The notes beneath the pieces are model-generated. The model was not told the origin of the DNA and ran no database searches. It saw nothing but the letters and a program-made list of their open reading frames with translations. 39,744 nucleotides of DNA from Acidaminococcus intestini DSM 21505. GTDB lineage: Bacteria; Bacillota; Negativicutes; Acidaminococcales; Acidaminococcaceae. The stretch lies in assembly GCF_000425045.1 (NCBI RefSeq), contig NZ_AULA01000024.1, forward strand, positions 1 through 39,744. The letters run 5' to 3'. A program made the translations under genes and the position numbers. Positions 1 through 39,744 of the stretch are shown piece by piece. Numbering within the stretch: the stretch's first letter is position 1; each line of letters starts with the position of its first letter.

Positions 1-292
1 TACGAACCCATTGGTACAAAAGACTATAGCTCATACCATATTGACAGGCGACAGCCATCATTGACTGTCCGGCATTTACTTGTGAAACCAATTCAAGTTT
101 CTCCTCTGGGGACCATGCCTTGTAATGTGCTTTGTGACACAATGCTTCCGGTCCGCCAGCCTGTTCGATACGATTCCAAGTACGAATCTTGTTACGAAAA
201 TTTGCTGTTTTAATTCCTTTAGGTGTTTTTACCCACTTACCTTGACGATAAAGTTCTACACACATCAGCTTAAATTCAGTCGTATAACGCAA
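1..292 (-). CDS. IS3-family transposase OrfA (partial, 3' end off the window)
   Basis: Reading leftwards from a TTG at 292-290, the frame stays open to the window edge (about 97 codons). The product begins RYTTEFKLMCVELYRQGK and holds two helix-turn-helix-like repeats; the second (WSPEEKLELVSQV, then GQSMMAVACQYGMSYSLLYQW) is the pattern of IS3/IS150 OrfA DNA-binding proteins. The start is chosen because AAGGAGGGT (306-298) lies five bases upstream; no ATG is suitably placed. The binding site for the ribosome is inside a 19-bp hairpin. OrfB, with the DDE catalytic domain, should follow off the window, normally reached by frameshifting; that part is inference. Confidence 0.75.
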   Translation of the reverse strand, partial: MRYTTEFKLMCVELYRQGKWVKTPKGIKTANFRNKIRTWNRIEQAGGPEALCHKAHYKAWSPEEKLELVSQVNAGQSMMAVACQYGMSYSLLYQWVR

Positions 293-332
293 AATGTACC
301 CTCCTTACTGGGTGTCCAGTAAAGAGGGTACA
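1..332 (-). mobile_element. IS3-family insertion sequence, left-end fragment
   Basis: The element enters from the left edge and stops near 332. On the minus strand its outer end begins TGTACCCTCTTTACTGGACA, the usual TG start of IS150-type IS3 ends, and is followed at once by an orfA-type transposase reading leftwards. Only one end is in the window, so the second inverted repeat, orfB and target duplication cannot be judged. The next gene, a phosphoethanolamine transferase, starts 65 bases beyond the end. Confidence 0.75.
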
Positions 333-334
333 TT
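293..334 (-). promoter_or_regulatory. Hairpin at IS end covering the transposase ribosome-binding site
   Basis: Two 19-base arms (293-311 and 316-334) flank a 4-base loop. As DNA they differ at one position; as minus-strand RNA that position is a G-U wobble, so the transposase-sense transcript can pair through all 19 positions. The 3' arm contains the AAGGAGGGT ribosome-binding site and ends one base before the TTG start. Transcripts entering from outside the element would fold and hide the site, a known kind of self-restraint in insertion sequences. Confidence 0.65.
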
Positions 335-396
335 TCAAAATAATAAGTATCCGCGATTATTATTTTCACATTTTTTAGAATAGAGGCGGCCTAATC

Positions 397-2196
397 ATGT
401 CAAAATCCTTTCCGACTCCTTCCAAGACCTTTTTCATTCTCTTTTTTCTCCATTTGTTTCTTTCCTTGGTTCTTAGACTTACGGGTCAATTGGAACAGCG
501 TATATTCAATGAAATCCTCATTTATGGTGCACTTGCCTATTCTATGATTGGATCCCAATGGAACTATGATCCAAGTTATCTCAAGACATCTTCAGTACTC
601 TTCCTTTTATACCTTCTTTCCATATATACCCTTCAAGACTTCAGTAACAATGGGCTTTCTGCCTCTGAAGCAATCGAATGGGGTACAACCTTATTTGCCT
701 TTTTTTCTTCATGGGGACTCTTATCCAATTCCATAAAACAGCCCCTTCTCCGCGTGTGCTGTCGCGCCATCTATTATGGCGGATTATGGCTGACGGCAAG
801 CGTTCCGTTATTAGGGATTGGATATGGAATCGTAAGTGGAGGGCATGCCCTGTCGGCTGATCTCATATTGGCAGTTTTCCAGACAAATCCAGGAGAAGCA
901 CTGTCCTACCTGAAGGAACAGCCATTATTTCTCTGGGCACTTTCCTTACTTGGAATCTTTGCCATCAGTATACTCGTAATCAGCCTTTCGAGGAAAATGC
1001 TGAAAGCCGCACCGGTTCAAAAGCCATCCATCATTTTGATTCTAATGGCTTTACTCGCTCTGAATATGAAGTCTACCCTTCCCCGCATAAAAATCTTCTA
1101 CCTAGCAAACACAATCACTTCAGCCCGGACCTCCCTGAAAGCCTACGAACAGTATAAAATCATGAAAGAAATCCGTCTGAACCGCTTGTCTGCGCTTCCC
1201 CCACTTTCCATAGATTCACAAGCCAGAGGAACCTATGTCCTTGTCATTGGAGAATCAGCATCCCGTGATCATATGCACGTATACGGATATGACCGACAAA
1301 CCACGCCTTGGATGGATAAAATGGCGGGTTGTAAGGGAACAACCATTTTTTCCTATCCCTATGCCAATTACTGCCAAACCATCCTTTCCCTCACCTATGC
1401 CTTGAGCGAAAAAAATCAGTACAATCACATTCCCCTTGAAGAAGCTTATTCCATCATCGATCTTGCGAAAGCAGCTGGCTACGATACCTACTGGATCAGC
1501 AACCAGGCAGGATTTAGTGCTTCAGACACGCCCATTACCATCATTTCCTCCACCGCAGCACATCATACTTGGATCAATGGAAGAGGCGCATCCCCCAGTG
1601 ATTCCACATACCTTGATGGAAAACTTATTACAGAACTTCCAGATAACGTAGACCGCCCCAGTTTCATTGTCATCCATCTAATGGGCAGTCATTCCCGGTA
1701 TGCAGATCGTTATCCCAAGTCATACAGTCTCTTTTCGGGGAGAGGAAAATTTGTTGACGGCTATGACAATTCGGTTCGCTATGTCGACAGCGTCCTTCAA
1801 GGCATCTTTGAAAAAGTCCATAATTACTCCAATTTTCAAGGATTTCTTTACCTGCCTGACCATGGAGAAGATCCAGAATCAGGAAATGCCCATTCTCCTG
1901 ATAAATTTACCTTTCAAATGGTTCGAATTCCCTTTCTGGTCTATCTTAGTCCTAAGGCAATTGTCAATCGTCCAGAAATCCAAAAAGAATTGCAAAAACA
2001 CAAAGATCTTCCATGGACCAACGATCTAGCCTATAATTTGCTTATTTCCCTACTGGGAATCCAGAATGCCCCATACGAAGAAAGACAATTCGATCTTGCT
2101 TCCCCAACCTATCAGCTCAACTGGGAGAAAGTAAAAACGCAGCACGGAACCAAAAGTCTTTCCGAAAAAATAGATCCTCACTCCCGTTTTAAGTAA
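397..2196 (+). CDS. Phosphoethanolamine transferase, sulfatase-fold, LPS-modifying
   Basis: A 599-residue inner-membrane enzyme expected to move phosphoethanolamine from phosphatidylethanolamine to lipid A or core sugars (EptA/CptA/EptC family). The first 230 or so residues hold about five hydrophobic segments; the rest is the periplasmic alkaline-phosphatase-like domain. Visible metal and catalytic landmarks are G285-E286-S (GESASRDHM), a likely nucleophile T328 in YCQTILSLTYALS, the YGYDRQTTPW signature, and D488-H489-GED. The start follows AGAGGCGG. It stands alone on the plus strand between an IS end and a convergent epimerase, and its base use is visibly richer in A/T than the LPS block to its right, so recent acquisition is possible. 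Which acceptor it uses cannot be told from sequence. Confidence 0.85.
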   Translation: MSKSFPTPSKTFFILFFLHLFLSLVLRLTGQLEQRIFNEILIYGALAYSMIGSQWNYDPSYLKTSSVLFLLYLLSIYTLQDFSNNGLSASEAIEWGTTLFAFFSSWGLLSNSIKQPLLRVCCRAIYYGGLWLTASVPLLGIGYGIVSGGHALSADLILAVFQTNPGEALSYLKEQPLFLWALSLLGIFAISILVISLSRKMLKAAPVQKPSIILILMALLALNMKSTLPRIKIFYLANTITSARTSLKAYEQYKIMKEIRLNRLSALPPLSIDSQARGTYVLVIGESASRDHMHVYGYDRQTTPWMDKMAGCKGTTIFSYPYANYCQTILSLTYALSEKNQYNHIPLEEAYSIIDLAKAAGYDTYWISNQAGFSASDTPITIISSTAAHHTWINGRGASPSDSTYLDGKLITELPDNVDRPSFIVIHLMGSHSRYADRYPKSYSLFSGRGKFVDGYDNSVRYVDSVLQGIFEKVHNYSNFQGFLYLPDHGEDPESGNAHSPDKFTFQMVRIPFLVYLSPKAIVNRPEIQKELQKHKDLPWTNDLAYNLLISLLGIQNAPYEERQFDLASPTYQLNWEKVKTQHGTKSLSEKIDPHSRFK

Positions 2197-2245
2197 AGGA
2201 AATCCCCTTATTGTACAAACACCCGTACAATAAGGGGATTTCCTT
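2196..2245. terminator. Bidirectional intrinsic terminator
   Basis: A perfect 21-bp stem (2196-2216 with 2225-2245) around an 8-base loop sits between two converging genes. It begins at the last base of the phosphoethanolamine transferase stop codon and can end transcription from either side. Confidence 0.85.
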
Positions 2246-2308
2246 CTCATAGGCTCAAATCTCGCCAGGAATGGGTTCTTATCGACAGATTCCTTTATTG
2301 AGTAGGCA

Positions 2309-3310
2309 CTATGCAGTCCAATGGTAATACGCTTTATACCACTGGGCAAATTTCTTGAGTCCTTCTTCAATTGTCGTCGTCGGTTTAAAGCCAAAATCCT
2401 TTTCAAGGGCCGATACATCTGCAAAGGTCTGGTACACGTCACCGGGCTGCATAGGAAGGTATTCCTTTTGGGCCTCTTTTCCCAGTGCCTTTTCCAAGAT
2501 CTCAATAAAAGTCATCAGCTTTACAGGCGTGCTGTTGCCAATATTATAGATTCGGTAAGGGTCCCCGCCAAAACCATCTTGGGGTGGATGGGGAAGCAGG
2601 TTTTCGATACCCGTCACAATATCATCTACATAGGTAAAGTCACGGTACATATCGCCATGGTTATAGATGGTAATGGGCTCATCTTTCATGATCTTATTGG
2701 CAAACTTGAAATAGGCCATATCAGGCCGGCCGAAAGGACCATAGACCGTAAAAAAACGCAGTCCTGTCGTAGGAACCCCATAAAGATGACTGTAGGTATA
2801 AGCCATAAGTTCATTGGATTTTTTGGTAGCTGCATAAAGACTGATCGGATGGTCGACCGGGTCTGTGACGCTAAAGGGGGTTTTTTCTTGATTGCCATAA
2901 ACGGAGGAACTCGAAGCATAGACGAGATGGTTCACCGAATGATGACGGCAAGCTTCCAAGATTGTAAAAAAGCCCACGATATTGGAATCAATGTAGTCCC
3001 GAGGGTGATCAATGCTGTAGCGGACGCCGGCCTGAGCCGCAAGGTTCACGACAATTTTGGGGGACAGCTTCGTAAAGACCCCTTCCACGGCGTCCTTGTC
3101 ACTGATATCCCCTTCTGTAAAGGAAAAACCAGGATAATAGGAAAGGCGCTTCAGGCGCTCCTTTTTCAAGGCCACCTCATAATAGGCATTGAGATTATCC
3201 ATGCCATGAACGGCATAGCCCTTAGAAAGAAGCCGCAAAGCAAGGTGATACCCTATAAAGCCAGCTGCACCCGTAATGAATATCGGCACAGCTTCTATTT
3301 TGCAATCCAT
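2309..3310 (-). CDS. UDP-glucuronate 4-epimerase (NAD-dependent epimerase/dehydratase)
   Basis: Extended short-chain dehydrogenase of about 333 residues that should interconvert UDP-glucuronate and UDP-galacturonate for surface polysaccharide. The Rossmann glycine motif is TGAAGFIGYH near the N-terminus, followed by the catalytic Ser region (YASSSSVYG) and YxxxK (YAATKK). GLRFFTVYGPFGRPDMAYFK is the hallmark of the GAE/CapI type of epimerase as opposed to GalE. The frame stays open up to 3373, but I chose the ATG at 3310 because AAAGGAG lies just upstream and the Rossmann fold then starts at residue 10. It is a single-gene unit closed by the shared terminator at 2196-2245; it probably feeds the LPS block downstream. 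Confidence 0.85.
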   Translation of the reverse strand: MDCKIEAVPIFITGAAGFIGYHLALRLLSKGYAVHGMDNLNAYYEVALKKERLKRLSYYPGFSFTEGDISDKDAVEGVFTKLSPKIVVNLAAQAGVRYSIDHPRDYIDSNIVGFFTILEACRHHSVNHLVYASSSSVYGNQEKTPFSVTDPVDHPISLYAATKKSNELMAYTYSHLYGVPTTGLRFFTVYGPFGRPDMAYFKFANKIMKDEPITIYNHGDMYRDFTYVDDIVTGIENLLPHPPQDGFGGDPYRIYNIGNSTPVKLMTFIEILEKALGKEAQKEYLPMQPGDVYQTFADVSALEKDFGFKPTTTIEEGLKKFAQWYKAYYHWTA

Positions 3311-3361
3311 AGGAAACGCTCCTTTACTGACAAAATTGCCAAGAAAGATGGCTATATTTTT

Positions 3362-3367
3362 ATTATA
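3362..3367 (-). promoter_or_regulatory. Probable -10 box of the epimerase gene
   Basis: The minus strand carries a perfect TATAAT about 50 bases before the epimerase start. No convincing -35 hexamer lies 16-18 bases upstream, so this is a weak promoter call. Confidence 0.35.
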
Positions 3368-3554
3368 GTACAACTACCTAAAAAAAGCACCGTTTCCACA
3401 AACTGTCACCTAGCCTCAGGTTTTGGTAAAAACAATTCTTGAAAAATTTGACACACAGGCAAATACCTCACCAAATACACAAAAAGTGTTCGCTGTCTGG
3501 CTTGCCTGATTGAACACAAACTGTACAAAAACACGCCGCCAGTTTCTCAAAAGA

Positions 3555-3594
3555 AAATCCCATAGACCGCCATAAGACTGGTCAAATGGGATTT
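3555..3594 (-). terminator. Intrinsic terminator closing the LPS operon
   Basis: On the minus strand, a stem made of AAATCCCAT (3594-3586 region) and its complement (3563-3555), extended by a GACC/GGTC pair, is followed by a T-rich stretch. It lies 8 bases past the stop of the nitrilase-family gene, the last gene of the LPS operon. Confidence 0.75.
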
Positions 3595-3601
3595 ACCGAT
3601 T

Positions 3602-4435
3602 CTATTTCAAGCAGAGGGAATAAATATCTTCCCGTCGATTTTGGAGGGTAAAGGTCTCCTTTCGCACCTTCGACACAAGGTCAAGGTCGATGGGTGCGTA
3701 AATAACGCCTGTTTCCGTCCCGTCTGCTTCGGCAAGGACCTTTCCCCGCGGATCGACGATCAGGGAGTGACCATAGGCCGTAAAGCGAGGCTTCTTTCCC
3801 ACTTGGTTCGGTGCAATGACGTAGCATTCATTTTCAATGGCCCGGGCCCGAACAAGGACTTCCCAATGGGCGCGGCCCGTTGCTTCCGTAAAGTTCGCAG
3901 GAAGCACCAGAATCTGTGCGCCCCGAAGGGCCATAAGACGGAAGAGCTCTCCAAACCGCAGGTCATAGCAGATGCCAAAGCCCAAAGTGCCGACACCAGC
4001 CGTCTTCACCGTCACGATTTCATGGCCCGGTGCTACATGACTTGATTCACGGCTTGTCACCCCTGAATCAAGGACCACATCAAAGGGATGGAGCTTGCTG
4101 TATTTTCCGAGGAATGCCCCATCAGGGCCTAGAAGAAAGGTCGTATTATAGGGGCGGGCCGGATCGTTTTCATTTCTTTCGTAAAGACTCCCACCCTCGA
4201 TATAGACGCCATATTTTCGGGCAAGGGTGCTCAAATAGGTTGCCGTTTTCCCACCAGGAACCGCTTCTGAAAGGGCCGCATAATCGCGGCCCAAATAGGC
4301 CATGGTCTCGGGAAGGGCGATAAGCTTGGCGCCTTTTTTGGCCGCTTCTCCAATGAAATCAGCCACGACAGAAAGATTCTGATCCTGATTGGATGTGGTA
4401 TCCATTTGAATGGCAGCAACAAGAAACGTTGTCAT
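3602..4435 (-). CDS. Carbon-nitrogen hydrolase (nitrilase superfamily, NIT-like amidase)
   Basis: 277 residues, the usual length for the Nit1/Nit2 branch. The Glu-Lys-Cys triad is readable: E43 in ALPETMAYLG, K114 in YSKLHPFDV, and C156 in GFGICYDLRFGELFR. Members hydrolyse amide bonds of small molecules, for example deaminated glutathione or omega-amides of oxo acids; the substrate here is unknown. AAGGAGGT precedes the ATG. It starts 19 bases after a GT8 glycosyltransferase stops, with no terminator between, so it looks co-transcribed with the LPS genes, an odd partner that may be only a passenger. Confidence 0.85.
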   Translation of the reverse strand: MTTFLVAAIQMDTTSNQDQNLSVVADFIGEAAKKGAKLIALPETMAYLGRDYAALSEAVPGGKTATYLSTLARKYGVYIEGGSLYERNENDPARPYNTTFLLGPDGAFLGKYSKLHPFDVVLDSGVTSRESSHVAPGHEIVTVKTAGVGTLGFGICYDLRFGELFRLMALRGAQILVLPANFTEATGRAHWEVLVRARAIENECYVIAPNQVGKKPRFTAYGHSLIVDPRGKVLAEADGTETGVIYAPIDLDLVSKVRKETFTLQNRREDIYSLCLK

Positions 4436-4454
4436 ATAAAAACCTCCTTGGGTC

Positions 4455-5471
4455 TTACTTTGCCCTTCGGGAAATCAAAAAGCATCCTTTTAATATCGCG
4501 TAATAAGCCATTCCCTTTACATAATCCCGGAAGCTTTCTTTTCTGCGATACTTTGCCCATTCCTTGAAATCATGATAGTTTTCTGGTTTAAGGATGGGCA
4601 AAATAGCCGTCAAGGTCTCCCACGGAGAGGCCGCATTATAGGACCGCCACTGAGCATCATAATCGGACAGGACCATCTGCCATGGTTTGCGCCGCCCTGT
4701 CCAATGAATGATTGTCCCTTTTTGCTGGGGGTCATCTTCACCACCGCCAAATTCATTGTAAATAGACGGCAAAAAAGCATTTGTCCCATCAAAGACAATG
4801 TTGAGGATATCCTGGCTTTGACCCAAAAAACGTTCTTTTGGTTCCTTCTGTAGGGAAAAGGCCTTTTCCGTAATGTTTTGTTTCTGCCACTCTGGGATAT
4901 TCACCATCATGACTCCGTCATTAAAGTAACGGCCATTATTAAGATGAAGATAGTCACCACGGCGCTTGGCATCGGGCATCCGTTCTGAAACAGCCCCCAT
5001 AGCTTTTCCCGTAAGGTCCCAATGATAGAGCTCGTCAAGGGGCCGGATGACCATAGTATCGGCATCAAGATAGAGAAAATGGTCCGTTTCTGCAGCAAGG
5101 ATGAGGGGCATCACAATCCTTCCATAAGTAATCCGGGAAAAACGCTCCACTTTGACATGAAAATCAGCAAAGGGCTCCATATGAAGGGTATAGAGCTTGA
5201 TGACGCAGCCATAGCGGTCAGCCAGCTGCTCCATCTTTTGGGCATTTTCCTTGCTGTACCCATCAGTAAAGATGTGAAACATCACCGCACGATGGGCATT
5301 ATTTTCAAGGACACTGACAAGGCTTGCGCCCATGATCTGAAAATAGCCGTCATTGACGTTATAGGCAACGTGCAAGGGCGCTTTGTCCGTCTTTTCCGCG
5401 TTTTTTGAAAAGGTCTCCACCCCTTTTAGGAAACGGGCGGGGACAAAGTAACCGTCTTCAAACGTTTTCAT
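4455..5471 (-). CDS. Glycosyltransferase family 8 (LPS glucosyl/galactosyltransferase-like)
   Basis: 338 residues with the GT8 (RfaJ/GspA-type) layout. The metal- and nucleotide-sugar-binding DxD is D136-A-D138 in FLYLDADTMVIRPLDEL; it is followed by YFNDGVMMVNI and by IIHWTGRRKPWQ, the two other conserved GT8 blocks. It should add a hexose to the LPS core from a UDP-sugar at the cytoplasmic face. The N-terminus carries about 30 extra residues before the first beta strand (LHVAYNVND). Its ATG overlaps the stop of the preceding GT9 gene by four bases (ATGA), which points to translational coupling. Donor and acceptor are not predictable. Confidence 0.85.
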   Translation of the reverse strand: MKTFEDGYFVPARFLKGVETFSKNAEKTDKAPLHVAYNVNDGYFQIMGASLVSVLENNAHRAVMFHIFTDGYSKENAQKMEQLADRYGCVIKLYTLHMEPFADFHVKVERFSRITYGRIVMPLILAAETDHFLYLDADTMVIRPLDELYHWDLTGKAMGAVSERMPDAKRRGDYLHLNNGRYFNDGVMMVNIPEWQKQNITEKAFSLQKEPKERFLGQSQDILNIVFDGTNAFLPSIYNEFGGGEDDPQQKGTIIHWTGRRKPWQMVLSDYDAQWRSYNAASPWETLTAILPILKPENYHDFKEWAKYRRKESFRDYVKGMAYYAILKGCFLISRRAK

Positions 5472-6559
5472 AGGGATTCAAGCATCTCCTTCACAGTCTC
5501 TTGGACCATAGATAAGGTCACACTTTCTTCGCAAAGGTTCTTTGGACATTTCTTGGGTCCGATGCAAACATGCTTTCCCGAACAGGGAACATGACCGCTG
5601 ACAGCCCAAGTTCGTTCCCCACATCCCTGATAGATCTCAGGGGAGTTAAAGGTAAAAATTGTCAGGACGGGACACCCTGCCGCGGCGGCAATATGGGTTG
5701 TGCCCGTATCGAGGGTAATGGCGCAGTCGGCCCGTCTCATAAGCGCCACCAAAGCGGGAAAGGTCGTTTTTCCCAGGGTATCGATGATGCTTTCGGGATG
5801 CTTCATCCGGTTTTTGATGGCGTCCATCTTAGGACGATGCGCTTCAATGCCCGTTATGATGACGGACGCATCATAGCTCGTGATGAGCCAGTCAGCAAGG
5901 GCGGCGAATTTTTCAGCCCGCCAGTCCTTTGCCTTTGCGGTCGTCTCCACGCAAAAAAGCACCTTTGGTCCCTTGGCAGAACATCCAGCAAGCAGGGCAT
6001 CAGCGGCGGCAAGATCCTTTGAGGCTGATGGGACAAGGGCAGGAGGAATGAATTCCTGTGATTCATCACCAAAATAATCCCGCATGAGACGCTGATAGCT
6101 TTCTCCCATGCGGTGATTTTTATAATCCCAAGACGCTCGATAAGAAAGGTCCTGGGTATAAAACCACTTTTCCCAACCCAGTTCCCAGCCTAAGGCACGC
6201 TCCATACTGAGCCGAAGGGGAATGCGAGCAATCCATTTCATGAGGGTAACCCGCTCCCTAGGATCGAGGGAAATCCCCAAATCATAGCCCTCTTGGGACA
6301 ACTTTTTCCCCATTCGGATTACATCCAAGGCCCCTCCGCCGCTTTGATAGGTATAAGGAATAACACGATCGACACCACAGATCAAAGAGGCAGGCAGAGC
6401 GACGGAATCTTTCACCAAGTAGTGGATTTCACTATGAGGATACTGTTCCTTGAGAACGGGAATCACAGACGCTGCTGTAATGACATCACCCAGATGCATG
6501 ATACCGTCAAGAAAAATCTTTTTTATTCTATTACGTGGCTTAGTGTCTATATTCATCAT
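5468..6559 (-). CDS. Glycosyltransferase family 9 (heptosyltransferase-like)
   Basis: 363 residues of the ADP-heptose:LPS heptosyltransferase superfamily. Typical blocks are the N-terminal MHLGDVITAASVIPVLKEQ, a middle strand with VETTAKAKDWRAEKF, and the donor-binding DTGTTHIAAAAGCPVLTIF. The C-terminal region holds a Cys cluster (CSGKHVC, KKCPKNLC) like those in WaaF/WaaQ-type enzymes. It should extend the inner core of LPS in the cytoplasm. It overlaps the downstream GT8 gene by four bases. The ribosome-binding site is weak and the first two codons are both ATG, so the exact start could be one codon later. Whether the donor is a heptose or another sugar is open. Confidence 0.85.
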   Translation of the reverse strand: MMNIDTKPRNRIKKIFLDGIMHLGDVITAASVIPVLKEQYPHSEIHYLVKDSVALPASLICGVDRVIPYTYQSGGGALDVIRMGKKLSQEGYDLGISLDPRERVTLMKWIARIPLRLSMERALGWELGWEKWFYTQDLSYRASWDYKNHRMGESYQRLMRDYFGDESQEFIPPALVPSASKDLAAADALLAGCSAKGPKVLFCVETTAKAKDWRAEKFAALADWLITSYDASVIITGIEAHRPKMDAIKNRMKHPESIIDTLGKTTFPALVALMRRADCAITLDTGTTHIAAAAGCPVLTIFTFNSPEIYQGCGERTWAVSGHVPCSGKHVCIGPKKCPKNLCEESVTLSMVQETVKEMLESL

Positions 6560-6643
6560 AATATAACTCTTGTAAGTGCCGTACTACACGCTTCAATTGG
6601 AGTATAATTTTTTGCGATGGACTATTTTGATTGTATAAGGCCT

Positions 6644-7321
6644 TTACATTTCCATCTTTAATTTTTTTGGAAATTGACAACTATCGTCATAACGTTTTTC
6701 CATTTGATCAATTATAGAATTAGAAGACATAGTAGGATTGAGTTCAACGTAATTGAAATCTGTACTATATAATTTTATGTATCCCAGTTGTTGATAAATG
6801 GCCCAAGCATCATATTCTATTCTTACAGGAATTAATGCCTTCACCAGATTCTCAGCAGCCTTTCGATTGATAATATACCCGCATGCCATTGTACCTGCTA
6901 GCATATGAAGAACATGATGATTACCACCTAATGGGTACACAACTTTTCCTTTGCCATTATTTCTTCTTAGGAGCAAGACGCTAGGTTCTATCTGAGAATT
7001 CATAAACGATTCAATTCTCGGATAAGCATCTAAAAATTCATTAGATAGATGAATATCATCTTCAAAAATAGTCCAATAAGGTGCATTCGTTGATAAAAAA
7101 TCTTTGCACACCTTTAAATGGGATAAAACGCACCCAACTTCTCCAATAGTAAGAAGACCGTTATCCCCGCGGCATTCCTTTAACTGGGTTTCATTGAGTT
7201 CATTTCCCATAATGGCTTCAAAAAAGTTTGGTTCAATTCCAAGGTCATGAAAATTGCGGGAAACACTCTCGCTTCTTTCTGCCGCTTTTGCTGCATTGAT
7301 AATGGAATGATTAAAAATCAT
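6644..7321 (-). CDS. Glycosyltransferase family 25 (LPS biosynthesis protein)
   Basis: 225 residues. It has the GT25 pattern: a basic N-terminal block (AAKAAERSESVSRNF), the strand with GEVGCVLSHLKVCKDF (about residues 60-75) and the acidic motif E87-D88-D89 in WTIFEDDIHLS. GT25 enzymes, such as Lgt/LpsA-type galactosyltransferases, decorate the LPS outer core. A strong GGAGGAG site and an ATGA overlap tie it to the O-antigen ligase upstream. Its codons are markedly richer in A/T than both neighbours, suggesting that this one gene was imported into the cluster. The protein is slightly short for the family (often 240-260 residues). Confidence 0.75.
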   Translation of the reverse strand: MIFNHSIINAAKAAERSESVSRNFHDLGIEPNFFEAIMGNELNETQLKECRGDNGLLTIGEVGCVLSHLKVCKDFLSTNAPYWTIFEDDIHLSNEFLDAYPRIESFMNSQIEPSVLLLRRNNGKGKVVYPLGGNHHVLHMLAGTMACGYIINRKAAENLVKALIPVRIEYDAWAIYQQLGYIKLYSTDFNYVELNPTMSSNSIIDQMEKRYDDSCQFPKKLKMEM

Positions 7322-8511
7322 AACGTCTTCTCCTCCTTATTGCCTAAGGAAGTTTCCAATCGTAAGCAGCATCCTGTCATGAAAAGAAGGGTCTTTACAG
7401 CAGCAGACATACCCAGCGTGTAATCAAACATCCCCACTGTGCAAAATCCTATCCAAGCACAAAATCCTGCAAACGCATAGGGATTTTCCACATGACGAAA
7501 AAGATAAAAGGAGGAAAGGATCCAGGAAGCAAGTCCCATAAGGCCGACAAGACCGCTGTCCACGGCCGTTTGGACATAAATGTTATGAAAATGATGCAAG
7601 CCCTGCGTATCAGCCTTGGTGCGGTAATGGGCCAGATAGGCCTTCCCCCCTTGGAGGATGCCAAAACCAAAGACCGGTTTATCCTGAATCATGACAGCCG
7701 CTTTCTTCCATGCTTCGATTCGGTCTCCATTGGACCGATCGGTCGTTACATTCGAAATAGAAAAAAACCGTTGGGAAAGGGCGGGACTTGCGGCAATCAC
7801 GGCAAAAGAGCAGCTTAATGCCAAAAGGACCGCGACAATCCTTGAATTTCGTTCCCGCAAACTCTCTGCGGTCACAAGAATCACAGATACGAAAATGCCC
7901 ACCCAAGAGCTTCTTGTGCCGCTGCCAATGGCGCCTAGGACAATGAGAACGGCTGCCACTAGAAGCCCATTCCTGTGGGAAATCTTTTCCGCCTTTTGCA
8001 GCCAAAGGATAATGCTTGCAGGAAAAACGGTAGCAACAATACTAGCATGACGCAGCCACCCATCCCCCAAGCCATGGGCACGGTCAGCTCCCGTAATGAG
8101 CCGTTCACCAAAAGTACAGAGTCCATCAAAGGCAATAAAAGCAATGAAACAGAGAAGCGCCTTTTTGATGGCTTTTTCATCGACATCGAGAAAGAGCAGC
8201 ATAGGAAGGACAACAATGCGGCCCACTATGGAATTGAGATATTTCCCAAAGGAAAAACTCACATCAGGGCTCAAAAGGGCCGACGGCAACAGGGTCAGGG
8301 CAAAAAAGGCATAGGCCCAAAAATAGTGCTTTACGTGCGGCGCCAAATGAAAGGTTTCCCCGCGGCGCCTGCGCTCGATAACATCAACGAGAAACAGTAC
8401 AATGGCAAGACCATAGAAAATATTCCCCACCGCAATGGACATGCGCTGCGTGCACATGGCAAGGGTCAGCGCTGTAAGCGAGTACCCACTTAACTTCTTT
8501 TTCATCATCAT
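7318..8511 (-). CDS. O-antigen ligase / Wzy-type polymerase family membrane protein
   Basis: 397 residues, mostly hydrophobic, with roughly ten to twelve membrane segments and a long loop in the second half. The Wzy_C/WaaL signature is seen in GSGTRSSWVGI, ERFF-type SQRFFSISNVT and HHFHNIYVQTAVDSGLVGLMG, where the HN-Y-Q pattern is the conserved catalytic loop. In the periplasm it should join undecaprenyl-linked O-antigen, or a single repeat unit, to lipid A-core. Three ATG codons open the frame after AAGAGGAGT; the first is used here. The gene overlaps the GT25 gene by four bases. Ligase and polymerase cannot be separated by sequence alone, but the core-glycosyltransferase setting favours ligase. 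Confidence 0.8.
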   Translation of the reverse strand: MMMKKKLSGYSLTALTLAMCTQRMSIAVGNIFYGLAIVLFLVDVIERRRRGETFHLAPHVKHYFWAYAFFALTLLPSALLSPDVSFSFGKYLNSIVGRIVVLPMLLFLDVDEKAIKKALLCFIAFIAFDGLCTFGERLITGADRAHGLGDGWLRHASIVATVFPASIILWLQKAEKISHRNGLLVAAVLIVLGAIGSGTRSSWVGIFVSVILVTAESLRERNSRIVAVLLALSCSFAVIAASPALSQRFFSISNVTTDRSNGDRIEAWKKAAVMIQDKPVFGFGILQGGKAYLAHYRTKADTQGLHHFHNIYVQTAVDSGLVGLMGLASWILSSFYLFRHVENPYAFAGFCAWIGFCTVGMFDYTLGMSAAVKTLLFMTGCCLRLETSLGNKEEKTL

Positions 8512-8568
8512 ACTCCTCTTGATTCAAATTCCTTTCGTTGGGAGCGATTTTCGCGTTAGGTTGTCGCC

Positions 8569-9504
8569 TTATTTTTTCCCCAGAAGCCGTGTCCAGATTT
8601 TTCCCAAACGAATCCGCATTTCCTGACGCCACAGGGATTTCCCCGTCATATCCCCGGGCTGTGGCATGGGTGCGTCGCAAAAAGCCGTCTTTTTGAGGAC
8701 GTCGTAATAGGCACGGTTAAAATGCTCCGATATCTGAAATTCCCACGGTTTATAGCGCCCTGCCCAGTGGATGACGGCCGGGTTTTGCAGGGCCTCGATT
8801 GCTTCAAGCCGCAAAGCCCCTTTTTTGAGGACCTTTAGGGGCATGCCAAAAACAGGAGGAATGACATTCCAGCGAAGGGGCAAAATAGACCAATTCCCCA
8901 TAAAGACTTTATTGAGCCCATCTTGGTCGTGATGGCGGTAGGCATGGCTCGTGACGCATTGCAGGACCTTCTCCCCATAGCCTTCTTTCCGAAAGGCAGC
9001 AAGATCCATGATCATAACGCCCGAATTAAAATAAGGAGCGCCCAAGGGCAGGCCTAAAGATTCCGCTTTTTGGCGGCGCATCCTTGATGAAGCCATGATA
9101 CCAAAATCCTTGACGGCACCAATAGGATGACCGTCAAGAGGAAAGTCCCACAGCTTTGCCACATCATCCTTTACCACAAGATCCGTATCAAAATAAAGGG
9201 CCTTTGCAACCGCTAAGGGCAAAAGTTTTGCAATAAGAAGGCGAAGGTAAGCCGCCTTATGGATATGACCGCTTGTGTAGGCATCTACGGCAATGCCCTT
9301 TGTATCAATAAAAGTCACAAGACCTTTGAGGTCCTTGATGGTGCGCTCCACCATCTCTTTTTTTACACCGGTGATTCCATCATCAAAGAGATAAAAATGA
9401 AGGGGCCTGGAATCTGTATGGCAAAGCAGCATAGAAGCTGCTGCAACGGCTGCGTGCTGGGCATAGCGATCATCACAAGCAAGGACAATGGCAATTTCGT
9501 CCAT
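8569..9504 (-). CDS. Glycosyltransferase family 8
   Basis: 311 residues. The first strand is IAIVLACDDRYAQHAAVAAAS, the DxD is D106-T-D108 in ALYFDTDLVVKD, and the later GT8 blocks YFNSGVMIMDLAAF and VIHWAGRYKPWEF are intact. It is a second, clearly different GT8 from the one at 4455-5471, so the core probably receives two related hexoses. CAGGAGAG precedes the ATG. It is the first gene of the six-gene minus-strand run down to 3602, with 57 bases to the ligase gene and no terminator in between. Confidence 0.85.
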   Translation of the reverse strand: MDEIAIVLACDDRYAQHAAVAAASMLLCHTDSRPLHFYLFDDGITGVKKEMVERTIKDLKGLVTFIDTKGIAVDAYTSGHIHKAAYLRLLIAKLLPLAVAKALYFDTDLVVKDDVAKLWDFPLDGHPIGAVKDFGIMASSRMRRQKAESLGLPLGAPYFNSGVMIMDLAAFRKEGYGEKVLQCVTSHAYRHHDQDGLNKVFMGNWSILPLRWNVIPPVFGMPLKVLKKGALRLEAIEALQNPAVIHWAGRYKPWEFQISEHFNRAYYDVLKKTAFCDAPMPQPGDMTGKSLWRQEMRIRLGKIWTRLLGKK

Positions 9505-9543
9505 AATCTACTCTCCTGTCGTCTGACACTTCACATACTCCTT

Positions 9544-9572
9544 ATCATACAATGGAAATGGCAGGAGCACAA
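9544..9572 (-). promoter_or_regulatory. Candidate promoter of the LPS glycosyltransferase operon
   Basis: On the minus strand, TTGTGC (9572-9567) and TATGAT (9549-9544) are 17 bases apart, 40 bases before the GT8 start. The -35 hexamer is weak and is one end of a 42-bp perfect palindrome. Confidence 0.4.
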
Positions 9573-9608
9573 GGGAGGCGGCAGGAATTCCTGCCGCCTC
9601 CCTTGTGC
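9567..9608. terminator. 42-bp perfect palindrome, likely termination hairpin
   Basis: The sequence is its own reverse complement over 42 bases, centred on GGAATTCC, so RNA from either strand can form a 19-bp GC-rich stem with a 4-base loop. It lies 40 bases after the stop of the phosphotransferase gene. There is no T-tract, so it may be a Rho-helped terminator, an RNA-stabilising end, or an operator overlapping the next promoter. Confidence 0.5.
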
Positions 9609-9648
9609 ATTCGACGGTTATCTTCCTAAAATAGACTTATACCGCCGT

Positions 9649-11559
9649 TTATTCGATTGACCTAATCGCATTGCCATTTTTGATTCTCCAAATGGCAATG
9701 GTCCGGGCCGCTTCGATTTCTGCCTTGAATTCCTTATCTTTGAGGTCCTTTTCTTCGCCGATTTGTCCATTCTCAATATAAAGGCGATGGTTGAAGGCTC
9801 GCCGGGAATCAAAAAGGGAGGGAAGCAGGGATTCATAGGTCTCTCCTTGGGGCAGGATGAGTTCTGCCAAGGTCGGCGCAATCTGGAGATGGCTGCCGGC
9901 GGCGTCTTTGGCAAAGAGGTCCGTAGGAATGCCAGCGCCATAGAAGAAGCAGGGAATGCCGCTTTTTTCCCATAAGGAAACATCGTTGCTGAAATTGAAG
10001 CGCTCCGCGTGATCGCCTGTAACGACAAAAAGGGTGGATGGGTCATAGGCTTCGGCGGCTTTGATGAATTTTCCCATCACGTCGTCGGCATACCAGATAT
10101 GGCCCAGCTGGTCCAAAGTCTTCTTGTCCTTGGGAATGGCAGGTCCCCGCTTTTTAGCTACACGGTCCCGGGAAAATCCCTTGCTGTCCACATCAAAAGC
10201 AAAGGGCGGATGGTTGCTCGTTGTAAGGATGAAGTAAAAGGTATCTTCCTCATCTTTTTGCATGGCCTTCAGCACTTCCTCAAAGAAGGGGCCGTCGGCA
10301 ATCCCCCAGGAAGAGCTTTCTCCAAGGCCGGAGAATTCGTCGGCACAGTGGAATTCATCAAAGCCTTCGCGGCGCGTAAATTTTTCAATATCCTGCCAGC
10401 TGCGCAGGCCGCCATACCAGAACTGGGTCCGGTAGCCCATCTTCTTCATGACGGCGCCGATGCCGAGGCCGTCGACGGGATCCCCGTTCTTTCCCATGAT
10501 ATAGTTGACGTAAAGGCCAACATCGGGAAGGCCTGTAACGAATCCATTGAGGCTCGTCATGGTCCCCGTACTGTTTGCGAGGAACTGGTACGTATGGGCC
10601 CCGTGCGCTTCAAGGAATTTCCCCGTTGAGGCAAGGTTCATATCCTCATAGGAAGGCAAAAGGGGCCAGAGGGCATAGTTTTCCCCTAAGATGACCACGA
10701 CATGGCGGGGCCGCTTGACGCGGGCTGCCGTCTTTTTGGTGCGCGTAAAGGCTTCATCGATGGTCGCCGCGTTCCCATTGCCGCCAAGAAGCCAAATGGC
10801 CGCCCGCACTTCCTCCACCGTAAGGGGGCGCAGAACTTTTTCCGTCGCCCGTTTATGGGTGGCATAGGCGCGGTACAGGGCCTGTCCATCATCGAGGATG
10901 GCTTCATTGAGGAGTTTCGATTTGGTGCGGGCTGCGCTTTCCCAGTGGATTCCATCATCGGAATGAAAGCCGCCGCCAAAGCGGCAGAAGATGGCAAAAA
11001 TAGGGATGAAAAGCAGCGCACCAGCAAAAAGGGCCTTGACGCGGCGCTGAGGCGCAATGCCCTTTCGTTCCTGCAGCCGATGCCAAAGATGGATGACAAG
11101 GGCCGATAGAAGGAGGACACCCACAAGGCGCGGGAAAAGCTGATATTCTTTTACGGCTGTATCCCAAATGGCATGCATATCATCTTTCATGCCGTTAAAG
11201 AGCATGATGTTGTATGTTTCCTGGAAAATGGCATAGTAGGGAATGCGCGCCACAAAAAGAAAGGTCATGACAAAGAGGGAAAGGCCTGTAAGGAGGGTCC
11301 TCACGGCTTTTTCCGGATAGCGGGAAGAGAAGCTTCCCGGTACGGTTGCCAAAAGAAAAGGAAGCCCCACAAGAAGGACCGTCGTCTTAAGACTGATGCG
11401 AAAGCCAAGATAAAGGGCATAGAGGATTTCTGAAGCGGAAACCGCATTCAGCTGGCTGCGGAAAAGAACGAGAAAAGCCACTCGGAAAAGCATGAGGAGC
11501 CCTTCCAAATAGAGAAAATATCGCAGATCTTTTTGCAAAAGGGTAAGAAAACGGTGCAT
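9649..11559 (-). CDS. LTA synthase-like sulfatase-family membrane phosphotransferase
   Basis: 636 residues. Four or five membrane segments fill the first 200 residues; an alkaline-phosphatase-like periplasmic domain follows. Landmarks are VVVILGENYALWPLLPSY (metal Glu), the nucleophile region NSTGTMTSLNGFVTGLP (Thr), DGPFFEEVL, and VVTGDHAERFNF (metal Asp-His). Relatives include LtaS, OpgB and other enzymes that move glycerol- or ethanolamine-phosphate head groups onto envelope glycans. In an LPS-bearing cell a role in decorating LPS or periplasmic glycans is more likely than making lipoteichoic acid. AAAGGAACG precedes the ATG. It is distinct from the phosphoethanolamine transferase at 397-2196, so the cell has two such enzymes within 10 kb. 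Confidence 0.75.
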   Translation of the reverse strand: MHRFLTLLQKDLRYFLYLEGLLMLFRVAFLVLFRSQLNAVSASEILYALYLGFRISLKTTVLLVGLPFLLATVPGSFSSRYPEKAVRTLLTGLSLFVMTFLFVARIPYYAIFQETYNIMLFNGMKDDMHAIWDTAVKEYQLFPRLVGVLLLSALVIHLWHRLQERKGIAPQRRVKALFAGALLFIPIFAIFCRFGGGFHSDDGIHWESAARTKSKLLNEAILDDGQALYRAYATHKRATEKVLRPLTVEEVRAAIWLLGGNGNAATIDEAFTRTKKTAARVKRPRHVVVILGENYALWPLLPSYEDMNLASTGKFLEAHGAHTYQFLANSTGTMTSLNGFVTGLPDVGLYVNYIMGKNGDPVDGLGIGAVMKKMGYRTQFWYGGLRSWQDIEKFTRREGFDEFHCADEFSGLGESSSWGIADGPFFEEVLKAMQKDEEDTFYFILTTSNHPPFAFDVDSKGFSRDRVAKKRGPAIPKDKKTLDQLGHIWYADDVMGKFIKAAEAYDPSTLFVVTGDHAERFNFSNDVSLWEKSGIPCFFYGAGIPTDLFAKDAAGSHLQIAPTLAELILPQGETYESLLPSLFDSRRAFNHRLYIENGQIGEEKDLKDKEFKAEIEAARTIAIWRIKNGNAIRSIE

Positions 11560-11580
11560 ATCGTTCCTTTCAAAAATAAA

Positions 11581-11611
11581 GAAAAAATCCCGCAGTCACA
11601 AACTGCGGGAT
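11581..11611 (-). terminator. Intrinsic terminator after tRNA-Gly
   Basis: A 10-bp stem (11587-11596 with 11602-11611) and 5-base loop run into TTTTTTC on the minus strand, 12 bases past the tRNA CCA end. Confidence 0.85.
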
Positions 11612-11622
11612 GAGCGTTTCAT

Positions 11623-11697
11623 TGGAGCGGAAAACGAGATTCGAACTCGCGACCCCCACCTTGGCAAGGTGATGCTCTACCACTGAGCTACTTCCGC
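11623..11697 (-). tRNA. tRNA-Gly (anticodon GCC), CCA encoded
   Basis: 75 bases fold as a full cloverleaf. The acceptor stem pairs GCGGAAG with TTTCCGC (one G-U), the D arm holds AGCTCAGTGGTAGAGC, the anticodon stem-loop is CACCTTGCCAAGGTG with GCC in the middle, and the T loop is GTTCGAATC. The 3' CCA is in the DNA at 11625-11623. It has its own promoter and terminator. Confidence 0.95.
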
Positions 11698-11707
11698 AAC
11701 GAAGAGA

Positions 11708-11736
11708 ATTATACCAGATGGCAGCGGTTCCGTCAA
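11708..11736 (-). promoter_or_regulatory. Promoter of tRNA-Gly
   Basis: Minus strand TTGACG (11736-11731) and a perfect TATAAT (11713-11708) are separated by exactly 17 bases. The -10 box ends 10 bases before the tRNA 5' end. Confidence 0.8.
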
Positions 11737-11760
11737 GGATGTTTTTACTGCGGCACGGCT

Positions 11761-14034
11761 TTAGTAGCACTTACTCCATCCACAGTTCTTACAGGTATTG
11801 CAGCCTCCTTCAAAGACAAGGGGTTCCCCGCATTGAGGGCAAAAAATATCTTCCGCCCGTACTTTTTTGGTGACGGCTTTTTTCACTTCTTTGGTGGGAA
11901 TCTGAGGGGCAGTTTTGCCTGTCAGTTCCTGCTGTACTTCGTTATACATATCAAGGAGCGCATTACCAACCGCCAAGGGACAGCATGACCCACGGCTTGT
12001 ATCCCCTCTTGTGATCCGCCGCACGGCATAACTGGGGCAGTTGCCCGTGGAATTGAGCTGATCAATGATGGTATAGATATCAATACCAGCACGGGCCGCA
12101 ATGGAAATCATCCGGGACAAACCAATCATGAAATTGTTGCAGCCGCCGGTGGATCCTTTGCTCAAGTAGGTTTCCAGAAGGGCTCCTGTTTCTGGATCAA
12201 AAAAGGCCATGCAGTGCAAACTGCCGCAGCCAGTGATCAGTTTTCGTTTCTTGCCGATGACATGGTCATCAATGGCAACGATTTCTCCGCGGGCAAGGCC
12301 TTCCCCTGCAATGGGGGCCTCTTTTTTATGATCTTCCACATGCGTCGTGAGGATACCGGCACGCTTGCAGCCATCACGGAAAATGGTGACACCCTTGCAG
12401 CCGCTTTCATAGGCAAGCAGGTAAAGATGTTCCGTATCTTCAACAGTAAAGCTGTTGGGGACATTGACAGTTGAACTGATTGAAGCGTCAATATGCTGCT
12501 GGAAAGCGGCCTGCATGGCGATACGATCCTCATAGGGAAGGGTCATAGCCGTGACGAAATAAGAAGGCAGCTGGGAGTCATCCTTGAGATCATGCTGCTT
12601 CATATAGCGTTCCACAATGGGCGTATAGACCTTGTAATAGACATCGGCCGCATGAAGGGATTCTGTTTTACGCTCATAATAGTTTGCATAAATCGGCTCA
12701 ATGCCGCCGGAAATACCCAGCATCGTTGAAAGGGTTCCCGTCGGCGCAATGGTCAGAAGCTGGGAATTGCGAAGGCCATATGATTTCACAAGCTGTACGG
12801 TTTCTTCCGTCGTATTGGCTTTGAAATAAGGGGTTTCCATCACTTCTTCTGCGCAAAACTGCTCATAAGAGCCGCGCTCTTTGGCAAGAAGGGCAGAAGA
12901 AGCAATGGCCGTATCTGCCATAGTAAAGCCCAAGGTATGACAAAAATCAACCGCTTCCTTACTGCCGTAGGTCAGGCCCATTTTAAGGAGCATATCACCA
13001 AGGCCCATAATGCCAAGGCCAATCTGGCGCCATTTGGCAACACTTTCCCGCTGTTCTTCCAAGGGATGGAGCGGGAGCCCCTCTTCAAGTACATCATTCA
13101 AGGCTCGGACAGCCACATGGATTGCTTGCTTGAATCCTTCCTGATCAAAAGAAGCCTCTTCCGTGAATGGGTCCTTGACAAATTCCGCAAGGTTCATGCT
13201 GCCAAGAAGACAGGAACCGCCTGCTGGAAGGGGTTCTTCCGCACAGGGATTGACACCGGCAAACTGGAAGGATTTAGTGTTGGACAATAGGTTCCAGCTT
13301 GTAATCCGGTCCCAGAAGAGCGCACCCGGTTCCGCGTAATCCCAGTTCGTCTCCGCAAGAAGATGGAAGACCTCCGCCGCATCTACCAAGGACTCGATGG
13401 TCTCGCCCGTTTCTTTGCGCGTATAATGAAGGCGGAACTTGCGGTTTTCTTTCACGGCCTCCATGAAGTCGCCACTGATCCGAACGGAAATATTGGCTTT
13501 TGTCACTTTATCCAGGTCTGTCTTCAATTTAATGAAGTCAACAACATCAGGATGGGAACAATCAATGGAAATCATGAGGGCTCCACGGCGCCCATTTTGC
13601 CCAATCAGCTCTGTTACAAGGGAATAAAGGGTCATGAAGGAAATGGAACCGCTCGTCTGCTTGGCCGCGTTGTTGATATGGGCTCCTTTAGGGCTCAATT
13701 TTGATATATCAATGCCACAGCCCCCACCGTAACTATAGGTCCGAGCCAGTTTCCCTGCCCTGTCAAAGATGCTCTCAATGCTGTCTTCCGGCGGTTCTAC
13801 CACATAACAATTGGAAAGGGTAATCTTCTTTCCCTTGTTTTCAAGGCCTCGGTTAGCCAGGATGCGTCCTCCAAAGAGGAATTTTTGTTCCTTGATCAAT
13901 TCCCGGACTTGCTCATCACCGCCGCTTACCCTGTCCAGCCAGGCATCAAAAGTTTCACTGTCATCGCGGTACTTGTTTTGCCAAATATCAAGACCCAGCT
14001 GATTATCTGCGCCAAGCCATTCCTGAACTTCCAT
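11761..14034 (-). CDS. nrdJ: Class II (adenosylcobalamin-dependent) ribonucleotide reductase
   Basis: 757 residues; reduces ribonucleotides to deoxyribonucleotides without oxygen, using B12 as radical generator. Recognisable blocks in order are FLFGGRILANRGL, LSNCYVVEPPEDS (first redox Cys), SYGGGCGIDISKLSP, NPCAEEPLPAGGSCLLGSMN (thiyl-radical Cys and Asn/Glu), and APTGTLSTMLGISGGIEP. Near the C-terminus come GSTGGCNNFMIGLSRMIS and a Cys-rich tail (FCPQCGEPLVFEG, CNTCKNCGWSKCY) that acts as the thiol shuttle in this family. GGGGAG precedes the ATG. It stands alone, with a pair of NrdR boxes just upstream, so control by NrdR is likely. No nrdR gene lies in this window. Confidence 0.92.
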   Translation of the reverse strand: MEVQEWLGADNQLGLDIWQNKYRDDSETFDAWLDRVSGGDEQVRELIKEQKFLFGGRILANRGLENKGKKITLSNCYVVEPPEDSIESIFDRAGKLARTYSYGGGCGIDISKLSPKGAHINNAAKQTSGSISFMTLYSLVTELIGQNGRRGALMISIDCSHPDVVDFIKLKTDLDKVTKANISVRISGDFMEAVKENRKFRLHYTRKETGETIESLVDAAEVFHLLAETNWDYAEPGALFWDRITSWNLLSNTKSFQFAGVNPCAEEPLPAGGSCLLGSMNLAEFVKDPFTEEASFDQEGFKQAIHVAVRALNDVLEEGLPLHPLEEQRESVAKWRQIGLGIMGLGDMLLKMGLTYGSKEAVDFCHTLGFTMADTAIASSALLAKERGSYEQFCAEEVMETPYFKANTTEETVQLVKSYGLRNSQLLTIAPTGTLSTMLGISGGIEPIYANYYERKTESLHAADVYYKVYTPIVERYMKQHDLKDDSQLPSYFVTAMTLPYEDRIAMQAAFQQHIDASISSTVNVPNSFTVEDTEHLYLLAYESGCKGVTIFRDGCKRAGILTTHVEDHKKEAPIAGEGLARGEIVAIDDHVIGKKRKLITGCGSLHCMAFFDPETGALLETYLSKGSTGGCNNFMIGLSRMISIAARAGIDIYTIIDQLNSTGNCPSYAVRRITRGDTSRGSCCPLAVGNALLDMYNEVQQELTGKTAPQIPTKEVKKAVTKKVRAEDIFCPQCGEPLVFEGGCNTCKNCGWSKCY

Positions 14035-14047
14035 AATCGTCTCCCCT

Positions 14048-14095
14048 TTTCAATATCTTGTTGTTCGGTTTTCAATTACTCACTATATATAGTGT
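14048..14095 (-). promoter_or_regulatory. Tandem NrdR boxes in front of nrdJ
   Basis: The upstream box (14080-14095) contains the palindrome CACTATATATAGTG, a close match to the NrdR consensus acaCwATATwGwgt type. A weaker palindrome, CAATATCTTG, sits at 14051-14060. Box centres are 32 bases apart, leaving a 16-base gap, which is the spacing known for NrdR box pairs. ATP/dATP-loaded NrdR would shut off nrdJ here. Confidence 0.7.
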
Positions 14096-14258
14096 TTTTT
14101 TATTTATACGGTATTTATCGTAGCAGGAAGTCCAGCTCCCGTCAAGAAAGCATTTTCCAAAACCTTGTCAAGATGGATTGGACCATTTTTTCTCATTTTG
14201 GTTAGCCGGTAAATACCTCCGTTCTTCCTTTCTTGTAAGATGATCAATGAAAGAAATC

Positions 14259-14349
14259 GCCTGCAGCACAAGAATAAAGCCCTGCAGGCATATAGTTTTT
14301 GGGAAAGGGAAAACCGTGCCATGAAGCATCATCCTTCACAGCACGGTTT
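14259..14349 (-). terminator. Two hairpins ending the phosphate transporter transcript
   Basis: The first stem after the gene pairs AAACCGTGC (14311-14319) with GCACGGTTT (14341-14349), with an inner TGAAG/CTTCA helix, and is followed by TTTTCCC on the minus strand. A second stem, GCCTGCAG with CTGCAGGC (14259-14266 and 14282-14289), lies just beyond. Confidence 0.65.
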
Positions 14350-14363
14350 CATTCAAATAAGAA

Positions 14364-15968
14364 TCAGAACTCACCCAGCACGATTTCGCACAGATTTTGG
14401 GCGTGATCGGAAACACGTTTCATATTAAGCAAGAGTTCCAGCATGACAAACCCCGTTTCCGGCGTACAAACGCCACGATTAAGTCGGTCCACATGGGAGC
14501 GGCGCATGGCTTTTTCCTTTTTCCGGACTTCATGGGAACGGGCAAGTGCCGTCTTGGCAAGATTTACATCATTATCTTCCAGGGCCTGAAGGGCATCCGC
14601 CGTGGTCCGTATGACCATGTCCCCGATTTCCTTCATCTCTTCCGCAGCTTCCGGAGAAAATGAAATTCCGTCTTCATTCATGGACTTGACTCGCTTGGCA
14701 ATGGTTTCGGCATGATCTCCAATACGCTCCAAATCCATGCAGCAGTGAAGCAGACCTGTATGGATATTGGTCAGTTCCACGCTGAGGTTCTTTTCCGACA
14801 TCTTTGTCAAATAGACCGTAATGGCTTCTTCCAAGTTGTCAATGACCGGTTCATGTTCCTTAATATACTTGACCTTTTTGGAATCATACTGATTGATACA
14901 GCTGAAAGCCCGTTTGGTATTGCCCAAGGCAAGGCTTCCCATACGGCTCACTTCTTTTCTTGCAAGGCTTAAAGCAATGGCCGGTGTATCGAGCATGCTT
15001 TCATTGAGGAACTTGGGCTGGTAGGAGATCTCGCCATTTTTATTGGGCATGATCTTTTCAATGAGTTTCGTGAACTGTCCCGCAAAAGGCAGGAAAAGAA
15101 TGGTATTTACAACGTTAAATACTGTATGGGCGTTTGCAATCTGTCGGGAGATATTTCCCGCTGGAGAAATCTTCAAGACCAAAGCCAAAAACTGGCTCAA
15201 TAAAGCAATGGCGATGATACTCCCGATTAAATTGAAGAGCACATGGGAAAGGGCCACACGTTTTGCATTGATGTTGGCCTGCAGGGTTGCCAAAACGGCG
15301 GTAATACACGTCCCGATGTTATCCCCCAGCAAGACAGGGACAGCCCCTTCCAGCGGGATAAGACCTTGACCGGCCATGGCCATCAGGATACCGACCGTTG
15401 CTGAAGAGGACTGGATGACAACTGTCATACATAGACCAACCAAAAGGCCCAGGATGGGGTGTGTGGAGAAGCGGCCGATAAATTCCACAACGGCCGTATT
15501 ATGACGCAGGGGAGCCACGGAATTGCTCATCATCGCCATCCCTAACATGAGGATACCAAACCCCATGAGTACTTGGCCAATATCTTTCATTTGTCGTTTC
15601 TTTGCCACTGTACGGATCAAAAAGCCGATGGCAAGGAGCAAAGTGATATAATCTGTCAGCTTGAACGCAATGAGCTGAGCCGTAATGGTTGTCCCAATAT
15701 TGGCCCCCATGACAATCCCAAAGGCTTGCTGCAGGTTCATGAGACCTGCGTTGACAAGCCCCACGGTCATGACCGTTGTTGCGCTCGAAGACTGTAAAAT
15801 GCTTGTGACGCCGGCACCTAAGGCAACACCATAAATCGTGCGCTTCGTCAGTGCCCCTAAAATCCGCTGGAGCTTACTGCCGGCAGCAGCCTGCAGGCCG
15901 TCGCCCATGAGCTGCATACCGTAAAGAAAGAGCGAAATCCCACCAAGGAACAAGAAAAATTGAAGCAA
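14364..15968 (-). CDS. Na+/phosphate cotransporter with PhoU-like domain (NptA/YjbB family)
   Basis: About 535 residues. The two inverted Na/Pi repeats carry the QSSSATT signature twice (ILQSSSATTVMTVGLVNAG and VIQSSSATVGILMAMAGQG), each followed by an ANIGTT or DNIGTC glycine motif. The C-terminal 200 residues form a soluble helical PhoU-like domain (ERIGDHAETIAKRVKS, later RVSDHAQNLCEIV). It should couple sodium entry to phosphate movement. I prefer a TTG start at 15968: GGGGGAG lies six bases upstream and the protein then opens directly into the first membrane helix (LQFFLFLGGISLFLYGM). The upstream ATG at 15989 has no ribosome-binding site and would add seven residues. Single-gene unit. 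Confidence 0.85.
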   Translation of the reverse strand: MLQFFLFLGGISLFLYGMQLMGDGLQAAAGSKLQRILGALTKRTIYGVALGAGVTSILQSSSATTVMTVGLVNAGLMNLQQAFGIVMGANIGTTITAQLIAFKLTDYITLLLAIGFLIRTVAKKRQMKDIGQVLMGFGILMLGMAMMSNSVAPLRHNTAVVEFIGRFSTHPILGLLVGLCMTVVIQSSSATVGILMAMAGQGLIPLEGAVPVLLGDNIGTCITAVLATLQANINAKRVALSHVLFNLIGSIIAIALLSQFLALVLKISPAGNISRQIANAHTVFNVVNTILFLPFAGQFTKLIEKIMPNKNGEISYQPKFLNESMLDTPAIALSLARKEVSRMGSLALGNTKRAFSCINQYDSKKVKYIKEHEPVIDNLEEAITVYLTKMSEKNLSVELTNIHTGLLHCCMDLERIGDHAETIAKRVKSMNEDGISFSPEAAEEMKEIGDMVIRTTADALQALEDNDVNLAKTALARSHEVRKKEKAMRRSHVDRLNRGVCTPETGFVMLELLLNMKRVSDHAQNLCEIVLGEF

Positions 15969-16191
15969 GGTAATCTCCCCCGTTAACATAGATCATACTG
16001 GATGCGGTCTACCATTTCATTACAAATTATTTACTTGTCTATTACATGATTTTACCACAACTTTTTCCATCAAGCTATGGGAACTGACCTGATTCCTCCT
16101 ATTTTTACGCGGATTTTACACGTCCTAATGGCAGCAAAAAAAAAGTACGTTTCATCAAATAGTCATATATTTTTCATGAAATAAAATTATC

Positions 16192-16209
16192 GTTCGAAAT
16201 ATATCGAAC
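16192..16209. promoter_or_regulatory. Palindrome GTTCGA-N6-TCGAAC, candidate operator
   Basis: A perfect 6-bp inverted repeat with an AT-only 6-base centre, standing out from the surrounding AT-rich DNA. It lies about 220 bases upstream of the phosphate transporter and 560 upstream of the TRAP operon. The regulator is unknown. Confidence 0.4.
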
Positions 16210-16615
16210 ATTATTTGCTATCTCTAAATTATCATTTTTAAGCTTAAATTTGGTTCCAAAAATCTTTTTTATTTTTTTCTCTGTTTAAGTCTATTATTAA
16301 AAGACTTTTGTGTTTATATAAAAGATTTTACTTTGGATTGTATTTCTTTTGTATTTCTGTCATATCCTTGCTTTTTTCTATGATTACAAAAAGGATGAGC
16401 TCGTTATCAGAAATCAGATCAATGCCTTGATTCTTCCCATTAAAACTAGGAAAAAATAGATTCTTACTACCAATATTAATTCTTAATTAAAGTTTTTTTT
16501 GCTTAAAAGGCTTCTTTTTATCCACCTAACGTCCCATTTTTATGACGGGAATCCCTGATTCAGTTTCTGTTTTGCACATTGTATGCAAACTCCACTATAC
16601 AAAAACAGTCTCATA

Positions 16616-16671
16616 TGTTACATAACAACTATGCTGTCTTATTCTTGACTTTTTGTAACATAAAGGTTACA
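16616..16671 (+). promoter_or_regulatory. Two related palindromes at the TRAP operon promoter
   Basis: TGTTACATAACA (16616-16627) sits just upstream of the -35 box, and TGTAAC-N6-GTTACA (16654-16671) covers the spacer and most of the -10 box. Both use the half-site TGTNAC, so one regulator may bind both, the second position blocking polymerase. Confidence 0.5.
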
Positions 16672-16673
16672 CT
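16645..16673 (+). promoter_or_regulatory. Promoter of the TRAP-TAXI operon
   Basis: TTGACT (16645-16650) and TACACT (16668-16673) are 17 bases apart, about 95 bases before the binding-protein start codon. Confidence 0.65.
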
Positions 16674-16769
16674 ATTCATAACGAACAAGGCACGGAAAGA
16701 CTTTTTCTATTGTTCGGTGTTTTCGTTGGTCTGTTTTTTTATTACACTGTATGGATGGAGGAGAGAACG

Positions 16770-17744
16770 ATGAAAGCAAAAAAAATGGTAGCGGCATTCC
16801 TCGCAATGGCAGCAGCAACCGCTCTGATTGCTGGCTGCGGCGGCGGTGACAAAAAGGAAAGCAGCGGCGGTGAAAAGAAATTCATCAACATCGCAACAGG
16901 CGGTACGTCTGGGACCTATTATCCTTTGGGCGGGGCCTTGGCTGATATCCTTAACAAAAATGTCAAAGGCGCCAATGCTTCGGCTCAATCCACAGGCGCT
17001 TCCGTCGCAAACGTCAATCTCTTAAAAGAAGGCAAGGTTGATATCGGCTTTATCCAAAACGATATTTCCTACTATGCCGTAAATGGCGTTGAAATGTTCA
17101 AGGATAAAGCAGTAAAGAATCTTAAAGGCCTTGCCACCCTTTATCCGGAAACAATCCAGATTGTAACGACAAAAAAGACGGGCATCAAGACATTTGCTGA
17201 TATCAAGGGCAAACGCGTCGCTGTTGGGGCTGCTGGCTCCGGGACGGAAGCCAACGCCCGTCAGATCCTCGAAGCAGCCGGAATCACCTACGATGACATC
17301 AAGGTCCAGTACCTTTCCTTTGGGGAAGCCGCTTCTGCCTTGAAGGACGGCAATGTGGATGTTGCTTTTGTAACAGCCGGATTCCCTACGGCAGCAATCC
17401 AGGACCTTGCTACCCAGCATGAAGTCGTGCTCCTGCCCGTTGATTCTGCCATGGCTGATGCCTTGATCAAAAAATATCCGTACTACACCAAGATCAAGAT
17501 TCCTGCCAAGACTTACAATAATGTAGACACTGACGTAGAAGCTGTTGCGGTCAAGTGCATGCTCGTTGTTACAGATAAGATGAGCGATGAACTGGGCTAC
17601 GATATTGTGAAAGCTCTTTATTCCAATCTTGACCGGATGAAAGCAGCTCACAACGTTGCAAAACTCATCACCAAGGAAACGGCCAAGGAAGGCATGTCCA
17701 TTCCTCTGAACAAAGGTGCTGAAAAGTTCTTTAATGAAAAATAA
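16770..17744 (+). CDS. TRAP transporter substrate-binding protein, TAXI family (lipoprotein)
   Basis: 324 residues. It begins with a lipoprotein signal peptide ending in ALIAGC, so C23 should be lipid-anchored, followed by a Gly/Lys/Ser linker. The mature domain opens INIATGGTSGTYYPLGGALA, the TAXI-family signature, and continues with NVNLLKEGKVDIGFIQND, GVAAGSGTEANARQIL-like GAAGSGTEANARQIL, and DVAFVTAGFPTAAIQDL. It binds the substrate outside the membrane and passes it to the permease. Substrates in this family include glutamate and other carboxylates; here it is unassigned. GGAGGAGAG precedes the chosen ATG; a longer frame from 16710 lacks such a site and would spoil the signal peptide. 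It leads a three-gene operon. Confidence 0.92.
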   Translation: MKAKKMVAAFLAMAAATALIAGCGGGDKKESSGGEKKFINIATGGTSGTYYPLGGALADILNKNVKGANASAQSTGASVANVNLLKEGKVDIGFIQNDISYYAVNGVEMFKDKAVKNLKGLATLYPETIQIVTTKKTGIKTFADIKGKRVAVGAAGSGTEANARQILEAAGITYDDIKVQYLSFGEAASALKDGNVDVAFVTAGFPTAAIQDLATQHEVVLLPVDSAMADALIKKYPYYTKIKIPAKTYNNVDTDVEAVAVKCMLVVTDKMSDELGYDIVKALYSNLDRMKAAHNVAKLITKETAKEGMSIPLNKGAEKFFNEK

Positions 17745-17764
17745 GTAAAAAGCGGCGATCTCAT

Positions 17765-18307
17765 ATGGCAAATTGCACAGACCGGACACCACCCTCCAGT
17801 GGGGTTCGGTCTTTTTTTAAAAAACCCCTGTTTTTCATTATTTTGATTCTCCTTCTTGCAGGAGTCTCCTTCTCATGGTACGCAACAAGGCTCATCCTCG
17901 TCCTGAAACCTTCTGACGGTGCAGCGCCTGTAGTCTTTTCCGTCAACGAAGGAGACGAATGGGTTTACCATTATAAGCATTCGGTCCAACAGACCCCCTG
18001 CTATGAATACTTCCGGATCAATGGGCCCCATAACATGACCATGACCCACACCATCTATGAATCTTATGGAGTTGGCCTTCCCTATAGTCTCACGGACGGC
18101 GCCTTCAAACCATTAAAAAAAGAGGGTAAATTTGAGATGATCATGAACCGGCCCTATGAAAAGATTGCCTTTCGGGCGGCCAGCGAGGCCCGCCCCAGCG
18201 TCACCTATGGAAACAGGACCATTGATCTTGTGAATCAATTTGGTCAAGGCACACGCGTTGATGTGCTCAGCATGAAACGATATACTTTCTGGTTCATGGA
18301 ATCATGA
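17765..18307 (+). CDS. DUF1850 protein, TRAP-TAXI accessory membrane protein
   Basis: 180 residues with one N-terminal membrane segment (about residues 21-45, FFIILILLLAGVSF) and a small outside domain. The DUF1850 pattern is YHYKHSVQQTPCYEYFRI (a conserved His-Ser with following Glu), then an aromatic/Gly stretch YESYGVGLPYS and the basic end. The function is not established, but the family repeatedly occurs between TAXI binding proteins and their fused permeases, exactly as here. Its stop overlaps a possible permease ATG. The first 18 codons contain an intrinsic terminator and the ribosome-binding site is poor, so it should be made far less than the binding protein. A start further in (no ATG available) cannot be excluded. 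Confidence 0.8.
   Translation: MANCTDRTPPSSGVRSFFKKPLFFIILILLLAGVSFSWYATRLILVLKPSDGAAPVVFSVNEGDEWVYHYKHSVQQTPCYEYFRINGPHNMTMTHTIYESYGVGLPYSLTDGAFKPLKKEGKFEMIMNRPYEKIAFRAASEARPSVTYGNRTIDLVNQFGQGTRVDVLSMKRYTFWFMES
17779..17818 (+). terminator. Intrinsic terminator inside the DUF1850 start region
   Basis: AGACCG (17779-17784) through CGGTCT (17807-17812) form a stem of about 14 pairs with one mismatch and a small loop, followed by a run of seven T. It begins 14 bases after the DUF1850 ATG. It probably stops most transcripts after the binding-protein gene and lets a fraction through to the permease. Confidence 0.75.
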
Positions 18308-18333
18308 ACTGGAGAAAGGAAGTGGCTCTCACT

Positions 18334-20286
18334 ATGACAGAAGAAAAGAAACAGACAGCGCCCCAAGAAATGTCTGCGGAAGAAGTCATGAAAAAATATG
18401 ATAAGGAATCAGACAAGAGAAACCCCGTAGGTGCCTGGCACTATATCATTTCCGGCATTTGCATCCTCTTTGCCTGTTTCCAGCTGTATACTGCAATCTT
18501 TGGGGTGCTTGACGCCCATCTGCAGCGCACCATCCATTTGATGTTTGGCTTGACGCTGATTTTTCTCCTTTACCCAGGACGCAAATCCTGGTCCCGTTCT
18601 TCCATGAATCCCATTGATGTCATTTGTGCCCTTCTAGGGATTGGCACCACAGGCTATCTGCTCCTGAACTACCAGGAACTGGTCCTGCGTGCGGGTCTCA
18701 ATACCCAGACAGATATCATCGTGGGCATCATTGGTGTCCTCATGGTCTTTGAAGCAACACGCCGCACAGTCGGCTGGCCGATGCTGACCGTTGCGCTCAT
18801 CTTTGTAGCCTATGCCTTCCTCGGCCCTTATATGCCGGGGATTCTCGCCCACCGCGGCGTTGGCTTTGACGAACTTGTCAGTCACCTCTTCTTTACGACA
18901 GAAGGCATCTTCGGTGTACCCATGGGGGTATCGTCCACTTTTATCTACCTCTTCATCCTCTTTGGTGCTTATCTTGATGCCACGGGCCTTGGCAAGTTCT
19001 TCATAGATATGGCCAATGCCCTTGCAGGCTGGGCCATTGGCGGCCCGGCTAAAGTTGCCGTTCTGTCAAGCGGTCTGATGGGGACAGTTTCCGGTTCGTC
19101 TGTAGCAAACGTTGCTGGTACCGGATCTTTTACGATTCCCATGATGAAAAAACTGGGCTATCGTCCTTCCTTTGCCGGAGCAGTTGAAGCGGCGGCCTCC
19201 ACAGGCGGTCAGCTTATGCCGCCGGTCATGGGTGCTGCGGCCTTCTTGATGGCAGAATTTGTTGGTGTCCCTTACATCGAAGTTGTTAAAGCGGCCGTCA
19301 TTCCGGCCCTTCTCTACTACACAGGGATTTGGCTGAGCGTCCATTATGAAGCCAAGAAATACGGCCTTAAAGGAACGCCTCGCGACCAGCTTCCAAAATT
19401 TGGCCCCTTACTCCGGGAAAAAGGTCATCTGGCGGTTCCCCTGATTGTCATCGTTTACCTGCTTGTATCAGGCTATACTCCGATGCGTGCTGCCCTTTAT
19501 GCCATTGGCCTGACGATTGTCTGTGCCTGCATGAGAAAGAATACGCGCATTACCTTTGCACAGTTTATAAATGGCCTGGTTGAAGGGTCCCAATCCGTAC
19601 TGGGTGTCCTCATTGCCTGCGCTTCGGCAGGCATCATCATCGGCGTCGTCACAAAGACCGGCGTCGGCCTAAAACTTGCTACGGCTCTGCTTGACCTTGC
19701 TCAAGGCAAGATGATTCCGGCCATGTTCTTTACGATGATTACCTCCCTGATCCTCGGCATGGGCGTTCCGACGACGGCAAACTACGTCATCACCTCGACA
19801 ATTGCAGCCCCAGCCCTCGTTCAGATGAAGGTTCCGGTTCTTGCGGCCCATATGTTTGCCTTCTACTTTGGGATCGTCGCAGACGTTACGCCGCCAGTTG
19901 CCTTAGCTGCTTATGCCGGATCCGGGATTGCTGGCTCCAACCCCATGAAAACAGGCGTTACGGCAGCAAAACTGGCCATTGCCGCCTTCGTCGTGCCCTA
20001 CATTTTCGTATTGGCACCGCAGCTCCTCATGATCAATGCCACGGTACCCATGATCCTGATGGCCATGGTCACAGCTATTATCGGCATGTGGGGCCTGTCA
20101 CTGGCCATGATTGGATTCTGCCAGCATCCCCTGACCGCACTGCAGCGTATCGCCTTCTTTATTGGCGGCCTGTGCCTCATCATTCCTGGCAGTATGACCG
20201 ATATCGCCGGCATCGGCATCCTCGTCCTCTGCTATCTCTGGCAGAAAAAGAATCCGGGTGGCCCGCTGCCAAATGTAGGAGACTGA
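18334..20286 (+). CDS. TRAP transporter fused permease (DctQ-DctM type, TAXI subfamily)
   Basis: About 650 residues. After a charged cytoplasmic N-terminus (EEVMKKYDKESDKRNPVG) come a DctQ-like block of about four to six helices and a long DctM block of twelve or so. The family motifs SGSSVANVAGTGSFTIPMM, AAASTGGQLMPPVMGAAAF and ILGMGVPTTANYVITST are intact; the Gly/Ser/Thr-rich hairpins bind sodium and substrate. It imports the substrate held by the TAXI protein using a sodium gradient. I chose the ATG at 18334, preceded by GGAGAAAGGAAG; the ATG at 18304, which overlaps the DUF1850 stop (ATGA), would add ten residues and is the alternative. Last gene of the operon. Confidence 0.92.
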   Translation: MTEEKKQTAPQEMSAEEVMKKYDKESDKRNPVGAWHYIISGICILFACFQLYTAIFGVLDAHLQRTIHLMFGLTLIFLLYPGRKSWSRSSMNPIDVICALLGIGTTGYLLLNYQELVLRAGLNTQTDIIVGIIGVLMVFEATRRTVGWPMLTVALIFVAYAFLGPYMPGILAHRGVGFDELVSHLFFTTEGIFGVPMGVSSTFIYLFILFGAYLDATGLGKFFIDMANALAGWAIGGPAKVAVLSSGLMGTVSGSSVANVAGTGSFTIPMMKKLGYRPSFAGAVEAAASTGGQLMPPVMGAAAFLMAEFVGVPYIEVVKAAVIPALLYYTGIWLSVHYEAKKYGLKGTPRDQLPKFGPLLREKGHLAVPLIVIVYLLVSGYTPMRAALYAIGLTIVCACMRKNTRITFAQFINGLVEGSQSVLGVLIACASAGIIIGVVTKTGVGLKLATALLDLAQGKMIPAMFFTMITSLILGMGVPTTANYVITSTIAAPALVQMKVPVLAAHMFAFYFGIVADVTPPVALAAYAGSGIAGSNPMKTGVTAAKLAIAAFVVPYIFVLAPQLLMINATVPMILMAMVTAIIGMWGLSLAMIGFCQHPLTALQRIAFFIGGLCLIIPGSMTDIAGIGILVLCYLWQKKNPGGPLPNVGD

Positions 20287-20352
20287 TTTGCGTACTGTCG
20301 AAAAGGAATGCTATGGATCATAGTTTTCCTCGTTCGCTTCTCTTCTTACGGG

Positions 20353-20394
20353 AAACACCCCTTACCCATTGCCGCGGGTAAGGGGTGTTTTCTC
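20353..20394 (+). terminator. Intrinsic terminator of the TRAP operon
   Basis: A perfect 15-bp stem (20353-20367 with 20376-20390) with an 8-base loop leads into TTTTCTCTTT, 67 bases after the permease stop. Confidence 0.9.
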
Positions 20395-20541
20395 TTTGGA
20401 AAGGTTGGAGGAGTCGGCGCACAAATCGCGCCGATACTCCAAAAAAGCGTGCCACCATTGCTCAATTTCTCATTTTTATGATGCAATGGTAGCATGACGA
20501 TTCGTAGTTTGTTTCGTTTCTGATTGGGGGATACCTTACGC

Positions 20542-20588
20542 CTGGGCGCTTTCCCTCCTAACCTCGTGTCGTCACCTCCAGCGCCCAG
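20542..20588. repeat. Inverted repeat, 8-bp arms
   Basis: CTGGGCGC and GCGCCCAG enclose 31 bases. It may form a hairpin in RNA of either strand; nothing coding is close. Confidence 0.45.
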
Positions 20589-20622
20589 CTTATCAGGCAA
20601 GAAGCTTTTATCAGCCTATGGA

Positions 20623-20734
20623 CCTAGACGCAGCCATCTGCGTTGTCGCCCACGACCTCAATCGCCTCGACATACACAAACCGTATGCCGTCGTCGATGA
20701 GGCCGGGTGCTCCTAGCATCTGACTACGTCTAGG
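20623..20734. repeat. Long inverted repeat enclosing about 95 bases
   Basis: CCTAGACG (20623-20630) is matched by CGTCTAGG (20727-20734), and similarity continues imperfectly inwards for about ten more bases (CAGCCATCTG against CATCTGACTA). The enclosed stretch is open in more than one frame, which I take as chance. Confidence 0.4.
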
Positions 20735-21248
20735 CCATATTTGAAAAAAGCAAATGGGACAAAAAAATTGTGAGGGAAAAGACCGTAAGGCCGGCGCCAA
20801 ACTGTCTCCCTTCGGTCGTGGGCGCCGAATTAATTTCGCCCTCAAACAGGTTTCTCGGACTTCCGCTATCGCTCCAAAAGCGTCCTTCGAAACTTCGGGC
20901 GAATGGTCCTCACTACCGTTCGTAAGGAAACGTCGCTGCGCTCCTCATCCACCACCGAAAGGGCATGCTATCATGCGATTTACAATCCTACTAAGAAAAA
21001 ATGTTTGCAACACCTTCTTACACGAAAACGGTTCCTTTACTTCTGCAGCCGCAATGGATTTATACTTGTGCGGCTGTAAGGGTTAATCCGACTCGCGCTC
21101 CGCCTTTGTCGCGCTCCCTGGATAAGCGCCCTGTCACGATCTCTCGCTTTGCTCTTTCCAAGGCGCAAAGGGAGCTCGCGAATCGATCGGCGATGCGCTT
21201 ACCACCCTGGTGGGGCGGATCGATTTTGGAGAAATCGAGTTCTAAGGG

Positions 21249-21293
21249 AAAAGACCGGAAGGCAAAAGACCAGAAGCCAAAAGATTGGAAGGC
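21249..21293. repeat. Three tandem 15-base repeats
   Basis: Units AAAAGACCGGAAGGC, AAAAGACCAGAAGCC and AAAAGATTGGAAGGC follow each other without spacers, and a further partial unit comes after. A single related copy lies near 20777. The unit length is a multiple of three, but no gene reads through convincingly. Confidence 0.75.
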
Positions 21294-21387
21294 TAAAGCC
21301 CTATGGAAATAGACCACCGGACGGTGTCACAGAAGCCGATAGAAGCGCATTTCTGCACCAGACATACCATCATCATAGAGAAACAGC

Positions 21388-21437
21388 AAAAGGGAATCCC
21401 CATCCAAACAAGGTTTGGATGGGGATTCCCTTTTTTT
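21388..21437 (+). terminator. Strong plus-strand terminator without a plus-strand gene
   Basis: Arms of 22 bases (21388-21409 and 21413-21434) pair perfectly around a 3-base loop and run into seven T. No plus-strand gene lies between this and the TRAP operon terminator a kilobase upstream, so it may close an unseen transcript. Confidence 0.85.
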
Positions 21438-21442
21438 CTAAA

Positions 21443-21472
21443 AAAAGACCGCCGCAAATGCGACGGTCTTTT
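21443..21472 (-). terminator. Intrinsic terminator of nifJ
   Basis: AAAAGACCG pairs with CGGTCTTTT, with an inner CGCA/TGCG helix; the minus strand then shows a T-run. It lies 11 bases past the nifJ stop. Confidence 0.85.
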
Positions 21473-21482
21473 GAAGACTCAA

Positions 21483-24995
<3,513 letters not shown>

Positions 24996-25073
24996 TCAAA
25001 GCCCCTCTTTCTTAGAAAAGTGACTGATCTGGGATGAACGATATCATTCCATTCAGTCTCTCTAATCTCCTGT

Positions 25074-25102
25074 ATTATATAACAAATTTAATATAATCAC
25101 AA
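25074..25102 (-). promoter_or_regulatory. Promoter of nifJ
   Basis: Minus strand TTGTGA (25102-25097) and a perfect TATAAT (25079-25074) are 17 bases apart in AT-rich DNA, leaving a leader of roughly 75 bases before the ATG. Confidence 0.7.
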
Positions 25103-25326
25103 ATAAATTTTTCTCCAATTTCCCTACAATTTACTTGATAATGGGAAATGTATAATTATCTGAAAAATAAGACGTATCATCGGATGGGATAATGCTACAG
25201 CCCGTTATCAGAAGCATTGAATCAAGTCCGTATTTTTTCTCTCATTTATTTGTTTTCGCCGTCTTGAGCCATAAGAAAACCCCTTTTCGTTTCCGTTGCA
25301 TCCATGAAACAAAAGGGATGGGCCGT

Positions 25327-25355
25327 TTGCATTTTGCAAAAGCATCTGTTACAAT
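25327..25355 (+). promoter_or_regulatory. Promoter of the thiC riboswitch transcript
   Basis: TTGCAT (25327-25332) and TACAAT (25350-25355) are 17 bases apart. Transcription would start just before a small GGACGC/GCGTCC hairpin (25364-25382) and the riboswitch. Confidence 0.6.
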
Positions 25356-25386
25356 GACTGCAGATGGACGCTTCTTGCGTCCACGG

Positions 25387-25472
25387 TAACACTGGGGGTG
25401 CGCATTCGCTGAGAGGCCCTTTGGCCGACCCTTTGTACCTGATGCGGTTAATACCGACGTAGGAAAGTGTGC
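25387..25472 (+). promoter_or_regulatory. TPP riboswitch (Thi box)
   Basis: The closing helix pairs ACACT with AGTGT. Inside are the conserved blocks GGGGGTGC, GCTGAGA, ACCCTTTGTACCTGA and the far arm GCGGTTAATACCGACGTAGGAA, which match the thiamine pyrophosphate aptamer core. A terminator hairpin follows and thiC starts 95 bases later, so TPP binding should stop transcription before thiC. Confidence 0.93.
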
Positions 25473-25507
25473 CGGCCGGGCTGGAGATGAAAAAAGACCA
25501 ACCAAGG

Positions 25508-25545
25508 GACCGCTTTTCTATGGAAAAAGCGGTCTCTTTCTTATT
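25508..25545 (+). terminator. Riboswitch-controlled terminator before thiC
   Basis: GACCGCTTTT (25508-25517) pairs with AAAAGCGGTC (25525-25534), followed by TCTTTCTTATT. Its place between aptamer and ribosome-binding site makes it the likely expression platform. Confidence 0.8.
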
Positions 25546-25566
25546 ATCTTCAAGGAGGAAATTTTC

Positions 25567-26871
25567 ATGAAAACTCAAAGACAGTCAGCCCTTGCCGGTA
25601 TCATTACGGAAGAAATGAAGGAAGTCGCACGCCAAGAAGGGCTATCAGCTGAAACAATCCGAGAGCGTGTGGCCAAGGGAACCATTGCCATCTGTGCCAA
25701 TATCAACCATAAAAACCTCAAGGTCCGCGGTGTTGGGGAAGGGCTTTCGACAAAGGTCAACGCCAATATTGGGACTTCAACGGCCTACCCCGATCCCGCG
25801 CCCGAGCTGAAAAAACTGGATGCGGCCATTGCAGCTGGTGCCGATGCGGTCATGGACCTTTCAACGGGCAACAACATCGACGCCTCCCGCCGTGCCATTA
25901 TCGAGCATTCGACGGTCATGGTCGGCACCGTTCCCATTTATCAAGCCACGGTTACGGCAATCCGAAACCATGGCAAAGTGACGGATATGACGAAAGAAGA
26001 CATCTTTGAAGTCATCGAGCAGCAGGCCCATGACGGGGCTGACTTCATGACCATGCACTGCGGTCTCACACGCCGTGCCGTGGATATCCTCATTGCCGAA
26101 GGACGCGAAATGGATATTGTAAGCCGCGGCGGCTCCTTCATTGCCGGGTGGATGCTCGCCAACAACAAGGAAAATCCTTTTTACGAGCATTTTGATGAAA
26201 TCCTTGATATCTGTGCCCGCTACGATGTAACCATCAGCTTAGGCGACGGGCTGCGTCCAGGCTGTCTTGCCGATGCAACGGATCGGGCCCAGATCACAGA
26301 ACTCATCACCCTTGGGGAGCTGACGGATCGTGCCTGGGAAAAAGGCGTCCAGGTCATGGTAGAAGGTCCGGGGCACGTTCCTTACAATCAGATTGCCGCC
26401 AACATGCAGCTGCAGAAACGGCTCTGCCACGGGGCGCCTTTCTATGTGCTGGGGCCCCTTGTGACTGATATTGCACCGGGCTACGACCACATTACTTCTG
26501 CAATTGGCGGGACCCTCGCAGCTGTCAGCGGAGCCGATTTTCTCTGCTACGTAACTCCGGCTGAACATTTGGGACTGCCTGATCTCAATGACGTTCGTGA
26601 AGGGGTTGTCGCCGCCCGCATAGCCGGTCATGCGGCCGATGTTGCCAAGGGCCTCCCCCAGGCAGTGGCCCAAGATCTTGCCATGGCAAAAGCCCGCAAA
26701 AAACTAGACTGGGAAGCTCAAATGGAACTTGCCATCGATCCTCAAAAAGCCCGTGCCATCCGCAATGCCAAGAACAAGAGTACGGATGAATACTGCTCCA
26801 TGTGCGGAGATTACTGTGCTGTCAAGATCATTGGCGAATACCTTGACGATAAGAAAAAGAAAAAACACTGA
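25567..26871 (+). CDS. thiC: Phosphomethylpyrimidine synthase
   Basis: 434 residues. Radical-SAM enzyme that rearranges aminoimidazole ribotide into hydroxymethylpyrimidine phosphate for thiamine. Family blocks are ANINHKNLKVRGVGEGLSTK, VNANIGTSTAYPD, AVMDLSTGNNIDASRR, MTMHCGLTRRAVD, SLGDGLRPGCLADATDRAQ and MVEGPGHVPYNQIAANM. The iron-sulfur site near the end is C410-x2-C413-x3-C417 (CSMCGDYC), one residue tighter than the CX2CX4C of the E. coli enzyme; I believe this form is common in short Firmicute-type ThiC, but that is from memory. An ideal AAGGAGG lies upstream. Control is by the TPP riboswitch; no other thiamine gene is in the window. Confidence 0.96.
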   Translation: MKTQRQSALAGIITEEMKEVARQEGLSAETIRERVAKGTIAICANINHKNLKVRGVGEGLSTKVNANIGTSTAYPDPAPELKKLDAAIAAGADAVMDLSTGNNIDASRRAIIEHSTVMVGTVPIYQATVTAIRNHGKVTDMTKEDIFEVIEQQAHDGADFMTMHCGLTRRAVDILIAEGREMDIVSRGGSFIAGWMLANNKENPFYEHFDEILDICARYDVTISLGDGLRPGCLADATDRAQITELITLGELTDRAWEKGVQVMVEGPGHVPYNQIAANMQLQKRLCHGAPFYVLGPLVTDIAPGYDHITSAIGGTLAAVSGADFLCYVTPAEHLGLPDLNDVREGVVAARIAGHAADVAKGLPQAVAQDLAMAKARKKLDWEAQMELAIDPQKARAIRNAKNKSTDEYCSMCGDYCAVKIIGEYLDDKKKKKH

Positions 26872-26925
26872 AGTCCATTGGGAAAAGGCCAATAAGCACC
26901 CTACTCCCTTTCCCCAAGACATCAA

Positions 26926-26966
26926 AAAGGGCTTGCTGAACACTTCCTGTTCGGCAAGCCTTTTTT
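26926..26966 (+). terminator. Intrinsic terminator of thiC
   Basis: GGCTTGC plus TGAACA pair with TGTTC plus GGCAAGCC around a short loop, followed by six T. It also faces the end of the convergent small membrane protein gene, with A-runs on the other side, so it may work both ways. Confidence 0.8.
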
Positions 26967-26977
26967 CATAGGAAAAG

Positions 26978-27433
26978 TCAGATCTGGCCAATAGCCTTTA
27001 AGATGATTTGGGCAATGATGGCAGAACCCAAATAGGTGCCGGCAAATATGACGCAGCTCAAGATAACGATGCGCCACCCTGTCGACTTAAAGGCATCCAT
27101 ATCCTTACCGATGGAAACACCGGCATAGGCAAGGATGAGCGTACAAAGAGAAACAAACCCGACTTTCTTCATATAAAAGTTGATGACATCACTTCCAGGA
27201 AACCCCGGATACGTCAATATACAGCCTAACGTCACAACATAGGCAACAGCAGGAATCTTTCCCGGCATATATTTGCCAAGAAGGATCCCCGCCATGGAAA
27301 TCCCTACAAGGATCAACAGCCCGGGCAGGCCTTCAATCACACCGCCAGCGCCGGAAAGGGCATTGGAAATCGCCCCTTCGATACTCATGAGAAGCAGGAT
27401 AGCAAAAGTTTCTGCTAAATTATATCCAATCAT
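26978..27433 (-). CDS. Small polytopic membrane protein, partner of DUF3100 protein
   Basis: 151 residues with about four hydrophobic segments (FAILLLMSIEGAISNAL, LLILVGISMAGILLG, FVSLCTLILAYAGVSIG, IVILSCVIFAGTYLG). I cannot name a family with certainty. The last half (AYAGVSIGKDMDAFKSTGWRIV) resembles the end of secondary carriers such as KdgT/GltS-like transporters, where a glycine-rich helix is followed by a charged loop. The frame extends upstream to 27481, but I chose the ATG at 27433 because GGAGGAAG precedes it and it overlaps the DUF3100 stop (TAATG). It is the last gene of a three-gene operon and probably forms one complex with the DUF3100 protein. Confidence 0.75.
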   Translation of the reverse strand: MIGYNLAETFAILLLMSIEGAISNALSGAGGVIEGLPGLLILVGISMAGILLGKYMPGKIPAVAYVVTLGCILTYPGFPGSDVINFYMKKVGFVSLCTLILAYAGVSIGKDMDAFKSTGWRIVILSCVIFAGTYLGSAIIAQIILKAIGQI

Positions 27434-28227
27434 TATTCTTCCTCCTTCGTGAGTACGTGACCATATTTTACGATACAGCACTTTTTATAGAGGTATTCCG
27501 TAAGCGGCAGGGCGAGCCAAATCGACATATAAAGCCCATCGAGGCCAGAGAGCATATTGCTGGCAGCACCAAAAGCAGCCAGCTGGTCTGCCATCTGGGG
27601 ATACATGACGGCAAGCGCACCGACAGCGGACGACATCATACTTGCACTGCCAACGCCAGATGCCATGGCAAGCGCGTAAGGATGAAAGATTCCAAGGGCA
27701 GCGCAGAAACTGGCCATGAGACCAAAGAAAATCGTTCCGAAAACAGTGCCGCTGATATAAACACCCATAACACCGCGACCTTCTGGGGTATCAAGGCCAT
27801 AGCGCTCACCGACAAGGGCAATATTCGGTTCACGGGCTATGGAATGGGCCGCACCGATGGTTTCCCGCTTGAGTCCAAAGAACACGGCAAGCGGTACCCC
27901 GACAAGGACGGTGCCCAAGTTTCCAAATTCCTGTAAAATCAAGGCCGGACTGGCGCTGATGATCTTGGGCAAGGTTGGTCCCACAAGGGTCCCATAGCGG
28001 GCCATGAGGAGCATGAGCGTCAGCCCTATCAAGGAACTTGCATCTTCCATTTCCTTTTGCTTCATAATATTAAGGAAGCGCGGCGTCGTAAAGATTCCGA
28101 TGATGAGGGCATAAAGCATGGGCAGCAGCACAATCTTTCCTGGGCCGACACTGAAGGATTTAACGCCAATCAGTTCCGCAATCACGATCATGAGCATGAC
28201 ACAGACATGCAGTTTGATGTTCTTCAT
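27433..28227 (-). CDS. DUF3100 family membrane protein
   Basis: 264 residues with seven or eight hydrophobic segments. It opens KLHVCVMLMIVIAELIGVKS and contains glycine-rich, carrier-like stretches: VGVPLAVFFGLKRETIGAA, GERYGLDTPEGRGVMGVYI and ALAMASGVGSASMMSSAVG. I recognise the DUF3100 family from these blocks; its biochemical role is not established. It overlaps the upstream M20 amidohydrolase by four bases (ATGA) and the downstream small membrane protein at TAATG, so the three are translated as a unit. The best guess is the main part of a carrier for the substrate or product of the amidohydrolase. Confidence 0.8.
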   Translation of the reverse strand: MKNIKLHVCVMLMIVIAELIGVKSFSVGPGKIVLLPMLYALIIGIFTTPRFLNIMKQKEMEDASSLIGLTLMLLMARYGTLVGPTLPKIISASPALILQEFGNLGTVLVGVPLAVFFGLKRETIGAAHSIAREPNIALVGERYGLDTPEGRGVMGVYISGTVFGTIFFGLMASFCAALGIFHPYALAMASGVGSASMMSSAVGALAVMYPQMADQLAAFGAASNMLSGLDGLYMSIWLALPLTEYLYKKCCIVKYGHVLTKEEE

Positions 28228-29552
28228 GGTTCCTCCTCGCTGAAATAGCTGTCCAGTTTCTTGATGTAGGCATCCTTGGTGAGGATGGGTTCATAGTGAT
28301 CCAAAAGAGCTTTGGCTTTTTGGGCATTGTCCGCCAGAAGATCAATGACCATACCGGCAAAAGCCTTGCCAGGCAGAAGCGCTGCCGCGTTAAAGTCGAC
28401 AACCTTGAAATCGGCGCCGTGAAGGAGCCCGTCCGTTCCCCCAATAAAAGGATGGATAGCGGGCATAAGATGAGAAACGTCTCCCATATCTGTGGAAGCA
28501 CTGAAATGGCCGGCATTGATGATCTTGACACTGGGGAACGCTTCCTTGGCATTTTCCACCAGAAGTTCATTAAGTGTGGCGTTGCAGACAAGGGGCAGAT
28601 GACCAGGCATCGTGTCGATGTGGACTTCGGCACCAATAGCCATACCGCCAGCCCGCAGGGCGGCATCGACCTTTTTATGGGTCTTTTCGATGGCCTCCAT
28701 CGTTTTGGCCCGCACATAGGTTTCAATCCGTACATCATCGGGAACATTATTTACAAGGTCCCCGCCTTTGGTAATGATTGGATGAACGCGAATGGCGTCT
28801 TCATCGCGGAATGTCTCCCTGAGGGAATTGATGCCCATAATGCCAAGCATGGCTGCGTTAAGTGCGTTGATGCCCTGATCAGGCGCGTCAGCAGCATGAG
28901 CGGAGCGTCCTACATATTGGATGGTCTTACCAACAAATCCGTTGCTGCTCGTACCAACTGCAACCGTCGGTTCCGGCGTTTTCTTGCTGGAATGCATCTG
29001 CATGGCCATATCAATATCATCAAATTCGCCTTCGTAGATAAGCTGGCCCTTACCGTGAAGATAGTGGAGCTTACCTTCCCTGCGCAGTTTCTTTCGGTAA
29101 GCAAGCTGGACATATTCTTCGGCAGGAACGGCAAAGAAAACGACATTGCCGCAAAGCTCATCAAGCGCATGGGTACGGGCAAGCCCATAAGCGGCGGCGA
29201 GCATTGCGGACTGCTGCATATGGTGTCCGCAGGCATGGGCCGCGCCCGTGTCGGGATCAGCCAACGGATGATCCGGGGAACTGATAGCGTCCAGCTCTCC
29301 TAAGATGGCAATGGTAGGTCCTGGCTTCCCGCCTTTGAGAAGGCCTTTTACACCCGTAATAGCAAGATGGTTCCGGTAGGGAATCCCCAGTTTATCAAAT
29401 TGAGCCTCTACCTTTTTTGCCGTCTTGAATTCCTTGAAACCAAACTCAGGTTCCTTGGCCACGCTTTTGGCATAGTCAAAGAGCTCATCGTAAGCGGCAT
29501 CAATCGCAGCAAAAACCTTTTCTTTCAGTGCAAGCTTATCCGTAGCAATCAC
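28224..29552 (-). CDS. M20 family amidohydrolase (AbgB / aminobenzoyl-glutamate hydrolase-like)
   Basis: 442 residues. Metal-binding M20 motifs are ILGELDAISSPDHPLADP, the GAAHACGHHMQQSAML block and FAVPAEEYVQLA with the general-base Glu pair; a dimerisation domain begins about residue 195 (IQYVGRSAHAADAPDQGIN). The closest named relatives are AbgB-type hydrolases that cut amide-linked glutamate or other N-acyl amino acids in the cytoplasm. The GTG start is chosen because GAGGAC lies seven bases upstream and the good promoter at 29591-29619 fits it. It is first in the operon with the DUF3100 and small membrane proteins, which suggests an uptake-and-hydrolysis pair. Confidence 0.88.
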   Translation of the reverse strand: MIATDKLALKEKVFAAIDAAYDELFDYAKSVAKEPEFGFKEFKTAKKVEAQFDKLGIPYRNHLAITGVKGLLKGGKPGPTIAILGELDAISSPDHPLADPDTGAAHACGHHMQQSAMLAAAYGLARTHALDELCGNVVFFAVPAEEYVQLAYRKKLRREGKLHYLHGKGQLIYEGEFDDIDMAMQMHSSKKTPEPTVAVGTSSNGFVGKTIQYVGRSAHAADAPDQGINALNAAMLGIMGINSLRETFRDEDAIRVHPIITKGGDLVNNVPDDVRIETYVRAKTMEAIEKTHKKVDAALRAGGMAIGAEVHIDTMPGHLPLVCNATLNELLVENAKEAFPSVKIINAGHFSASTDMGDVSHLMPAIHPFIGGTDGLLHGADFKVVDFNAAALLPGKAFAGMVIDLLADNAQKAKALLDHYEPILTKDAYIKKLDSYFSEEEP

Positions 29553-29590
29553 TCCTCTGTCCTCTATTTTTTACTTCTCGTTATGTTCCT

Positions 29591-29619
29591 AGTATACGAC
29601 CATATACCAGCTTTATCAA
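29591..29619 (-). promoter_or_regulatory. Promoter of the M20-DUF3100 operon
   Basis: Minus strand TTGATA (29619-29614) and TATACT (29596-29591) are 17 bases apart, about 40 bases before the GTG start. Confidence 0.75.
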
Positions 29620-29701
29620 ATAAAGCTTGTATTTTTAATTAACTTCTTTATTTTGTTTCATATTTTTAATAGAGTACAAAAGTTTTCGCTCACTTTAACA
29701 G

Positions 29702-29745
29702 AAAAAGCACCCTTTTTGCAGAAAACTGCAAAAAGGGTGCTTTTT
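29702..29745 (-). terminator. Intrinsic terminator of the glycerate kinase gene
   Basis: A perfect 20-bp stem (29702-29721 with 29726-29745) with a 4-base loop and T-rich ends lies 10 bases after the kinase stop. It would work on either strand. Confidence 0.9.
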
Positions 29746-29755
29746 AACGTCGTCA

Positions 29756-30985
29756 TCAGCCAATAAGAAGCACGGACAGATCGTTGACATTGGTCCCTGT
29801 TGGGCCTGTAACAAGAAGGCCATCCGATTTTTCAAGGGCATGGTAGGCATCATTGCGTTCAAGAACGTCGGGAATGGAAAGACCGGCTTCCAAAAGACGG
29901 GCTGCCGTCGAACCGTCAGCGTAGCCACCAGCAGCATCGGTCGGTCCATCCGTCCCGTCACTTCCAAAAGAGAAGACCGCCACGTTGGAAAGACCGGCAA
30001 TCCCGCGAGCAGCAGAAAGCGCAATTTCTTGATTGCGCCCGCCCTTTCCCCGGCCACGAAGATGAACCACCGTTTCCCCGCCAGCCAGAAAAGCCATCTT
30101 TTTCCCGCAGCCAGCATATTCACGGCCCATAGCAGCAAGAAAGCTCCCGGCTTCCCGTGCTTCACAATCGAGACTGGACGTTAGGATATGGGTTCGGTAG
30201 CCCAGGGCTTCAGCCGCCCTTTTGCCGGCTTTCGCCAGCTCCGTCACACTGCCGGTGACAACCGTTTCAACATGATCAAGGCGCTTAGGGGTTTCCACGG
30301 CAAGACAGGCTTCTGCCTCCGGGGAAAGAATGACTTTGTAGCGCTCGATGACCCTTTGAGCATCCTCCCGCGTCGACGTATCAGGATAGGCCGGTCCAGA
30401 AGCAATCATATCCAAAGGATCGCCAATAATATCAGAAAGCACAATGGCATACACGTTAGCCGGTGCACAGATCTGAGCAAATTTTCCGCCTTTAACGGCG
30501 CTGAAACGCTTGCGGACCGTATTCATGGAAACGATGTCGGCGCCGCTCGATAAAAGATCGGAATTGATTTTCTGCAGTTCCGAAAGCGGAATAAGAGGCT
30601 TTTCAAAAAGGGCAGAGCCACCACCGCTGATAAGAAAAAGAACGGTATCATCCTTGCCAAGATCCTTGACCATATCAATGGCACGGGCTGTCGCGGCAAC
30701 GGAATTGGCATCGAGGACAGGGTGCCCTGCTTCGTAGATTTCAAGGGGCGGCAACGCCCCTTTGGCGTGCTGGTATTTGGTAATGACAATGCCGCCGGAA
30801 ATGCGGTCCCCCAAAAGAGCAACCGTCGTCTTTGCCATCTGCCAGGCAGCTTTCCCAATGGAAACGACGACAATCCGGCCGCTGCCAAATTTTTTGTTCT
30901 TCAAGGCTTTTTCAACGGCCGCATCGGGCAGGGATGCAGCCAGTGCTTTATCCATAATGATCTGGGCATCTTCACGTAACGTCAT
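29756..30985 (-). CDS. Glycerate 2-kinase (DUF4147/MOFRL family)
   Basis: 409 residues of the GckA/TtuD type that phosphorylates D-glycerate to 2-phosphoglycerate, linking glycerate or hydroxypyruvate use to lower glycolysis. The N-terminal domain has VVSIGKAAWQMAKTT, EAGHPVLDANSVAATARAI and FLISGGGSALFEKP; the middle has LSDIIGDPLDMIASGP. The C-terminal MOFRL domain has FLAGGETVVHLRGRGKGGRNQ and FGSDGTDGPTDAAGGYADG. GAGGAGATGG precedes the ATG. Single-gene unit between two strong terminators. Confidence 0.92.
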   Translation of the reverse strand: MTLREDAQIIMDKALAASLPDAAVEKALKNKKFGSGRIVVVSIGKAAWQMAKTTVALLGDRISGGIVITKYQHAKGALPPLEIYEAGHPVLDANSVAATARAIDMVKDLGKDDTVLFLISGGGSALFEKPLIPLSELQKINSDLLSSGADIVSMNTVRKRFSAVKGGKFAQICAPANVYAIVLSDIIGDPLDMIASGPAYPDTSTREDAQRVIERYKVILSPEAEACLAVETPKRLDHVETVVTGSVTELAKAGKRAAEALGYRTHILTSSLDCEAREAGSFLAAMGREYAGCGKKMAFLAGGETVVHLRGRGKGGRNQEIALSAARGIAGLSNVAVFSFGSDGTDGPTDAAGGYADGSTAARLLEAGLSIPDVLERNDAYHALEKSDGLLVTGPTGTNVNDLSVLLIG

Positions 30986-31018
30986 AGGTCCATCTCCTCA
31001 TAAATTCAGGTTTCTCCC

Positions 31019-31024
31019 ATTATA
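31019..31024 (-). promoter_or_regulatory. Extended -10 promoter of the glycerate kinase gene
   Basis: The minus strand reads TGCTATAAT about 35 bases before the start codon, a perfect -10 with an upstream TG. The -35 region falls in the terminator of the MscS gene and is poor. Confidence 0.5.
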
Positions 31025-31033
31025 GCATGGGAG

Positions 31034-31068
31034 AAAAAAAGCCAAAAGAAAAAGGCACTCTTTTGGCT
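31034..31068 (-). terminator. Intrinsic terminator of the MscS gene
   Basis: AGCCAAAAGA (31040-31049) pairs with TCTTTTGGCT (31059-31068); on the minus strand it is followed by seven T. Confidence 0.88.
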
Positions 31069-31078
31069 GAAAAATTGT

Positions 31079-32134
31079 TTATTTTTTTTCACGGGGAAGC
31101 GTCTCCACGTAAATGCTCCGGCTCGGAAAAGCACAGGATACCCCGTCTTTTGCAAGAACATCCAGGACAAGAAGATTCACTTTTTCACGCACCTTGAGAT
31201 AAGCGGCATAGTTTGTTTCATACGTATGGCAAATGATAAGGATATTGAGGCTGCTGTCGGCAAGGTCCGTAAAGGCAACGGAAATATCCTGATTGATGAT
31301 CTGGGGATGGTTTTTCAGGGCTTCCGTCAGGTCCTCAATGAGGGTCTTCATCTGCTCGCTTGTCGTATCGTAGGTCACGCCGACTGTCATTTCAATGCGG
31401 CGGCGCTCCCGTACGGAATAATTGACAATGGGCGTTGAAATGATCAGGGAATTAGGAATGTTGACAAGCCCTTGGGCCAAAGTGCGAACATTCGTGCTGC
31501 GAAAGGAAATCGATTCAACAGCCCCTTCAATCTCATTGCAGACAATCCAGTCACCAATGCGGAACGGATGATCAAGCATAATGATACAGCAGGCAATGAT
31601 ATTGGAAAGAGAGTCTTTGGCCGCTAGGGAAACGGCAAGGCCGCCAATGGAAAGGCCGGCGACAAAGCCGCTGATATCAAAGCCCCAGAAGCTCACAACG
31701 GCAGCTATGCAGAAACAGATGACAAGGATACGCAGGCACATGGAAATAAAGTTTCCCAAGGTTGCGTCAAGACTCCATTTGCCTTTTTTCGTCAAAAAAG
31801 AAAAAACATAATTCGTAGAGCTGAAAAAATTGTACCAGACCCAATGGAATGCAATAATGACACAGCTCGCCATGACATGCTGTACAAAGGTTTGGATCCG
31901 GGGCACATCAAGGGGGGCTGCCTGGACCATAAGATAAATACCGCCGGAAATGATGGCAAGGCGTCCCGGTTTATAAAGAGCTGTCGCGATATTCTGGTCT
32001 GCATCATCAGGCAGTTTATTGAGGATAAAACGAATGACCCGCGTGGATAGGATGCGAAACAGCATATAGATCATGACCGTTACAGCACCAATGACAAAAA
32101 CGGGGAGCCATTCCTTGATAAAAGTTGGTTCCAT
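31079..32134 (-). CDS. Mechanosensitive ion channel, MscS family
   Basis: 351 residues. Four N-terminal hydrophobic segments end in the pore helix (FVAGLSIGGLAVSLAAKDSL), which is followed by the MscS beta-domain (LDHPFRIGDWIVCNEIEGAV and FRSTNVRTLAQGLVNIPNS) and a C-terminal alpha/beta domain. It forms a pressure-relief channel in the inner membrane under osmotic downshock. An AAGGAGG site precedes the ATG. It is 69 bases from the shikimate kinase stop on the same strand with no clear terminator between, so weak read-through is possible. Confidence 0.9.
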   Translation of the reverse strand: MEPTFIKEWLPVFVIGAVTVMIYMLFRILSTRVIRFILNKLPDDADQNIATALYKPGRLAIISGGIYLMVQAAPLDVPRIQTFVQHVMASCVIIAFHWVWYNFFSSTNYVFSFLTKKGKWSLDATLGNFISMCLRILVICFCIAAVVSFWGFDISGFVAGLSIGGLAVSLAAKDSLSNIIACCIIMLDHPFRIGDWIVCNEIEGAVESISFRSTNVRTLAQGLVNIPNSLIISTPIVNYSVRERRRIEMTVGVTYDTTSEQMKTLIEDLTEALKNHPQIINQDISVAFTDLADSSLNILIICHTYETNYAAYLKVREKVNLLVLDVLAKDGVSCAFPSRSIYVETLPREKK

Positions 32135-32203
32135 GTAGGTCCTCCTTAGGTAGGATGCGATAAGAAGCGCTGAATCTTCTCCTATAGGATAACAAAAAGG
32201 TCC

Positions 32204-32713
32204 TTATCCTTCAACCACGCCCTGTTCCCTTAAGGCAGCAAGAACGGCCTCCACCGTTTCTTTGATGCCGCCCCGAACGGAAATATGGAGATCTGCCGCG
32301 GCAAGATACAGGGCATAGCGTTCATCATAAAGCTCTTTGAGGCGATTTTTTGATGCAGAAAGAAGCGGCCGTCCCATCTGGTCCACGGACGATGCGATGG
32401 CCTCAAGGGAACGGTCCAGAAAAATGAGGAAGCCCCCATGTTTAAGAAGAGCCACATTCTCGGCCTTTTTGATAACGCCACCGCCGCAGGAAAGAACAAT
32501 CCCCTCTTTTTGACAAAGTTCCCGCAAGGTCTCTGTTTCCTCCTGGCGAAAGGCTGCCTCGCTTTCCCGAAATAGTTCCTTGATGTCCCGATGGATCCTT
32601 TCCCTTAGCCGAACATCACTGTCAAAGAAGGGCCATGCCAGGGTGCGTGCCACTTCTTTTCCAATGGTTGTCTTGCCCGCCCCAGGCATGCCAATGAAGA
32701 TTATATTTTTCAC
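32204..32713 (-). CDS. aroK: Shikimate kinase
   Basis: 169 residues, the family length. Walker A is G8-MPGAGK-T15, the shikimate-binding acidic pair is D31-S-D33, and CGGGVIKK and DRSLEAIASSVDQMGRP (lid Arg) follow. It phosphorylates shikimate at the 3-position in the aromatic amino acid pathway. The start is GTG at 32713, with AGGAGG eight bases upstream. It is divergent from the dehydroquinate dehydratase gene across about 200 bases, so two pathway enzymes may share a control region. Confidence 0.92.
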   Translation of the reverse strand: MKNIIFIGMPGAGKTTIGKEVARTLAWPFFDSDVRLRERIHRDIKELFRESEAAFRQEETETLRELCQKEGIVLSCGGGVIKKAENVALLKHGGFLIFLDRSLEAIASSVDQMGRPLLSASKNRLKELYDERYALYLAAADLHISVRGGIKETVEAVLAALREQGVVEG

Positions 32714-32914
32714 AAAGGGTTCCTCCTTGATTCATGCACAATTTTCATCATTGGGAAAGAGCCTGTTCCACCTGATACAGTTCATTCTGTCCATCAGGAC
32801 AAAGGCCCCCCTTTCCCGGCTTTGATTTGACAAATCACGCATCTCACCATAGAATACACTTATTCTTATTTTTTGACAACATAGAAGCATAGAAGCAAAG
32901 TAGGAGGGCAAGAT

Positions 32915-33670
32915 ATGTCAAGAATAGTAAAGGTACGCAATGTAAAAATCGGTGACGGCATTCCCAAGATCTGCATCCCCATTACGGATACAGATTTTGA
33001 CGGCGTCAAGAAATCAGTTCGTCTCATTGAAAATTCTCCCCACGATATGGTTGAGTGGCGCGCTGATTTCTATAAAGATCTTGCCGATCCGGAAGTCCGT
33101 ATCAAACCCATGATGTATCTGAGAAATTCCTTACCTGACGACCCAATCCTATTTACCATCCGGACGAGTGTCGAAATGGGCGTTCTTGAAATCGATACTG
33201 CGGACTACGTGACCCTGAACCTTGCCGTCATTGACAGCGGACTCATCGACCTTGTGGACGTGGAACTATCCCGCGGGGATAAGGCCGTGCGCACCGTCGT
33301 CGAAGCCGCCCATAAGGCTGGCGTCAAGGTGATTGTCAGCCGTCACAATAACATCAATACACCGGACCGCGATGTCATTGTAGGAAACCTTTGCCAGATG
33401 CAGGATCTTGGGGCAGACATCGTGAAATTTGCCGTCACGCCCCGCTCGGAACGGGATGTATTACGCCTTCTTGATGCAACGCTCGCCATGAAAGAAGATC
33501 ATAACACGACGCCAGTCATTACCATGAGTATGGGGAAATTAGGCGTCATCAGCCGCATCTGCGGCGAAGTATTTGGGTCGGCCGTAACCTTTGGCACGGC
33601 TGGGAAAGCCTCTGCCCCAGGCCAGCTTCCAGCTAACCAGCTTTCCATTTACCTCAAGAGCCTCAACTGA
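32915..33670 (+). CDS. aroD: 3-dehydroquinate dehydratase, type I
   Basis: 251 residues. Class I enzymes form a Schiff base: K171 (DIVKFAVTP) is the Schiff-base lysine and H144 (IVSRHNNI) the partner histidine, at nearly the same numbers as K170 and H143 of E. coli. Other family blocks are MVEWRADFYKDL, FTIRTSVEMG, MSMGKLGVISRI and FGSAVTFGTAGKASAPGQLP. It makes 3-dehydroshikimate from 3-dehydroquinate. GGAGGG precedes the ATG. It is a single-gene unit closed by the terminator at 33679-33728. Confidence 0.95.
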   Translation: MSRIVKVRNVKIGDGIPKICIPITDTDFDGVKKSVRLIENSPHDMVEWRADFYKDLADPEVRIKPMMYLRNSLPDDPILFTIRTSVEMGVLEIDTADYVTLNLAVIDSGLIDLVDVELSRGDKAVRTVVEAAHKAGVKVIVSRHNNINTPDRDVIVGNLCQMQDLGADIVKFAVTPRSERDVLRLLDATLAMKEDHNTTPVITMSMGKLGVISRICGEVFGSAVTFGTAGKASAPGQLPANQLSIYLKSLN

Positions 33671-33678
33671 CAAAAACC

Positions 33679-33728
33679 AAAAAAGACTGTGAAGAAGCGG
33701 AACATCCCGCGTCTGCACAGTCTTTTTT
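33679..33728. terminator. Bidirectional terminator between aroD and the VWA gene
   Basis: AAAAAAGACTGTG (33679-33691) pairs with CACAGTCTTTTTT (33716-33728). The two genes converge here, and the stem touches the VWA stop codon. Confidence 0.85.
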
Positions 33729-34921
33729 CATTTCTGCAGATGGTCGATGGCCTTTTCAAGCCCTTTTAATGTAAGGGGAAACATGGGCACTTCCTTTGCA
33801 ATAATGCCCACGGTCCGCATGCTGTAGTCATAATGCCAGAGCTTTTCATGGAGAGGATTGAGCCAGACCATATGAGGAAAGTGCCGCCTTACCATCTGGA
33901 TCCATTCAAGGCCGGGCTTTTCGTTGCCATGCCAGTCATCGATGTTCCCATCCACGGCAAGAAGCTCATAGGGTCCCATATGGGCATCCCCAATCACAAT
34001 GACTTTATATTCGCTCTTGATGTTATGAAGGACCGCTTCCGTCGCAATCCGATTGGGCCAGGCGCAGCTGGGGTCACGAAAGAAATTCTCATACCAGCAG
34101 TTATGGAAATAGTAGGTCTTAAGATCCTTGAAATGATGGCCTTCGTGAAGTGCTTGAAAAAGACGTGCACAAAGGGTCACATAAGCATCCATGGAGCCTC
34201 CGCTGTCCATGAGAAGCAGCAGTTTGGTCTGGTTCTTGCGGGGCTTTTTCATGATAATTTCCAGTTGACCGCCCTTTTTCGTCGTTGCGGCAACGGTCTC
34301 CTCCACATCCAGTTCCGTAGCTGGAGTCTCTTCCCGATTGGAGAGGCGTCGCAGCCTGCGCAGGGCAACCTGGAACTGGCGGATCCCAAGCACATGATCA
34401 TCACGGAAATCACGGAAATGACGCTCCTCGGCCACCTTTAAGGCATGCTCTCCGCCGCGCTGGCCCCTGATGCGGATGCCTTTAGGGGCATAGCCCGAAT
34501 GGCCAAAGGCCGTAATGCCGCCCGTGCCGATCCATTTACTGCCGCCATGGTGCTCCTCTTTTTGTTCCTTTATCCGCTGGCTCATGATTTCCCGAATCTC
34601 CTCAAGGCTCTTGTTTTCCCATAGGAGGCGGGCCGCCTCAAAATCGGGATCCGATAGGGTGAGGGCGTGGGAAAGCCACCGTTCCATCTCTTCCGATAGG
34701 TCCGCATGATCTGCCAGACCCTTGAAATAAGCTGCAAAGGCTTGGTCGAAACGGTCGTAATCGGTTTCCCGTTTAACCAAGATGGCCCGTGCCATATGGT
34801 AGAACTCCATAAGGCTTTCCTTTTCAAGGCCCAAGCGAAGTCCATCCATGAGGGCCGTCCACTCGACAAGGCCCACAGGCAACCCATAGGCCCGAAGCAG
34901 ATAGAGAAAATCCGTAAACAT
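33728..34921 (-). CDS. VWA-domain protein, CoxE-like, partner of MoxR ATPase
   Basis: 397 residues. The N-terminal two thirds are helical and charged, including a central stretch with GGSKWIGTGGITAFGHSGYAP, which is typical of COG3825-type proteins; the von Willebrand A domain starts about residue 230 (KLLLLMDSGGSMDAYVTLC). The metal site reads DSGGS instead of the textbook DxSxS, a variant I associate with this subfamily. Such proteins work with a MoxR AAA+ ATPase to mature or load metal cofactors or assemble complexes. Its ATG lies one base after the MoxR stop. The client is unknown; no molybdenum enzyme or other obvious target is in the window. Confidence 0.85.
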   Translation of the reverse strand: MFTDFLYLLRAYGLPVGLVEWTALMDGLRLGLEKESLMEFYHMARAILVKRETDYDRFDQAFAAYFKGLADHADLSEEMERWLSHALTLSDPDFEAARLLWENKSLEEIREIMSQRIKEQKEEHHGGSKWIGTGGITAFGHSGYAPKGIRIRGQRGGEHALKVAEERHFRDFRDDHVLGIRQFQVALRRLRRLSNREETPATELDVEETVAATTKKGGQLEIIMKKPRKNQTKLLLLMDSGGSMDAYVTLCARLFQALHEGHHFKDLKTYYFHNCWYENFFRDPSCAWPNRIATEAVLHNIKSEYKVIVIGDAHMGPYELLAVDGNIDDWHGNEKPGLEWIQMVRRHFPHMVWLNPLHEKLWHYDYSMRTVGIIAKEVPMFPLTLKGLEKAIDHLQK

Positions 34922-34922
34922 A

Positions 34923-35723
34923 TCAGTACCCCACGCGTTTCAAGTCTTCCGTCTTTTTAAGAAGTACGCCGATAAAGGGGATTTCTTCAGATAGGGTCTC
35001 CGCATCAATGCCCCCAATGACAAGGGCCCTTACCCAGTCAAGAAGTTCCGAGGTACCGGGTTTCTTGGAAAGGCCGCTTAACTTGCGGAGGTCATAGAAC
35101 GCCTTGATGGCCGCATTGACCAAGGTCTCCTCCAAGTTGGGGTCATGGGCATGAATGATCTGGCGCATCATGTCCGGATCGGGGAAGGCAATGTAGTGGA
35201 AGATGCAACGGCGCAGGAAAGCATCCGGCAGTTCCTTTTCCGCATTGGACGTAATGATGACAATGGGCCTCTTTTTGGTGCGGACCGTCTCCCCCGTTTC
35301 GGGAATGTAAAATTCCATGCGGTCCAGTTCCCACAAGAGGTCATTGGGAAATTCCAAGTCCGCCTTATCGATTTCATCAATGAGAAGGACGCTCTGCTGA
35401 TCTTCGCTAAAAGCCTCGCCCAGCTTGCCCAGATGGATGTATTTTTTGATGTCATCCACTCCCTCGGCACCAAACTGGCTGTCATAAAGACGCTGCACCG
35501 TATCATAGACATAGAGTCCGTCCTGAGCCTTCGTTGTAGATTTGATGTTCCAAATGAAAAGCTTCATGCCCAGGCTGTCCGCAATGGACTGGGCCAGCAT
35601 GGTCTTTCCCGTTCCCGGTTCTCCTTTGATGAGGAGCGGTTTTTGGAGCGCCGCTGCAATGTTGACACTGCGAACGAGCTCTGGCGAGGCAATATACGTA
35701 TCACTTCCTTGGAATTGTTTCAT
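34923..35723 (-). CDS. MoxR-family AAA+ ATPase
   Basis: 266 residues. Walker A is G34-EPGTGK-T41; Walker B is VLLIDEIDKADLEFPNDLL near residue 115; sensor 1 (IVITSNAEKELPDAFLRRC) carries the Asn and the arginine-finger region. MoxR ATPases act as chaperones that, with a VWA partner, remodel or insert cofactors into client proteins. AAAGGAG precedes the ATG. The VWA gene follows with a one-base gap, so the two are made together. Confidence 0.9.
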   Translation of the reverse strand: MKQFQGSDTYIASPELVRSVNIAAALQKPLLIKGEPGTGKTMLAQSIADSLGMKLFIWNIKSTTKAQDGLYVYDTVQRLYDSQFGAEGVDDIKKYIHLGKLGEAFSEDQQSVLLIDEIDKADLEFPNDLLWELDRMEFYIPETGETVRTKKRPIVIITSNAEKELPDAFLRRCIFHYIAFPDPDMMRQIIHAHDPNLEETLVNAAIKAFYDLRKLSGLSKKPGTSELLDWVRALVIGGIDAETLSEEIPFIGVLLKKTEDLKRVGY

Positions 35724-35823
35724 AAGGTCTCCTTTTCGGGGCCCCTCCTTACAGAGAAGGTCCTTTGTTTTTATATGGTTCCATGATACTTAACTTTTCC
35801 TTTTGAAGCAAGGTTTGATCCAT

Positions 35824-35863
35824 AAAAATGCAGCAGAAGGGAGCAAGTCACCTTCTGCTGCAT
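35824..35863 (-). terminator. Intrinsic terminator of the aldehyde dehydrogenase gene
   Basis: ATGCAGCAGAAGG (35828-35840) pairs with CCTTCTGCTGCAT (35851-35863); TTTTTATG follows on the minus strand. Confidence 0.85.
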
Positions 35864-35936
35864 CAGATTGAGTAGGAGGGGAAAACGGAGATGGAGGAGG
35901 CGCTTTCCCCAAGAGGGTTTTCTATAAAGGTCTTTA

Positions 35937-37373
35937 TTATTCTTCGTCCATGCCCGGTTTAAAGAAGTCACCGAAAAGTTCTTCGTTGGAAGGCATATCC
36001 TTGGCGATTGGCCGAGCAACCCATGTAGTGTTCATATAATGTTTCAGGGTAATGTTCTCTGAAACGATGTTGCCACCCCAAGTGCCGCAGCCCATGGAAG
36101 AAGTCGGAGGCATACCGTTCCAGGCAGAGCCAGCGTTGCCGCGGTTGTTCGGCTGACGGACCATGATGCGGGAAACAGGGGCAGCCATGCCCAGGCGATG
36201 AATGTGATCATCGCTGAAGGAGTAAATACCGCAGGAGTGACCTTTACCACCTACATTGAAGAGAGCCTGCATCATGGTGAGGGCATTTTCAAATTCGCCT
36301 TCATATTTGAAGAGAGCCAGGAGGGTCGTCAGTTTTTCACTGGAGAAGAAGTGTTCCTTGCCAATATCGTTGATGCCGCCGCCCGTTACTGCAATGAACT
36401 TGCGGTCTTCAGGGATTTCAAAGCCAGCAGCAAGGGCCAGTTTCTGGGGGCTGATGGCAACGGTGTTCGGCAGACGGTGCCCCGTTTCATCCCACATGAC
36501 TTTCTTCAGTTTCTCAGCCTCTTCTTCATTGGCAAGGTAAGCGCCTTCAGCCACAAGAGCCTTAACGAAGTCATCATAAATGGATTCATGGATGACGAGG
36601 TTACCGTCGCAGGAGCAGCCAGAACCAAAGTCACTGGTCTTGGAAATACGAGTGTTTTCAGCGGCTTCTTTCTGGCGTTCCGGCGTATTGCACGTGTCAT
36701 CAATGATGACAGTTGCATTGCCGGCACCGGAACCATAGGCAGGCGTCCCGGAAGAATAAGCAGATTTGACCATGGGACGGCCACCCGTTGCAATAACAAG
36801 GTCGCAGCGTTCCATGAGGACTTTCGTCAGGTTGATGGACGGGTCCTTGATACCTTGGATGATATCTGCCGGAGCCCCTTCGCGAACAAGGGTCGCGCGG
36901 ATGATGTCGATGATTTTATTCGTTACGACCTTGGCTCTCGGATGGGGAGAACAGATCATGACGTCACGAGCTTTGATAGCATATACAATCTGACCAGCAG
37001 GGGTCAAGCAGGGGTTCGTCGTCGGGACGAGGGAAGCAATGACACCGGCCGGTTTAGCGTATTTCACAAGACCCTTTGCAGGGTTTTCTTCGATAATGCC
37101 AACACTAGGCTGACGCAGGCAGTCACGGAGAATCAATTTGATTTTGTTTCTCTTATTTCTCTTCGTTACTTTATCGCCAAGAGAGGTTTCGTCAACGGCT
37201 TCGTCACATATCGGAGCCCAGACCTTCATATCGCAGACAGCAGCTGCAACAGCCTGGCAGAGACGGTCAACACGCTGTTGATCGTACGTTGCAATGATAT
37301 CAAGGGCCGTATGGGCACGGGCAACCATTTCATCGATTTGAGCAATCTGTTCCGGGGTAACTTCTTTTGCCAT
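35937..37373 (-). CDS. CoA-acylating aldehyde dehydrogenase (acetaldehyde/sulfoacetaldehyde type)
   Basis: 478 residues of the acylating ALDH group that converts an aldehyde, CoA and NAD(P)+ to an acyl-CoA, or the reverse. Blocks are VGIIEENPAKGLVKYAKPAG, PTTNPCLTPAGQIVYAIKARD, SPHPRAKVVTNKI, LVIATGGRPMVKSAYSSG and PAYGSGAGNATVIID. The catalytic region is GSGCSCDGNLVIHES with C253 and C255, either of which may be the nucleophile. The C-terminal part GMPPTSSMGCGTWGGN matches SucD, EutE and SauS-like enzymes; CSCDGN reminds me most of sulfoacetaldehyde dehydrogenase. AAAAAGGAG precedes the ATG. There are no microcompartment genes nearby, so it works free in the cytoplasm. A LysR gene is divergent. 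Confidence 0.82.
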   Translation of the reverse strand: MAKEVTPEQIAQIDEMVARAHTALDIIATYDQQRVDRLCQAVAAAVCDMKVWAPICDEAVDETSLGDKVTKRNKRNKIKLILRDCLRQPSVGIIEENPAKGLVKYAKPAGVIASLVPTTNPCLTPAGQIVYAIKARDVMICSPHPRAKVVTNKIIDIIRATLVREGAPADIIQGIKDPSINLTKVLMERCDLVIATGGRPMVKSAYSSGTPAYGSGAGNATVIIDDTCNTPERQKEAAENTRISKTSDFGSGCSCDGNLVIHESIYDDFVKALVAEGAYLANEEEAEKLKKVMWDETGHRLPNTVAISPQKLALAAGFEIPEDRKFIAVTGGGINDIGKEHFFSSEKLTTLLALFKYEGEFENALTMMQALFNVGGKGHSCGIYSFSDDHIHRLGMAAPVSRIMVRQPNNRGNAGSAWNGMPPTSSMGCGTWGGNIVSENITLKHYMNTTWVARPIAKDMPSNEELFGDFFKPGMDEE

Positions 37374-37423
37374 AAGTAAACGCTCCTTTTTTACTGGGGA
37401 AAAACCGTCATAAAGAGGCCTTT

Positions 37424-37436
37424 CCGAAATTTTCGG
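37424..37436. promoter_or_regulatory. Palindrome CCGAAATTTTCGG in the dehydrogenase leader
   Basis: A 13-base near-perfect palindrome lies 50 bases before the dehydrogenase start and 220 before the divergent LysR start. It is a candidate operator; LysR sites are usually T-N11-A, which this does not clearly fit. Confidence 0.3.
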
Positions 37437-37656
37437 TACATCTTATCTGTCTTTAGTATGCCGTAGATAGACAGTAAAGTCCAATACGCGTTTTCTCATC
37501 TATTTATAGAGAACTTCTATCAAACTCTTTATATTATTCTGAAAGTTTCTTTCTAAAAGCTCCCTGATAAAGATCTTTTCCGGTTTTTCCATATCCAAGG
37601 ACCAGCTCTCATGATACAATAAGATGAAAGAAGGTATGAACGAACGAGGTGATTCC

Positions 37657-38553
37657 ATGACCCTACTGCAGCTTCTTTATTTCGAAACCTTGGCCCGGGT
37701 CCTTCATTATACCCGCGCTGCGGAAGAACTCCATATTTCCCAGCCCTCCCTTTCCTATTCCATTGCAGAACTGGAAAAGGAACTGGGGGTCAGTCTTTTT
37801 AAAAGGGAAAAACGTAAAATTGCCTTAACTCCCTATGGAGAACGCTTCCTTCCCTATGTCAAAAAAACAATGGCCCTATTGGAAGAGGGAAAGGCAACAC
37901 TGCGTCAGATGAAAGATAAAGCTCCTATGAATATCCGTCTAGGCTATTTTCACTCCATTTCTGCCTCCTTGGTCCCCCCCATCGTGAAAGCTCTTTATGA
38001 AGAAAAAGAAAACCAGGATATTCGCTTCCAATTCATGGAAGATACTTCCTACAATATCTGTGAACAACTTAAAAACGGGAAACTGGACCTTGCATTCACA
38101 ACGGGAAGAGATGAAGCCTTGGATGGCGTCACCATGACCAAGCAGCCACTGTACCTCACAGTCTATCTGGAACATCCTCTTGCCAAAAAAAATTCCGTGA
38201 CCTTTGCTGATTTTGCCAAAGAACCGATGGTCCTTCTCAACAAGACAAGCAGTCTCCGGGCCCAGCTTGATCAGGCTTTTATCAAGCGATCCATGATTCC
38301 CAATATGGTTTTTGAAGTCCAGGAATGCAACACGGCCCTGCAGTATGTAGCCCTGAAGTTTGGCGTGTCCATTCTTCCTGAAGTCCCTGCCATGCAGACG
38401 GAACGGGTTGTCGCCATTCCCATCAATGAAAATGAACAGGAGTTCTTCCGTACAGTCTACCTCAGCTGGGACAAAACCCGGCCCCTGTCGCCTGTTGTCA
38501 AGAAAGTGCGGAACTGGATTGTGCAGCATTACGCCGCATCGGAGCCGCTGTAA
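37657..38553 (+). CDS. LysR-family transcriptional regulator
   Basis: 298 residues. The winged helix-turn-helix occupies residues 1-60 (YFETLARVLHYTRAAEELH, SQPSLSYSIAELEKELG, LFKREKRKIALTPYG), and the periplasmic-binding-protein-like effector domain begins near residue 90 (MNIRLGYFHSISASLVPP). I chose the ATG at 37657, behind GAGGTG, over one 33 bases earlier that lacks a ribosome-binding site. It is divergent from the acylating aldehyde dehydrogenase gene, the usual layout for a LysR regulator and its target, so it probably controls that gene and itself. The effector is unknown. Confidence 0.88.
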   Translation: MTLLQLLYFETLARVLHYTRAAEELHISQPSLSYSIAELEKELGVSLFKREKRKIALTPYGERFLPYVKKTMALLEEGKATLRQMKDKAPMNIRLGYFHSISASLVPPIVKALYEEKENQDIRFQFMEDTSYNICEQLKNGKLDLAFTTGRDEALDGVTMTKQPLYLTVYLEHPLAKKNSVTFADFAKEPMVLLNKTSSLRAQLDQAFIKRSMIPNMVFEVQECNTALQYVALKFGVSILPEVPAMQTERVVAIPINENEQEFFRTVYLSWDKTRPLSPVVKKVRNWIVQHYAASEPL

Positions 38554-38596
38554 TCTACAAAAATAAAAAAGGGGGCTGTGAAATGATAGCCTCATA

Positions 38597-38640
38597 CAAA
38601 TAGGCCCGTCCGATTCAATTGAACCGGGTGGGCCTATTTG
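38597..38640. repeat. Perfect 11-bp inverted repeat after the LysR gene
   Basis: CAAATAGGCCC (38597-38607) matches GGGCCTATTTG (38630-38640), with an inner CCG/CGG pair and a TTCAATTGAA centre. It could end the LysR transcript, although there is no T-tract, or be the edge of old mobile DNA. Confidence 0.55.
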
Positions 38641-38653
38641 TGGTAGAATTTAT

Positions 38654-39380
38654 GGTTCTTCACGGAAATTTGTGGGGTCATAGACAAATAAATATTGAAA
38701 AAGGACATCAAATTTTCCAAAATACAAGGTGGCTAAATCAAAGTAAAGGAGAAATGAGATGTCCTCTATCCGATACATTATTCAAACTGGCCTGTTTTGT
38801 CAAAGACCCCGATTACCTCGTTTGGCTCCCTGAGGACCCTTTAGACGATTCCACGGCATGGATGATCACCAGTCAGAAACGTCATACCGATTTTCTCTGC
38901 CCTTACTGCGTAAAGCCGATGCATGTCTATAGCGCGTACCGAACCCACCTAAGGACGGTGTCCATGCAGCCGAAGGCCCGGTGCACTGTCCTCTTCGAGG
39001 GACACCGCTTCCGGTGTCCTTGCTGTCAGAAAACGGTTACGGAACTCAATCCGTACAGATGTCCTGGAACGAGAATCACCAAACGGGCCTCTGTGTAGAT
39101 TCCATCGCTGCTCGCCCAGGGACTTACGATTGCCGGAGTGCAGAAGATAACGGGCATCCATTGGAACACGATTCGCCAAGCTGAAGAAAAAGCGAATCGA
39201 CGGTCTGGCAAACCACGCCAAATGCCCTATTAACACAGGCCGATTGGAAGGGTACAACAACAAGATCAAGGGTACCAAACGGAATGCATATGGGTACAAG
39301 AACGACAGATACTTTTTTACCTTGATTCGGCACCTGTCACCTACGTATGATTTGGCATCCCCCAAAATGCGTGAAGAACC
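38654..39380 (+). mobile_element. ISL3-family element remnant with both ends
   Basis: The left end (38654-38677) begins GGTTCTTCACG; the right end (39359-39380) closes with the exact complement CGTGAAGAACC, and similarity continues imperfectly inwards. Between them lies a broken ISL3 transposase. The element is about 730 bases, roughly half of a normal ISL3 element, because most of the catalytic region has been deleted. Confidence 0.75.
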
Positions 39381-39435
39381 GAAAAAAGACACAAAAAAGG
39401 GTTCTTTGTCAAATGTTGGGGTGCCCCACAACTAA
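38754..39435 (+). pseudogene. ISL3-family transposase, broken by amber stop and internal deletion
   Basis: The frame starts at ATG 38754 behind AAAGGAG (not at an earlier ATG at 38619). The N-terminal zinc-ribbon domain is intact, with CPYC and then CPCC about 40 residues later. An in-frame TAG (39096-39098) follows; beyond it the same frame continues with a helix-turn-helix stretch (LLAQGLTIAGVQKITGIHW). At about 39187 the reading jumps to another frame with the far C-terminal ISL3 motif GRLEGYNNKIKGTKRNAYGY. About 200 residues holding most of the DDE site are gone. The frame then reads past the element's end to 39435. It cannot make a working transposase. Confidence 0.85.
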
Positions 39436-39443
39436 ATCGCCTT

Positions 39444-39744
39444 TTAGGAACTCGGCAAGGCATTTGCCGAGTTCCTTTTTTGCCAATTCACATAGAGAAT
39501 CCGGTTCCTAAATCTGTTGAAATCACGCATTCCAAATGCAACTCTCTTAACCGTCTTAATCAGGTTGTTACAGCCTTCTGTGAATCCATTGGAGTATGGC
39601 TGGATAATTGCTTGAATAATTGCAGCCTCCCAATCTTTAAAAGATCTTAAAATCCCTTTAAAAGCATCTAAGTTGTAGCCCATTACCATAGCTAACCATT
39701 TGTTTAGCTCCCGCTTCGCAGCCAATTCAGTCTTCTGCCTCAAT
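39444..39744 (-). CDS. ISL3-family transposase, C-terminal part (5' end off the window)
   Basis: The frame is open from the window edge to a TAA at 39446-39444. The last 100 residues hold the end of the DDE_Tnp_ISL3 domain: AIIQAIIQPYSNGFTEGCNN carries the final catalytic Glu region, and VKRVAFGMRDFNRFRNRILY is the conserved tail. The start codon and most of the catalytic domain are beyond the window. The last 12 or so codons overlap a strong hairpin. Whether this copy is intact cannot be judged here. Confidence 0.85.
   Translation of the reverse strand, partial: LRQKTELAAKRELNKWLAMVMGYNLDAFKGILRSFKDWEAAIIQAIIQPYSNGFTEGCNNLIKTVKRVAFGMRDFNRFRNRILYVNWQKRNSANALPSS
39446..39481 (+). terminator. 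Hairpin with T-run at the ISL3 transposase end
   Basis: A 13-bp stem (39446-39458 with 39464-39476) with a 5-base loop runs into TTTTTT on the plus strand. It lies inside the last codons of the minus-strand transposase and would stop transcripts entering from the left. Confidence 0.7.

Follow-up and report, generated by a model that had tools for sequence, protein, structure and literature searches.

DUF3100 and a small membrane partner as the probable subunits of a split carrier co-translated with an M20 amidohydrolase

Two described systems place a small membrane subunit beside a large one. In LrgAB, CidAB and PftAB (PF03788 plus PF04172), the large subunit LrgB follows the reentrant-helix-reentrant (RHR) plan in a published model, a plan defined as two reentrant or broken hairpins with one transmembrane helix between them (PMC8396727); the small subunit resembles the N-terminal half of the large one, and fused forms exist, among them a plant LrgAB fusion. 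LysO (PF03956) likewise occurs split into LysA and LysB, a small subunit with a large one, as an RHR carrier. The 2HCT carrier CitS (PF03390) is built as one chain, with scaffold 2 lying between the core halves. In abgABT, an M20 hydrolase is encoded beside a carrier that would bring in its substrate. Here we describe a locus with this same pairing, in which the membrane protein DUF3100 and a smaller partner probably constitute one split RHR carrier of the CPA/AT type, importing an N-capped amino acid that the co-translated M20 enzyme would uncap.

The window, that is, the whole stretch of 39,744 nucleotides analysed from Acidaminococcus intestini DSM 21505, carries three genes in tandem on the minus strand: an M20 amidohydrolase (28224..29552; 442 aa from a GTG start), the DUF3100 membrane protein (27433..28227; 264 aa; PF11299, E 1.4e-103) and a 151-aa membrane protein counted from its ATG, which we label SML (26978..27433). 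The mechanical ORF list begins SML farther upstream, at a GTG, giving 167 aa. As the first-pass annotation had proposed, the genes are joined by overlaps, ATGA between the M20 stop and the DUF3100 start and TAATG between the DUF3100 stop and the SML start, and both ORFs and junctions bear this out. Spacing between DUF3100 and SML across 125 unfused loci peaks at -4 (23 loci), -1 (21) and +3 (14), indicating that this junction reflects more than chance. The position of the operon ahead of a thiC terminator was likewise confirmed: a strong terminator-like hairpin (26924..26967, minus strand; -22.5 kcal/mol, z -4.0) lies between SML and the convergent thiC-like gene, while a second (29702..29745, minus strand; -33.7 kcal/mol, z -7.4) sets the operon apart from its upstream gene. 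Neither hairpin was listed by the simple scan that scored the promoter. The good promoter was found as well: a sigma-70-like element, TTGATA-17-TATACT (29591..29619, minus strand), has 10/12 matches and ranks in the top two of the region's 11, but shuffles average 8.1, so that the promoter alone is weak evidence.

The two membrane proteins are constant companions. SML adjoins DUF3100 or is fused to it in 133/133 loci, duplicates included, and the fused form accounts for eight of these, found in alpha-, beta- and gamma-Proteobacteria, Actinomycetota and Tissierellia, plus one genome of the window's own class. Within the window's phylum, DUF3100 is present in 29 of 398 genomes (search at E 1e-3), and an independent search for SML (E 1e-6) recovered exactly the same 29; both occur in two copies in the same three genomes, once split DUF3100 pieces are joined. 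That these are two independent membrane proteins, merely co-expressed and forming no complex, is highly improbable in view of the invariable adjacency, the eight fusions, the identical genome sets and the single joint fold predicted for them. The co-occurrence and fusion of the two families, together with this fold, support the split-carrier idea put forward in the first-pass annotation.

A natural DUF3100-SML fusion is predicted to fold as one body (pLDDT 81.3, pTM 0.80), in a single-chain rather than a two-chain prediction, from an alignment of 16 read-through pairs. By title, all 50 VIA matches listed for this model are CPA/AT-type carriers. The best is AspT (9oqy; Z 14.0, 286 residues), whose alignment covers model range 6-445 and hence spans both halves of the fusion, and DUF3100 alone (pLDDT 88.2, pTM 0.80) aligns to CitS (9lsk; Z 12.0, 226 residues, chain 51-446), values of 12-14 for a helical bundle lying about the range where VIA warns of a mere common arrangement. 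The fusion model also aligns across both halves to CitS (46-386), NhaP and other elevator-type carriers. With DUF3100 alone, before trimming, a Z of 8 was attained by just one chain out of 884. Foldseek against the PDB gave no match at E <= 0.001 for either model, and the absence of GltS, PSE, DUF819 and KdgT, all CPA/AT families, from the 50 VIA matches listed excludes nothing. An alignment combining fusions with separate DUF3100 and SML rows (A3) was discarded, its SML rows having fallen on the DUF3100 part.

Within the DUF3100 model, residues 1-118 form a first scaffold block (27874..28227, minus strand; helices 4-21, 36-46, 57-91 and 93-116), residues 122-142 a first broken hairpin (122-126/132-142; 27802..27864, minus strand) and residues 183-208 a second (183-190/195-208; 27604..27681, minus strand), with a single helix, 148-178, between the two hairpins. 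R132 and E133 in the first hairpin are invariant in the alignments, and a GxGSxSM motif is conserved at the break of the second. This arrangement matches the hairpin-helix-hairpin order of the RHR plan, the hairpins being either reentrant or membrane-crossing. The helix count of about eight plus four given in the first-pass annotation is better read, from the model helix lists, as six helices and two broken hairpins in DUF3100 and about five helices in SML.

Profile comparisons relate the small protein to known carrier parts. SML matches the PF03956 LysO model at 25.5 bits against a cut-off of 23.8 over residues 66-144, covering only positions 3-80 of the 190-position model, so that SML does have some relatives. 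By hhalign (figures from the sml2 and duf2 sets), its profile matches LrgA at 73.6% over 111 columns, the large LysO part at 90.4% over 38 columns and, through residues 38-144, 2HCT columns 288-396 (the second-scaffold region) at 84.3% over 107 columns, whereas the small LysO subunit gives no match (0.3%). Among 70 other membrane proteins or families used as decoys, none exceeded 1.8%, the decoys being shallow (52/70 single sequences), and four reversed controls gave at most 0.6%, the 2HCT reversal being of one sequence that scores 64.2% unreversed. SML has a conserved family of its own, for all its resemblance to LrgA and to parts of LysO and 2HCT, which tells against the possibility, raised in the first-pass annotation, that it is a known transporter in truncated form. 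The SML and DUF3100 profiles match each other at 52.4%, on the first scaffold block of DUF3100, in the same way that LrgA matches LrgB (81.3%); a 98.2% match between the sml4 and duf4 profiles was discarded, that SML set probably being contaminated by DUF3100 fusion halves. 2HCT Pfam matches in 4/66 SML proteins (best E 4e-4) carry no weight, since an unrelated glucosyl transferase family also matches 4/66, with the same best E of 4e-4.

For DUF3100, the link by sequence to a known carrier family is not convincing. Its profile gave 0.5% with LrgB and 0.2% with 2HCT; values of 8-26% with PSE (a range covering the duf2 and duf4 sets) and 25% with LysO compare with decoys reaching 34.9%, then 4.3%. 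The highest decoy, P0003, may itself be a 2HCT-like carrier (E 0.21 only) and was kept among the 70. A match to the AspT/YidE duplication domain is weak (E 0.011, below the family cut-off), none of 67 DUF3100 proteins matches PF03956 at E 0.1, and PDB sequence searches with alignments A5 and A6 and with one LrgB returned nothing relevant. At E 0.1, none of the 66 SML and none of the 67 DUF3100 proteins matches the LrgA or LrgB model (PF03788/PF04172).

The likeness of the SML profile to LrgA, and the shared small-plus-large arrangement, would also fit a pair that, in the manner of LrgAB/CidAB, has a holin-like or regulatory effect on membrane integrity. We consider this very unlikely: DUF3100 and SML, unlike LrgAB, CidAB and PftAB, are usually linked in the genome with amide hydrolases and amino-acid enzymes, and PMC5626966 reports the LrgAB-type PftAB as a pyruvate transporter.

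The M20 enzyme carries PF01546 and PF07687 and matches TIGR01891 at 186.1 bits (cut-off 153.75). Residues H106, C108, E145, E146, H187 and H378, which we take to be metal-binding, are each conserved to 97% or more across 49 rows. Among solved structures, HmrA (E 9e-25) and the Xaa-Arg dipeptidase (E 2.6e-20) stand nearer to it than the aminobenzoyl-glutamate protein does (E 4.7e-9). The complete metal motifs of the original assignment are thus upheld, while the label AbgB-like proves too specific, and the enzyme differs from that of abgABT in standing nearer HmrA. An AbgT-like transporter was also considered and rejected, a Pfam scan of the two membrane proteins giving no AbgT match. So was an ectoine deacetylase DoeB2 assignment, the window's M20 scoring 62 bits against a cut-off of 550; M20s of loci L014 and L019 score 348 and 340 bits with the same profile.

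Of 102 loci, 84 have an amidohydrolase no more than 3 kb away, which is an HmrA-like M20, a CpsA/aminoacylase-like M20 or, once, an AstE/AspA-type enzyme (locus L185); a fourth kind, a carbamoylase-type M20, occurs in four other loci. The amidohydrolase is not obligate, since in 17/102 loci the search used found neither an M20 nor an AstE/AspA-type enzyme. Serine and threonine enzymes recur in a minority of loci: L-serine ammonia-lyase in two, threonine dehydrogenase with glycine C-acetyltransferase in two lineages, a threonine-dehydratase family member with Rid near the carrier, and SHMT preceding M20 in L029, L042 and L047 (L029 checked, the others by similarity to it). With a 3 kb edge for genes and DNA alike, threonine dehydrogenase-like genes are no commoner near the pair (3 loci) than far from it (4). 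In locus L197, the L-serine ammonia-lyase is separated from the carrier by a transposase. Taken together, the four kinds of amidohydrolase and the recurring serine, threonine and glycine enzymes suggest that the cargo taken in is an amino acid with an N-acyl or carbamoyl cap, perhaps one of the serine/threonine type.

The direction of transport could also be the opposite, with the pair exporting the released amino acid or acyl acid, or exchanging the incoming capped amino acid for a product. SML matches a lysine exporter family, AspT, the structure that matched best, exchanges Asp and Ala, and some 2HCT carriers are also exchangers; yet just 26/66 SML proteins match LysO at E 0.1, the usual partner hydrolase needs a source of substrate, and no other transporter family recurs directly beside it among the neighbour clusters listed. 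We accordingly hold export or exchange to be possible but distinctly less likely than import.

The commonest accessory genes encode a 3-hydroxyisobutyrate-dehydrogenase-like protein (15 of 102 loci) and an aldehyde dehydrogenase (16 loci), a pair whose meaning is ambiguous. Pantoate is broken down through a two-step oxidation of its primary alcohol, so that loci with these genes might degrade pantothenate, the M20 supplying the missing pantothenase and the dehydrogenases oxidising pantoate. PMC10393543 gives the pantothenase protein as unknown in 2023. We nevertheless judge it a long shot: it leaves the L-serine ammonia-lyase, threonine dehydrogenase and SHMT of other versions unexplained, and five loci with these dehydrogenases are without M20 by search.

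In the favoured reading, a split importer, DUF3100 would be the large subunit, providing the moving core's two broken hairpins along with the first scaffold block, and SML the small subunit, adding the second block. An elevator movement of the hairpins against the scaffold would bring the cargo, a nitrogen-capped amino acid (N-acyl, N-carbamoyl or peptide-linked), into the cell; the co-translated M20 would remove the cap inside the cell, and the freed amino acid, probably often of the serine/threonine type, would enter serine, threonine and glycine metabolism.

Given the RHR plan of DUF3100 and the likeness of SML to LrgA, to a LysO part and to the second scaffold of 2HCT, this pair would be the third split carrier of the RHR type, its gene order reversed and its orientation probably flipped. 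The large gene comes first here, whereas all 24 LrgB loci, in which the upstream side was examined, have a small frame just upstream; the window's own genome also holds a split LysO with the small gene first (103 + 207 aa, against 264 + 151 aa here). DUF3100 is predicted N-in and C-in, and SML has about five helices against four in LrgA, whereas LrgB is N-out (PMC8396727, Table 1). Compared with 2HCT, scaffold 2 is separate here, or C-terminal in fusions, although both DUF3100 and the pair align structurally with CitS. More tentatively, the pair may be a two-gene elevator carrier that mirrors LrgAB and LysAB in gene order and membrane orientation, dedicated to importing N-acylated or N-carbamoylated serine/threonine-type amino acids; such a mirror image would have DUF3100 with both termini inside and SML with one extra leading helix. 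We know of no importer assigned to these compounds.

DUF3100, a Pfam family without a role for which a literature search on the name found no paper, would thereby gain its first one, and a fixed partner, fold type and substrate class make it testable. As a further split carrier of the RHR type, after LrgAB and LysAB, whose order is reversed and whose orientation probably is too, the pair would bear on the piecewise assembly of elevator carriers, and its proposed cargo points to capped amino acids as a nutrient route in gut anaerobes and soil bacteria. The family is widespread, occurring in Bacillota, Synergistota, Spirochaetota, Fusobacteriota, Pseudomonadota, Actinomycetota and haloarchaea; Haloferax volcanii is one of its carriers. 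A distant blastn search for it in E. coli genomes returned nothing, but a protein search does find E. coli plasmids, and DUF3100 is carried on 70 plasmid records.

On the minus strand of the window, open frames for an M20 amidohydrolase (442 aa, 28224-29552), a DUF3100 protein (264 aa, 27433-28227) and a 151-aa small membrane protein, SML (26978-27433), follow one another with overlapping junctions. At CCATGAAG the TGA stop of the M20 gene overlaps the ATG of DUF3100, and at GAATAATGATT the TAA of DUF3100 overlaps the ATG of SML. A promoter-like site matching 10 of 12 positions lies on the same strand at 29619-29591, and strong hairpins stand 3′ of SML and upstream of the operon, an arrangement that agrees with the first-pass annotation. 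The AbgB-like label given there holds for M20 membership but not for the subtype, since HmrA and Xaa-Arg dipeptidase are closer matches to the enzyme than the aminobenzoyl-glutamate protein is. SML residues 66-144 match PF03956 (LysO) just over the family cut-off. Among the matches listed, the closest locus is that of an uncultured Acidaminococcus (L051, 84%).

DUF3100 (PF11299, E 1e-3) and SML (profile A5, E 1e-6) were sought independently in 398 genomes of the phylum, and each was detected in 29, an identical set; three of these (G243, G332 and G374) carry two copies of both when adjacent fragments of a split DUF3100 gene are counted as one. In 149 genomes sampled earlier, in part the same ones, DUF3100 occurred in 11, each of which also had a strong SML match; with the limit set at E 1e-3, the SML profile further touched an ABC-type membrane protein in one extra genome and, in two of those 11, a 2HCT carrier and a sodium/proton exchanger. 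SML is adjacent or fused to DUF3100 in all 133 loci gathered, which include a few repeats (L011/L012, probably L003/L058) and over-represent close relatives because they were drawn from sampled genomes, plasmid records and the top 80 among at least 557 related regions of public genomes. Over the 125 unfused loci, the intergenic gap peaks at -4 (23 loci), -1 (21) and +3 (14). The other eight encode a single fused protein, DUF3100 half first, in Psychrobacter (L016), Tissierellia (L084), Comamonadaceae (L190), Agrobacterium leguminum (L192), Variovorax (L195), Arthrobacter (L196), a Klebsiella plasmid (L197) and a genome of the window's class (L237). Both co-occurrence and fusion thus bear out the earlier coupling of the two membrane families, and DUF3100 and SML very probably form one complex.

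The 450-aa Tissierellia fusion was modelled from a 17-row paired alignment comprising L084 itself and 16 in-frame neighbouring pairs with the first stop read through. Its mean pLDDT is 81.3, falling below 50 at residues 1-7 and in the linker 275-290, and its pTM of 0.80 supports the DUF3100-SML interface only indirectly because this is a one-chain model. Foldseek returned no match at E <= 0.001. With a second structure aligner (VIA), all 50 rows shown were CPA/AT or BART-type carriers, judged by titles: AspT 9oqy (Z 14.0, 286 residues, model 6-445), CitS (Z 13.2, 306 residues, model 4-445 on CitS 46-386), NhaP (13.3), OadB (13.0), NapA (12.7), ASBT (11.8) and SbtA (11.3) were among them. The aligner itself cautions that, for helical bundles, Z values under about 13 can have little significance. 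The uniformity of this carrier list is here given more weight than any single Z value, and the pair is probably a CPA/AT-type carrier.

The window's DUF3100 model (67 rows, pLDDT 88.2, pTM 0.80) opens with four helices, followed by a broken hairpin at 122-126/132-142, a single helix at 148-178 and a second broken hairpin at 183-190/195-208, and ends in a long helical stretch. Foldseek found no significant match to it, and of the 884 chains compared with DUF3100 alone before trimming, a single one scored as high as Z 8. On CitS 51-446 it aligned over just 226 residues, at Z 12.0 for one entry and 9.7-10.0 for another four; two more CitS entries paired its residues 1-182 with 265-445 (Z 5.2-5.5), and on sodium/proton exchangers the same residues were scattered along the chain (Z up to 7.9). 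The SML profile aligned with columns 288-396 of 2HCT, the CitS family (84.3%, 107 columns). Given a CitS order of scaffold 1, core 1, scaffold 2 and core 2, scaffold 1 and the two halves of the core would come from DUF3100 and scaffold 2 from SML; we infer this assignment, since the aligner gives only the end points of aligned ranges. K+R counts are high at the DUF3100 N-terminus (2.4), 45-62 loop (3.1), 114-124 loop (1.9) and C-terminus (4.8) and in the SML b/c (1.6) and d/e (3.2) loops, with a modest contrast in SML (N-terminus 1.3, c/d loop 1.2). They therefore predict DUF3100 as N-in and C-in and SML as N-in and C-out, in agreement with the assignment, and fit reentrant or crossing hairpins alike.

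PMC8396727 describes a reentrant-helix-reentrant (RHR) fold-type in which just one helix separates two reentrant helices, names PSE, LrgAB and Lys_export as its carriers, with split small/large forms LrgA/LrgB and LysA/LysB, and includes a Table 1 of 23 families from which DUF3100 is absent. A literature search for the term 'DUF3100' found no paper. DUF3100/SML fits the RHR plan; split RHR carriers are already described in outline, and this pair is probably a new variant. Unlike in LrgAB/LysAB, the large gene comes first, fusions run large-small and SML has about five helices; LrgB is published as N-out in PMC8396727, whereas DUF3100 is predicted to be N-in.

In profile-profile comparisons, SML matched LrgA at 73.6% (111 columns) and the large part of LysO at 90.4% (38 columns), and the LysO small subunit at only 0.3%. 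LrgA matched the N-half of LrgB at 81.3%, against 52.4% for the counterpart comparison of SML with the N-half of DUF3100. As controls, SML was compared with 70 decoys taken from the same loci, each another membrane protein or family and 52 represented by one sequence, and reached at most 1.8%. Reversing the second profile brought the five pairs tested with SML (four) or LrgA (one) to <=0.6%, and DUF3100-LysO to 2.8%. DUF3100 values were weak (LysO 25%, PSE 8-26%, LrgB 0.5%, 2HCT 0.2%; best decoy 34.9%), so its family placement is based on predicted structure and partner, not on its own sequence. That decoy, P0003 (L035:9878-11071, minus), is an unannotated membrane protein of ~390 aa with weak profile likeness to DUF3100 and no significant Pfam match (2HCT at E 0.21); it may itself be a 2HCT-like carrier. 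A similar-looking protein is encoded at L077:4157-5329 (plus), a few genes ahead of DUF3100-SML, and proteins of this type may be single-chain relatives. The window's genome also has a split lysine exporter LysO (contig C4:21962-22842; locus L128:1172-2103), whose overlapping genes encode 103-aa and 207-aa proteins, small gene first.

Among 102 loci with flanks, 84 have an amidohydrolase within 3 kb, best matching window-type M20 (50), aminoacylase/CpsA-type M20 (33) or AstE/AspA-type (1; L185, whose own protein served as query), and one more (L014) has it beyond 3 kb. That search found none in 17 of the 102; four of these carry a carbamoylase/allantoate-type M20 (L074, L077, L079, L083), and in another (L021) the sequence ends just before DUF3100. 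The module, a probable carrier of two subunits together with its amidohydrolase, is real and broadly conserved. Since such unlike enzymes all cut an amide at the amino-acid nitrogen, the cargo class would be N-acyl or N-carbamoyl amino acids; we put the chances that the pair imports such capped amino acids at about even. On E. coli (L017) and Hafnia (L189) plasmids the DUF3100-SML-M20 set has a TdcA-like regulator at its side and transposases nearby, so the module as a whole seems mobile; DUF3100 is matched by 70 plasmid records. A conserved protein of ~148 aa lies soon after SML in eight loci, mostly of Phascolarctobacterium and relatives; the copy at L020:9391-9834 had no Pfam or NCBIfam match at the limits used.

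Accessory genes were counted within 3 kb of the block (561 kb near) and further out (614 kb far). HIBADH-like (3-hydroxyisobutyrate-dehydrogenase-like) genes occur in 15 loci near versus 2 far and aldehyde dehydrogenases in 16 versus 2, a pair that could have another meaning, such as pantoate oxidation; PMC10393543 gives the pantothenase protein as still unidentified as of 2023. The corresponding figures are 4 versus 2 for SHMT, 3 versus 4 for threonine-dehydrogenase-like, 3 versus 0 for glycine-C-acetyltransferase-like, 1 versus 1 each for L-serine ammonia-lyase and the threonine-dehydratase family, and 2 versus 0 for Rid, some matches being relatives only (the L083 gene is unconfirmed as threonine dehydrogenase, and the L187 gene carries an aminotransferase annotation). 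An adjacent set of M20, threonine dehydrogenase and glycine C-acetyltransferase is present in L086, and L016 has the same set with its fused carrier. L-serine ammonia-lyase accompanies M20 in L197, with a transposase between them and the carrier, and in L192, near the carrier on the opposite strand; L185 has a threonine-dehydratase family gene and Rid, and in L029, L042 and L047 SHMT is followed by M20. Taken jointly, these sets favour an amino acid of serine/threonine type, which, the counts being small and the dehydrogenase pair open to another reading, is a tentative and rather doubtful identification. On a Comamonadaceae plasmid (L190:4908-8981), alanine racemase and D-amino acid dehydrogenase genes lie beside the fused DUF3100-SML, a possible hint at D-amino acids.

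Elsewhere in the window, a 1244-aa open frame (21303-25037, plus) runs antisense to a complete 1169-aa frame (21483-24992), which we take to be pyruvate:ferredoxin oxidoreductase; the antisense frame is probably a by-product of codon use.
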